Of a DNA stretch of 47,166 nucleotides, positions 1 to 47,166 are shown one piece after another. The notes below the pieces were generated by a model. It had not been told where the DNA came from. It saw nothing but the letters and a program-made list of their open reading frames with translations, and searched no databases. Both the position numbers and the translations under genes were made by a program. The stretch comes from Deltaproteobacteria bacterium (GTDB lineage Bacteria > Myxococcota_A > Polyangia > JAAYKL01), in assembly GCA_030595125.1 (NCBI GenBank), contig JAUVDV010000044.1, positions 1 to 47,166 of the forward strand, written 5' to 3'. Every line of letters starts with the position of its first letter. Position 1 is the first letter of the stretch.

Positions 1-1
1 G

Positions 2-70
2 GATGTACGCAGAACCTCGGAGAAGATGCTTTCCGAGGTCAGGGATGGACAACGGGATGTGTTCTGCTGA
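2..70 (+). CDS. hydG: HydG C-terminal end (partial)
   Basis: Only the last 22 codons are inside the window, read from base 2 to a TGA at 68-70. The peptide ends in an E-V-R-D-G-Q-R-D-V-F-C pattern, resembling the conserved C-terminal I/V-x-x-G-x-R-D-h-aromatic tail of HydG, the radical SAM tyrosine lyase that makes the CO and CN ligands of the [FeFe]-hydrogenase H-cluster. The call rests on this short tail plus the hydE and hydF genes directly downstream; hydG-hydE-hydF is a plausible operon order. The hydE start lies inside this coding end, so translation of the two is probably coupled. Confidence 0.65.
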   Translation, partial: DVRRTSEKMLSEVRDGQRDVFC

Positions 71-1145
71 AGCCAGATCCGCAAATGGATTCGATCCGGA
101 GATGATCCATGACTGGCTTTCGGAAGAGGATCCGGAACGGCTGGTTTTTCTGTGGCGCATGGCGGATCGGGTCCGCAGGGAACAGGTGGGCAAATCGGTT
201 CATCTTCGAGGTCTTGTGGAGATCTCGAACCACTGCATTCGGAATTGTCGATACTGCGGGCTTCGGGCCGGCATTCCGGGTCGGACCCGGTATCGAATGA
301 GGGATGACGAGATCCTGGCCTGTGTACAGGAGGCGGTGCAAAGGGGAATGGGAACCGTCGTGCTCCAGGCGGGAGAGGACCCCGGCCTCGATCGGGAGCG
401 GGTGGCGGGTCTGGTGCGCAGGATCAAGAAAGAGACGAAACTGGCCGTGACCCTGTCCCTGGGGGAGCGGTCCCTGGAGGACCTCCGGGCATGGCGCCGG
501 GCCGGTGCGGATCGCTATCTCTTGCGTTTTGAAACGTCGTCTCCGGAACTCTACCAACAGATCCATCCACCCCGGACCCAGGGCGCGCCGGACCGTATGG
601 AGATCCTGGGTTGGCTCAAGGATCTGGGATATGAAGTGGGCAGCGGAGTAATGGTCGGGATTCCGGGGCAGACCAGGGAGGATCTGGCCGGGGATCTGGC
701 GCTTTTTCGGAAGCTGGATCTGGATATGATCGGCCTGGGTCCGTTCATCCCACACCCGAAGACGCCGCTGGGAGCACATGATGCGCAAGTCGCAACCTTG
801 ATTGATCAGGTTCCTGCTTCCGCCGATATGGCCTGTACGGCGCTGGCACTGGCCCGCCTGCTATGCCCGCTCTCCAACATCCCGGCCACTACGGCGCTCG
901 CGACGCTGGACGGGACGCCGGGTCTGGAGCAGGGTCTTCGCTCCGGGGCGAATGTGATCATGCCCGATCTGACACCGATTCATTATCGACGCCTGTACGA
1001 GATCTATCCATCCAGGGTTCGCCCGGGAGAGGGATGCGCGGAGCCTCACGAAAAAATACTTTCGTTGATTCGGGCGATGGGAAGAACCCCCGGACGAGGC
1101 TGCGGCGATTCCCTCGCATGGATGGCTCGCACCGGGATGAAGTGA
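45..1145 (+). CDS. hydE: HydE, radical SAM maturase of [FeFe]-hydrogenase
   Basis: HydE acts in the cytoplasm with HydG and HydF to build the diiron H-cluster, probably helping form the dithiomethylamine bridge. The protein is about 366 residues, close to the family size. The radical SAM cluster motif C-I-R-N-C-R-Y-C (Cys 64, 68, 71) follows a typical V-E-I-S-N-H lead-in, and the C-terminal part has the family-like G-A-N-V-I-M-P-D-L-T-P stretch. The open frame reaches back to base 3, but ATG 45 is preferred: GAGGT at 35-39 is a Shine-Dalgarno site five bases upstream and the extra residues look unlike HydE. ATG 57 is possible. The start overlaps the hydG 3' end. BioB/PylB-like enzymes share the fold, but the neighbours support HydE. 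Confidence 0.93.
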   Translation: MDNGMCSAEARSANGFDPEMIHDWLSEEDPERLVFLWRMADRVRREQVGKSVHLRGLVEISNHCIRNCRYCGLRAGIPGRTRYRMRDDEILACVQEAVQRGMGTVVLQAGEDPGLDRERVAGLVRRIKKETKLAVTLSLGERSLEDLRAWRRAGADRYLLRFETSSPELYQQIHPPRTQGAPDRMEILGWLKDLGYEVGSGVMVGIPGQTREDLAGDLALFRKLDLDMIGLGPFIPHPKTPLGAHDAQVATLIDQVPASADMACTALALARLLCPLSNIPATTALATLDGTPGLEQGLRSGANVIMPDLTPIHYRRLYEIYPSRVRPGEGCAEPHEKILSLIRAMGRTPGRGCGDSLAWMARTGMK

Positions 1146-1153
1146 GCAGGAGT

Positions 1154-1181
1154 AGAAGAACATGAGAAGAAGAACATGAGA
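1154..1181 (+). repeat. Exact 14-bp tandem duplication over the hydF start
   Basis: The unit AGAAGAACATGAGA occurs twice back to back (1154-1167 and 1168-1181), with the first bases of a third copy following. Each copy carries an ATG. The upstream ATG (1162) is out of frame with hydF and opens a five-codon frame whose TGA overlaps the hydF ATG as ATGA. The AGGAG at 1148-1152 is well spaced for the first ATG and far from the second. Confidence 0.8.
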
Positions 1182-2372
1182 AGAACCCCGCAGGGCTTGC
1201 GACTACATATCGGTCTGTTTGGCAGGCGGAACGTTGGCAAGTCCTCCCTGCTGAACGCAATGACCCGCCAGGCGGTTTCCATCGTCTCCGACGTTGCCGG
1301 CACCACTACCGATCCGGTGGAGAAGCCCATGGAGTTGCTTCCCATCGGCCCCGTCGTGTTCATCGATACGGCTGGAATCGATGACCACGGCGCATTGGGG
1401 GCGCAACGGATACAGCGGACGCGCCGTGTATTCGACCGGACCGACGTGGCGGTCCTGGTTGCCGAGGCCGGACTCTGGGGCGAATTCGAGGAGGACATCC
1501 TGCACCTGTTTCTCGAACGGGAGCAGCCTGTCATCGTGGTTTTCAACAAGACGGACCTGGCGAAAATTTCCCTCCGGCTGACGACACGGCTGGCGGAGAA
1601 CGATGTGCCCATGGTGCGGGCTGTGGCTTGTAACGGGGAGGGAGTGGATGCATTGCGCCTGGCCCTGGTGTCATGCGTTCCGGACGAGTTCCTTTATCCC
1701 CCCCCTCTTCTGGGAGACCTCGTGCCCCCTGGTGAGCCCGTGCTGTTGGTGACTCCCATAGACAAGGAGGCTCCGAAAGGACGCCTGATCCTTCCACAGG
1801 TGCAGGCGATCAGGGATACGCTGGACCATGATGCCTGGGTCGTGGTGGTCAGGGAAAATCAACTGGATGCGGCCATGGACAGTCTGCGCCGCCCCCCTGC
1901 GCTCGTGGTCACCGACTCCCAGGTTTTCGGCCCCGTGGCGGAGCGGATTCCCCCGGAAATTCATCTCACGTCCTTTTCGATCCTGCAGGCGAGGGTCAAG
2001 GGCGATCTGGGTGAACTCGTCAGGGGAGCGGAAGCCATCGACAACCTGGCTCCTGGCGATCGTGTGCTGGTGGCCGAGGCGTGCACCCATCATCCGATCG
2101 AGGAAGATATCGGCACGGTGAAAATCCCCTGCTGGCTGGAGGATCGAGTCGGGGGATCGCTGCGATTCGACCATGTGCGAGGCCGGGATTTCCCGGAAGA
2201 TGTCGGTCCCTACCGGCTTGTGATCCATTGCGGCGCGTGCATGTGGAACCGGCGATCGATGTTGTCCCGGATCCTCGCATGCCGGGCAGCGGGAGTGCCG
2301 ATCACCAACTACGGCATCGCGATTGCAGCCATGCACGGGATTCTTGAACGCGTGACCCGGCCTCTTGTATGA
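1176..2372 (+). CDS. hydF: HydF, GTPase scaffold for H-cluster assembly
   Basis: HydF is the cytoplasmic GTPase that carries the diiron subcluster precursor and delivers it to apo-hydrogenase. At 398 residues it has the family size. The N-terminal G domain shows a P-loop G-R-R-N-V-G-K-S (16-23), an F-I-D-T-A-G switch and an N-K-T-D specificity motif. The C-terminal domain keeps the iron-sulfur ligand set C-x-H (Cys 303, His 305) and H-C-x-x-C (Cys 352, Cys 355). ATG 1176 is the only start that gives the complete G domain. It follows hydE by 30 bases and its start region is duplicated. The 3' end is 16 bases from the convergent uppP gene. Confidence 0.96.
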   Translation: MRRTPQGLRLHIGLFGRRNVGKSSLLNAMTRQAVSIVSDVAGTTTDPVEKPMELLPIGPVVFIDTAGIDDHGALGAQRIQRTRRVFDRTDVAVLVAEAGLWGEFEEDILHLFLEREQPVIVVFNKTDLAKISLRLTTRLAENDVPMVRAVACNGEGVDALRLALVSCVPDEFLYPPPLLGDLVPPGEPVLLVTPIDKEAPKGRLILPQVQAIRDTLDHDAWVVVVRENQLDAAMDSLRRPPALVVTDSQVFGPVAERIPPEIHLTSFSILQARVKGDLGELVRGAEAIDNLAPGDRVLVAEACTHHPIEEDIGTVKIPCWLEDRVGGSLRFDHVRGRDFPEDVGPYRLVIHCGACMWNRRSMLSRILACRAAGVPITNYGIAIAAMHGILERVTRPLV

Positions 2373-2388
2373 AGGCGCGGTTTCGCTA

Positions 2389-3219
2389 TTAGAAAAGCAC
2401 CATCATGGCAACTCCCACCGCCGCAACATAAGGAGCAAACAACCACAGGCGCCCTTTCCTCACCAGCCTGATCAGGAGAGTGAGCGCCCCCAATCCCACC
2501 ACAAACGCCGTCAGTGCACCCAGAGCGAATGCCCACGAGTGCCCACCCGCAGCGATTGCCGAGACGTCGAGTTCGAGAATAGCCGCGCCGAGGATCGCCG
2601 GAATGGAAAGGAGAAAGGAGAACCGCGCGGCCTCCTCCCTTTTCAATCCAAAGGCGAGCGCCGCAACAATAGTCGCGCCGGATCGTGAGATCCCCGGCAG
2701 CACCGCCATGCCCTGTACGACTCCTATGATCAGAGCGACACGCCACGAAAGACGTCTTTTTCCGCCAGGCCACCATCTACAGGCAAGCAGAATACAGGCG
2801 CATGCCGTGAAGCTTATTCCCAGCGCGAGGGGCGATCGGGAAACGGCGCCTGCGGGATCGCGCATGGCCAGCCCGATCGCGGCGGTCGGGATCGTGCCCA
2901 CGATGATCGCCACCGCCAGGTTGACGTCATCATCCACGTCGGCAATTTCTCGCAGCTTCAGGTGCATCAGGGCCGACAAACCTCTGCCGGCTCCGCGAAT
3001 GGTCCCGATGACCTCGCGGCGATAAATGACGACCACCGCCGCCAGGGTGGCCAGGTGAAGCAGCACCTCCAGCAACAGCGGTTTGTCCGACAGGATCTGC
3101 CCGCCCTTCGACCTGGCGAGCATCAGTTGTCCCGCCGCCAGGTGTCCGGACGAGGAGACCGGAAGAAACTCGGTGGCTCCCTGAATCGCACCGAGCAACG
3201 CTATCCAAAGGCTTTCCAT
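2389..3219 (-). CDS. uppP: Undecaprenyl-diphosphatase UppP/BacA
   Basis: This integral membrane enzyme dephosphorylates undecaprenyl diphosphate, recycling the lipid carrier used for peptidoglycan and other envelope polymers; family members can confer bacitracin resistance. The protein is 276 residues with several hydrophobic helices. Both signature regions are present: E17 with P-V-S-S-S-G-H (20-26) near the N-terminus and P-G-I-S-R-S-G around residues 175-181, including the conserved Arg. The frame is open further upstream to 3618, but that part is antisense to moeA and unlike UppP, so the start is placed at 3219, where M-E-S-L-W begins the first helix. No clear ribosome binding site is seen. 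It is convergent with hydF and divergent from moeA. Confidence 0.95.
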   Translation of the reverse strand: MESLWIALLGAIQGATEFLPVSSSGHLAAGQLMLARSKGGQILSDKPLLLEVLLHLATLAAVVVIYRREVIGTIRGAGRGLSALMHLKLREIADVDDDVNLAVAIIVGTIPTAAIGLAMRDPAGAVSRSPLALGISFTACACILLACRWWPGGKRRLSWRVALIIGVVQGMAVLPGISRSGATIVAALAFGLKREEAARFSFLLSIPAILGAAILELDVSAIAAGGHSWAFALGALTAFVVGLGALTLLIRLVRKGRLWLFAPYVAAVGVAMMVLF

Positions 3220-3315
3220 CGAACTGTGGATATTCCACGAGACATCGACGGTCAAGTGACGGGCGGCGCTATGTCTTGGTTGACACAACCTGTTTCTTCT
3301 GTCATCCAAACTACG

Positions 3316-4521
3316 ATGATCGAGTTTGAAAAGGCCCTGAAGCTCATCCTTGAAAACACACCCGATCCCGCCGGAATATGCAAAGTCCCCTTGAGTGACG
3401 CATCCGGCAGGGTTCTCGCCTCGGACGTGGTTTCGGATGTGGACATTCCGCCGTTCAACAAGTCGGCCATGGACGGCTTTGCTCTTCGCGCAGAAGATCT
3501 CGAGGTCGTTCCGGCAAACCTGAACGTGGTGATGGATATTCCGGCGGGTACCACTCCGAGCGGCCCCATCGGCCCGGGCGAGGCGGCTTCGGTTATGACC
3601 GGCGCACCCATCCCACAAGGATCGAACACCGTCGTTCAGGTGGAGTGGACCAGCGGCTTCGGCGAGAAGACCGTGAAAATCGATCGATCAGTGAACGCCG
3701 GCGCCAACGTCAGCCCCCTCGGGGAGATCGTCGAGAACGGCGCTACGGTGCTTTCGAAGGGCACCCTCATCGATGTGGAGGAGGTGGCCCTTCTCGCCGC
3801 CGTCGGCTGCGATCCGGTGCCGGTCTTCGAGTTACCGTCGGTGGCCATCCTGACAACGGGCGACGAGATTGTCGCCCCGAGCGAGAAACCGGGGCCCTCG
3901 CAGATAAGAGACACGAACGGGCCGGCTCTTGCGGCGTTTGTCAGGAGCCTCGGGTTGAACCCCGTTCTCCTTCACAGGGTCGGGGATGACGTCGAAACCC
4001 TGAGACGCGCCGTCACCGAGGGTCTGGAATACGATTGTCTTATCATGTCCGGTGGTGTGTCCGCCGGCGCCTACGATTTCGTCGAGGACGTGCTGAAGGA
4101 ACTGGACGTCACGATCCACACCCGGAGGATCGCGGTCAAGCCCGGCAAGCCCACCATCTTCGGAACCCACGATAACAAAATGATCTTCGGGCTCCCGGGC
4201 AATCCGGTTTCCGGCATCGTCATTGCGAGGCTCCTGGTGGAGACCGCGCTCCGCGTCCGGATGGGACAAAACAATTCCGGCATCGTAACCGTGCGCGCCA
4301 GACTGACGAAGGACATTCGCAAGAAGGCAAACCGCGCCTGGTACATACACGGGACGTTGAGTTCGGGAAATGAGATCACTGTCACCCCGGTGGCCAATCG
4401 AGGCTCGGCGGATCTCCCCGCAGCTGCGCGAGGCAACTGCCTCATCGTCACCCCGAAGGGAGAGACCCTGATCGAACGAGACAGCACGGTGGATGTGGTC
4501 GTCTGGGAGCGTTCATGGTGA
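3316..4521 (+). CDS. moeA: Molybdopterin molybdenumtransferase MoeA
   Basis: MoeA inserts molybdate into adenylylated molybdopterin, the last general step of molybdenum cofactor synthesis. The 401-residue length is normal. Family motifs seen are N-K-S-A-M-D-G-F-A near the N-terminus, T-T-G-D-E-I-V, G-G-V-S-A-G-A-Y-D-F and G-L-P-G-N-P-V-S-G. ATG 3316 fits the usual MoeA start; ATG 3271 would add 15 residues and cannot be excluded, and neither has a strong Shine-Dalgarno site. The frame open back to 2962 is antisense to uppP and was not used. It is the first gene of a four-gene molybdenum cofactor operon and overlaps moaA by seven bases. Confidence 0.95.
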   Translation: MIEFEKALKLILENTPDPAGICKVPLSDASGRVLASDVVSDVDIPPFNKSAMDGFALRAEDLEVVPANLNVVMDIPAGTTPSGPIGPGEAASVMTGAPIPQGSNTVVQVEWTSGFGEKTVKIDRSVNAGANVSPLGEIVENGATVLSKGTLIDVEEVALLAAVGCDPVPVFELPSVAILTTGDEIVAPSEKPGPSQIRDTNGPALAAFVRSLGLNPVLLHRVGDDVETLRRAVTEGLEYDCLIMSGGVSAGAYDFVEDVLKELDVTIHTRRIAVKPGKPTIFGTHDNKMIFGLPGNPVSGIVIARLLVETALRVRMGQNNSGIVTVRARLTKDIRKKANRAWYIHGTLSSGNEITVTPVANRGSADLPAAARGNCLIVTPKGETLIERDSTVDVVVWERSW

Positions 4522-5483
4522 CGAAGCCCACAACAAGCCCCGCGACCGTCGATCAACACGGTCGTGTCATCAACTATCTTCGCCTGTCGATAACGGATCT
4601 CTGCAACCTGCGCTGCTTCTACTGCATGCCGGACGGCATTACCAACAAGCTCCCCCACGATCAGGTCATGCGTCACGAGGAAAACCTTGAGGTAGTGTAC
4701 GCAGCTGCCTCCCTGGGGATAAACAAGGTGAGAATCACCGGCGGCGAGCCCCTCGTCAAGCGCGGGGTGATGGGCCTGGTGTATTCCATCGCCTCCATGT
4801 CGGGCATCGAGACCGTGGCCATGACGACGAACGGTGTGCGACTGCTGGAAATGGCAGAACCGCTCAGAGCCGCCGGTCTCCAGCGAATAAACCTCTCCCT
4901 GGATAGTATCGACCCCGGGACCTACGAGGAGATCACCGGTGGCAACGAAATCCACAGAGTTATCGATGGGATGGACCGAGCTGTTTCCCTGGGATTCCCC
5001 GTCAAGATCAACGCGGTGCTCCTGCGCGGAATCAACACGGATAGGCTTTTTGAATTAGTGGCCTTTGCTCGGGAACACAATGTTGGCCTGCGGTTCATCG
5101 AGCGCATGGGTTTCGACAGGAAGGAACCCCTGTTTTCACAGGACGAGGCCATCGAGCAGCTCTCCGGGGATCACTCAATGGAACCCGTCGACACGAGCCC
5201 CGAGCATCCGCACGTGCGAAGATATCTCTGTGACGGGGTCAAGATCGGCTTCATCTCACCGATGACCCACTCCTTTTGCGCGAGCTGCAACAAGCTCAGG
5301 CTGCAGCCGGACGGCCGGCTTCGCGTTTGTCTGGCCTCCGAGCAAAGCGTGGATGTTCGTGAGATACTGAGAAGGGAGCACACCGTTGAAGACGTGCGCG
5401 ATGCGGTGAGAAAAGCCATTCAGATGAAGCCGGCTGCGGCCCCGTGGAATGCGCCCGCTGAGATGTGGAAGGTTGGCGGTTGA
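4515..5483 (+). CDS. moaA: GTP 3',8-cyclase MoaA
   Basis: MoaA is the radical SAM enzyme that starts molybdenum cofactor synthesis by converting GTP to 3',8-cyclo-dihydro-GTP. The N-terminal cluster motif is C-N-L-R-C-F-Y-C (Cys 30, 34, 37). The C-terminal substrate-binding cluster is C-x2-C-x13-C, starting at F-C-A-S-C-N-K-L-R. The protein ends in Gly-Gly, the conserved MoaA tail thought to reach into the active site. Length is 322 residues, complete. The ATG overlaps the end of moeA, with GGGAG just upstream inside moeA, indicating translational coupling. MoaC, which takes the next step, follows after 26 bases. Confidence 0.97.
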   Translation: MVTKPTTSPATVDQHGRVINYLRLSITDLCNLRCFYCMPDGITNKLPHDQVMRHEENLEVVYAAASLGINKVRITGGEPLVKRGVMGLVYSIASMSGIETVAMTTNGVRLLEMAEPLRAAGLQRINLSLDSIDPGTYEEITGGNEIHRVIDGMDRAVSLGFPVKINAVLLRGINTDRLFELVAFAREHNVGLRFIERMGFDRKEPLFSQDEAIEQLSGDHSMEPVDTSPEHPHVRRYLCDGVKIGFISPMTHSFCASCNKLRLQPDGRLRVCLASEQSVDVREILRREHTVEDVRDAVRKAIQMKPAAAPWNAPAEMWKVGG

Positions 5484-5509
5484 ACCGCCGGAAATTTGGG
5501 GTTTGAATC

Positions 5510-5986
5510 ATGAATAAATTGACTCATGTGGGCGAGGGCGGCGAGGCGAAGATGGTTGATGTCTCCACCAAGGAAGTGACCAGGCGCGTGGCGCGTGCGT
5601 CGGCCCGGGTGACCATGAAACCGCAGACCGCCGCCGCCCTGCGCGACCTCGAAAATCCAAAGGGAGATCCCCTGGAGATCGCCAGGATCGCCGGAATCAT
5701 GGCGGCCAAACGCACCGCCGACACCATTCCCCTTTGTCATCCTCTCGCGCTGGAGCACGTGGACGTGACCGCCACCATGACGAAAGACGGAGTGAATCTT
5801 GAATCGAGCATAACGGTTACGGGCAAGACCGGGGCCGAGATGGAGGCGCTCACCGCGGTGTCTGTGGCGGCGTTGACCGTCTACGACATGTGCAAGGCGT
5901 TGGATAAAAGTATGGTCATCGAGGGAGTTCGCCTGGAAGCCAAGAGCGGGGGCAAGAGCGGCGACTACGCGCGGGAGGATTCTTAG
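5510..5986 (+). CDS. moaC: Cyclic pyranopterin monophosphate synthase MoaC
   Basis: MoaC converts the MoaA product to cyclic pyranopterin monophosphate. The 158-residue protein is the standard length. It contains [12 protein letters not shown], the [12 protein letters not shown] stretch, and [10 protein letters not shown] with the two lysines expected in the active site. The start ATG follows a weak GGGG-containing leader. It sits in the moeA-moaA-moaC-mog operon. moaD and moaE, needed for the following sulfur insertion, are not in this window. Confidence 0.97.
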
Positions 5987-5989
5987 AAG

Positions 5990-6484
5990 ATGGAGAATAT
6001 AGCGGCCGTGATAGTTGCAAGCGATTCCCGATCCGACGGACGACGGGAGGACCTCACAGGGCCCGCCGCAGTGGAGGCACTCGAGGCGGTGGGGTTGGGG
6101 ACCGTCAAAGTTTCAGTGGTGCCCGATGAGGTCGATTCCCTCGCGAACGAGATGATCGACTGGTGCGATCGAGACGACGTGTTGCTCGTCCTCACCTGCG
6201 GAGGCACCGGACTGGCGCCGAGGGACGTGACCCCCGAGGCCACTCTGGAGGTGGTGGAGCGTGCGGTTCCCGGTATCGGGCAACTCCTGCGTCAGAAGAG
6301 TCTGGAGATCACTCCCCACGCTGCCCTCTCCCGGGGGATCGCCGGCATCAGGAACGGCACCCTGATCATCAATCTTCCGGGGAGCCCCAAGGCCGTGACC
6401 GAGTCCATCGGGTTCCTCGCCCCGATCCTTCCCCACGCCATCGAGACCATCTCCGGCCGCGCCACGGAGTGCGGAAGAAAATAA
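5990..6484 (+). CDS. mog: Molybdopterin adenylyltransferase (MogA/MoaB family)
   Basis: Enzymes of this family adenylylate molybdopterin before MoeA inserts molybdenum. The 164-residue protein is a single MoCF_biosynth domain: I-V-A-S-D-S-R near the N-terminus, a D-x-x-L-V-L-T-C-G-G-T-G-L-A-P-R-D core and L-P-G-S-P-K-A-V later. The start is three bases after the moaC stop, with GGAGG inside the end of moaC. MogA and MoaB names are used inconsistently for this family, so the exact symbol is uncertain while the role beside moeA is clear. It is the last gene of the molybdenum cofactor operon. Confidence 0.93.
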   Translation: MENIAAVIVASDSRSDGRREDLTGPAAVEALEAVGLGTVKVSVVPDEVDSLANEMIDWCDRDDVLLVLTCGGTGLAPRDVTPEATLEVVERAVPGIGQLLRQKSLEITPHAALSRGIAGIRNGTLIINLPGSPKAVTESIGFLAPILPHAIETISGRATECGRK

Positions 6485-6611
6485 CCCCTCCATCTTTTTG
6501 TCGACATACGATGATATGACCCATTTGGGTGGCAACCGACGTCATAAATAAGACAATAATGAATTAGTGTCATAAAATGTCTATCTAGTGTCGCAACCAG
6601 AGGAGACTAAA

Positions 6612-7661
6612 ATGCCAAAGAAATCCGTGCCCGTGAGTTCGATCGCGATGCTGCTCGTATTGGCGATGGCGTTTGCGCTGTCGACCGGCGGCTGCTCCGA
6701 CGAGTCCAAGGCAGTGTCGGTGAACATCACGTCGGAGAACATCTGCGAGGAGATCGCGGAAGTGATGTGTCGCAATATGTTCCAGTGCTGCACCGGCCTC
6801 CAGATCGAGGAGGTGCTCGGGATCGAGATCTCGACCACCGAGAAGGAATGCCGGGGCGATATGCAACTGCTCTGCGAGGACCGGTCGGTGGAGATGCTGT
6901 ACGCGTTCGAGAACGGCACCGCCTCCTTCGATCAGGCGACGGCCCAGGCATGTCTCGAGGTGCTGCTGGCGCCGAAGGACATCTGCGTGGAGTTGCAGCT
7001 CGACCCGGTCTGGATCGAGCTATGCGCCGAAATCTGGGTGATCGGCAACCAGGGCGCGGGAGACGCCTGCTTCTGGGACTTCGAGTGCGCCGAGAATCAG
7101 TACTGTGCCCCGAACCAGGAGTGCCGCAAGCTGCCCGGCGCGGGTGACGAGTGCGACTTCCAGGCCCCGGGCAATCCCTGCGCCGAAGATCTGTACTGTG
7201 ACGGGGACGACATCTGCGTGGCGCTCGGCGGCAATTCCGATGACTGCTCGCCAACCGAGCCCTGCCTGGAGGATCTCTACTGCGACTGGGATGCCGGCGA
7301 GGGCACCTGTCGCGCCAGGGAGAATGCCGGCGAGGAGTGCACCAACAACTGGATGTGCGCCTCCTTCGACTGCGCGCCGGGCATCTGCGGCGGCGACGGT
7401 TCGTTCTGCGAGGACGACAGCGACTGCCAGGGGTATTGCGACGGCACCACCGACAATTGCGACGACGAGACCGACTGCGAAGGCGCCTGCGACGTTTCCG
7501 GCGATCAGTGCGACGATGATGGCGATTGCGACGTAGAGCCCGACGACTTCTGCGTCCACGACCCGTGCCTGGGCAACATCTGCGAGGAACGCTACTGCGT
7601 CGACACTCCGGACGAGGTCGACTACTGCCTGCTCGGTCTCGGTATCCTCGGGATGCTCTAG
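6612..7661 (+). CDS. Cys-rich, Asp/Glu-rich secreted lipoprotein
   Basis: I do not recognise a named function. The N-terminus is a lipoprotein signal: Lys-Lys, a hydrophobic stretch, then T-G-G-C, giving a lipid-anchored envelope protein. After a helical part with C-C pairs (residues about 30-130), the rest is a series of short cysteine repeats with acidic residues (patterns like D-L-Y-C-D, C-x-x-D-D-D-C), a layout common in Myxococcota surface lipoproteins. ATG 6612 is chosen because AGAGGAGA lies just upstream; the frame is open to 6588 but gives a poor signal peptide. It stands alone, after the molybdenum operon and before a small hairpin. Length is 349 residues. Confidence 0.8.
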   Translation: MPKKSVPVSSIAMLLVLAMAFALSTGGCSDESKAVSVNITSENICEEIAEVMCRNMFQCCTGLQIEEVLGIEISTTEKECRGDMQLLCEDRSVEMLYAFENGTASFDQATAQACLEVLLAPKDICVELQLDPVWIELCAEIWVIGNQGAGDACFWDFECAENQYCAPNQECRKLPGAGDECDFQAPGNPCAEDLYCDGDDICVALGGNSDDCSPTEPCLEDLYCDWDAGEGTCRARENAGEECTNNWMCASFDCAPGICGGDGSFCEDDSDCQGYCDGTTDNCDDETDCEGACDVSGDQCDDDGDCDVEPDDFCVHDPCLGNICEERYCVDTPDEVDYCLLGLGILGML

Positions 7662-7685
7662 CAGGCCAAAGCCTGTCCATTTTTG
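7662..7685 (+). terminator. Possible weak intrinsic terminator
   Basis: CAGGC-CAAA-GCCTG (7662-7675) is a perfect five-pair stem with a four-base loop directly after the lipoprotein stop codon. A T-rich stretch (five T) follows after three bases. The stem is short, so function is uncertain. Confidence 0.35.
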
Positions 7686-7763
7686 AAGGCACAATCTGAG
7701 CCTCTTCTCGTTGTAAAATAGGCGGGGATGAACGCCACCGGCTTCAATAAAAGGAGAAGACGA

Positions 7764-8441
7764 ATGAAACCAACCAAGAAACTAATGCTGGCAGGGGCGT
7801 TAATAACACTGTTCATTTCCGGGAATGTCGCTGCCAATGACGGAACTCCCCCATGGATTCACGAACTTGTTCAGAACAACACAAACGTGAATATCAAGCT
7901 GGGGATTGTCGACAACGGCGAACCGGGTATCGACGACGCCTATCGCATCGAGCGGGACGGCCCCGAAGGTGAAGTAGCCGTAATTGACGACAAGACATTT
8001 GAAGAAGCAGACGCAATTAGTACCGTAGATCGCTGCCGACATGGATGGGATCACACCGATCTATGCGCCAGTGACCCGAGTGATTGTCTCGATTGTGACG
8101 GCGATTCGGTACTGGAGTGCAACACCATGGAGGAGGGTTGGTGCGAGACAGTGCTATATTTTGAGGTAGTCGACTGGTGCGTCCCCGCAGGCTCAACCAC
8201 ATATTCATTTTTCAAAATGGGCAATGACTATACCGAAGATGACGAAGCGATAACCGTTGAGGAATGGACCGGAGACTGTGAACCTCCAGCAGCCGATACA
8301 GATGGCGACACGGATTCGGATTCCGACGGATGCAGTATCGTGGGCACCGGTGTCGGTGGACAAAACGGTCTTCTGGCATCTTTGATGCTGCTTGCAGGAG
8401 TGGTCGTTTTGATTACCATACGACGTAAATCTGAAAACTAG
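7764..8441 (+). CDS. Secreted protein with MYXO-CTERM-like sorting tail
   Basis: No enzymatic domain recognised. The 225-residue protein starts with a Sec signal peptide (M-K-P-T-K-K, hydrophobic core, V-A-A-N-D). The middle is acidic with several cysteines. The end has the tripartite sorting layout: an Asp/Thr/Ser linker, S-D-G-C with the candidate anchoring Cys, a glycine stretch, a hydrophobic helix of about 18 residues, and the basic I-R-R-K-S-E-N. This matches the pattern of MYXO-CTERM and related tails, which are cleaved and lipid-anchored at the cell surface by CPBP-type myxosortases. ATG 7764 follows AAAGGAGAAG; ATG 7728 would spoil the signal. A small membrane protein follows after 16 bases, probably in the same transcript. 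Confidence 0.78.
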   Translation: MKPTKKLMLAGALITLFISGNVAANDGTPPWIHELVQNNTNVNIKLGIVDNGEPGIDDAYRIERDGPEGEVAVIDDKTFEEADAISTVDRCRHGWDHTDLCASDPSDCLDCDGDSVLECNTMEEGWCETVLYFEVVDWCVPAGSTTYSFFKMGNDYTEDDEAITVEEWTGDCEPPAADTDGDTDSDSDGCSIVGTGVGGQNGLLASLMLLAGVVVLITIRRKSEN

Positions 8442-8457
8442 ATCTTCGAACGGAGCC

Positions 8458-8850
8458 ATGCAATTGGACCCCGAAGTCTTCGAAATAGTTTTTCCATTTT
8501 GGATTCGCGCCTTCGGGTTCACCCTGGCGATAGAGATCCCCATTTTTGTGCTGGTGGGACGTTTCGGTTCTTTAAAAAAAAATAGAATTCCCATCTGGCG
8601 ACTTGCTCTCGCCGGCGCCGCCGGAAGCATAGTAACCCACCCCCTCTTGTGGTTTGTCTGGCCCCAACTTATTTCGGACTACACGGTGTACATTGTGAGC
8701 GGCGAGTTGATCATCGCAATAGCGGAATCGTTTTCGTTTTGGTTGATCGCCCGTCCGATAAGGATGAAAACAGCTGTTGCGGCTTCGTTTATCGCCAATG
8801 CGATCAGCTATGGCGGAGGGTATCTTTTGGGCAGCATCACCGGTTTATAA
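8458..8850 (+). CDS. Small four-helix integral membrane protein
   Basis: I do not assign a named family. The 130-residue protein is almost entirely four hydrophobic segments (about 12-34, 45-68, 76-97, 103-127). Polar residues lie within or at the edges of the helices: E26 before P28, T60-H61-P62 with W65, E83 and E90 in the third helix, and N114 in the fourth. Such buried His and Glu residues suggest an enzyme, metal site or transporter rather than a plain anchor. It follows the CTERM-tailed protein by 16 bases on the same strand, with CGGAG before its ATG. A role in processing or anchoring that protein is a guess from position; it is shorter than known CPBP myxosortases and lacks their E-E-x-x-x-R motif. 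Confidence 0.75.
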   Translation: MQLDPEVFEIVFPFWIRAFGFTLAIEIPIFVLVGRFGSLKKNRIPIWRLALAGAAGSIVTHPLLWFVWPQLISDYTVYIVSGELIIAIAESFSFWLIARPIRMKTAVAASFIANAISYGGGYLLGSITGL

Positions 8851-8873
8851 AAAGAGAACTCATTTTTCGCCAA

Positions 8874-10205
8874 ATGACTGAGCACCGCAAGATTATCGAC
8901 GATCTCATCTCCTGCGCTCTTGGATCAGTGGATCCTGGCGAAGCGGTTCGTGACAATCTCTCGATCAGCGGCCACAGCCTTTTGGTCGAAGACAGGGAAT
9001 ACGATCTTCGCGATATCAAGAGAATCAAAGTCGTCGGCGCGGGCAAGGCCGCGGCCCCCATGGCTCGCGCAGTCGGAGATGTCCTCCTGGACAGGGTCGA
9101 CGGCGGCCTGATCATTGTGAAGCACGGTCATGACAGCCCGGCCTCGGATCTCTCACCTGTAGAGCTGGTCTGTGCGAGCCACCCGGTTCCGGAGGCGAGC
9201 GGCGTGCTGGCTACCGGGCGAATAATGACCCTCGCGGGGGATCTGCATCGAGAAGATCTCCTCGTGACCGTCATCTCCGGTGGTTGCTCCGCGCTGCTTG
9301 TGTCTCCGGCTCCCGGCATCTCCCTCGAAGACAAGCAGGCAGTCATCCGCGTCCTGCTCGAATCCGGGGCGTCCATCCAACAGATCAACACTGTTCGCAA
9401 ACACCTCTCTTCGATCAAGGGCGGTCTACTCGCGCAAGCGGCCTTCCCCGCTCGAACCATCTCCCTGATTGTGTCGGATGTGGTTGGCGACGCTCCGGAC
9501 ACAATCGGTTCCGGCCCGACCGCGCCGGACCCGACAACCTTCGCTGAAGCGATGCACGTGCTCACCGACTTCAACCTTGTAAGCCGCGTTCCGCACTCCG
9601 TCATCGAACGGCTCGAAAAGGGCGCCGCTGGAGATCATCGCGAGACACCGACCGACGACGACCCGTGTTTCCGCAACGTCCAGAATATCGTTATTCGATC
9701 AGGCCGGCACGCGGCGAACGCGGTTGCGAAGGAAGCGACCAATCACGGTTTCAACGCCGTGATCGTGGAGACCCCGCTGGAGGGGTCGGCCCGTGACGCC
9801 GGATCGATGATCGCGTCATTGGCGAGGGCGATGGTCGAATCGGGGCGCCCGGAACGTCGTCCGGCGTGTCTCGTTTTTTTTGGAGAGACCACTGTCAACG
9901 TGACCGGCGACGGGCGGGGCGGCCGCAATCAGGAACTGGCCCTTGCCGCGGCCATCGCCATCGACGGTTTGCAAGGTGTTACCATCACCACCCTCGCCAC
10001 AGATGGGCAGGACGGTCCGACGGATGCGGCGGGGGCGCTCGTCGACTCTCGAACGATTCAACACGCTCGCAAGCTGGGCATGGATCCCGAGCGATACCTG
10101 GCGAACAACGACGCGTATACGTTCTTCGACGCGCTAGACGGTCTGATACGGACCGGCAACACCCTCACAAATGTAGCTGACCTCGCTTTTGTGTTGGTTG
10201 AGTAA
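8874..10205 (+). CDS. Glycerate 2-kinase (DUF4147/MOFRL family)
   Basis: The protein (443 residues) fits the GckA/TtuD-type kinases, which phosphorylate D-glycerate to 2-phosphoglycerate using ATP in the cytoplasm. The N-terminal DUF4147 domain shows V-V-G-A-G-K-A-A-A-P-M-A and V-I-S-G-G-C-S-A-L-L; the linker has V-S-D-V-V-G-D; the C-terminal MOFRL domain shows G-D-G-R-G-G-R-N-Q-E-L-A and T-D-G-Q-D-G-P-T-D-A-A-G. The frame is open upstream to 8649 but overlaps the membrane protein, so ATG 8874 is used; its ribosome binding site is weak. With the hydroxyacid dehydrogenase at 41618 it could form a glyoxylate/hydroxypyruvate-to-glycerate route, but the genes are far apart. Confidence 0.9.
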   Translation: MTEHRKIIDDLISCALGSVDPGEAVRDNLSISGHSLLVEDREYDLRDIKRIKVVGAGKAAAPMARAVGDVLLDRVDGGLIIVKHGHDSPASDLSPVELVCASHPVPEASGVLATGRIMTLAGDLHREDLLVTVISGGCSALLVSPAPGISLEDKQAVIRVLLESGASIQQINTVRKHLSSIKGGLLAQAAFPARTISLIVSDVVGDAPDTIGSGPTAPDPTTFAEAMHVLTDFNLVSRVPHSVIERLEKGAAGDHRETPTDDDPCFRNVQNIVIRSGRHAANAVAKEATNHGFNAVIVETPLEGSARDAGSMIASLARAMVESGRPERRPACLVFFGETTVNVTGDGRGGRNQELALAAAIAIDGLQGVTITTLATDGQDGPTDAAGALVDSRTIQHARKLGMDPERYLANNDAYTFFDALDGLIRTGNTLTNVADLAFVLVE

Positions 10206-10253
10206 ACCTTGAGGTAAACTGCTCGTGAAAGTCCCCGCACCTGTTCGAATGTG

Positions 10254-10277
10254 ACCATCGCAAAACGATGGTACAAT
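10254..10277 (+). promoter_or_regulatory. Palindrome abutting a -10-like box upstream of the radical SAM gene
   Basis: ACCATCG-CAAAA-CGATGGT (10254-10272) is a perfect seven-pair inverted repeat. TACAAT at 10272-10277 resembles a sigma-70 -10 box and overlaps its last base; no convincing -35 box is present. The site is about 40 bases before the ATG at 10313. It could be an operator. As a terminator for the kinase gene it is weak, because the five-T run starts eight bases after the stem. Confidence 0.4.
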
Positions 10278-10312
10278 GAGTTTTTGGCTCTCTTACAAAG
10301 GAGAGTGCACAT

Positions 10313-12388
10313 ATGAAAAACAGAATCTCTGTCGCTTTAGTGACATCATCACCAAACAACGCCGAGAGCCTGGCCCTGCAGTATGTGGCAACTTCTGTTG
10401 AGAAAGCGGGCCACACTGCCGGTGTGTCGACTTTCAGAGGAGTTTCCGAGCTGGAAAGTGTGGCGCGCCGAATTGTTGACGCAACCCCTGAATTGCTCGG
10501 CGTTTCAATTCAGTCGGGCGTAGCCGCCATTGATAACCTGGCGTTTATCAATCGGGTGCGGGCGCTGGGCTACTCGGGTCACATCACCTGCGGAGGAACC
10601 TTTGCCACCATTTGCAGGCGACGGCTCTTCGATCAGTGCCGGCACATAGACAGCATCATTCGCCACGACGGAGAGATCCCCATTGCGTTTCTGGCAAACG
10701 CCATCGCGAACGACGAAGGGTTTGACTCGTTGCCGGGAGTCTCAACCATGTATGGCGACGGTCTGCCTGCGCCCGTCGGAAATCGAACTCATCTGGACGT
10801 CAGGCCGACACGGCAGTTCAGGAAACTCTACGCCGGCGTCCCGTCTGCGGAGATATCAGCTGTTCGGGGTTGTTTCGGCAATTGCAGCTACTGCGGACTG
10901 AAAGCTCTCAGACGTGAAGCTACTTACGAAGCCAGACAGTGCGGCATGAGTACCATGGAAATATCATCTGCCGGCGTGGGCCGCATAAGGCGCAGAAAGA
11001 TAGACTCCGTGGCAGATGAGATGGCTTATCTGTATCACGAAAAAGAAGTGCGATTCTTTCATCTTGTAGATGAAAACCACCTGCCCGGAGACTCATCCGA
11101 GGCCGCCAGGGTGTTGAACGATCTTAGCGATGCACTGGATGCCAGAGGGGTCCGCGACCGCGCGGTTAACCTCATGCTCCGGGCTGACGCCGCGACACAA
11201 CCGGTTTGTGAGGCACTGGATCGGCTGGGCCTTGTCCGCTGCCTGCTGGGAGTGGAGTCCACTACCGACGAAGGTCTGAAGAAGCTCGGGCGGGGCAACG
11301 GGACGTCGGTCAACACAATGGCTATGCACAACCTCGAACAAAGAAACATAGCCTTCCACTTCAACGTTCTGCTGATCACCCCGGACTCCACTATCGACTC
11401 CATATGGTGCGAGGTGGAGGGTCTTCGTGAAGTAAGAGGAGGGCTGCTGGACCCGTTCGCCCTGGAAGTTTACGAGGGAACAACCGTCTTTGAGGAGCTT
11501 CGCAAGACAGGTAGGCTGGAGGGCGGGCCCATGCTGTGGCACTACCGGCTGCAGGAGCCTGCGGCAAAGAGGTTCGCGCAGCTCTTTTACAGGATAAAAC
11601 GGGACGTGTTCGCAAAGGTGAACATGACCGCGTATGGATACGAAGTTCTCGGCGCTCTCGCGGTAGCAAAACGCCTCAAGCTCCTGAAGGACGATTCAGC
11701 ACAGATTGATGCCCTGGCGTCAGCGTTGATAAAAAAGCACAACGACCTCTGGATCAGTATTCTTGAGTCGACGCGAGTTCACGCCGTCTCAGATTCAGAC
11801 GAGGAGACCATCCATGGGTTTCTCGAAGAAACCGGACTCTCCGCTGCCCGCCTGGTGCTCGAGCTGAAACACCTGGAAACCATGGTTGAGCAGGGCTGCC
11901 GAAGACGCCTGAAGAGTGAGATATATTACCCGAGCGCCGCAGCCGCGGTGGCGATGTCACTTTCAATACTCTGCGGCTCTGCCTGCGTATCATGCAATCA
12001 CGTTGGTCCTGGAAACGACGCCGGTCCGGATACTTCAGTTGATGACACTGATACGACGACCGACACCGACACAGATACCGAGACAGACACCGACACCGAA
12101 ACAGACACTTATACGTGTTCGGAGCAGGAGACCAGGGAGGAAGGCTGGGGAGCCGTCAACACCGCAATTGACGCAGGATGTGACAACATCTGTGATCAGG
12201 GCGAAATGTTTGAGTACAGGCTGATTCTCGACGAAGAAGGTCACATGATCGACATGGAACGTGAGGACGGCATTCCCATCGATCAGGAGCTGATCGACTG
12301 CTACATCGCGGCCCTGGAGGGGCAGACCTTTCCCTGCATGGCAGAGCGTGATCACTTCTGGCTGTGGTGCGGAGTTCTACTATCCTGA
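10313..12388 (+). CDS. B12-binding-type radical SAM protein with a lipoprotein-like C-terminal extension
   Basis: Residues 1-170 look like a cobalamin-binding-type Rossmann domain, but I see no D-x-H-x-x-G cobalamin ligand motif. The radical SAM core follows, with C-F-G-N-C-S-Y-C (Cys 187, 191, 194) and a typical barrel; its substrate is unknown. The helical part ends near 535. Then, in the same frame, come a basic patch (R-R-R-L-K), a hydrophobic segment (about 541-557) with Cys 554, 558 and 561, a Thr/Asp linker (about 571-601), and a 90-residue domain with six Cys. The last domain resembles the TonB-C/AgmX fold (R-L-I-L-D-E-E-G-H ... C-Y-I-A-A-L ... F-P-C). The ATG follows AAAGGAGAG. An internal in-frame ATG at 11882 could also start the tail as a separate 168-residue lipoprotein. 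No frame break is seen. Confidence 0.85.
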   Translation: MKNRISVALVTSSPNNAESLALQYVATSVEKAGHTAGVSTFRGVSELESVARRIVDATPELLGVSIQSGVAAIDNLAFINRVRALGYSGHITCGGTFATICRRRLFDQCRHIDSIIRHDGEIPIAFLANAIANDEGFDSLPGVSTMYGDGLPAPVGNRTHLDVRPTRQFRKLYAGVPSAEISAVRGCFGNCSYCGLKALRREATYEARQCGMSTMEISSAGVGRIRRRKIDSVADEMAYLYHEKEVRFFHLVDENHLPGDSSEAARVLNDLSDALDARGVRDRAVNLMLRADAATQPVCEALDRLGLVRCLLGVESTTDEGLKKLGRGNGTSVNTMAMHNLEQRNIAFHFNVLLITPDSTIDSIWCEVEGLREVRGGLLDPFALEVYEGTTVFEELRKTGRLEGGPMLWHYRLQEPAAKRFAQLFYRIKRDVFAKVNMTAYGYEVLGALAVAKRLKLLKDDSAQIDALASALIKKHNDLWISILESTRVHAVSDSDEETIHGFLEETGLSAARLVLELKHLETMVEQGCRRRLKSEIYYPSAAAAVAMSLSILCGSACVSCNHVGPGNDAGPDTSVDDTDTTTDTDTDTETDTDTETDTYTCSEQETREEGWGAVNTAIDAGCDNICDQGEMFEYRLILDEEGHMIDMEREDGIPIDQELIDCYIAALEGQTFPCMAERDHFWLWCGVLLS
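12023..12115 (+). repeat. Thr/Asp linker repeat inside the radical SAM gene
   Basis: Repeated ACN-GAY codon pairs encode an alternating Thr-Asp/Thr-Glu linker of about 30 residues. Similar Asp/Thr linkers follow the lipid anchor in the lipoproteins at 24963, 32459 and 33870, and one precedes the sorting tail of the protein at 7764. Confidence 0.8.
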
Positions 12389-12422
12389 GCTGCGGAATTC
12401 GTGCGGTGCTGACTTCTCTGTA

Positions 12423-13160
12423 CTAGACGCCTATGAACAGGCGGTTTCCGAAATTCCGCTCCATGCCCGCATCGAAGATCTTGTTCGCAGAAGTTTCTAT
12501 GTCGTACTCCACGCGTTTGAACTCGAAGACTCGGGACTCGGTGTCGAAGATGGTGTAGCTCGCCCGGTTGTCGTAATCCCGCGGCTGCCCCACCGAGCCT
12601 ACCGAGATAATGTACTTGCGCTCCTGGTCAACGACGAAGGTACGATCGGAGATTTCATCCACGGTTCGGTTCGTCAGCGCGAACACACGGCACAGGTGCG
12701 AGTGTCCGATGAAAGTGATCTGGTCGAGCTGGTCAAAGTAGGAGAGCAACCCGTAGGCCTGTTCCAGCGCAAAGATGTAGTCGAACTCCTTTTCGTCGAC
12801 CGGAGATCCGTGACAGAGCTTGATCCCGAGATCGGGGTAAGCGCGCGAATAGGGGAGGGAGCCTAACCATTCTTTGTTTTCTTCGGTGAGCATCGAACTG
12901 TGGAGATCCAGGACCTTTCGGGCGGCGTCGTAATAATACGAGTAATCCATGAGCCCGCTCACGGCGGCATCGTGATTTCCGAGCACCACCTCATTGGTGA
13001 GATTTCTCATGAGGGTCACGCACTCGTTCGGGCTCGCGCCGTATCCGACCAGATCACCGGCGAATAGCAGCTGATCGATGTTCTCGTCGGCGTACATTGA
13101 CGCAACGACCTGCAAGGCCTCCAAGTTTCCGTGAACATCACTGAAAATACCCAAACGCAT
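12423..13160 (-). CDS. Calcineurin-like metallophosphoesterase (YfcE/MJ0936 type)
   Basis: A cytoplasmic phosphodiesterase or phosphatase of the calcineurin-like superfamily; the substrate is not known. The 245-residue protein shows the two-metal motifs in order: D-x-H in F-S-D-V-H-G-N (residues 6-12), G-D-L-V-G-Y-G, G-N-H-D, C-H-G-S and G-H-S-H. The G-D-L-V-G-Y-G-A-S-P-N-E-C stretch is typical of the branch often annotated as metallophosphatase family proteins. The start at 13160 has GGGAAGG just upstream and begins directly with M-R-L-G-I-F-S-D; the open frame to 13214 adds an unlikely Cys/Arg-rich leader. It is convergent with the radical SAM gene and 78 bases downstream of the CpXC-like gene on the same strand. 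Confidence 0.9.
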   Translation of the reverse strand: MRLGIFSDVHGNLEALQVVASMYADENIDQLLFAGDLVGYGASPNECVTLMRNLTNEVVLGNHDAAVSGLMDYSYYYDAARKVLDLHSSMLTEENKEWLGSLPYSRAYPDLGIKLCHGSPVDEKEFDYIFALEQAYGLLSYFDQLDQITFIGHSHLCRVFALTNRTVDEISDRTFVVDQERKYIISVGSVGQPRDYDNRASYTIFDTESRVFEFKRVEYDIETSANKIFDAGMERNFGNRLFIGV

Positions 13161-13238
13161 GTCAACCTTCCCTAAGAAGCGGGATCTATACTTGCAGCGC
13201 GAGCAGTTGTCCACTGTCGCATCGCCGTTGCGATCCCA

Positions 13239-13943
13239 TTATCCACCGTCGACGTCATCATCATCGTCATCATCATCAAGAGACATCATGTCGACGAAAT
13301 CCACATCTTCGGTGTTCTCCGAATCAGTGGATTCCTTGAAGGTGCCCACGCGGTTGCCTCGTGGAGAGGCTGCGATGCTGTCGTCTTGCAGCCAATCGTC
13401 GTCGGATGGCAGGTCCTGCTCACTGTTTGCTTCGGGGTCTACTGGGGGTATCGATGTAGACGACACCCGTTCAGGCTCGTTAAGATCCGCGAACGCTTCG
13501 TGTATCCTCGGAACAAGGGACATGACGCTCGGTCCGGGGTCGGCTTCGTCGTTGTCCTCGCCCTCTTCGCCCAACCACGCCTCGAGCGCGTTGACGCCGA
13601 CGACGATCTGGAAATGCGCGAAGTAAACGGGGATCTCCCCCGGATCTCCGGCGGCTATCTTGCCGGCTATGTCCGCCTTGATCTCCAGACAACGATGTGC
13701 GAGCAGCTCCGGCACAAATACGGCAAGTCGTTCTCGCCCGGGGTTGTCAACGACAATAGGTTCCGCGAGCGGCCATACTGCGCCGCAGGTGGGGCATCGG
13801 ACAAGCTGCGTCCCACCCTCTACCAGCGTTTCCAGATTTTTGGGCGTGTCGTCTATGTTTACCGCGACAAGATACTGAACCAGGAAGGTATGCCCCCTGG
13901 GACATGTGCACCATGCCTTTCGTCTTTTGGTGGAGAGATCCAT
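13239..13943 (-). CDS. CpXC-like zinc-binding protein with acidic tail
   Basis: The first 90 residues resemble the CpXC domain: C-T-C-P-R-G-H near the N-terminus, an L-V-E-G-G-T-Q-L-V-R-C-P-T-C-G segment and a following V-x-x-P-E-L-L region. Four cysteines could bind zinc. From about residue 135 the protein is acidic and low in complexity, ending in a run of eight Asp. This may be a disordered tail that binds cations or basic partners. Function is unknown; CpXC proteins are cytoplasmic and uncharacterised. The 234-residue frame starts at an ATG without a strong ribosome binding site. The phosphoesterase gene lies downstream on the same strand, so they may be co-transcribed. Confidence 0.7.
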   Translation of the reverse strand: MDLSTKRRKAWCTCPRGHTFLVQYLVAVNIDDTPKNLETLVEGGTQLVRCPTCGAVWPLAEPIVVDNPGRERLAVFVPELLAHRCLEIKADIAGKIAAGDPGEIPVYFAHFQIVVGVNALEAWLGEEGEDNDEADPGPSVMSLVPRIHEAFADLNEPERVSSTSIPPVDPEANSEQDLPSDDDWLQDDSIAASPRGNRVGTFKESTDSENTEDVDFVDMMSLDDDDDDDDVDGG

Positions 13944-14043
13944 TCAGCTTTCCGACGATTCTACAGTTTCTATCATTGTTATAAAACCTCCCCGCTTTTT
14001 ATCACGTAGGCAAAACGAACACAAAACAGATATATTCCGATCC

Positions 14044-14072
14044 TTGACAGCCCCAATAAAGACCGATAACAA
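14044..14072 (+). promoter_or_regulatory. Sigma-70-like promoter of tRNA-Gly
   Basis: A perfect -35 box TTGACA (14044-14049) is separated by 17 bases from TAACAA (14067-14072). Transcription would start around 14079, a few bases before the tRNA 5' end at 14085. It is the best promoter I see in the window. Confidence 0.7.
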
Positions 14073-14082
14073 CGCGGTCACC

Positions 14083-14159
<77 letters not shown>

Positions 14160-14163
14160 AAGG

Positions 14164-14191
14164 CCTCGGATTAGTCGTCCGGGGTTTTTTT
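14164..14191 (+). terminator. Intrinsic terminator after tRNA-Gly
   Basis: CCTCGG (14164-14169) and CCGGGG (14179-14184) form a six-pair stem with one G-T pair and a nine-base loop, followed at once by seven T. It ends two bases before the stop codon of the convergent polyferredoxin gene. On the minus strand the T run would not follow the stem, so it works for the tRNA only. Confidence 0.8.
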
Positions 14192-14192
14192 A

Positions 14193-15890
14193 TCAACTGT
14201 GTTCGGGTCGTTCTTTTTTTCTTGCCGGTTTGCCCAGGAGAAGCTGGTTGTCTCTCGAGCGGGACTCACCCGAGCACGTGACTCGTATGGCCGCCTTGTC
14301 ATGGACCGGGCAGACATACTCACAAGCCCCACAGCCGTTGCATTGCGAGGGATCCAGGTAGGGTACCTTGAGCTTCACTCGCCGACCGAGAACCTCCACC
14401 TCTTCCTCCTTCATCAAGATGGCCTTGGGCGAAGTGGGGCAGAACTCCTCGCATACTGTGCACGGGGTACCCATGGCCCAGGGGAGGCAGCGCCCGCGGT
14501 CAAAGAAGGCTGTGCCGATGCTCACCATCCGGGCGCCGTTCTTGCCGAGCTTTTCATTTTCGGATACACGGCGGATCGCGGCGGTCGGGCAGACTTGGCT
14601 GCAAAGCGTGCATGTAGGCTCGCAGTATCCGGTTGCGGGCACGAGGATGGGGGTCCACAAACCCTCGATCCCGGCTTCGTCAAGGGCTGGATGTAACGCG
14701 TTGTTGGGACAGATCTTCATGCACTGGCCACACCGGATACAACGCTTGATGAACTCCTTCTCGTCGACAGCGCCTGGGGGCCTGATGCGCGCCGGATCGG
14801 GTCGGCCCTCGACGGAACTGAGACCCCCCGTTCGCATGGCCGGAATCGTTGCAGCGCCGATCACCGCGCCCGCGATAACCGTTCTTCTCTTGAGATCGGG
14901 AAGAGCCTGCTCATCGCTTTTCTCACCGGCAAGCCGAAATGAGAGCGCGCCCTTGTCACAGACCGAGACGCAGTTCATGCAGAGATCGCACTCGGCTCTC
15001 TGCCACCTGTCCCCGGGACGAGGGGCTGCCGCGCCGGAACAATCGAGCTGGCATTTGCCGCACTGGTTGCAAAGGTCGTGGTCCTTGTGAAGCGCCAGCG
15101 CGCCGAAACGTCCGGAGACACCGAGCAACGCCCCCAGCGGACAAAGGGATCTGCACCAGAACCTGGGAATCCAACGATTGGCCGCCAGCACTACGATAAA
15201 CAACACGGAAATCAGCGTTCCGCTGCCGACAAGGAAACCGCGCTGGTACACGATAACTCCGTCAACCGCGTCGTAGGTAGCATCCGAAACATGCTGCAGC
15301 GCCGGTATGTTGGACTCCGCGAAGAGATCGATGGCGCCGCCGAAGATCCAGTTGAGCCATGGAAGCAGGGTGAGTGAGACCCCCCGCGTGGCAAGGGAAA
15401 TGGGATCGAACAGACCGCCGATCGCCGATCCGAACAGGGCCGCCACCAGAACGCCGGCCAGGATTACGTACTTGATTTTGTTGTAAGGGCGCGGCGAATT
15501 CCTGTCGATACGAGCCTTGCCGTGCCTGGTCTGGTGAATCTGGCTGGCCACATGGTTCATGGTTCCCATGGGACAGATCCAGCCGCAAAATCCCCGACCG
15601 AGGAACGCGGCGCTTCCGAGCACCAGGAGCCCGAAAATAAGCGCACCGGGAACAGTCCCGGTGGACAGGGCGACGATCAAGCCGATGAGAGGATCGATAT
15701 CCAGGAAGGCCTCCACCGGATAGGGCACCGATCCGGATGTGGCCGCATCGATTCCTGCTCCGGTCATGGCGGCGGTGGCGAGAATCAGAAAAAGAAAGAG
15801 GAGAAGGAAAATTGACTGAGTCACACGCCGAGCCCACCGGAGGCGCGTCCAGGTACCTGATACCTTTACTGTGTTCTCCGCTGTGGCCAT
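14193..15890 (-). CDS. Membrane polyferredoxin (NapH-like plus NapG-like fusion)
   Basis: An electron-transfer membrane protein of 565 residues. The N-terminal half is NapH/NosR-like: several membrane helices with the paired motifs C-G-W-I-C-P-M-G (about 102-109) and C-R-S-L-C-P-L-G (about 246-253), then ferredoxin motifs C-x2-C-x2-C-x3-C at about 274 and 301. A K-R-R-T-V-I-A-G-A-V segment (Arg 335-336) with a short hydrophobic stretch follows and looks like an internal Tat signal. The last 190 residues are NapG-like with at least four more 4Fe-4S motifs, probably periplasmic. The ATG at 15890 overlaps the stop of the DUF362 gene as TGATG, so the two are translationally coupled; a GTG at 15893 is the alternative. 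Electron donor and acceptor are unknown. Confidence 0.88.
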   Translation of the reverse strand: MATAENTVKVSGTWTRLRWARRVTQSIFLLLFLFLILATAAMTGAGIDAATSGSVPYPVEAFLDIDPLIGLIVALSTGTVPGALIFGLLVLGSAAFLGRGFCGWICPMGTMNHVASQIHQTRHGKARIDRNSPRPYNKIKYVILAGVLVAALFGSAIGGLFDPISLATRGVSLTLLPWLNWIFGGAIDLFAESNIPALQHVSDATYDAVDGVIVYQRGFLVGSGTLISVLFIVVLAANRWIPRFWCRSLCPLGALLGVSGRFGALALHKDHDLCNQCGKCQLDCSGAAAPRPGDRWQRAECDLCMNCVSVCDKGALSFRLAGEKSDEQALPDLKRRTVIAGAVIGAATIPAMRTGGLSSVEGRPDPARIRPPGAVDEKEFIKRCIRCGQCMKICPNNALHPALDEAGIEGLWTPILVPATGYCEPTCTLCSQVCPTAAIRRVSENEKLGKNGARMVSIGTAFFDRGRCLPWAMGTPCTVCEEFCPTSPKAILMKEEEVEVLGRRVKLKVPYLDPSQCNGCGACEYVCPVHDKAAIRVTCSGESRSRDNQLLLGKPARKKERPEHS

Positions 15891-16858
15891 CACGAAACCT
15901 CTTCCCGTGGGATCGTGCTCAGATCTGCAGTGCCCAGGCCCTTCTTCTGAGCAAGGGCGAGATATGGTAGATCAGTTGGTTTTAGTCCGATCAAACCACA
16001 TCCGTATGCATCCACCGCCACCTGATCCGTGGACGCGATCACTTGATTCACCGACCGGACGTCTCCCAGATTTCCACCCTGCGGGCCGTTTCTCATGAGC
16101 ACCCGCGTGGCGTCCATGACCGTGAGCGTGGGGCGGATAAAATCCGCCAGATCAGCGATTGACTCATCCAGCCTCTGATGCAATCTGTTCCGCCTGCCGC
16201 CGAGCACACCGTACAGGTTCTTCATGGCGCCGGTAAAACCGGACATCCCGTGATGTTTGGCCACCGGCACGTTGATGAAGCGGTCGGCCCTGACAGCCGC
16301 TGTCAGCACGGGCATTTTGCCGAGAACCATCCCTCCGAGATCATGGATTCTGAATCGATGTCCGGCTGGTAGCACCACGACAGCCCCGGCGTTCGAAGCT
16401 TCTTTCCAGATTCCCGAACGGGTAAAACACCTGCGTGACTCATTGCAACTATGGTCTGTCACAACGACGGTCGCCGCACCCGCATCGAGGCACATCTTCA
16501 CCAGCGCGCTGATAACCAACGGATTGGTGTTGGCCGCCTGGACAGGTGTCCGATCCCATCCGATGTTGGGTTTGATAACTACCGATTCTCCGGATTGGAT
16601 GAAACGCTCCATCCCCCCCAGAGCTCGGATGGCGGCCCGTGTTGCGCTCGAAGGATCGCCGTTGGCGATAACCAGTTTTTCGCCGGAATCTCCCATGTGT
16701 GCTCGGAAGTTGCGCACCTGAACTGCTTTCGGATCTAAAAGCGGTTCGTCGCGCCCTTCGTCGCGCAGCAAGATGCCCGTCGCCGTCGCGCCGGCGATCC
16801 CCACACATCCAGCGGCCACCCTATTGAGAAATCTCCTTCTATTCCAGGAGTCGTTCAT
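15890..16858 (-). CDS. Tat-exported DUF362 protein
   Basis: DUF362 proteins are common in anaerobes, often beside ferredoxin-like proteins; their reaction is unknown. This one has 322 residues. The N-terminus N-R-R-R-F-L-N-R (6-13) followed by a hydrophobic A/G-rich stretch is a twin-arginine signal, so it is exported folded, presumably with a cofactor. The body shows DUF362 features: V-V-I-K-P-N-I-G-W, T-N-P-L-V-I, V-T-D-H-S-C-N, I-N-V-P-V-A-K-H-H and M-K-N-L-Y-G-V-L-G-G. It lies 16 bases from the zinc-ribbon gene upstream and overlaps the polyferredoxin gene downstream. The coupling suggests the polyferredoxin passes electrons to this protein in the periplasm. No clear ribosome binding site precedes its ATG. 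Confidence 0.87.
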   Translation of the reverse strand: MNDSWNRRRFLNRVAAGCVGIAGATATGILLRDEGRDEPLLDPKAVQVRNFRAHMGDSGEKLVIANGDPSSATRAAIRALGGMERFIQSGESVVIKPNIGWDRTPVQAANTNPLVISALVKMCLDAGAATVVVTDHSCNESRRCFTRSGIWKEASNAGAVVVLPAGHRFRIHDLGGMVLGKMPVLTAAVRADRFINVPVAKHHGMSGFTGAMKNLYGVLGGRRNRLHQRLDESIADLADFIRPTLTVMDATRVLMRNGPQGGNLGDVRSVNQVIASTDQVAVDAYGCGLIGLKPTDLPYLALAQKKGLGTADLSTIPREEVS

Positions 16859-16873
16859 CTTGAAGCAACCAGC

Positions 16874-17998
16874 CTACTTCTTCTTGGCCGGCGCCTTCTT
16901 CTTGGCCGGCGCCTTCTTCTTGACGGGCGCCTTCTTCTTGACGGGCGCCTTCTTCTTGACGGGAGCTTTCTTCTTGACGGGCGCCTTCTTCTTGACGGGC
17001 GCCTTCTTCTTGACGGGAGCCTTCTTCTTGACGGGCGCCTTCTTCTTGACGGGAGCTTTCTTCTTAACGGGCGCCTTCTTCTTGACGGTTGCCTTCTTCT
17101 TGGCCGGCGCCTTCTTCTTGGCCGGCGCCTTCTTCTTGACGGGCGCCTTCTTCTTGGCGGGCGCTTTCTTGGCGACGGTTGCCTTCTTCTTGACGGGCGC
17201 CTTCTTGGCCAGCGCCTTCTTTTTGGCCGTTGTTTTCTTGGCTTTGCCGGCAGCCTTCGGCTTCTCGTCCGTGACCACCGGTTGCACGATAGTATTTTCG
17301 ATACGGGCTACCATGCGACCGCACGCCGGACACGAGTGAATGGGTTCGTTCTTGAGCAAACGACAACGAATACCCGTGGGCATCTGCATTCGACACTCTC
17401 TGCATATACCGTCAACCATGGTCGTAAGACCGACGCCGGAACGAGAAGTCCTCAACCGCTCGTATTTCTTCAGGAGCATGGAGGGGACACCCTTGACTGC
17501 CTCGGTCCGTTGCCTTTCCAATCGCCGGACGCGGGATTTGAACTTGCGGATTTCCTCTTCCGGCGCCTGCTGGGAAGACTGCACGTCGGCGGACCGTTTC
17601 TTTATCTTTCTTTCCACATCATCCAGATCTTCGCGCAACCGGCGGATCTGCTCCTCGGTCTCTGACAGCAGCACGGTGAGCTTCTCCTCCTCCATCTTCA
17701 GAGCTTCAGTGGAGGAGCGCGTACGCGATTTGAATGCGCCTGACTTGTTCGAGATAAGCCCCTTGATGGCGCTTTGAATTTCCTCGAGGGTATTCTGGTA
17801 CATCTCCTGTTGAGATATTGTCGCTTCGATGCTTTTCTCGATCGATTCGAGTTCTGCCCGCAGATTGTTCAGGGTGGAATCTTCGCGCATGGAACGCTGG
17901 AAAAGCTCTTCGACGACCATGTCTACAGCGCGAATTTTCAGATCAATTTCCTGCGCATTCAACAATTTTTCCAATGATTTCGGATCCCAATGTCTCAT
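16874..17998 (-). CDS. Coiled-coil C4 zinc-ribbon protein with histone-H1-like Lys/Ala/Pro tail
   Basis: Residues 1-190 form a long charged coiled coil, and residues 199-226 a C4 zinc ribbon (Cys 199, 202, 223, 226; C-R-E-C and C-P-A-C-G). Together these match the CdsZ/PF02591 type of coiled-coil zinc-ribbon proteins, usually about 240 residues. Here the protein is 374 residues because a tail of about 130 residues follows, made of K-K-K-A-P-V and K-K-K-A-P-A repeats like eukaryotic histone H1 or bacterial Hc1/HctB tails. The tail should bind nucleic acid or polyphosphate. The start at 17998 has AAGGA upstream. It is the first gene of a minus-strand operon with the DUF362 and polyferredoxin genes and is divergent from mnmG. 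Confidence 0.85.
   Translation of the reverse strand: MRHWDPKSLEKLLNAQEIDLKIRAVDMVVEELFQRSMREDSTLNNLRAELESIEKSIEATISQQEMYQNTLEEIQSAIKGLISNKSGAFKSRTRSSTEALKMEEEKLTVLLSETEEQIRRLREDLDDVERKIKKRSADVQSSQQAPEEEIRKFKSRVRRLERQRTEAVKGVPSMLLKKYERLRTSRSGVGLTTMVDGICRECRMQMPTGIRCRLLKNEPIHSCPACGRMVARIENTIVQPVVTDEKPKAAGKAKKTTAKKKALAKKAPVKKKATVAKKAPAKKKAPVKKKAPAKKKAPAKKKATVKKKAPVKKKAPVKKKAPVKKKAPVKKKAPVKKKAPVKKKAPVKKKAPVKKKAPVKKKAPAKKKAPAKKK
16877..17266 (-). repeat. 18-bp tandem repeats encoding the Lys/Ala/Pro tail
   Basis: About 20 copies of an 18-base unit (plus-strand form GGCGCCTTCTTCTTGACG, with GGCCGG and TTGGCG variants) encode K-K-K-A-P-V or K-K-K-A-P-A. Copies are nearly identical at the 3' end of the gene and more diverged toward the zinc ribbon, which suggests recent expansion. 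Copy number could vary between strains and be collapsed in assemblies. Confidence 0.9.
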
Positions 17999-18077
17999 TG
18001 ATTGTCCTTCAGTATTGAAAGATTACTATATCATATATATTTGCATGTCAAAAAGGACCACCCGAACGACATTTGTT

Positions 18078-18096
18078 GCAAGACGAATTGTCTTGC
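18078..18096. promoter_or_regulatory. Inverted repeat between mnmG and the zinc-ribbon gene
   Basis: GCAAGAC-GAATT-GTCTTGC is a perfect seven-pair inverted repeat with a five-base spacer in the 129-base divergent intergenic region, 32 bases before the mnmG ATG. There is no T run, so an operator or a leader hairpin is more likely than a terminator. Confidence 0.4.
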
Positions 18097-18127
18097 TGAT
18101 TATCCAAAGATAACAGATGTTTAAACA

Positions 18128-20026
18128 ATGAGCCGCGCCGCCTTTCCGCATCTTGATATTATTGTAATCGGTGGAGGACACGCCGGATGCGAGGCCTTTG
18201 CCGCCGCCTCGCGGATCGGCGCTCGGACCGCCCTCGTCACTCCCGACGTTTCTCAGGTTGGATGCCAGCCGTGCAACCCGGCGGTCGGAGGACCGGGAAA
18301 GGGTCATCTTGTTCGTGAAGTGGTTGCACTTGGCGGGCTGATGGGCAGGGTAACCGATCGCTCAGGTCTCCAGTTTCGAACTCTCAATCGGCGCAAGGGG
18401 CCGGCGGTTCGATCCACGCGAGTCCAGACCGATTCGAAAATCTATATAGAAAGAATGGCGCAGGAGCTTGCCCGGATCGATGGCAAGAGTATGGTCATCG
18501 AGGACTCGGCCATCGGAATCACATGGTCTGCGAAGGGCGGCAAGCGCAGGATAACCGGTGTGCAACTCTCGAAAATGGGCGAGGTCCGTGCGCGGGCGGT
18601 GGTCGTCGCTACGGGCACGTTCCTGCGGGGTATGCTCTTCACTGGAGACCAGGAGATCCCGGGCGGCCGCATGGGAGCTGGTTCCGCTGTGAAGCTGGCC
18701 GAATCCCTCGAAAAAACAGGTCTCCCCATGTTTCGCTTGAAGACGGGCACGTGTCCGAGACTCGCCGGGGACAGCATCGATGTTTCCAGGCTGGAAGAAC
18801 AATTCGGCGATGTTCCGCCCCCGTTTTTCGATCCCGGCACCACCGGAGTAGTTCTTCCACAGCGAACCTGTTTTCTTACTTACACCGGTGAGCCGTCACA
18901 CGAGGTCATCAGGAAGAACATGGCCTCCTCGGCGCTCTACGGGGGGTCCATCACCGGGATCGGGCCGCGCTATTGTCCTTCTATTGAGACCAAGATCGCC
19001 CGCTTTCCCGACAAGGATCGCCATCAGGTTTTTTTGGAGCCACAGGACGCGCAGGGGAAGGAGATCTATCCATCAGGGTTGTCCACCAGCCTACCTCAAG
19101 AAGTTCAAGAGGAGATGGTCCACTCCATCGTGGGACTCGAGAAGGCTCGGATTGTCCGATGGGGATACGCGGTCGAATACGATTCGTTTCAACCCACCTG
19201 CCTCACGCCCTCGCTGGAGGTGGACGGTTTTTGCGGGCTATTCCTCGCCGGACAGATCCTCGGCACTTCCGGTTACGAGGAAGCAGCTTCCCTGGGTCTG
19301 GCGGCCGGGGCCAACGCCGCGCTCTCGATCATGGGCGACCGGCCCCTGGATCTCACCCGCGATCAATCTTACATGGGAGTAATGATCGACGATCTCACCG
19401 TGAGGGGTGTGGACGAGCCCTATCGAATGTTCACGTCGAGGGCCGAGTACAGACTGCTTCTTCGGGAGGACAACGCAGATGAGCGTCTGGTGGACGAGGG
19501 GGAACGCACGGGTTTGATCAGCGCGCAGGTTGTGAAGGAAGTTCGGTCCCGCTTGAAAGACGTGGGGGAGATCAGGGAGCGTCTCGAGAAGACTGTGTTG
19601 ACGCCGACGAAGGCCTCGAACGCCGCCCTCAATGACCTGGGCCTGGCACGGATAAAAAAGCCCATGTCTCTCTACGATCTGATGCGGCGCGATGGTGTGA
19701 GGATGAACGATCTCGCGCACTTCGCCCCCTGGATAATGGAGCAGTCGGAGGCTGCCCTGGCGCGTGTGGAGGTGGAGATCAAGTACTCGGGCTATCTCGG
19801 CAGGCAGCGTGCCTCGGCCGCGCGACTTCGCGACGTGGACTCCGTGCGGCTCCCGCCGGACATGGACTACCAGTCCATTCCCGGTCTTCGGGGCGAAGCA
19901 GTCGAGAAGCTTTCGGCGATGCGACCGTCGACTCTGGGTCAGGTAAGTCGTATCCCGGGCATCACCTCCGCGACCATCGAGATCCTCCGTGTTTTCTGCC
20001 AGCGAACTGCGAGGAACGGCAGTTGA
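18128..20026 (+). CDS. mnmG: tRNA uridine-5-carboxymethylaminomethyl(34) synthase subunit MnmG
   Basis: MnmG (GidA) works with the GTPase MnmE to install the carboxymethylaminomethyl group on wobble uridine of certain tRNAs, using FAD and methylene-tetrahydrofolate in the cytoplasm. The 632-residue length is normal. Seen are the FAD-binding G-G-G-H-A-G near residue 15, the C-N-P-A-V-G-G-P-G-K-G-H motif, G-T-F-L-R-G-M, the G-Y-A-V-E-Y-D region, S-R-A-E-Y-R-L-L-L-R-E-D-N-A-D and the C-terminal MnmE-binding helical domain. ATG 18128 gives the correct N-terminus although no Shine-Dalgarno site is visible. mnmE is not in the window, and rsmG, parA and parB, common chromosomal neighbours, are absent. 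Confidence 0.97.
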   Translation: MSRAAFPHLDIIVIGGGHAGCEAFAAASRIGARTALVTPDVSQVGCQPCNPAVGGPGKGHLVREVVALGGLMGRVTDRSGLQFRTLNRRKGPAVRSTRVQTDSKIYIERMAQELARIDGKSMVIEDSAIGITWSAKGGKRRITGVQLSKMGEVRARAVVVATGTFLRGMLFTGDQEIPGGRMGAGSAVKLAESLEKTGLPMFRLKTGTCPRLAGDSIDVSRLEEQFGDVPPPFFDPGTTGVVLPQRTCFLTYTGEPSHEVIRKNMASSALYGGSITGIGPRYCPSIETKIARFPDKDRHQVFLEPQDAQGKEIYPSGLSTSLPQEVQEEMVHSIVGLEKARIVRWGYAVEYDSFQPTCLTPSLEVDGFCGLFLAGQILGTSGYEEAASLGLAAGANAALSIMGDRPLDLTRDQSYMGVMIDDLTVRGVDEPYRMFTSRAEYRLLLREDNADERLVDEGERTGLISAQVVKEVRSRLKDVGEIRERLEKTVLTPTKASNAALNDLGLARIKKPMSLYDLMRRDGVRMNDLAHFAPWIMEQSEAALARVEVEIKYSGYLGRQRASAARLRDVDSVRLPPDMDYQSIPGLRGEAVEKLSAMRPSTLGQVSRIPGITSATIEILRVFCQRTARNGS

Positions 20027-20085
20027 TCGGGAATTTTGGGGCCAAGAGCCGCGTTCTTTGCCACGTCGATACAATCTGATATGCA

Positions 20086-22467
20086 ATGGCCATGAACGAT
20101 CAAGACAATTTCATTTTCACCAGGCGTGATTTTTTGGTGGCCGGATCGGGACTCGTGTTGGGCGCGGCGTTGCCAATCGGGTGCGGCGGCGACGATGACG
20201 CCGAGCGACCCGCAACCGACGATCCATCGGCCGTGGGCACGCCATGGGCAGGCACCTCAAAGGCGCTCGACCTCATCGAACAGGTTCACATGGCCGATGT
20301 CTACCACCACGGCGAGTTCGTCGACTTCGGCACTGCGGCTCGCTTCAAGTACTCCCTCGGTGGATGGATGAGTGGATGGGACAACGACACCCTGATGAAC
20401 GGCGTGGCGTTCACCTGGGCTACCAAGTCTCCTTCCAGGCTCTACTTCAGCCTGGACGAGGCGAAGCCGTTGACCTTCGAGTTCCGGGTAAAGAAGGGCG
20501 GCATCGACGTATTCTCAGCGTATCTCAACGACAATCCCCTGCAACGCACCACCATCAAGGGCAGCGAATGGGAGGTGCACAGAATCGAATCCACGCAGGA
20601 GCAGGCCAAGGTCGGCGAAAATTATTTCAAGCTCATTTACAAGGGATCCGACAAGGTGGTGGATGGCATCCCCGCCGCGTTCGCGGTTGATTATCTGCGC
20701 ATCATTCCACAAGGAACGAACACGCCCAAGGAGTTCACACCCCCACACGTGGACAGCCTCAAGCAGAGATTCAAGGTGAAAGACCGGGAGCGCGACGCCC
20801 TGATACTTTCATCGAACACTACGCTTGCGTACTACGCGAAGATCCCCGCCAATGCCTCCCTTTGTCTCGCCGGCGCTTTTGTCCCGGAACACGGGCAGGA
20901 AAAGGTCAAGGAGTTAAAGCTCAAGGTCCGGGTAACGAACGCCGACGGCGGCCCACCGAACGATCTGTTCGACGGGGCGTACGGAATTTCCGACTGGAAA
21001 GAGGACATGGTCGATCTGGGCTCCGTCGCGGGGAAACTCGCCCGCATCGAGTTGATCGTCAGCGGCCTCGCACAGACGCGCCTGGCCCTGGGAGATCCTG
21101 CTATTCGCATCAAGACGCCAAAGGTGGAGGTCCCCGATAAGAAGATCAAAAACGTGATCGTTCTGCTCATCGATACCTTGCGGGCGGACAAGCTCACGGC
21201 ATACGCAAAGACGCGGGTCAAGTCCACGGTGTTCGAGAAGTTTGCGGGGGAATCCGCCCTTTTCGAGCGTTGCCAGGCCAATTCCAACTGGACAAAACCG
21301 TCGTGCGCATCGGTTCTGACCGGCCTTCACCCGGACTCCCACAAGGCCTGCGGACACTCATCGCGGCTCGCATCGTCGGTCAAGATGGCATCAGAGATCT
21401 TCCTCGCGGCCGGATTCTCCACCGGGGCCTTCATCGCCAACGGATATCTGGCAAAGGAGTTCGGTTTTAATCGCGGCTGGACAAAGTACGTCAACTACAT
21501 CCGGGAAACAAAAAACACGGACGCACAGAACGTTTTCAAGGAAAGCCTGGAGTTCATCAAGGAACAGGCCGACAAGCCGTTCTTCACGTACATTCAGACC
21601 ATCGATCCGCACGTTCCCTACGACCCGCCGGAAGAATTTCTCAAGATCTACGACGCTCAATCCTACGAAGGTCCGGTGAGGCCCCGCTCCACGGGGAATA
21701 TTCTCGAGCAGTTCAAGCGCAAGAAAGTCGAGTTCAACGCGCGGGATAGACGCCGATTGGAGGCATTGTACGATGGGGAGGTCAATTACCACGACGTGCA
21801 CTTCGGACATTTCCTGGACGGGCTCAAGACCCTGGGCGTGCTCGACGACACTCTCATCATTGCCTGCTCCGATCACGGCGAGGAATTTTTCGATCACGAT
21901 TCGGTGGGGCACGGTCACACTCTCCACCAGGAGCTTCTTCACGTGCCGCTCGTAATGCGCGCTCCAGGTCTGGTACCCGGGGGCCGACGAATTTCCGCCG
22001 ACGTCGGGCTGGCCGATATTCTTCCAACAGCCCTGGCGGCCACCGGGCAGGCCATACCCAAGGGAATGGAAGGGGCCAACCTGATCCCGGCCGCCAACGG
22101 CACGCTCGAAGACCCGTTGGGCGCAGCCTTTTCCAGCTTCTGGAGCGAAGCCGATTCGCGCAATCTTCAATGGAGCGTCCGCACGGGAAATTGGAAGATG
22201 CGGATGCGCGGCCCGGTAAATACCTACGTCCACAACCTGGCGCAGGACCCGGCGGAGAAAATGGACGTTGACGAGAGATATCCCATCGCTCTGCGGGCGC
22301 TGCGTATAGCCCTTGGACAGTTTATCGCCGCACCGGACAAGGCCGCCTGGACCTCAGGACAGATCGCCTCCCAGATCATCATCAAGCCCGAGGCTGACGA
22401 GGACAAGATAGAGGCCCTCCCCGAGGATCTCAAGGCACAACTCAGGCAACTCGGATACATGCAGTAG
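20086..22467 (+). CDS. Sulfatase-like alkaline-phosphatase-superfamily Tat lipoprotein
   Basis: The N-terminus has a twin-arginine motif (T-R-R-D-F-L-V, 12-18) and a lipobox P-I-G-C (Cys 33), indicating a Tat-exported lipoprotein. Residues about 50-340 form a beta-rich region without a recognised family. From about 355 comes a sulfatase-type domain: V-I-V-L-L-I-D-T-L-R-A-D with a metal-binding Asp, the nucleophile region and C-S-D-H-G-E-E with metal ligands. At the nucleophile, the sulfatase C/S-x-P-S-R motif reads T-K-P-S-C (Thr 403), followed by A-S-V-L-T-G. Without Cys or Ser there can be no formylglycine, so a Thr-based phosphohydrolase or transferase is more likely than a sulfatase. The start is ATG 20086 or 20092. 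The LtaS-like gene follows after 156 bases. Confidence 0.85.
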   Translation: MAMNDQDNFIFTRRDFLVAGSGLVLGAALPIGCGGDDDAERPATDDPSAVGTPWAGTSKALDLIEQVHMADVYHHGEFVDFGTAARFKYSLGGWMSGWDNDTLMNGVAFTWATKSPSRLYFSLDEAKPLTFEFRVKKGGIDVFSAYLNDNPLQRTTIKGSEWEVHRIESTQEQAKVGENYFKLIYKGSDKVVDGIPAAFAVDYLRIIPQGTNTPKEFTPPHVDSLKQRFKVKDRERDALILSSNTTLAYYAKIPANASLCLAGAFVPEHGQEKVKELKLKVRVTNADGGPPNDLFDGAYGISDWKEDMVDLGSVAGKLARIELIVSGLAQTRLALGDPAIRIKTPKVEVPDKKIKNVIVLLIDTLRADKLTAYAKTRVKSTVFEKFAGESALFERCQANSNWTKPSCASVLTGLHPDSHKACGHSSRLASSVKMASEIFLAAGFSTGAFIANGYLAKEFGFNRGWTKYVNYIRETKNTDAQNVFKESLEFIKEQADKPFFTYIQTIDPHVPYDPPEEFLKIYDAQSYEGPVRPRSTGNILEQFKRKKVEFNARDRRRLEALYDGEVNYHDVHFGHFLDGLKTLGVLDDTLIIACSDHGEEFFDHDSVGHGHTLHQELLHVPLVMRAPGLVPGGRRISADVGLADILPTALAATGQAIPKGMEGANLIPAANGTLEDPLGAAFSSFWSEADSRNLQWSVRTGNWKMRMRGPVNTYVHNLAQDPAEKMDVDERYPIALRALRIALGQFIAAPDKAAWTSGQIASQIIIKPEADEDKIEALPEDLKAQLRQLGYMQ

Positions 22468-22623
22468 GCGTGTAATTACTGTTCTGTTTGCCGTATTAAA
22501 CAATATCGAGTGTTGTGAAATTGAAGTTAAACTGGCATTTTGTCGTCCTAAATGAGAACATAATAATGTATAGGCCGTGTTCAGAATTTATTTACGGCAC
22601 TTGATATTAAGTAAGTTAAGGCA

Positions 22624-24765
22624 ATGAAATCTAAGTCAGTAGTCGCTCAAAATCCTGCAGACAGCACAGCATCTGGCGGGTCTTTTCGCGAATCGACGGA
22701 AAGTCTGGTCGAGGAGCTTGGCGCCGAGAGATTCTTCGCTCGTGTTCGCAGGGTCTTCTTTCAGGTTCTCGCGGCACCCAAGATCGATCGGGCAGCTTCG
22801 GTCTTCATCGCCTCCGCAATTCTGGGTGGTTTCATCCTCCGCATGAAGATGGTGGATTTTCCGTTCGATCCCAAGGCGTTTCTTTCGGACCTGGCCGTCT
22901 TTTCCTTCTTCGCAACCATTGGCTTCCTCTTCAAAAGAAGCTGGAGACACGGTTATTACATAGGGGCTTCGGTGGTCTTCTGCTGTCTGCTCCTGTTTGA
23001 CACAATCTACTTTCGATCCCATCACTCGGTGCTGTCCGTGTTTCTCATGCCGCAGGTCCAGTTCCTCCCACAGGTTGTTAACGCCGCCGTATCGTTGGTC
23101 CACTGGACAGACGCTTTCTTCGTGATCAACACGGTCGCCCTTGCCGTGTTCCTGGTGCGGTTGAGACGCAAGGGCCATATGGACCCGAGCACCGAGCCGC
23201 GAGTCGATCGACTGAGAAAAGCGGGCACCACCATGCTGGTCGCGCTTCTCATTTTCGGCATCTTCGCGGCGTTTCTCACCCGGACGGAATCCAGCCGTCT
23301 AAAGAAACAATGGAACCGGCCGTTTCTCGTGGAGAGGTTCGGGGCATGCACCTTTCACCTGAGCGATATCGTCAAATACGCAGTTTCTTCCTATGGTTTC
23401 ACCGAGATCGCCGATGAAGATTTTGAGAATGTAGCAAGATTCTTCAAGGAGCGAACCGCCACACCCAAGGCTCCCAATGCATACACAAACCTCCTCAAGG
23501 GCCAGAACCTGATCGTGATTCACGCAGAGTCTATACAGGGGGCGTTCATGTTCGCCCGTGTGGGCGGCGCGGAAATCACACCCAATATCAACAGGATAGC
23601 CCGGCAAGGACTCAATTTCGACAATTTCTACACCCAGCAGTCGTCCGGAACCAGCTCGGACAGCGAGTTGACGTTCAACACCTCGCTCTACCCGATCAAC
23701 AACGGCACGGTTTTCATCTCGCATTTCAAAAATAGTTTCGTCACCCTGGCCGATATGCTCGGAGAAGAGGGATACACCTCCATTGCGATGCACGGGAACA
23801 ACGGTGATTTCTGGAACCGTGATGTGATGAACAATACGCTGGGGTACGATCGTTTTTACAGTAAAAAAGATTTTGAGATCGATGAGGTTATCGGCATGGG
23901 ATTGAGCGACATGTCGTTCTTCAAGCAGTCCCTCGATTTCATCCAGAACACACCCAAACCTCTTTATTCGACACTGATCACATTGACCAATCACACACCG
24001 TTCGAGGAACTCGACAAGTACGGAGAGTTCGACTCGGGCGACATAGAGGGGACAAGACTCGGCAGGTATTTCAAGTCCCTGCACTACGCCGACAAGGCAA
24101 TAGGATATTTCCTGGACGAGCTGGACAACCGCGGGCTGCTGGACGACACGACCATTGTCCTGTACGGCGATCATCCGGCCGGTCTCTCTTACGATGCCGT
24201 AAAGGAATTCATGGGCGTGGAGAGTCTCGACTGGTTCGAATACAACCGCTTCAACACCAACCCGTTCCTCGTCTGGTCCAGGAAAATCGACCGGCCGATC
24301 ACCATTCACAAACCCATGGGTATGATCGACGTGCTCCCCACCCTTGCCAACATGATGGGTATCGAGGCGCCGTTTGCTTTCGGCAATGACATTTTCAGCG
24401 TTGACTCCAATCAGGTGGTCTTCCCCGACGGGAGCTGGCTGGATGAACATGTCTACTACAATTCCTCGAACATGGAATTCAAAATTATCGATGAGGGTTA
24501 CGTCGAAAAATACGTGAGATCGATTTGTGCCGGAGACAAGGGTCAGCTTTCGCCCAGATGCAACGAGGCGCCGTCCAGCCGGATCTTTCAGTACCGGCCC
24601 GGCAAGCCTGCCGTGTGCGGCCTGGGACGATACGCATATGGGCACGTGCACAGCAGCACAGCCGTCCTCAACAGGAATCTCGGCTTTTCATCGCTCATCC
24701 TCGAGCACAACCTCCTTGGCCCGTCGGACAAGAAGCACCGACACAGCCTGCTGGATCTGCATTAG
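22624..24765 (+). CDS. LtaS-like sulfatase-family membrane protein
   Basis: The 713-residue protein has five predicted N-terminal membrane helices (between about 55 and 230), then an extracytoplasmic alkaline-phosphatase-superfamily domain. The domain layout and motifs match lipoteichoic acid synthase and related glycerophosphate or phosphoethanolamine transferases: I-V-I-H-A-E-S-I-Q with a metal ligand, S-S-G-T-S-S-D-S-E-L with Thr 343 as probable nucleophile, H-G-N-N-G-D-F-W-N and Y-G-D-H-P-A-G. In a diderm, a role in modifying periplasmic glycans or lipids with phosphoglycerol (as OpgB does) is more likely than teichoic acid synthesis. The upstream 156 bases are AT-rich and may hold a promoter. 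The start ATG has AAGG nearby. Confidence 0.88.
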   Translation: MKSKSVVAQNPADSTASGGSFRESTESLVEELGAERFFARVRRVFFQVLAAPKIDRAASVFIASAILGGFILRMKMVDFPFDPKAFLSDLAVFSFFATIGFLFKRSWRHGYYIGASVVFCCLLLFDTIYFRSHHSVLSVFLMPQVQFLPQVVNAAVSLVHWTDAFFVINTVALAVFLVRLRRKGHMDPSTEPRVDRLRKAGTTMLVALLIFGIFAAFLTRTESSRLKKQWNRPFLVERFGACTFHLSDIVKYAVSSYGFTEIADEDFENVARFFKERTATPKAPNAYTNLLKGQNLIVIHAESIQGAFMFARVGGAEITPNINRIARQGLNFDNFYTQQSSGTSSDSELTFNTSLYPINNGTVFISHFKNSFVTLADMLGEEGYTSIAMHGNNGDFWNRDVMNNTLGYDRFYSKKDFEIDEVIGMGLSDMSFFKQSLDFIQNTPKPLYSTLITLTNHTPFEELDKYGEFDSGDIEGTRLGRYFKSLHYADKAIGYFLDELDNRGLLDDTTIVLYGDHPAGLSYDAVKEFMGVESLDWFEYNRFNTNPFLVWSRKIDRPITIHKPMGMIDVLPTLANMMGIEAPFAFGNDIFSVDSNQVVFPDGSWLDEHVYYNSSNMEFKIIDEGYVEKYVRSICAGDKGQLSPRCNEAPSSRIFQYRPGKPAVCGLGRYAYGHVHSSTAVLNRNLGFSSLILEHNLLGPSDKKHRHSLLDLH

Positions 24766-24834
24766 CACCCGCAAAAAAGGTCTGGGTATGAGCGGGATTG
24801 GCATCCGCGCTTTGGCGAAATACCACAGACTGTC

Positions 24835-24862
24835 TTGACATCACGGTGGTTACTGCTGAAAA
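24835..24862 (+). promoter_or_regulatory. Possible promoter of the DUF1566 lipoprotein gene
   Basis: TTGACA (24835-24840) is a perfect -35 box. About 16 bases later lies TGAAAA, a poor -10 match. A nine-T run follows near 24872. The position, about 100 bases before the ATG, fits, but the weak -10 keeps confidence low. Confidence 0.3.
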
Positions 24863-24962
24863 ACAAGCGTCGTTTTTTTTTACCCGTTCATTATTTTGGC
24901 AACTTATCCGGCAAACGTCCGATTACAGGAAGGAACCTTTGAGAAACCTGAGGAGAGTTACG

Positions 24963-26303
24963 ATGACTGACAGATGCTTGTGGTTGGCGATCATGGCGAT
25001 TGTGGTTTCCGGGTGCGTGATTGACAACGCCGATTACGATCCGGATGCGGGCAACGGAGCGGACACCGACACAGACACCGACACGGACCCGAATTGCCAG
25101 GATGAACATCACGTCGGATGCAACGAAGATGGTGATGTAGCCTGGTTCGACTCGTGCGACGTTGAGGGTGATCTGGTGATGGATTGCGACGAGGAGCACG
25201 GTGGGTGCGTGGTGACCGGCGACGACCATGCCGAATGCCAGTGCGACGATCACTGGGATCCGGCCGCGGGTTGTTACCAGTGCGAAACGGGTTTTGCCGG
25301 GAGCGCGTGTGCGGTGTGCGAGGTCGGCTACAAGGGTAGCGAATGTGACGCCTGCACCGACGGTTATACGCTCGCGGACGGCGAGTGTGTTTACGACGAT
25401 TGGTGCGGTTCGGATCGCTACTGGCTGGTGGACGGAGATCTCCAGGCTGCCGAACGTCCGGATGCGGATTTCGACATCGAAGGCATCGTGGACGAGCCGG
25501 TGGTGGTGGACAAGGTGACAGGGCTGGAATGGAAGCGCTGCCTGGAGGGCCAGATCTGGAACGACAACACGTGTTGTGGGGACTCCACCAAGTTTGGCTA
25601 CAACGATATCAGCGCTGCGTGCACTTCTTCCTACGCCGGTCACGGCGACTGGCGGATTCCGGATCTCACAGAGCTGAGAACCTTACTTGTTCTGTACCCG
25701 GGCGTGTCTACCAATGAAACCATCTTTCCGGGGATCGATGATCCGGAACAGTTCACCTCCACTATCGTTCCGGGTGATATCCACCCCACCTACCTGTCGT
25801 TTATAGATGCCCACACGGCATCCGCCATGCACGTTGAAACGGGGCCCATCCGATGCGTTCGCGCGGGCGTTCCGGCCCAGGATCCACCGAGTCGTTTTCT
25901 CGTCGCCGCAGACGACGGGTCCACAGTGGTAGACACCTGGAGCGGCCTGGAGTGGCGGCGCTGTATCGACGGCGACACCTGGAACGGCGAGAAGTGTACA
26001 GGCGACGGAAGACCGGTGAGCTGGAGCGCGGCGCAGGGATTGTGTAGTGGGAGCTTCGCGGGGCACGACGACTGGTCACTTCCGTCCATCACGGCGCTCG
26101 AGAGCCTGAGCCGCGTGTGCATTGAGGACAATCCGTATCCCTCCGCCGTGTTCGCGAGAGACGATCATCAATTCCTCACCATGTGGAGTTCCTCGGAGGG
26201 CGGTCAGGGGGTGCAAGCTTTATACTTCGATCTTTCTGCGGACCAGATGGATTTTGTAAACAAGTCAGAACAACACGCCGCGCTCTGCGTCCGGGAGCCT
26301 TGA
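24963..26303 (+). CDS. DUF1566 (Lcl C-terminal-like) surface lipoprotein
   Basis: A 446-residue lipoprotein with lipobox V-V-S-G-C. After the anchor come a short Thr/Asp linker (four T-D pairs) and a Cys-rich EGF-like stretch (about 35-145). Two copies of a DUF1566/Lcl-type module follow. The first reads G-L-E-W-K-R-C ... G-D-W-R-I-P-D-L-T-E-L; the second reads G-L-E-W-R-R-C ... D-D-W-S-L-P-S-I-T-A-L. These modules resemble carbohydrate- or sulfatase-modifying-factor-type folds and are common in predicted surface proteins; the ligand is unknown. ATG 24963 is preceded by GAGGAGAG; the open frame to 24798 lacks a signal. It converges with the AgmX-like gene, 13 bases apart. Confidence 0.87.
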   Translation: MTDRCLWLAIMAIVVSGCVIDNADYDPDAGNGADTDTDTDTDPNCQDEHHVGCNEDGDVAWFDSCDVEGDLVMDCDEEHGGCVVTGDDHAECQCDDHWDPAAGCYQCETGFAGSACAVCEVGYKGSECDACTDGYTLADGECVYDDWCGSDRYWLVDGDLQAAERPDADFDIEGIVDEPVVVDKVTGLEWKRCLEGQIWNDNTCCGDSTKFGYNDISAACTSSYAGHGDWRIPDLTELRTLLVLYPGVSTNETIFPGIDDPEQFTSTIVPGDIHPTYLSFIDAHTASAMHVETGPIRCVRAGVPAQDPPSRFLVAADDGSTVVDTWSGLEWRRCIDGDTWNGEKCTGDGRPVSWSAAQGLCSGSFAGHDDWSLPSITALESLSRVCIEDNPYPSAVFARDDHQFLTMWSSSEGGQGVQALYFDLSADQMDFVNKSEQHAALCVREP

Positions 26304-26316
26304 TCTGTAAGAATGC

Positions 26317-27750
26317 TCAGTTTCCGGAGTGCTGGAGGGTGAAGGGGTAGGTGGCTATAACTACGCCGTTGTCCTGGGGCCTGGGGAACACGATGTGGCG
26401 AACTACGCCGGCGATGCACTGCTCGGTGGCGGCGTCGGCAAGGGACGATCCGACCACCACGGAGCTTTTGACCACACCGTCCTGGTTTATCAGGAACTTG
26501 ATCGAGACGCGCCCCGCCATGTCCGGGCGCCTGGCGAGACCCTTCTCGTAACAGAACTGGATCTGCGAGAGCTGGCGCCGCACGAGCCTGCGGATGACGT
26601 CCTTGGGTATGGAGCCCAGTATTTTTCCGGGACCGGTTCTGACCGGGGGTACCACGGACTTGTGATCGCCGCCCCTCGGCCTCAAGGCCCTGGGCCTGTA
26701 CGGAACCCCGTCCCCGTAGATGGAGCTCTTGATCCAGTTCAGGTTGCCCACGCCGATTGTTCCCTCGCCGTAGTCACCGCCGCCGCCCCGGCCGGTGCCG
26801 CGCACACCGAGGCCGTCGTATCCGAAGTTCGCGCCGGGCTGGTTCCCTATCAGTGCGCCCAGTGCGTTCTCAACGTCCCTACCCATGGGATCATGACTTC
26901 CAAAAGGTGACGTTGGCGCCGCCTGGTTGCTGATGAACTTCAGGATGCCGGAGCTCTGCGCCATCTCCTTCACCATGTCCCTGGCGAGACGGATCTGCTT
27001 GTTGTCGCGCTTTCCCTTGATGGCATAACGATTGTCTGTTCGTTTTGCCTTCCTGTCGCCCATCTGTCCCTCGGTTCCCTTGTGGCGCAGGCCGAGGTCC
27101 TTCACGGCCTCCTCCTTCTTCTGGAGCATCTCCGGCACCACTTCGGTCCTGGCTTCGGAAGGGACGATCATATATTTGAGAAAGCGGTTTCCGACCGAGT
27201 CGGGATCGATGATCAGACCGCTTGCGTCCGGGGGGATCAGCGCGACTATCCCAAAGAAGATCGCGTGCACCATAACCGAGATGCCGGTAAAGAGGTTTGG
27301 TCTCCATCCGGTCCCCGGGGGCGCCCTGAACTTGTCTTGCGCGGGAGTTGTCCTCATCACAAACGTCCACGGCTCCAGCTCGATTACGGTGCTGGCACCG
27401 GAGATCAACGGCAGGCTTGTGCCGTCATGGATCCCGTCCTGGTTGGCAACCGCCGCCAGCCCGTGAGTGCTTCCGTCCGAGAGCACTACCTCGCCGTCGG
27501 CGCCCGGCGGCACGTTGATGTGGGCGTTGGAAGATCGCAGCTCCACCAGGGGGAGCTTCGTCTCTCCTGCGAGGTGCTCGGATGGGACGGGGAAGTCGCA
27601 CGAGGGATCTTCGCCGATGGTGAAGTCGAGAACACCCTTGCTTCCGATATTGCGGTGTATGACCATCTGCGGGTTGGAGTTCCACAGGACGATGATCTCA
27701 ACGGTCTCTGATGCGCGTTCGGTTGAAATCGCTGATTTTGAGATGTTCAT
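26317..27750 (-). CDS. AgmX/PglI C-terminal (TonB-like) protein with FHA-like N-terminus
   Basis: The 477-residue protein has an N-terminal beta-rich region (about 15-145) reminiscent of a degenerate FHA domain, one membrane helix (about 154-173), a basic and glycine-rich periplasmic spacer, and a C-terminal AgmX/PglI TonB-like domain. The last domain shows Q-F-C-Y-E-K-G-L, G-R-V-S-I-K-F-L-I-N-Q-D-G and H-I-V-F-P-R-P. In Myxococcus, proteins with this layout belong to the Glt/Agl gliding machinery, where the TonB-like part carries force across the periplasm. No other motility gene is near, so gliding is not established here; TonB-type energy transfer is the alternative. The start has GGAAGG upstream. 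It is divergent from the histidine kinase. Confidence 0.82.
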   Translation of the reverse strand: MNISKSAISTERASETVEIIVLWNSNPQMVIHRNIGSKGVLDFTIGEDPSCDFPVPSEHLAGETKLPLVELRSSNAHINVPPGADGEVVLSDGSTHGLAAVANQDGIHDGTSLPLISGASTVIELEPWTFVMRTTPAQDKFRAPPGTGWRPNLFTGISVMVHAIFFGIVALIPPDASGLIIDPDSVGNRFLKYMIVPSEARTEVVPEMLQKKEEAVKDLGLRHKGTEGQMGDRKAKRTDNRYAIKGKRDNKQIRLARDMVKEMAQSSGILKFISNQAAPTSPFGSHDPMGRDVENALGALIGNQPGANFGYDGLGVRGTGRGGGGDYGEGTIGVGNLNWIKSSIYGDGVPYRPRALRPRGGDHKSVVPPVRTGPGKILGSIPKDVIRRLVRRQLSQIQFCYEKGLARRPDMAGRVSIKFLINQDGVVKSSVVVGSSLADAATEQCIAGVVRHIVFPRPQDNGVVIATYPFTLQHSGN

Positions 27751-27988
27751 GGCTTTCCTTCCTTTCGCTTCGATCCGGAGGACGCAAATGTCCCTTCGAA
27801 CAGTGCTCGCTCCATGACTGCTGTTTCGGGTGCCGCCCTTATCTCGCTGTTTTTACCCGGCCGGGGTGCTGTTCCAAAAATGCGGCCTTCACTGGTATGG
27901 ACAACCCGACCCCAAAAAGGTTCCTTTCTCCAAAACCGATTTCAAAAAAAAGGCATGTCATTTTGCTCGACGGTGGTACTTTTCGAGC

Positions 27989-29173
27989 ATGAGTGAGGAT
28001 TCGAGAATCCAGGCAGTCGAGAAGCAACTACTCCAGTCTCAGAAGATGGAAGCTGTGGGACGTCTGGCAGGCGGAATGGCCCATGACATGAACAATGTTC
28101 TGGGTTCTATAATGGCGTTTGCGTCAGTGCTGGAGATGGAGATGGATCCGGATGACCGGATGACATCAGACGTCAGGCACATCCTCGAAGCCTGCAAGAA
28201 GGGCCGCGACCTCATGCTCAATCTCCTGGGCTTCGCCCGCCGCGGGAAGTACAGCCTGGAGTGGTTCGATCTGAACGAGCGCTCGGCCCATGTGGTGGAT
28301 CTCCTCAAGCACACCATCCCCAAGAAGATAGTCATCGAAACGAAGTTCGACGATCAGCCCCTGCCGGTGCATGGCGATCCCTCCCAGATTCATCACGCAA
28401 TGATGAACATCTGTATCAACGCCGTTGATGCCATGGACAACTCCGGCACCCTGACGATCACCACCGACAAATTTATCGTGGAAGAAACCAGCGATGTCCG
28501 TTTTCCGGATCTCGAACCCGCCACCTACGCCCGACTCCGGGTAACCGATACCGGCGTGGGAATGAGCCAGGAGGTGATGAACCAGGCGTTCGAGCCGTTC
28601 TTCACAACGAAGCCCCAGGGCCTCGGTTCGGGGCTCGGGCTCCCCATGGTCTACGGAACCATCAAGAACCACGGGGGCGCGGTGATTCTGGAGAGCACCT
28701 CCGACGAGGGCACGGTGGTGACCATACTTCTGCCGTACAATCGAACCGGGTCCAACGCTTTTCCGACGATCCCCGGTCGCAAAACTACTTCAGATCCGGC
28801 ACTCGCCACGATCCTGCTCATAGACGACGAGGACATGGTCGTAAAGGCAGAAAAGCGCCTGATCGAAAAGATGGGTTACAAGACTCTGGTCGCGCGCGAC
28901 GGGCGCGAGGGCTTGCGGGTGTTCGCAGAGAACAAGGACAAGATCTCCCTGGTGATGCTGGACATGATTATGCCGGTGATGGACGGAGAGGAAACCTTTT
29001 ACAAGTTGCGGGAGATAGACCCGGAGATCCCGATTCTCCTGTCGTCGGGCTACAGCAAGGAAGACAAGGCAGAGCAGCTCCTCTCTGCGGGCGCTGATGG
29101 GTTCCTCCAAAAACCTTTCGAAATGTCCGAACTGCGTACAAGACTTTCCGCCCTGCTGGATATGAATCGGTAA
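27989..29173 (+). CDS. Soluble hybrid histidine kinase with receiver domain
   Basis: The 394-residue protein has no sensor domain or membrane segment. It begins almost directly with a HisKA helix containing G-G-M-A-H-D-M-N-N (phospho-acceptor His 32), then an HATPase domain with N-x-C-I-N-A-V-D-A-M, D-T-G-V-G-M and G-S-G-L-G-L-P. The C-terminal receiver domain has D-D-E-D, phospho-acceptor Asp 325 in M-L-D-M-I-M-P and Lys 375 in L-Q-K-P-F. Phosphate probably passes His to Asp internally or to a separate regulator. Start ATG 27989 is chosen because the upstream open frame (from 27830) is Cys/aromatic-rich and resembles no domain, though a lost sensor cannot be excluded. It stands alone between the AgmX-like gene and glmU. 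Confidence 0.9.
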   Translation: MSEDSRIQAVEKQLLQSQKMEAVGRLAGGMAHDMNNVLGSIMAFASVLEMEMDPDDRMTSDVRHILEACKKGRDLMLNLLGFARRGKYSLEWFDLNERSAHVVDLLKHTIPKKIVIETKFDDQPLPVHGDPSQIHHAMMNICINAVDAMDNSGTLTITTDKFIVEETSDVRFPDLEPATYARLRVTDTGVGMSQEVMNQAFEPFFTTKPQGLGSGLGLPMVYGTIKNHGGAVILESTSDEGTVVTILLPYNRTGSNAFPTIPGRKTTSDPALATILLIDDEDMVVKAEKRLIEKMGYKTLVARDGREGLRVFAENKDKISLVMLDMIMPVMDGEETFYKLREIDPEIPILLSSGYSKEDKAEQLLSAGADGFLQKPFEMSELRTRLSALLDMNR

Positions 29174-29221
29174 TAGGGTATTATACGTCGCGCAAGATCC
29201 CCTGCCGAAAGGAACGCGAAG

Positions 29222-30658
29222 ATGCAGAGTCTGGCAGTTGTTGTTCTGGCTGCGGGCCAGGGCAAGCGGATGAAGTCCGGCAAGCCCAAGGTCCTTCACG
29301 AGGTCGCGGGGCGACCCCTGCTGAGTTTCCCGCTGGATCTCGGCAGGAGGCTCAAGTGCCGGCGGACTGTTGTCGTGGTCGGACACTGCAAGGAACAGGT
29401 GATGGCGGCGGCTACCGGCTTGCCCGGGGGCGAGAATGTCGAGTTCGCATTTCAGGATGAACAGCGGGGAACCGGACATGCCGTGTTGCAGGCGTTGCCG
29501 CTGCTCAAGGGAGTGAAGGGGCCGGTGCTCATCCTGTCGGGGGATGTTCCCCTGCTCGAAAAGAAATCCATCAGCGCTCTGGTCAGGGCCTATCATCGCG
29601 CGGGCGGGCCCGTCGCGTTCCTGTCCTTCGTTCCGGGGGATCCCTCCGGGTACGGGCGGGTGATTCGTTCCGGGAGGGATGTGGTCGCCATAAGGGAGAG
29701 CCGGGACTGTTCGCGAGAAGAAAAGAAAATCGCCGAGGTCAACGCAGGCATCTACCTGATCGATGCGGCGTTCCTGCGAAGGGCCGTCAAGGGCATCCGC
29801 TCGAACAACGATCAGGGTGAGCTGTACCTGACGGACCTGGTGGAGATGGCCGCGGGCAAGGGAAAGAAGACGGCGGTGGTGGAGGCTGGCGAGCAGGAGG
29901 TGAGCGGCGTCAACGACCGGATCGACCTGTCGAAAATCGAGTCAATTATTTACGCGAAGATCAACGAGAGCCTCATGAAGGCAGGTGTGACGATTCACGA
30001 TCCGATGAGCGTTCGGGTGGATATGGGAATCGCTATTGGAAAGGACACGGAGATACACCCGGGTGCGCAGATTCGGGGTTCGAGCAGGATAGCGCAAGGC
30101 TGCATCATCGAGACCGGCGCCCTGGTTGTCGATTCCATCATCTCGAAGGGAGCGGCGATCAGAGCATACTCGGTGCTCGAGAAGGCCTCGGTGGGAGAAA
30201 ACGCGCAGGTCGGCCCCATGGGGAGGCTTCGACCCGGTGCGGTGCTCGAGAAGGACTCGAAAGTGGGCAACTTCGTGGAGCTGAAAAACACGGTGCTCGG
30301 AGAGGGTTCCAAGGCCAACCATCTCGCCTACCTTGGGGACGGAGAAATAGGCAAGGGTGTCAACGTGGGCGCCGGCACGATTTTCTGTAACTACGACGGG
30401 TTCATGAAGCACAAGACCGTTCTGTGCGACGGTGTGTTCATCGGTTCCGACAGCCAGCTGGTGGCGCCGGTGACGGTGGGAGAAGGAGCTTACGTCGCTT
30501 CCGGCTCCACCGTGACCCGGGATGTTCCCCCGGACGCGCTGGCCATCGCCCGGGCGAAGCAACTGAACAAGAAGAGACTTGCGGCCATGCTTCGCAAGAC
30601 CCTTCGAGCGCGCAAGAAGAAGATGCTCGAGAAGAAATCAGCGGAGACCGAAAAATGA
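29222..30658 (+). CDS. glmU: Bifunctional UDP-GlcNAc pyrophosphorylase / GlcN-1-P acetyltransferase GlmU
   Basis: GlmU makes UDP-N-acetylglucosamine, the precursor for peptidoglycan and lipopolysaccharide. The N-terminal uridylyltransferase domain shows L-A-A-G-Q-G-K-R-M with K-P-K-V-L-H, Q-x-E-Q-R-G-T-G-H-A and L-S-G-D-V-P-L. The C-terminal left-handed beta-helix has many hexapeptide repeats, P-M-G-R-L-R-P-G, F-V-E-L-K-N, L-G-D-G-E-I-G and N-Y-D-G. Length is 478 residues, with a Lys-rich tail. AAAGGA precedes the ATG. It is the first gene of an operon: its TGA overlaps the ATG of the next lipoprotein gene (ATGA). Confidence 0.97.
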   Translation: MQSLAVVVLAAGQGKRMKSGKPKVLHEVAGRPLLSFPLDLGRRLKCRRTVVVVGHCKEQVMAAATGLPGGENVEFAFQDEQRGTGHAVLQALPLLKGVKGPVLILSGDVPLLEKKSISALVRAYHRAGGPVAFLSFVPGDPSGYGRVIRSGRDVVAIRESRDCSREEKKIAEVNAGIYLIDAAFLRRAVKGIRSNNDQGELYLTDLVEMAAGKGKKTAVVEAGEQEVSGVNDRIDLSKIESIIYAKINESLMKAGVTIHDPMSVRVDMGIAIGKDTEIHPGAQIRGSSRIAQGCIIETGALVVDSIISKGAAIRAYSVLEKASVGENAQVGPMGRLRPGAVLEKDSKVGNFVELKNTVLGEGSKANHLAYLGDGEIGKGVNVGAGTIFCNYDGFMKHKTVLCDGVFIGSDSQLVAPVTVGEGAYVASGSTVTRDVPPDALAIARAKQLNKKRLAAMLRKTLRARKKKMLEKKSAETEK

Positions 30659-31119
30659 GGGTCATCATCTTTGCAGCGGCGGTCATTGTGTGGTCGTGCT
30701 CTCCTGTAAAAATTACGCGCATCGGCCCGCCGTTGATTCCGCAAAGCGAGGACTGCGAGGTGCAGATTTTCGAGGAGGGCGACCTTCCGAATCGCCCCAA
30801 CCGGGATGTGGGCATGGTTACCCTGGACAATTGCCAGGATCATCGCGTTCCACCCTGCAGTAAATGGCTTCGAAGGGCCGTTTGCGAGATCGGCGGATCG
30901 TTCGCATACCCGGCGCAGGGAGCCGGCACCGACGCGGCGGATTACTTTCCGAACGACAATCTGACCGCTTCCAGCGCCCACATGATGACCGTGAGGATGA
31001 TGGTGGGGGCGTACGTGGTCGATCTGGTTCCCGGCCCACTCCTGAACGCACCCGATTGCGAGGAGCCACAGGAGGATTCGGAAAACGGCGGGGACGAGCC
31101 GCAGAAATGCCTGGAGTAG
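30655..31119 (+). CDS. Small lipoprotein in the glmU-pgsA operon
   Basis: I do not recognise the family. The 154-residue product starts with a short signal ending in V-W-S-C, an acceptable though atypical lipobox. The body has several cysteines in a compact domain (patterns E-D-C-E-V-Q-I-F, N-R-D-V-G-M-V and a W-L-R-R-A-V-C segment) like short lipoproteins seen in Myxococcota. The end is acidic. The ATG overlaps the glmU stop (ATGA) and pgsA starts four bases after its stop, so it is made together with envelope precursor enzymes. A frame open upstream inside glmU to 30424 was not used. Confidence 0.75.
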   Translation: MRVIIFAAAVIVWSCSPVKITRIGPPLIPQSEDCEVQIFEEGDLPNRPNRDVGMVTLDNCQDHRVPPCSKWLRRAVCEIGGSFAYPAQGAGTDAADYFPNDNLTASSAHMMTVRMMVGAYVVDLVPGPLLNAPDCEEPQEDSENGGDEPQKCLE

Positions 31120-31123
31120 ACAG

Positions 31124-31744
31124 TTGAGAAGTTTCTCGAAAGATCTGGCGACAATTCCCAACTTGATGTCCCTGTTTCGGGTCGTCGCGGCTCCGACTCT
31201 GGCATTCTTCTGGTTCGTCCTGGACATGCACGCGACCGCCCTGATCATCGGTATTCTGGCCGGAATAACCGACTTGCTCGACGGGATTGTCGCCCGCAAG
31301 CTCAACCAGGTAACAAAGCTCGGCTCGCTAATCGATCAACTCGGCGATCTCGTATTTGAGTCCTGTGGCCTCCTGATCGCGGTGATGATCGGCGAGTTCT
31401 GGATGGGGTGGCTCATAATCTATCTCTTCAGGGAGTTCACTGTCACGGTGATAAGGAGCTACGTTCACAGCCAGGGCGGCAAAATGCCGTCGTCAAATCT
31501 GGGCAGGGCCAAGTCGAGTTTGCTCGGGTACGCGTTCTTCCTTCTGTTTTTTGGCGCGATCCTCAACATGCCCGGCGTGTTGCCGGAATCCTGGACCCTG
31601 TGCGGTATTCCCCCCGGTCGGGTACTCATATGGGTTGCCTGGGCCTCCATGATCACCGGCATCACGGTGAGCCTGATGGCCGGATGGACATATCTCAGGG
31701 CGTTCGCCAGGTTCTACTCCGAGCAGCTTCAGAGAAAGGCATGA
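31124..31744 (+). CDS. pgsA: CDP-alcohol phosphatidyltransferase, PgsA type
   Basis: The protein transfers a phosphatidyl group from CDP-diacylglycerol to an alcohol, most likely glycerol-3-phosphate, the committed step to phosphatidylglycerol. The CDP-alcohol phosphotransferase signature D-G-x2-A-R-x8-G-x3-D-x3-D is complete (starting D-G-I-V-A-R). The 206 residues contain about five membrane helices. The start is TTG 31124 with TGGAG upstream; no ATG gives the first helix. It lies four bases after the lipoprotein gene and four bases before yigZ. Phosphatidylserine or inositol-phosphate synthases share the signature, but the length and context favour PgsA. Confidence 0.88.
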   Translation: MRSFSKDLATIPNLMSLFRVVAAPTLAFFWFVLDMHATALIIGILAGITDLLDGIVARKLNQVTKLGSLIDQLGDLVFESCGLLIAVMIGEFWMGWLIIYLFREFTVTVIRSYVHSQGGKMPSSNLGRAKSSLLGYAFFLLFFGAILNMPGVLPESWTLCGIPPGRVLIWVAWASMITGITVSLMAGWTYLRAFARFYSEQLQRKA

Positions 31745-31748
31745 TCCG

Positions 31749-32330
31749 GTGCTGACCCTCGTCGCCCGGCATTCCCACGAGCAGGACATCAAGAAGAGCA
31801 GGTTCATCGCTATCGTGACGAGGGCCCAGTCCCCGGCGGAGGCCCTCGAATGGCTGGAATCCGTCAAGGATCCGGAGGCGACCCACAACTGCTGGGCGTA
31901 CAGAATCGGGGATCTGTACCGTTCTTCGGATGACGGCGAGCCCAGCGGAACTGCCGGTCGGCCGATCCTGTCCGCCATCGATAGTCAGGGATTGGATCAG
32001 GTAGTGGTTGTGGTGATCCGTTTCTTCGGCGGCATCAAGCTGGGCGCAGGCGGCCTGGTTCGGGCGTATGGCGGGACTGCGGCACAATGTCTACGCGCCG
32101 CTCCGCGAGTGGAGATCTTCCCGAAAGCCATGTTGGCGGTGGAGATCCCGTTCGATTCCATCGGCGCCGTCTACCAGGTGCTCGATCGTTTCGGCGCCGT
32201 CAAGTGCATGGAGGAGTACAACGAATCCGGCGTTATTCTGAAGTTGGAGATGGACGAGCGATACGTTGCAGATCTTACAAACGCCCTTCAAGACGCCACT
32301 CGGGGAATGGCCGCTATCAAGACAATTTAA
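31749..32330 (+). CDS. YigZ/IMPACT family protein
   Basis: The 193-residue protein belongs to the UPF0029/IMPACT family (YigZ in E. coli), whose bacterial function is not settled; related eukaryotic IMPACT modulates GCN2 kinase. Visible motifs are K-K-S-R-F-I-A near the N-terminus, A-T-H-N-C-W-A-Y, D-D-G-E-P-S-G-T-A-G-R-P-I and R-F-F-G-G-I-K-L-G-A-G-G-L-V-R-A-Y, followed by the smaller C-terminal domain. The start is GTG 31749, four bases after pgsA, completing the glmU operon. An AT-rich region with a nine-T run follows. Confidence 0.93.
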   Translation: MLTLVARHSHEQDIKKSRFIAIVTRAQSPAEALEWLESVKDPEATHNCWAYRIGDLYRSSDDGEPSGTAGRPILSAIDSQGLDQVVVVVIRFFGGIKLGAGGLVRAYGGTAAQCLRAAPRVEIFPKAMLAVEIPFDSIGAVYQVLDRFGAVKCMEEYNESGVILKLEMDERYVADLTNALQDATRGMAAIKTI

Positions 32331-32458
32331 AACACTTCATTTTTTTTTATTAATATAGTTGTCGAAAATGCACTAATATAAATGGGAACAAGTAAGTGGA
32401 CAAATAAGGTTACTCGGTTTTTCGTTTCTATAGGCCGCGCGGCCAGGTGGAGGAGAAA

Positions 32459-33757
32459 ATGTTTATTCGTGCATCAGGACTGATTTTTGTCGCATTGTTG
32501 TGGGCGTTCGTCTCGGGTTGCGAGGGAGCGAATAGCGGGTTCAAACCCGGATCGGACAGCGATTCCGATGGAGACACAGACGGCGACACGGACGGCGACA
32601 CAGACGGCGACACAGACAGCGACACAGATCCCGGCTATTTCGGAAGTCTGTCCGGTACGGTGAGGTCGGCGTCGGGCTTTCCGATCTCCGGCGCCCTCGT
32701 GTACGTGACCGACGGGGACGGGACCGACATTGAAGATAACGCCTATTGCTACACATGCGACGAAATGACCGGCAAGAAATGGACGCTGTCCAACGCGGAC
32801 GGAACCTGGTCCATCGAACAGGTGCCGGCGGGAGACCACAACCTGGTTACGCGAAAAGGCTTCTTCCAGCGGCAACGAGCCATAACCGTAGCCCAGGACA
32901 CGGTCAACGACATCCCCGTCGATCAGACCACCCTTCCCGGAGAGGCCACCGGCGACGGACTGGACCAGATCCCCAACTATGCGGTGCTCCTCAACTGGTG
33001 GGATCGACCGGAAGACATGCTGGCCAAGATGGGCATGGCCGATCTCAGCACCGTGGGAGAGGTCGTACCCGGCACCGAGCACTTCCACATGTACAATGAT
33101 TCAGAAACCTATCCCTCGGCGGTCGGACCTTCGTCCTCACTGTTTTCGCAAGGCCAGGACTGGATCAACCAGTATCACATGATCTTTTTCCCGTGCATAT
33201 GCAACATGAATACCGCAGCAAGCCACATTCCTATGCTCAAGGCCTACGTGTCCGCCGGCGGCAAGATCTACGGATCCTGCTACGCGGGACAGTGGCCCGA
33301 GCAGCCCTTCCCGGACATCATAGATTTCCAGGGAGATGACTCGGGAACATCGCCGGGGACCGTCCCCGAGTATTCGACGATCGGCACGATAGACAATACG
33401 GAGATGCGCGCATGGCTCGCTGTGGTGGCGCCCACCGAGAACGTGGACTCATACCCCTTCCACGGAGCCTGGGTTATAATGGATGGAGTTGCCAGCGGTT
33501 ACGACACCCACGGAGTGCTCGACGACGGCTCGATAGGCGGCCTGGTGGAGCCCACTGTATGGGTTACGGACCTTCAGAGATCGCCGGGCAGCCCGCTGAC
33601 CGTGACGTTCCCCTACGATTGCGGTAAGGTGTTCTACTCGTCTTATCAGGTTGTTGAGAACGACCCGTCACCTGCAATTCGCGCCCAGGAATGGGTGCTC
33701 ATCTACCTGTTCTACGAGGTCGGAGTGTGCGAGGGCACCTACGAGCCACCGGAGTAA
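32459..33757 (+). CDS. Surface lipoprotein with DGDT linker, carboxypeptidase-regulatory-like and GATase-like domains (copy 1)
   Basis: The 432-residue protein has lipobox V-S-G-C, then an Asp/Gly/Thr linker. Residues about 60-155 resemble a carboxypeptidase regulatory-like beta-sandwich (G-T-V-R-S-A-S-G-F-P-I-S-G-A-L-V). Residues about 170-430 look like a flavodoxin-type/class I amidotransferase or ThuA-like domain, with N-Q-Y-H-M-I-F-F-P-C and I-Y-G-S-C-Y-A-G-Q-W, where the Cys could sit at a nucleophile elbow. The catalytic activity is unproven. ATG 32459 follows AGGTGGAGGAG; the GTG at 32447 would move the signal inward. The next gene is a close paralog in the same orientation. The upstream 128 bases are AT-rich. 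Confidence 0.83.
   Translation: MFIRASGLIFVALLWAFVSGCEGANSGFKPGSDSDSDGDTDGDTDGDTDGDTDSDTDPGYFGSLSGTVRSASGFPISGALVYVTDGDGTDIEDNAYCYTCDEMTGKKWTLSNADGTWSIEQVPAGDHNLVTRKGFFQRQRAITVAQDTVNDIPVDQTTLPGEATGDGLDQIPNYAVLLNWWDRPEDMLAKMGMADLSTVGEVVPGTEHFHMYNDSETYPSAVGPSSSLFSQGQDWINQYHMIFFPCICNMNTAASHIPMLKAYVSAGGKIYGSCYAGQWPEQPFPDIIDFQGDDSGTSPGTVPEYSTIGTIDNTEMRAWLAVVAPTENVDSYPFHGAWVIMDGVASGYDTHGVLDDGSIGGLVEPTVWVTDLQRSPGSPLTVTFPYDCGKVFYSSYQVVENDPSPAIRAQEWVLIYLFYEVGVCEGTYEPPE
32567..32629 (+). repeat. 12-bp repeats encoding a D-G-D-T linker
   Basis: About five units of GACACAGACGGC and close variants encode (D-G-D-T)n and D-S-D-T. The paralog at 33870 has a shorter, non-repetitive D/S/A linker at the same place, so the repeat expanded after, or shrank since, the duplication. 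Confidence 0.85.
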
Positions 33758-33769
33758 GCTGTACAGGTG

Positions 33770-33794
33770 TACAGGTCCACTGTAAGGATTTTTT
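33770..33794 (+). terminator. Possible intrinsic terminator between the lipoprotein paralogs
   Basis: TACAG-GTCCA-CTGTA (33770-33784) is a five-pair stem with a five-base loop; six T (33789-33794) follow after four bases. The motif TGTACAGG, present just upstream, gives a competing pairing. It would separate the two paralogs into different transcripts. Confidence 0.4.
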
Positions 33795-33869
33795 GAGCCA
33801 TCGACACGATATGTCTGCACAACATATACGATGGTAGTGGTAAGACGGAACCAGCAACGGAGGCCAATC

Positions 33870-35135
33870 ATGAAAAAACGGGCAATATTCTACGTGCTCG
33901 TTGCAGCTCTCGCGACAATTTACGTGGCGAATTGCAGCGACGACTCGGATCGCCGGTCTGCCGGCTCGGACGGCGATAGCGATGCCGACAGCGATGTGGA
34001 CACAGGGCCCGGCTATTTCGGAGATCTTGCCGGTACGGTTGTGTCGGCGACGGGCTTCCCCATCTCCGGCGCCCTCGTATATATGACCAACGGGGATGGG
34101 GCCGACATTCCCGACGAGGCCTACTGCTACGTATGCGACAACATGACCGACCAGAAATGGGCGCTGACCGCCGCAGACGGAACCTGGTTTATCGGTCAGG
34201 TGCCGGCGGGAGACCGCAATCTGGTTACGCGAAAGGGCTTCTTCCAGCGGCAGCGAGCCATAACCGTGGTCCAGGACGTGGTCAACGATATCCCTATCGA
34301 GAAAACCACCCTTCCCGGAGAGGGCACGAGCGACGGGCTGGACCAGATTCCCAACTACGCGGTGCTCCTCAACTGGTACGATCGCCCGGAGGACATGCTT
34401 GCCAAGATGGGTATGGCCCAGCTCGACGCCACGGGTCACGTCGAGTCCGGCACCGAGAACTTCGACATGTACAACGATTCGGAGACCTATCCGTCGGCAG
34501 TCGGCGAATCGTCCTCCATGTTTTCGCAAGGTCAGGGCTGGATCAACCAATATCACATGATCTTTTTCCCGTGCGTATGCGGCATGAATACCGCCGCAGA
34601 CCACATTCCCATGCTCCAGGAATACGTGAAAGCCGGCGGCAAGATCTACGGATCCTGCTACGCGGGACAGTGGCCCGAGCAACCCTTTCCGGACATCATA
34701 GATTTCCGGGGAGACGACACGGGAACATCGCCTGGGTCCGGCTCCCAGTACTCGACGACCGGCAAGATAGAAGATCAGGAAATGCGCGCCTGGCTCGAAG
34801 TGGTGGCGCCCACCGAGAACCTGGACTCCTTCCCCTTCCACGGAGCCTGGGTTGTAATGGATGGAGTTGCCGCCGGATATGACGGCCACGGCGTACTCGA
34901 CAACGGCTCAATAGGGGGCATGGTGGAACCCACGGTATGGGTTACAGACCTGCAGGAATCGCCGGGCAGCCCGCTGACCGTGACGTTCCCCTACGAATGC
35001 GGCAAGGTTTTCTTCTCCTCTTATCAAGTCGTGGAGAGCGAACCGTCACTTCAGGTTCGCGCCCAGGAGTGGGTGCTCATCTACCTGTTTTACGAGGTCG
35101 GCGTGTGTGAGGGCGACTACACACCGCCGGAATAG
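33870..35135 (+). CDS. Surface lipoprotein paralog of the gene at 32459 (copy 2)
   Basis: The 421-residue protein matches copy 1 along its whole length; by eye about four residues in five are the same after the linker. The signal ends in Y-V-A-N-C, a looser lipobox. The linker is S-D-G-D-S-D-A-D-S-D and lacks the DGDT repeat. The V-T-R-K-G-F-F-Q-R-Q-R-A-I-T-V stretch, the N-Q-Y-H-M-I-F-F-P-C segment and G-S-C-Y-A-G-Q-W-P-E-Q-P-F-P are conserved between copies, so both are under selection. ACGGAGG precedes ATG 33870; the frame open to 33831 was not used. It probably has its own promoter after the hairpin at 33770. Confidence 0.83.
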   Translation: MKKRAIFYVLVAALATIYVANCSDDSDRRSAGSDGDSDADSDVDTGPGYFGDLAGTVVSATGFPISGALVYMTNGDGADIPDEAYCYVCDNMTDQKWALTAADGTWFIGQVPAGDRNLVTRKGFFQRQRAITVVQDVVNDIPIEKTTLPGEGTSDGLDQIPNYAVLLNWYDRPEDMLAKMGMAQLDATGHVESGTENFDMYNDSETYPSAVGESSSMFSQGQGWINQYHMIFFPCVCGMNTAADHIPMLQEYVKAGGKIYGSCYAGQWPEQPFPDIIDFRGDDTGTSPGSGSQYSTTGKIEDQEMRAWLEVVAPTENLDSFPFHGAWVVMDGVAAGYDGHGVLDNGSIGGMVEPTVWVTDLQESPGSPLTVTFPYECGKVFFSSYQVVESEPSLQVRAQEWVLIYLFYEVGVCEGDYTPPE

Positions 35136-35214
35136 ACCAGAGCCAACTTGGCCGTCTGAGGATAAATCCGATCCAATCGTTGAAAACGATGCGCGTTGCC
35201 TGCAAAATCAAGAC

Positions 35215-36294
35215 ATGAATCGGAAAGATGTGCCAGATGCCCCGGAACCGGGCACAGTGGAGAACCTCGGATCAGTGCTCCTGGTGGGCAACCCGACATC
35301 CCGTAGCGGGAAGGCGGCCCTGAGGATAGAAACGGCGCGTGAGATCCTTCTTCGGCACGACATCGTTCACGAGTTTCGTCCGACTTTACCCAACGCCGGA
35401 ACAGTTGACATGGTTGCCCGGGCAGTCACGCAAGAGGGTTTCAAGACAGTGATCTACCTCGGCGGGGATGGCACCTTCAACGAAGTGGCCAAGGGTATCT
35501 GCCAGGCGGGTAAGAGCAGCCACGTTCAACTGGGGATGCTCCCCTCCGGCACCGCAAACGACCAGGGCAAGTCCTTCGGTATCTCCGGAGTAAAAAGCGC
35601 CCTCGAAAAGAACGTAGAAACAATCAAGGCCGGGCACACGACCAGGCTCGACGTGGGCGAGATCACCGCTTATTACGATGGGGGGACCGCCATGGCGCGG
35701 GATCTCTTCTTCGACTCCATGGGATGTGGGCTCTCGGCGGCGATACTTGCCTTTCGAAACCGGGAAAAAGATATCGTCAAGAAGATGCCGATCTGGCGAG
35801 AAATGTATCGCGATCAGGCTGTATACGTCCGCGCTGCGGTACACAAGCTCGCGATCAACTGGATCACCCGCGATCGCTTCTCCGCCGAGATCATCGTGGA
35901 CGGCCAGGTACACCAGTTCGATTCACTCTCCGACCTCGTGATCAGCAACACGCTGCTGTACGCGGGCGAATGGATCATCGACCTGGAGGCGCGGCACGAT
36001 GACGGGATGTTCGAGATCGTGCCGTTCGCCGGAACCCGCGACTGGACCAGCAAGCTCATTGTTCACCACAAGAGGAACCCGCTTACCGAGGACTTGCTCA
36101 ACAAGATCGGAGTCTCCCACACCCCGAACCTCAAAGGAAAGCACATACAAGTACAGATCCTGCGACCCAACAAGGATAAACGCCTTCCTGCCCAGCTTGA
36201 CGGCGACGAGTTTCCACAGTCAGATCATTTTGAGGTTGTAGTTCATCCGAAGTTGCTCAAGATTATTGTTCCAAAAGATCACCACTGGATCTAG
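35215..36294 (+). CDS. Diacylglycerol/lipid kinase-like protein (YegS/LCB5 type)
   Basis: The 359-residue protein carries the DAGK catalytic domain: L-L-V-G-N-P-T-S-R-S-G near residue 20, Y-L-G-G-D-G-T-F-N-E-V as the ATP-binding motif and L-P-S-G-T-A-N-D-Q. Related enzymes phosphorylate diacylglycerol, phosphatidylglycerol or other lipids at the inner face of the membrane; the substrate here is unknown. A C-terminal D-G-D-E-F-P motif near the end matches the family's second domain. ATG 35215 is preferred over the open frame to 35107, which runs into the paralog gene. A GAF-like and a TPR lipoprotein gene follow closely, likely as one operon. Confidence 0.88.
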   Translation: MNRKDVPDAPEPGTVENLGSVLLVGNPTSRSGKAALRIETAREILLRHDIVHEFRPTLPNAGTVDMVARAVTQEGFKTVIYLGGDGTFNEVAKGICQAGKSSHVQLGMLPSGTANDQGKSFGISGVKSALEKNVETIKAGHTTRLDVGEITAYYDGGTAMARDLFFDSMGCGLSAAILAFRNREKDIVKKMPIWREMYRDQAVYVRAAVHKLAINWITRDRFSAEIIVDGQVHQFDSLSDLVISNTLLYAGEWIIDLEARHDDGMFEIVPFAGTRDWTSKLIVHHKRNPLTEDLLNKIGVSHTPNLKGKHIQVQILRPNKDKRLPAQLDGDEFPQSDHFEVVVHPKLLKIIVPKDHHWI

Positions 36295-36315
36295 TTTCTC
36301 CGCTGGAGGTTGTCG

Positions 36316-36894
36316 ATGACAGGAACGAATGAAAGACGAGAAGTTTTCAGGCGGTACGGCGATCGCCGGCGAGCGCTCATGCTGTCCATTCATGAGATCT
36401 TGTTCGATCAGCTCCCCGGTGAGGCCAGGGACCACAATCTCCTCGATGAGATCTGCGGCGATTTTTGCACCGACGGCGCCGTTCTGGTTCGCAAGCTTAC
36501 GGAAAAGGGCACGCCCGATTCCGTGACCCTTCTGGCCTCTGCGGGAGACTGGGACGGGGTGCAGTCCGGGGATATCTTCGAGGGAGAAGGGATCGAAGCT
36601 CTATTGAGCGCGCAGGAAGATGCGCAGGGGGCCGTGGCGCTCTCTCGCTTTCGAAGAACGTCGCTCATCAATGACAACGCGTGGGAGCAACTCTGGCAAA
36701 ACGATCTGGGAAAACCGGCGACAGGGTTGCTAAGCGTGGATCTGAAGCCGTCGGAGGCGAGCCCCTCGCTGATATGGCTGATCCTCAACGGCGCCTCCAG
36801 GGAATGGAGCAGTCATGATCGGCAGCTACTCGAAGAAGCCGCCGATCTCCTCTCGCGCGCCGCAGACAAGGTTGTGCAAGAAGACTCAAAATGA
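36316..36894 (+). CDS. GAF-domain-like cytoplasmic protein
   Basis: The 192-residue protein has no signal or membrane segment. Its middle looks like a GAF-type sensory fold (L-L-D-E-I-C-G-D-F-C-T-D-G-A-V-L-V ... G-L-L-S-V-D-L ... W-S-S-H-D-R-Q-L-L-E-E-A-A-D-L-L), preceded by a short charged helix. No output domain follows, so it may bind a small ligand or another protein. GGAGG at 36305-36309 is six bases from ATG 36316, which fixes the start; TTG 36310 is less likely. It is 21 bases after the lipid kinase-like gene, and its end overlaps the ATG of the TPR lipoprotein gene. Confidence 0.7.
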   Translation: MTGTNERREVFRRYGDRRRALMLSIHEILFDQLPGEARDHNLLDEICGDFCTDGAVLVRKLTEKGTPDSVTLLASAGDWDGVQSGDIFEGEGIEALLSAQEDAQGAVALSRFRRTSLINDNAWEQLWQNDLGKPATGLLSVDLKPSEASPSLIWLILNGASREWSSHDRQLLEEAADLLSRAADKVVQEDSK

Positions 36895-38012
36895 TCTGTC
36901 TGGGCATCCGCCGGGCGCTCCTGGTCGGGGTGTTCGTTCTGTCCGCATGCGGCGCACGCGTCGGGCCTCGGGTTGACGACGCCACTACCCCGCGAAAGGT
37001 CGACCTGATTCACGTGGTGGCGACCCGCGACGGCGAGCGGCTTCACCTGGATGCCTACGATGCCACGGAGCTATTCTCTCGCGGCGGCAAACTGCTTCGG
37101 ACCGGCCGCTGTGACGAAGCAGTGGGGAATTACTCACGACTGGTCGACGAGTTCCCCGATTCGGATCTGGTCCCCCTCGCCCTGTACAATTCCGGCCTGT
37201 GCTACGACGAACTCGGGAGGTTTCTTGAGGCCGCAGCTGCATACAGCCGCCTGGTAGAGAGGCATCCGCAGTCGCCGGATGTTCCCGACGCTCTTTTCCG
37301 GTTGGCCGGCTCCTATGAAAACATCGAGGCCTGGGACGACACTATCGCGGTGTTCGATCGCCTACTCGAGGAACGGAAGGATCTTCGGGGAGTGGAGAGA
37401 ATCGAGGCGCTTGCGCGCAAGGGATCGGCCATGATGCAGGTCGGGCGCGGGAGCGATGCCCGCTGGGTGCTGGAGGAGGCAGTGGGGATATATCGGGCGG
37501 GGCGCGGTGTTTCTCCCTCCGACTCCATCTATCACTACTCGATGGCCCAGTTCAAACTCGCACAGATCGTGCACGACGAGATGCGCGCGGTGTCTCTCCC
37601 GTCGGACGAGGCGTTGATCGAGGAGATGCTTGAAAAGAAAGCGCAGCTGCTGCTCGACGCTCAGCGTCTGTACACCAGGGTGATCCGCATCGGCAACGCC
37701 AAATGGGCCGCAGCCGCAGCCTACCGGATCGGATCCCTCTACCACCACCTCTGGAAGGATATCCTGTTTGCTCCCGCTCCGGACGACATCGAGGGCGAGG
37801 CGAGGAAGATCTATTTCGAGATACTGAGTGATCGAATCCGCGTTCTGCTGCGCAAGGCCGTGGTTCAGTGGGAGCGAACCCTGAAGCTGGCGACCAGGCT
37901 GGGGCTCGACAACGAGTGGATCGACAACACCAATCGAGACCTCGCGGAGATCCGCAAGGTTCTGTCCATCGGGGAATCTGGAGTTAGTACGGACGCGAAG
38001 GATGGTGAGTAG
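36891..38012 (+). CDS. TPR-containing lipoprotein
   Basis: The 373-residue protein has a lipoprotein signal ending in V-L-S-A-C and then tetratricopeptide repeats: G-R-C-D-E-A-V-G-N-Y-S-R-L-V-D-E-F-P and G-R-F-L-E-A-A-A-A-Y-S-R-L-V-E-R-H-P are clear units, continuing as helical pairs to about residue 200. A long helical C-terminal part follows. Such proteins act as envelope scaffolds. Its ATG overlaps the GAF-like gene stop (ATGA). Its stop is directly adjacent to the stop of the convergent TPR gene at 38013, with no bases between. Function beyond a scaffold cannot be told. Confidence 0.85.
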   Translation: MICLGIRRALLVGVFVLSACGARVGPRVDDATTPRKVDLIHVVATRDGERLHLDAYDATELFSRGGKLLRTGRCDEAVGNYSRLVDEFPDSDLVPLALYNSGLCYDELGRFLEAAAAYSRLVERHPQSPDVPDALFRLAGSYENIEAWDDTIAVFDRLLEERKDLRGVERIEALARKGSAMMQVGRGSDARWVLEEAVGIYRAGRGVSPSDSIYHYSMAQFKLAQIVHDEMRAVSLPSDEALIEEMLEKKAQLLLDAQRLYTRVIRIGNAKWAAAAAYRIGSLYHHLWKDILFAPAPDDIEGEARKIYFEILSDRIRVLLRKAVVQWERTLKLATRLGLDNEWIDNTNRDLAEIRKVLSIGESGVSTDAKDGE

Positions 38013-38885
38013 TTACTTGTCGTCCGCGTCTTCATCGGCGGACGCTGCGGGGGCCACTGACGCCCGCTCGCCTTCGAACGAGAAATCGAGATCACTCGAT
38101 TCGTCCGCATCCTCGCTCTTCGGTGCAGTTGTGGGTTCCTCGACCTCCAAGTTCATACCTGCGGCCGCAGCTTCCTCCTGGGCGAGCATCTGATCCACCA
38201 GACGAAAGTACATGCCCGCGGTGCGGTTGGAAGGATCTTTTTCGAGAACCCGCTCCCACTGGGCCCGTGCCTTTTTCTTGTCGTCCATTGCGAAGAGCGT
38301 GGCGCCGAGGGAAACCATCGCCGGGATGTACCCGGGACGTTCCTTTTCCACTATTTCGAACTCCGAGATGGCCTCCTCGAAATGTCCCGCGTCCTTCAGC
38401 AGCTGCCCCAGGCTCGTCCGGATATCCACGAAATCCGGGCTCAGGGAAAGCGCCTCCCGGTACTGGGAGATTGCCTTGTCCGGGATCTGCAGTTCGGCAT
38501 AGGCCTGGCCGAGATCCGCGTGCATATTGGTCAGCTTGCCTCTCGCAAAGGGCTCTATTTCACGCTTCCCGTCGAATTGCAGGGAGGTGGCGTGCTCGTG
38601 TATCTTTTTGGCTTGATCGTACATGCCCTGCTCGTTGTACGTGACTGCCAGGTTTAGCGCCGCCTCCGTGTAACGAGGGTTGATCCTTATTGATTTTTCG
38701 AAATACTCCTGCGCGAGCGCCACCTGACCGCGATCGTGGTAGATCACGCCGAGCATGTTCATGATGTCCGCGAAACCGGTCTCTTCCTGCGCGACCTTGA
38801 GCAGATAGGGTTCTGCCTTGCTGTACTCTCGGTTCTTGTAGTGCTCCCGGCCCCGCTCCAGTCTCTGTAGGGTTTTCTTATCCAT
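38013..38885 (-). CDS. Cytoplasmic TPR protein with acidic C-terminus
   Basis: The 290-residue protein is built of about six tetratricopeptide repeats (for example R-E-Y-S-K-A-E-P-Y-L-L-K-V, G-Q-V-A-L-A-Q-E-Y-F-E-K-S-I-R-I-N-P and A-I-S-Q-Y-R-E-A-L-S-L-S-P-D). No signal peptide is seen. The last 50 residues are Asp/Glu/Ala-rich and probably disordered. Layout resembles Tgl/PilW-like or general TPR adaptors, but the lack of a lipoprotein signal argues against a pilotin. It follows bamD with an eight-base overlap on the same strand, which suggests a partner role in envelope assembly. GGGGGA precedes the start. Confidence 0.82.
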   Translation of the reverse strand: MDKKTLQRLERGREHYKNREYSKAEPYLLKVAQEETGFADIMNMLGVIYHDRGQVALAQEYFEKSIRINPRYTEAALNLAVTYNEQGMYDQAKKIHEHATSLQFDGKREIEPFARGKLTNMHADLGQAYAELQIPDKAISQYREALSLSPDFVDIRTSLGQLLKDAGHFEEAISEFEIVEKERPGYIPAMVSLGATLFAMDDKKKARAQWERVLEKDPSNRTAGMYFRLVDQMLAQEEAAAAGMNLEVEEPTTAPKSEDADESSDLDFSFEGERASVAPAASADEDADDK

Positions 38886-39720
38886 CGTTCCCCCTGTTCG
38901 ACTCGGCGGGTTTGACCGCCAGATGGCGCAAATAGTCCCTGGCTCGCAGCGACTGATGGTGGTCAGGGTAACGCGCTATTATCTCCTTGAATACCCGTGT
39001 GGCCTCATCAACCCTGTCCATCTCCAGGAAGGTCTTGGCCTGCAGGAACATGGCATCCGGAACAAGAGAGGAGCCTGGAAAATGGATCCAGATTCCCTCC
39101 AGCCGAACGGCCGCAGCCTTCCTTTGTTTTCGTTTTAGATAGAACCTGGCCACGTACATTTCATGACGTACCAGCGCGTTGACAACTTCCTTCAGGAGGT
39201 CCGTTGCCTTCTCCCTCCACGGACTTTGTGGATAGCTTTTGAGGTACGTTCCGAGGGCCGAGCGCGCGTCCCGGGTGGCCGACTGATCCCGTTCGTGAGG
39301 AGGCGGCGTCACGATCCAGTCGCCGGGAATCATCTCGTAATAGGCTTCCCCTCGCTTGTACGCGGCGTAGTGCGCCTCCTCGTGAGTAGGGTGTGTCTGA
39401 ACGAAATGCTGATAGGAAACCGCCGCTTCCGCGTTGTTACCCTGGATGAAGTGGCAATCGGCAATTCGCAGCTCGGCAAGTGGAGCATACCTGCTGTACG
39501 GAAACTGCCGACGCACGTCCTGAAAAAGCTTGTCCGCCTCAACGCAGTCCTCATCGTCGAATTCCTCGAGAGCAACTTCGTACATCTCCTTCGCCGACTT
39601 GGTGTAGTCGAGGAGCGCATCCTGTTTTTGGGTTTGTGCACAACCCGACAGGAGAGACGCCACGGAGTACAACCCCGCTAAAAGGAGTATCTTCAAAGCT
39701 GTTTTCCAACCGGTGGTCAC
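38878..39720 (-). CDS. bamD: Outer membrane assembly lipoprotein BamD
   Basis: BamD is the essential lipoprotein of the BAM complex that inserts beta-barrel proteins into the outer membrane, acting on the periplasmic side. The 280-residue protein has lipobox L-L-S-G-C and then TPR-type repeats matching BamD: A-K-E-M-Y-E-V-A-L-E-E-F, F-Q-D-V-R-R-Q-F-P-Y-S-R-Y-A-P-L-A-E-L, G-N-N-A-E-A-A-V-S-Y-Q-H-F-V-Q-T-H-P-T-H and Y-K-R-G-E-A-Y-Y. The start is GTG 39720 with a weak GGTAG upstream. The gene overlaps the downstream TPR gene by eight bases and is divergent from the OmpA-family gene across 221 bases. It proves the host is a diderm. Confidence 0.9.
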   Translation of the reverse strand: MTTGWKTALKILLLAGLYSVASLLSGCAQTQKQDALLDYTKSAKEMYEVALEEFDDEDCVEADKLFQDVRRQFPYSRYAPLAELRIADCHFIQGNNAEAAVSYQHFVQTHPTHEEAHYAAYKRGEAYYEMIPGDWIVTPPPHERDQSATRDARSALGTYLKSYPQSPWREKATDLLKEVVNALVRHEMYVARFYLKRKQRKAAAVRLEGIWIHFPGSSLVPDAMFLQAKTFLEMDRVDEATRVFKEIIARYPDHHQSLRARDYLRHLAVKPAESNRGNDG

Positions 39721-39890
39721 TTTATTCTACCTCACTCGTAGCCGCAGATACTACCAGCCCGCCGCCATACTAAAAAGAGAATTTCATACTCATCTCAATT
39801 GTCTTTAGATGCGCCAAGTTGTGAAAACCGAGACTTGCCTTCATGGATTCGTTGAACTAGCATGCCTACGACTGACATAGACAAAGCAAA

Positions 39891-39916
39891 TAATATGAAC
39901 AGGGTTAGTAACCCTG
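39891..39916 (+). promoter_or_regulatory. -10-like box and 17-bp palindrome upstream of the OmpA-family gene
   Basis: TAATAT (39891-39896) resembles a -10 box. Immediately after it, CAGGGTTA-G-TAACCCTG (39900-39916) is a perfect palindrome with eight-base arms. It ends 25 bases before the ATG and covers the likely transcription start, a good position for a repressor operator. No clear -35 box is seen. Confidence 0.45.
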
Positions 39917-39941
39917 CCAATCGAACCATTCGGAGCAAGAA

Positions 39942-41579
39942 ATGTCACACAACACAAATCGGTTTTGGGCCCTCATAGCTGTCGCCATCCTTGCGCTCAG
40001 CACGACTGCCGTCATGGCGGATGAGGAAGAAAGCTCGGTGTCCCTTGACGTATCCCTCGGAGCGGATGGCAACGCCGACGGAGTGGATCGTCCTACACAT
40101 CGCCCGTTCAATATCCATTTTGGAGCGGGTTTCAACCTGGGGCTCGGAGACGAACTCAATGACGGCGGATTCGGCGATCTGGGCGGACAGGGCCTGATCG
40201 GCCTGGACATCGTCATGGCGGATCCGCTGGCTTTCTCGATTCTGGGTGGATTCAACGCGTTTTCATCGACAGATAGTTATGACGGTCTTCGCAGCATGTT
40301 CATCGGCGCCGGCCTCCATCTCCGTCTGATTGCCGACAAGAACGGTGCGCTCTTTGACGAAGGCACCGCGGCGGGCAACCTCTGGATCGACGCCCATTTT
40401 GATTATGTAGCCCATCTCTTCGAGGACCACGGCGGCTACAACGTCGGTCTCGGTTACGAATTCGCTCTCTGGAAGGACGTAAACTTCGGGCCGTACGTGA
40501 GGTTCCAGCACGTGGTCTGGGGCGAGGGCCAGCTGTACAAGGTCCTGTCCTTCGGCGTGCAGATATCCCTTGGCGGATCCACCGGACCGGACGACAAGGA
40601 CGGTGACGGCATCCTCGATCCGAATGACAAGTGCCCGCTCGATCCCGAGGATATGGACGGATTCAAGGACACCGACGGATGCCCGGACACCGACAACGAC
40701 GAGGACGGAATCCTCGACGTGGACGACAAGTGCCCGGATGTGGCCGGTATCGCGGCGAACAATGGTTGCCCCGACGACGACCTCGATGGGGACGGCATCA
40801 AGAACGATGCCGACCAGTGCCCGGAGGAAGCCGAGGACATGGACGAGTTTGAGGATGAGGACGGCTGCCCCGATCCCGACAATGATCAGGATGGCGTTCT
40901 CGATCCCGATGACAAGTGCCCGCTCGAGCCCGAGGATAAGGACGGATTCGAGGACGAGGACGGCTGCCCCGATCCCGACAATGATCAGGACGGCATCCTC
41001 GATGCGGACGACGAGTGCCCCAACGAGGCAGAGTCCATGAACGGCGTGGACGACGAGGACGGATGTCCCGACCTTGTTCGCGTGGTGGGCGATCAGATCA
41101 AAATCCTCCAGAAGGTGTACTTCGCCACCGGCAAGGCCAAGATCCTCGACAAGTCGCATGATCTTCTCAAGGAAGTGGCCGCGGTCATCAAGGCCAAGCC
41201 CGACATCAAGGTTCGGGTCGAGGGCCACACAGATGACGTGGGCAGGGACAAGAAGAACATGAGGCTCTCCCAGAAACGCGCGGACAGCGTGCAAAAGTTC
41301 CTGGAGGATGAAGGCGTCCCGGCCGCCCAGCTGGCGGCAGAGGGCAAGGGGGAGACCACTCCCATCGCCGACAACAAGACCAAGGAGGGCAAGGCGCAGA
41401 ACAGGCGGGTGGAGTTCCACATCATCTCCGCACCCAAGCCTGTCCCGGCGGTAGCCCCGGAGGCAGCGCCTGAGGCAGTCCCGGCGGTAGCGCCGGAGGC
41501 AGCCCCAGCGGTAGCCCCGGAGGCAGCACCTGAGGCCCCCGCGTCCCCGCCGCCCGCAGCACCCACCGCCGCCGAATAG
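39942..41579 (+). CDS. OmpA-family protein with thrombospondin type 3 repeats
   Basis: The 545-residue protein has a Sec signal (cleavage likely after V-M-A), an N-terminal region (about 45-215) that looks like a small outer-membrane barrel, a run of calcium-binding thrombospondin type 3 repeats (about 220-380; repeated D-x-D-x-D-G-x-x-D units), an OmpA C-terminal peptidoglycan-binding domain (about 385-500; G-H-T-D-D-V-G, L-S-Q-K-R-A, N-R-R-V-E-F), and an Ala/Pro/Glu tail of about 45 residues. It would link the outer membrane to the wall. The tail after the OmpA domain is unusual. CGGAGC precedes the ATG. It is divergent from bamD. Confidence 0.92.
   Translation: MSHNTNRFWALIAVAILALSTTAVMADEEESSVSLDVSLGADGNADGVDRPTHRPFNIHFGAGFNLGLGDELNDGGFGDLGGQGLIGLDIVMADPLAFSILGGFNAFSSTDSYDGLRSMFIGAGLHLRLIADKNGALFDEGTAAGNLWIDAHFDYVAHLFEDHGGYNVGLGYEFALWKDVNFGPYVRFQHVVWGEGQLYKVLSFGVQISLGGSTGPDDKDGDGILDPNDKCPLDPEDMDGFKDTDGCPDTDNDEDGILDVDDKCPDVAGIAANNGCPDDDLDGDGIKNDADQCPEEAEDMDEFEDEDGCPDPDNDQDGVLDPDDKCPLEPEDKDGFEDEDGCPDPDNDQDGILDADDECPNEAESMNGVDDEDGCPDLVRVVGDQIKILQKVYFATGKAKILDKSHDLLKEVAAVIKAKPDIKVRVEGHTDDVGRDKKNMRLSQKRADSVQKFLEDEGVPAAQLAAEGKGETTPIADNKTKEGKAQNRRVEFHIISAPKPVPAVAPEAAPEAVPAVAPEAAPAVAPEAAPEAPASPPPAAPTAAE
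40594..41080 (+). repeat. Thrombospondin type 3 repeat region
   Basis: Repeated units of about 36 or 75 bases encode G-C-P-D-P-D-N-D-Q-D-G-I/V-L-D type calcium-binding loops. Two adjacent units (near 40840-41020) are almost identical, which suggests recent duplication. Confidence 0.8.
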
Positions 41580-41617
41580 AACACCGCAATATCCGCGATC
41601 ACGCGAAACGCTCAGAT

Positions 41618-42592
41618 ATGAAACCAAAAATTCTCGTGACAAGACGAATCCCGGACGCGGGGCTTTCTCTTATCGAATCCATATGTGACAACCACGTCTT
41701 TCCGGGCGACCTTCCTCCCACCAGGGAAGAGCTGATCGATCTGGTTCCCGGCATCGACGGCCTGCTGTGTCTCCTTACCGACCCCATTGACAAAAAAGTG
41801 ATCGAGGCCGCCGGGGACAATCTCAAAGTGATCAGCAGCTACGCCGCCGGGTTCGACAACATCGCCGTGGACATAGCGACAGCTCGGGGGATACCGGTCG
41901 GCCACACCCCGGGAGTACTCACCGAGACCACCGCCGATCTCGCGTTCTCGCTGCTTTGCTCGGCCGCCAGGCGCATCGTCGAAGGTGAACGGTTCGCTCG
42001 GGAAGGCAAGTGGAAGACCTGGGGCCCCACCCTGCTAATGGGGAGGGACATCCACGGAGCCACCCTGGGGATCATGGGTATGGGCAGCATCGGGCGTGCA
42101 ATGGCGAGGCGAGGGGCCGGCTTCGGTATGCGAGTGATCTACTACGATAGTTCACCCGGCGAGATCGAGACGCAAAAATTTGCCCGTCCGGTTTCCCTTG
42201 ACCAGCTTCTTTCCGAATCCGATTTCTTGAGCCTGCATGTTCCCCTCACCGGGGATACGAGGCACATCATCGATGGGAAGGCCCTGGCAAAAATGAAGGC
42301 TACCGCCATTCTCGTCAACACGGCCCGCGGCGGCGTCGTCGATCACGACGCCCTTTTCGACGCGCTGAAAAAAGAGATCATCGGGTATGCGGCCCTGGAC
42401 GTCACCGAGCCCGAGCCACTCCCGCCGGATCACGAGCTCTACACCCTCCCCAACTGTCTCATCGTACCGCACCTGGGAAGCGCGAGCGTCGCGACGCGGG
42501 AGACCATGGCCGTAATGGCGGCCAAAAACCTGATCGCCGGCCTAAATGGAGAACAGCTTCCCAACTGCGCAAACCCGCAAGTCTACAAATAG
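41618..42592 (+). CDS. D-2-hydroxyacid dehydrogenase (glyoxylate/hydroxypyruvate reductase type)
   Basis: A cytoplasmic NAD(P)-dependent dehydrogenase of 324 residues. The nucleotide-binding motif G-M-G-S-I-G is near residue 152. The catalytic residues are in place: Arg in V-N-T-A-R-G-G-V-V-D, Glu in D-V-T-E-P-E-P and His in P-H-L-G-S-A. Overall pattern matches the GyaR/GhrB-type glyoxylate and hydroxypyruvate reductases, which make glycolate and D-glycerate; other 2-keto acids are possible. It starts 38 bases after the OmpA-family gene, with no strong ribosome binding site, and ends four bases before the convergent protease gene. It may feed the glycerate 2-kinase encoded at 8874. Confidence 0.9.
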   Translation: MKPKILVTRRIPDAGLSLIESICDNHVFPGDLPPTREELIDLVPGIDGLLCLLTDPIDKKVIEAAGDNLKVISSYAAGFDNIAVDIATARGIPVGHTPGVLTETTADLAFSLLCSAARRIVEGERFAREGKWKTWGPTLLMGRDIHGATLGIMGMGSIGRAMARRGAGFGMRVIYYDSSPGEIETQKFARPVSLDQLLSESDFLSLHVPLTGDTRHIIDGKALAKMKATAILVNTARGGVVDHDALFDALKKEIIGYAALDVTEPEPLPPDHELYTLPNCLIVPHLGSASVATRETMAVMAAKNLIAGLNGEQLPNCANPQVYK

Positions 42593-42596
42593 ACCT

Positions 42597-45494
42597 CTAA
42601 AAAGCCCCGCCCATCACCACTATTAATTCGTTGGATCCGCCGGCCATCAGCCCCCGCGCGTATCCGGTGCGCAGGGTAATGGGCATGTAGTAGCCGAAAA
42701 AAACCGACCACACCAGCTCAGCGCCGATGCTGCTGTGCCAGTCGTCCCGATCGAGTTCGTCGAAAGTGATCAGCACGTTGTCGGTGAATATCCCCGCATG
42801 CAGCCGCCTGAAGAACAGGGGCAACGTCTTGTAGGCCGCCTGTGCCCACCACAAGGGGAATCGATATTCGAGTTTCAGCAAATGGTACTGATCTCCACGC
42901 AAGCTCCCCGGCGGGTATCCGCGCAATGACGCCTGTCCCATGAAGGTGGCGTTCCACAGGGCGTCCAGGGTGTTCTGTTCCCTGTATCCTCCCACTGAAA
43001 AGTCCGACTGCTCCGGCGGACTGCTGATGTGAACCCCACCCGAAAGGCGAAGAGCGAATACATGATGATCCAGCCACGGCGCTTCGATGTACTCTGACCA
43101 GCCGTACCTGAACGTGGCCAGTTTCTGCTTTCCCCCGAGCGCGGGATGATAGAAATTGACGCTTGCCAAAACATTTCTACCCTCTTCGGGCGAGATGCCG
43201 TAAATCGCCGAGAAGGTGTCGCTGTAAGACCAGCCGAAGCTCAACCCCGCGCGGAAATAGTCAACGGGTATCTCGGGCAGATCGGCGTTCGGGTTGAATT
43301 CTATCTCCAGATCTCCCCTTGGCCTGGCGTGGATCAGCGAGTACCTGACGGAGAGCGAATGGCCGCGATCCAGACCCGGAACCGACGCGGAGAGACCTGC
43401 CGAACCCGAGATTATCTCCTGAATCCAGCGCCGCTCCTCGCCGCCCACAAGGTATCCTGTTTCACGGGGGGCCATTCGGCGGGAAAAACCGAGATTTAGT
43501 GATGGATCCATGCCGTAGTACGCGTAGCCGAATCCTGTGGATAGAGTGTTATCCTGTATTCCGTAATTGAAATTTGCGGCCACACTATGCCGGCCCACCG
43601 CATCGCTCATCGAGACGAGGGCCTGTAGAACCGTCTGCTGGCCCTGCGTGGACAGCCCCAGCATCCACGCGCGCGGGAGAATGCTGGGCAACGGATTGTA
43701 GGTTACTATTTCGGCGTTCGACGGATCGGGCACCGCGCGGGCCTGCGGTAACTCTACGGGATCATCTGTGACCTCCGGCGCATTGTCCGGATCAAAATCC
43801 ATCACGTGTACGTTCCACCCGAGGGACGAGAATTTCAGAAACGCCAGCGTTTGCCCGTCTGGTGAGACTGCGGGGGCGAGCGCGCCCGAGACGACGTTGG
43901 TTATCCTGATAAGTCGGTCACTTTTCAGGTCGTAGGCGTATATGTTGTTAATGCCGCTACGATCCGAGGAAAAGACGACGAAGCGCCCGGAAGGATCGAA
44001 CGCAGGTGAGGCCTCCAGGCGCGCATCATCTGTGACGCGTCGTTTCTTTCCCGTGCTCGGGTCTATGATGAACAGATCTACCTGAGGCCCGGTGCGAATG
44101 ATCGTCGCAACGGAGCGCCCATCGGGAGACCATACGGGTTCGTAAACCTGATCGCTGTGAGCGGAATCGATGAGAGTCCGAACCGGATTGCCTCTCTCGT
44201 CGGTGAGTACGAGCCTGGTGGTTCCCGCCTCGTTGACCGTCATGACAAGTAAATCACCTCGGGGCGAGACGGCCGCCTCTCGCGCCCTGGCTCCATAAGT
44301 TATACGCCGGGGATCCAGACCGGGCCGGTCGAGCACGAACACGTCGCTGAACCGGTACCAGTTTTTGAAAGGCGCGTTTCGCGTGTAGTAGATATGCCCG
44401 GCATGATCCATGGAAACGCTCGCGTTGGTTCCGGATCGCGCAATACGCTCCCTCGAGGATCCGTCGATGGCCAGCATGTACAGCCCGGATCGTTCCTGCA
44501 TGTTGGAGATGGGGATGATCAGCGCGTCGCCCCCCGGGGTGAAGATCGGGCTGCCCTTGGTTTCTCCGTCGTCGGTCACTGCCCTGGACTCGGTCAACCC
44601 GTCGGCTTCCACCCGCTCTTTCGTCTCTTGAGCCTTCTTCAGAGCCTCGTTGCGCCAGTCGTCGTACACCGTCACAAGGTCCACCCCGAGTACGCGCTTG
44701 AAGGTTCGGTTCATGCCGTAGGGGAGGGTGGCAGATCCGTACAGTCGGCAGATCTCGACGATCTTCTCCTCGCCGAACCGGGTCCGCAGGTAGTCCATGA
44801 ACATGGCGCCATAGTTGTAGTGCGCGCCGCCGCGAGGAAACTTCATGCTTTCGTTGGACAGCTCTCCGAGGGTGAGCAAATGTCCTTCGAGCGCATGGGT
44901 TCTTATCAACATCGAGTATGCCGTCGATCGAATACGACCTCCCCCCGTGCGATAAGTTTCGTCCATTATGGCGAGGCCCTCGATGAACCAGCGCGGCTGC
45001 ATCTGATTGGGCAGGTACACGTCTCCGAAGATGGTGTTGATGATCCTCGAGACGCCGCCGTGCATCTGCAGATGGATCACGTGGGTGTACTCGTGGGTAA
45101 TCAGCACGCGCAGCCAGTCCCGATAACTGGAGAGCCCGGACCTGCCCACGTCCATCCGCGGCCCGGTGGCGTACAACCTTATCAGAGGCCGCGGCGAGGC
45201 CATCGCCAGGCCGTTCGCCGAATCGGTCTGGTCCGTCAGGATCATCTCCGTGGGACCGTTCACCTCCCATCCGAACAGGATCGTGAGCTCGTCGTGAATC
45301 TCTTCGGCCAGGGAGGCTGCCAGTCGCGCGTTGGGCTCCAGTCCCTGGTGGAAGTGAATATTGAAATGCTCGGTGTGAATGGTGAAGTAGGCGAGATTTG
45401 GATCGCCGCCTCTCGACGAGATGGGTGCAAGCACGCCGATCATCAGCATGATGCAGCCAAAAATGCGAGCAGTGTATTTGTTGAAAATACCCAT
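42597..45494 (-). CDS. Metalloprotease, beta-propeller and outer-membrane barrel fusion
   Basis: The 965-residue protein has a signal peptide (1-29). Residues about 35-290 form a gluzincin-like peptidase (Peptidase_MA type) with H-E-Y-T-H (134-138) and W-F-I-E-G (Glu 172) as the third zinc ligand. Residues about 300-600 are a TolB/PD40-like propeller (S-P-D-G-R-S, F-D-P-S-G-R-F, V-S-P-D-G-Q). The last 330 residues look like a surface-antigen/Omp85-type barrel with S-L-R-G-Y-P-P-G and L-E-Y-R-F-P-L, ending in Phe as outer-membrane barrels do. It could be a protease displayed through, or held at, the outer membrane. The start is set at 45494 because the upstream frame to 45737 is antisense and lacks a signal. 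Confidence 0.87.
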   Translation of the reverse strand: MGIFNKYTARIFGCIMLMIGVLAPISSRGGDPNLAYFTIHTEHFNIHFHQGLEPNARLAASLAEEIHDELTILFGWEVNGPTEMILTDQTDSANGLAMASPRPLIRLYATGPRMDVGRSGLSSYRDWLRVLITHEYTHVIHLQMHGGVSRIINTIFGDVYLPNQMQPRWFIEGLAIMDETYRTGGGRIRSTAYSMLIRTHALEGHLLTLGELSNESMKFPRGGAHYNYGAMFMDYLRTRFGEEKIVEICRLYGSATLPYGMNRTFKRVLGVDLVTVYDDWRNEALKKAQETKERVEADGLTESRAVTDDGETKGSPIFTPGGDALIIPISNMQERSGLYMLAIDGSSRERIARSGTNASVSMDHAGHIYYTRNAPFKNWYRFSDVFVLDRPGLDPRRITYGARAREAAVSPRGDLLVMTVNEAGTTRLVLTDERGNPVRTLIDSAHSDQVYEPVWSPDGRSVATIIRTGPQVDLFIIDPSTGKKRRVTDDARLEASPAFDPSGRFVVFSSDRSGINNIYAYDLKSDRLIRITNVVSGALAPAVSPDGQTLAFLKFSSLGWNVHVMDFDPDNAPEVTDDPVELPQARAVPDPSNAEIVTYNPLPSILPRAWMLGLSTQGQQTVLQALVSMSDAVGRHSVAANFNYGIQDNTLSTGFGYAYYGMDPSLNLGFSRRMAPRETGYLVGGEERRWIQEIISGSAGLSASVPGLDRGHSLSVRYSLIHARPRGDLEIEFNPNADLPEIPVDYFRAGLSFGWSYSDTFSAIYGISPEEGRNVLASVNFYHPALGGKQKLATFRYGWSEYIEAPWLDHHVFALRLSGGVHISSPPEQSDFSVGGYREQNTLDALWNATFMGQASLRGYPPGSLRGDQYHLLKLEYRFPLWWAQAAYKTLPLFFRRLHAGIFTDNVLITFDELDRDDWHSSIGAELVWSVFFGYYMPITLRTGYARGLMAGGSNELIVVMGGAF

Positions 45495-45621
45495 AAAACG
45501 GTCCCGGTAAATCCTATCTTCGCACGTAAAAAGCGTCAAACCGCAACCGGGCCGTCGCTTCACCGACAACCTGTAACGTGATACCGTGACCTCGAATAGA
45601 CAAGACAATGGAGGTGAGCGG

Positions 45622-46995
45622 ATGGCGGCGGCGCGCGCCCATTGGGGATCTAGATTCGGATTTGTATTGGCTGCGGCGGGCTCGGCGGTGGGACTGGGCA
45701 ACCTGTGGAAGTTCCCGTACATAACCTGGGAAAACAACGGCGGCGCGTTTGTGATCGTCTACCTCGTGGCCATCCTGGTACTCGGCTTGCCGATCATGAT
45801 GGCTGAGATTTTGATCGGTCGACGGGCTCAACTATCCGCGGTCCCCGCCTTCGAAAAGTTAGGTGGCAAGGGGTGGTCAATTGTGGGATGGCTCGGGGTT
45901 GCGTCGGGCACGACAATCCTCTCCTATTACATGGTGATCGCAGGATGGTCCGTGCGTTCGTTTTACCAGTGTCTCGTCTGGTCGTTCACATCGTACACAC
46001 CGCCGGCGGAGGGTGATTTCGGTGCGTTCCTGGCCAACGCCCCGCTACAGATCGGACTGACCGCCATTTTCTCCGTTGCTACAGCGTTCATCGTTTATCG
46101 GGGCATCGGAGGTGGAATAGAAAAAGCCACCAAGATCATGATGCCGGTCCTTATCATTATATTGCTCTACCTGGTGGGCACAGCGCTCACTCTGGACGGA
46201 CGCGACGAGGCTCTCTCCATGTTGTTCACGCCCCACTTCGACCAGCTACCGGCGAAGGGCTACCTCGAGGCGGTTGGCCACGCGTTCTTCACCCTGTCGC
46301 TGGGGCTTGGGGCTATGATCGTGTACGGATCGTACATCGGGAAAAAGGAGTCGATCTTCGGCGCAGCGGCGTGGGTTGTCGTGCTGGACACCTTGTTCGC
46401 GCTTTTCGCCGCCATCGCGATGTTTACCATCATCCTCTCTGTGCCGGAAATGCAGGATCGGATGTCCGGCTCCACAATGGGGATGCTGTTCATCACCCTT
46501 CCGGATCTGTTTTACACCAATATGCCCGGTGGCAGGATCCTGGCTCCGGCGTTTTTCATCCTGGTGGGATTTGCAGCGCTTTCTTCGACCATCTCCCTGG
46601 GCGAGGTGATCACGTCCCTTATGATTGATAAAAAGGGTTGGTCCCGGCCAAAGGCAACGATCATCTGCGCGGGGGGAGTCTTCGTCGGATCGATCCTGGC
46701 CGCCCTCTCCCTGGGAGCTGTTGAGCCCCTGTCCAGTTTCGAGTTGATCGAGGGCAAGCCGGGGGTCTTGGCCACCCTGGACCACATGGCAGCCAACTGG
46801 ATGTTGCCCCTCGGAGGTCTGGGAATTACCATCTTTGTGGGGTGGTTCCTCGGCAGGAAGAACGCCATGGAAGAGCTGGGCATCACCAAGCCGTCCCTGC
46901 CCTTCACCATCTGGATCTGGTGCCTCAGGATTGTCGCCCCGGCGGCCATAATCGCCCTGCTCGTCGCCGTCGCTATCGGCAAGGACTTCAGCTGA
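45622..46995 (+). CDS. Sodium-dependent transporter of the NSS (SNF) family
   Basis: This integral membrane symporter (457 residues, about 11-12 helices) takes up an amino acid or related solute with sodium. Helix 1 has the family signature G-S-A-V-G-L-G-N-L-W-K-F-P-Y with the unwound sodium/substrate site; later helices show N-N-G-G-A-F and L-S-L-G-L-G-A-M-I-V-Y-G-S-Y. The substrate is not predictable. ATG 45622 is four bases after GGAGGTGA, a strong ribosome binding site; GTG 45586 is rejected for that reason. It stands alone between the divergent protease gene and a terminator. Confidence 0.94.
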   Translation: MAAARAHWGSRFGFVLAAAGSAVGLGNLWKFPYITWENNGGAFVIVYLVAILVLGLPIMMAEILIGRRAQLSAVPAFEKLGGKGWSIVGWLGVASGTTILSYYMVIAGWSVRSFYQCLVWSFTSYTPPAEGDFGAFLANAPLQIGLTAIFSVATAFIVYRGIGGGIEKATKIMMPVLIIILLYLVGTALTLDGRDEALSMLFTPHFDQLPAKGYLEAVGHAFFTLSLGLGAMIVYGSYIGKKESIFGAAAWVVVLDTLFALFAAIAMFTIILSVPEMQDRMSGSTMGMLFITLPDLFYTNMPGGRILAPAFFILVGFAALSSTISLGEVITSLMIDKKGWSRPKATIICAGGVFVGSILAALSLGAVEPLSSFELIEGKPGVLATLDHMAANWMLPLGGLGITIFVGWFLGRKNAMEELGITKPSLPFTIWIWCLRIVAPAAIIALLVAVAIGKDFS

Positions 46996-47003
46996 AAAGA
47001 CTG

Positions 47004-47024
47004 TCGGATTCGTTTCCGATTTTT
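47004..47024 (+). terminator. Intrinsic terminator after the NSS transporter gene
   Basis: TCGGA-TTCGTT-TCCGA (47004-47019) is a five-pair stem with a six-base loop followed directly by five T. It lies eight bases after the stop codon. Confidence 0.55.
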
Positions 47025-47093
47025 CCCTATTGACCCCGATAGGCGTGCCGCCGATACTCCCTTTCAAATTGCCACTATAAAGGAGGGGAATCG

Positions 47094-47166
47094 ATGACAC
47101 CGAACCAGGCGTTCGACGAAATGCTCACCCGAATCGAAGCGCTCGACAAATCCAATATCAGGCCGC
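47094..47166 (+). CDS. Start of an unidentified gene (partial, cut by window end)
   Basis: An ATG at 47094 follows AAAGGAGGGG, one of the strongest ribosome binding sites in the window. The 24 visible codons encode M-T-P-N-Q-A-F-D-E-M and then a short amphipathic helix. There is no signal peptide. The frame stays open to the end of the window, so the product cannot be named. Confidence 0.65.
   Translation, partial: MTPNQAFDEMLTRIEALDKSNIRP

Follow-up and report, generated by a model that had tools for sequence, protein, structure and literature searches.

The window, that is, the whole stretch of 47,166 nucleotides analyzed here, carried at positions 10313..12388 of the forward strand a gene whose translation was a single stop-free frame of 691 aa. 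The gene as a whole was read as encoding a predicted cobalamin-type radical SAM enzyme fused to a lipoprotein-like internal signal and a domain of exported type, based on the open frame, a 12-member alignment, purifying selection and the presence of a tail throughout its clade.

A Pfam search identified a B12-binding-like domain (PF02310) at residues 8-124 (10334..10684), which scored 35.7 bits against a cut-off of 32.1, and a Radical_SAM domain (PF04055) at residues 183-352 (10859..11368), which scored 30.9 bits against a cut-off of 29.5. The radical SAM core contained the cluster-binding motif CxxxCxxC (CFGNCSYC, C187/C191/C194, 10871..10894), and its invariance in the 12-member alignment, together with the PF04055 score, placed the protein in the radical SAM superfamily. 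The PF02310 score and the cobalamin-enzyme fold neighbours pointed to class B, the cobalamin-binding radical SAM enzymes with an N-terminal B12-binding domain. In the predicted structure, the core was separated from the signal-like segment by a helical region (residues 416-529, 11558..11899) with helices at 416-433, 438-454, 462-493 and 497-529, all modelled with high pLDDT; an in-frame ATG lay near its end at 11882..11884. The internal lipoprotein-signal-like segment (residues 530-558, 11900..11986), recognized from alignments and charge pattern, consisted of RRRLK (part of CRRRLK, residues 529-534), a hydrophobic stretch and a terminal Ala-Cys. The Cys at the lipobox position was C558 (11984..11986), with C554 and C561 close by. 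An Asp/Thr linker followed, seen in the sequence (residues 562-603, 11996..12121), and then a TolA/TonB-C-like Cys-rich domain with an FPC motif (residues 604-691, 12122..12385), delimited by alignment, AlphaFold2 and Foldseek; six Cys fell within residues 601-691. The preliminary description of this DNA had placed the unbroken frame, the three cluster Cys, RRRLK, C554/C558/C561, the linker and the six-Cys domain where we found them; the B12-binding domain was absent from that description and was added by Pfam. Elsewhere in the window, moaA-, moaC- and moaB/mog-like genes, named by eye from their translations, stood in a row upstream on the forward strand (4515-6484), and the reverse strand encoded at 16874-17998 a predicted 374 aa protein with a zinc-ribbon-like CxxC region followed by a long terminal run of KKKAPVKKKAP repeats.

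Because the B12-binding and radical SAM domains were accompanied by an OxsB-like profile and fold, residues 1-529 were assigned from sequence to the cobalamin-type radical SAM enzymes, with predicted cobalamin binding and catalysis and with an unusual tail. The best PDB relative of the core in a sequence-profile search was OxsB (E 2.2e-13), and the predicted full-length structure was closest to OxsB, TsrM, TokK, CysS, MgmA and AprD4 in Foldseek. OxsB, TsrM, TokK, CysS and MgmA share with the window enzyme a radical SAM core with CxxxCxxC behind a B12-binding-like domain, at an identity of about 13-17% in structural alignments; unlike the window protein, they have no described internal signal or exported lipoprotein domain. 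The closest curated NCBIfam families by sequence were the hopanoid C-3 methylase HpnR, BchE, a ladderane-type rSAM and HpnJ. The scores for HpnR (62-64 vs 650 bits), BchE (44-45 vs 481) and the ladderane rSAM (30-32 vs 360) lay at about one tenth of the equivalog cut-offs, and linked lipid-pathway genes were not seen.

Conservation of the fusion and its junction

A relative from the same genus (L010/L029) was 92-93% identical and carried the same fusion. The differences between the two genes were mostly at third codon positions, and dN/dS was about 0.15 in the core, 0.14 in the signal-like segment, 0.05 in the linker and 0.13 in the tail. A single-protein contig search returned only the near-identical L029, from a deltaproteobacterial MAG. 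Within the family, 14 genomes were searched and 11 contained the enzyme core; the same long tail was present in most of the closer matches. In a set of 90 distinct, near-complete proteins of the enzyme family, every one of the 31 complete members of the window clade had a tail. No frameshift or stop of the kind left by an assembly error was found, purifying selection spanned the junction, and the relatives had the two parts fused or adjacent, not as separate unlinked genes. The fusion is thus a real coding sequence across the junction and not an assembly accident, since it was shared with a 92-93% identical relative under purifying selection and the tail was present in every complete clade member.

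The junction itself was conserved. C558 was invariant in all 12 members of the alignment, and a Cys ended the hydrophobic segment in all 65 fused members scored. The residue before this Cys was Ala in 36 proteins, Gly in 24, Ser in four and Thr in one, so that 64/65 had A, G or S there. The uncharged stretch leading to the Cys had a median length of 16 aa, and the flanking charges, net positive ahead of the segment in 54/65 proteins and net negative behind it in 58/65, fit an N-in/C-out orientation. A PROSITE-type lipobox pattern matched 42 of 66 fused proteins at the junction (a few of these matches being off-register) and occurred only twice in the 25,122 aa upstream of the junction in the same proteins. 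The window protein failed the strict pattern, having a Cys (C554) at position -4. Position -3 across the family was mostly Ala, Pro, Gly or Thr and rarely Leu, Val or Ile, unlike the ordinary lipoproteins of related genomes, which were taken from selected loci as controls. Because of the failed strict pattern and the unusual position -3, the site is best described from its sequence as lipobox-like and non-canonical. In one fused protein (L043), a signal-peptidase-I-like site, ADSALAQDD, replaced the junction Cys, and one separate lipoprotein partner (L129) likewise had no Cys; these two sites appear to suit an export signal better than a plain anchor.

Like bacterial lipoproteins, the window tail is preceded by a positive n-region, a hydrophobic stretch, a small residue and a Cys, and these are followed by a flexible acidic linker and an exported-type domain. 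The window protein differs from them in that the signal-like segment is not an N-terminal signal peptide: it lies internally at residues 530-558, after about 530 residues of predicted cytoplasmic enzyme, and the strict lipobox is missing. A Tat-type signal based on RRRLK was also considered and was rejected, since the run was not conserved in relatives.

The tail domain, tail classes and separate lipoprotein partners

The AlphaFold2 model of the tail had a pLDDT of 88.7. Its nine best PDB matches in Foldseek were eight TolA domains and HasB, all weak (best E 0.054, TM about 0.3-0.46). C623, G643, C663, F673 and C675 were invariant in the tail alignment (A2). Two of 11 homologous tails weakly matched myxo_SS_tail (NF033768; best E 0.0072), the window tail itself had no match to this profile up to E 5, and Pfam and NCBIfam gave no clear curated family for the tail. 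The likeness to the TonB-C/AgmX fold noted in the preliminary description was therefore weakly supported, by the low-scoring TolA fold matches and the two homologous tails, and not by a profile match of the window tail. The AgmX/PglI C-terminal domain (NF033768) and TolA/TonB-C resemble the tail in a beta-hairpin with helices, a turn Gly, and a Cys and 'FP' near the end; the tail differs from them in its extra Cys, its FPC motif and its attachment to a radical SAM enzyme, and it had no significant match to these families.

Ordinary proteins with AgmX/TolA-type tails occurred in the source genome. Homologous tails were also encoded on their own, as lipoproteins with ordinary signal peptides at the N-terminus, although these were rare, with three clear cases (L178 in genome G553, L184 in G003 and L186 in G013). 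No enzyme of the window clade was found in G553, and the tail domain can therefore exist without the enzyme. In G003, a family enzyme at C333:3325-5066 (L131) was tailless and split over two frames, and the standalone L184 lay on another contig. As for the linker, it had been claimed that four other genes of the window carry similar Asp/Thr linkers; strict scans did not recover four, but only the gene at 24792-26300 with a comparable linker and one further lipoprotein whose run was looser. Such linkers were nevertheless generic in the source genome, with about 93 further places, and in relatives of the window protein the Asp/Thr linker was replaced by different linkers.

A core match at E <= 1e-60 was found in 31 of the 379 genomes of the phylum, with up to 15 enzyme-family matches in one genome; this genome (G392) had seven tails of the window class among its fifteen matches. 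The fused tails fell into six classes: the FPC domain of the window protein (class A); 'VVDPPPPDAG' repeats ahead of an 'IDQWRDT' segment and an Ig-like domain (class B); 'PPPDPLPPP' (class C); 'EMAPRPP' (class D); 'VIEAPPPPMD' (class E); and an ASH-like domain (class F). The Ig-like and ASH-like domains were named by eye. Up to about 10 motif repeats were present in fused tails, and in five genomes the class B tail occurred only as a fusion with the enzyme. When tail class was mapped on the core tree, 10 changes were required, where the minimum was 8 and shuffling gave a mean of 40.8; one class B-tailed protein (L047) was scored as tailless, so the true fit is slightly better than this. Class A formed a single clade with full support. 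These results indicated that tail type follows the phylogeny of the enzyme core.

Other relatives had no tail, and in most checkable cases a separate lipoprotein gene adjoined the tailless enzyme. In a first group (L115-L122, L099, L101 and L129), the lipoprotein gene was mostly downstream of the enzyme gene and upstream in L099 and L129. These partners shared 'RxRTLxHLxxL', a hydrophobic stretch, a Cys and 'YGVVDPMPPPxxC' (alignment A4), with L101 being more distant, and several A4-type lipoproteins had a leader-like 'LMPEVLPDP' before the shared 'RxRTLxHLxxL'. The family of separate lipoproteins (L134-L153, L115-L122, L129 and L099), with the N-terminus 'LMPEVLPDP...RTRTLEHL', occurred as one to three copies beside tailless enzymes: there were two copies in L118, L120 and L129 and three in tandem in G362. 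A profile search of the phylum detected the A4 family in 9 of 379 genomes; an enzyme was adjacent in eight of them, and the ninth match lay at a contig end. The A4 profile also matched fused tails of classes B and C, in the region of the signal and DPxP (L042, E 1.1e-5; L077, E 2.3e-4). The separate lipoproteins gave no plausible match to a Pfam or NCBIfam family. A second lipoprotein family (L126, L127, L130 and L070), with the conserved 'GVPAxPGxxCAVxVxPVxSNxAARVTL', was encoded directly upstream of another clade of tailless enzymes. In addition, a product encoded just downstream of a tailless enzyme (L019:3207-4176) contained about eight 'VQEPAHF/Y'-type repeats and resembled a multi-copy motif substrate without a lipobox (L123, G004:C157).

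No other conserved neighbour was found in 41 neighbourhoods, which were called from open frames and not by a gene finder, with several relatives coming from fragmented genomes; the other clusters reported there were mostly antisense reading frames. Since the enzyme and the lipoprotein are fused in some genomes and encoded by adjacent genes in others, a Rosetta-stone pattern, the two are best read as belonging together in one system.

Possible roles of the tail

Four things are directly supported: the architecture is conserved, so is the Cys, enzyme and lipoprotein are paired by fusion or adjacency, and tail type is inherited together with the enzyme. From these we infer export, lipidation, cleavage, a substrate role and a chemistry as follows. 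With a probability of about one half, the gene would encode a single chain that combines an enzyme with its exported partner, the tail being a built-in substrate that is modified and then exported. Residues 1-529 would form a cytoplasmic cobalamin-type radical SAM enzyme, and residues 559-691 would form the lipoprotein-type part, consisting of the linker and the Cys-rich TolA/TonB-C-like fold. The hydrophobic segment would act as an internal lipoprotein signal, the chain inserting N-in/C-out so that the tail crosses the membrane. Cys558 would be lipidated and the chain probably cleaved there, which would free the tail as a lipoprotein and leave the enzyme with a membrane stub. Modification of the tail would most likely occur in cis, before export. 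Where relatives encode the lipoprotein as a separate neighbouring gene, the enzyme would work in trans, and the leader would be taken off by signal peptidase II. The chemistry may be C-methylation, a reaction known from other cobalamin radical SAM enzymes, and the fold neighbours OxsB, TsrM, TokK, CysS and MgmA are cobalamin enzymes that modify proteins or small molecules. The substrate reading was favoured over the alternatives of a tethered enzyme or a carrier because an enzyme can have several partner genes and because motifs are repeated within fused tails. It is weaker for the window class, because tails of this class have no DPxPPP motif, the link between fused and separate forms elsewhere, and because their domain also occurs without the enzyme; for the window clade, a substrate role is thus suggested by likeness of architecture.

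The main rival, which we consider possible but somewhat unlikely, is a membrane-tethered enzyme, in which the segment would be an uncleaved, possibly lipidated anchor at the inner membrane, the periplasmic tail would sense or dock, and the substrate would be elsewhere, for example a membrane lipid. The N-in/C-out charge pattern is consistent with such an anchor, a TolA/TonB-C-like tail could bind envelope proteins, and the closest curated sequence families include the lipid enzymes HpnR, the ladderane-type rSAM and HpnJ, although all of them were far below cut-offs. The median of 16 uncharged residues is, however, short for a membrane anchor, and a plain anchor would have no need of the conserved terminal Cys. 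The signal-peptidase-I-like site of L043, like the site of the separate partner L129, also argues against a tether, and neither the two or three lipoprotein genes found beside one enzyme nor the motif repeats fit it well.

It is improbable that the lipoprotein is a partner of the enzyme without being its substrate, such as a carrier, receptor or immunity-like protein for a small molecule made by the enzyme. The tight pairing and the diversity of the exported domains (Ig-like, ASH-like and TolA-like) would agree with this role, but none of the 41 neighbourhoods contained conserved biosynthetic or transport genes, and a substrate would better explain the copy number and the repeats.

The production of two proteins from one gene through the ATG at 11882 is very improbable. 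This codon is in frame and about 35 codons ahead of the lipobox-like site, but it was kept only in the near-identical relative; the other fused members had scattered GTG or TTG codons or, over the 12-45 codons that precede the Cys, no start at all, and a Shine-Dalgarno-like sequence was not conserved. The internal start was therefore rejected. An assembly or sequencing artefact that joined two genes, although the source genome is a draft of 203 contigs, was dismissed as having a negligible chance, since the fusion was seen independently in many genomes and genera and was under purifying selection. Of the three alternatives in the preliminary description, the built-in substrate thus came out ahead, on account of the systematic coupling to lipoproteins, their copies and the repeats; the tether stayed as its chief competitor, and the second start dropped out.

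On a wider scale, we tentatively propose that the phylum makes ribosomally produced, radical-SAM-modified lipoproteins, in which the enzyme is encoded beside its substrate or, as in the window, forms its N-terminal leader. In the fused form, the modification would take place in cis, and the lipoprotein machinery would cut and export the product, with signal peptidase II serving as leader peptidase. Radical SAM modification of ribosomal products is of a known kind, and borosins are fused enzyme-substrate chains whose methyltransferase is unrelated to radical SAM enzymes. As in RiPP precursor/radical SAM pairs and borosin-type fused enzymes, a leader-like N-terminus and a repeated motif were found here beside or fused to the enzyme, sometimes in several copies. 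A RiPP-like system would have its enzyme genetically linked to the precursor; here the enzyme was linked to a lipoprotein partner in 8/9 genomes, with the contig-end match as the ninth, and this partner is a candidate precursor. The present partners differ in that they are lipoproteins with a lipobox, not small peptides cut by a leader protease, and their modification is a prediction. The enzyme-lipoprotein arrangement was found neither in open-licence full-text papers nor in a curated family, and the coupling of a radical SAM enzyme to lipoprotein export appears to be new.

If this reading is true, cobalamin radical SAM enzymes of the phylum would modify surface lipoproteins after translation, giving a class that has not been described before and that has many paralogues in a genome (up to 15 matches), and an internal lipoprotein signal would split a single chain so that the enzyme stays in the cytoplasm and the product is exported. 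The pairs, whether fused or adjacent, provide a direct list of enzyme-partner couples, which makes the target of these orphan radical SAM enzymes testable.
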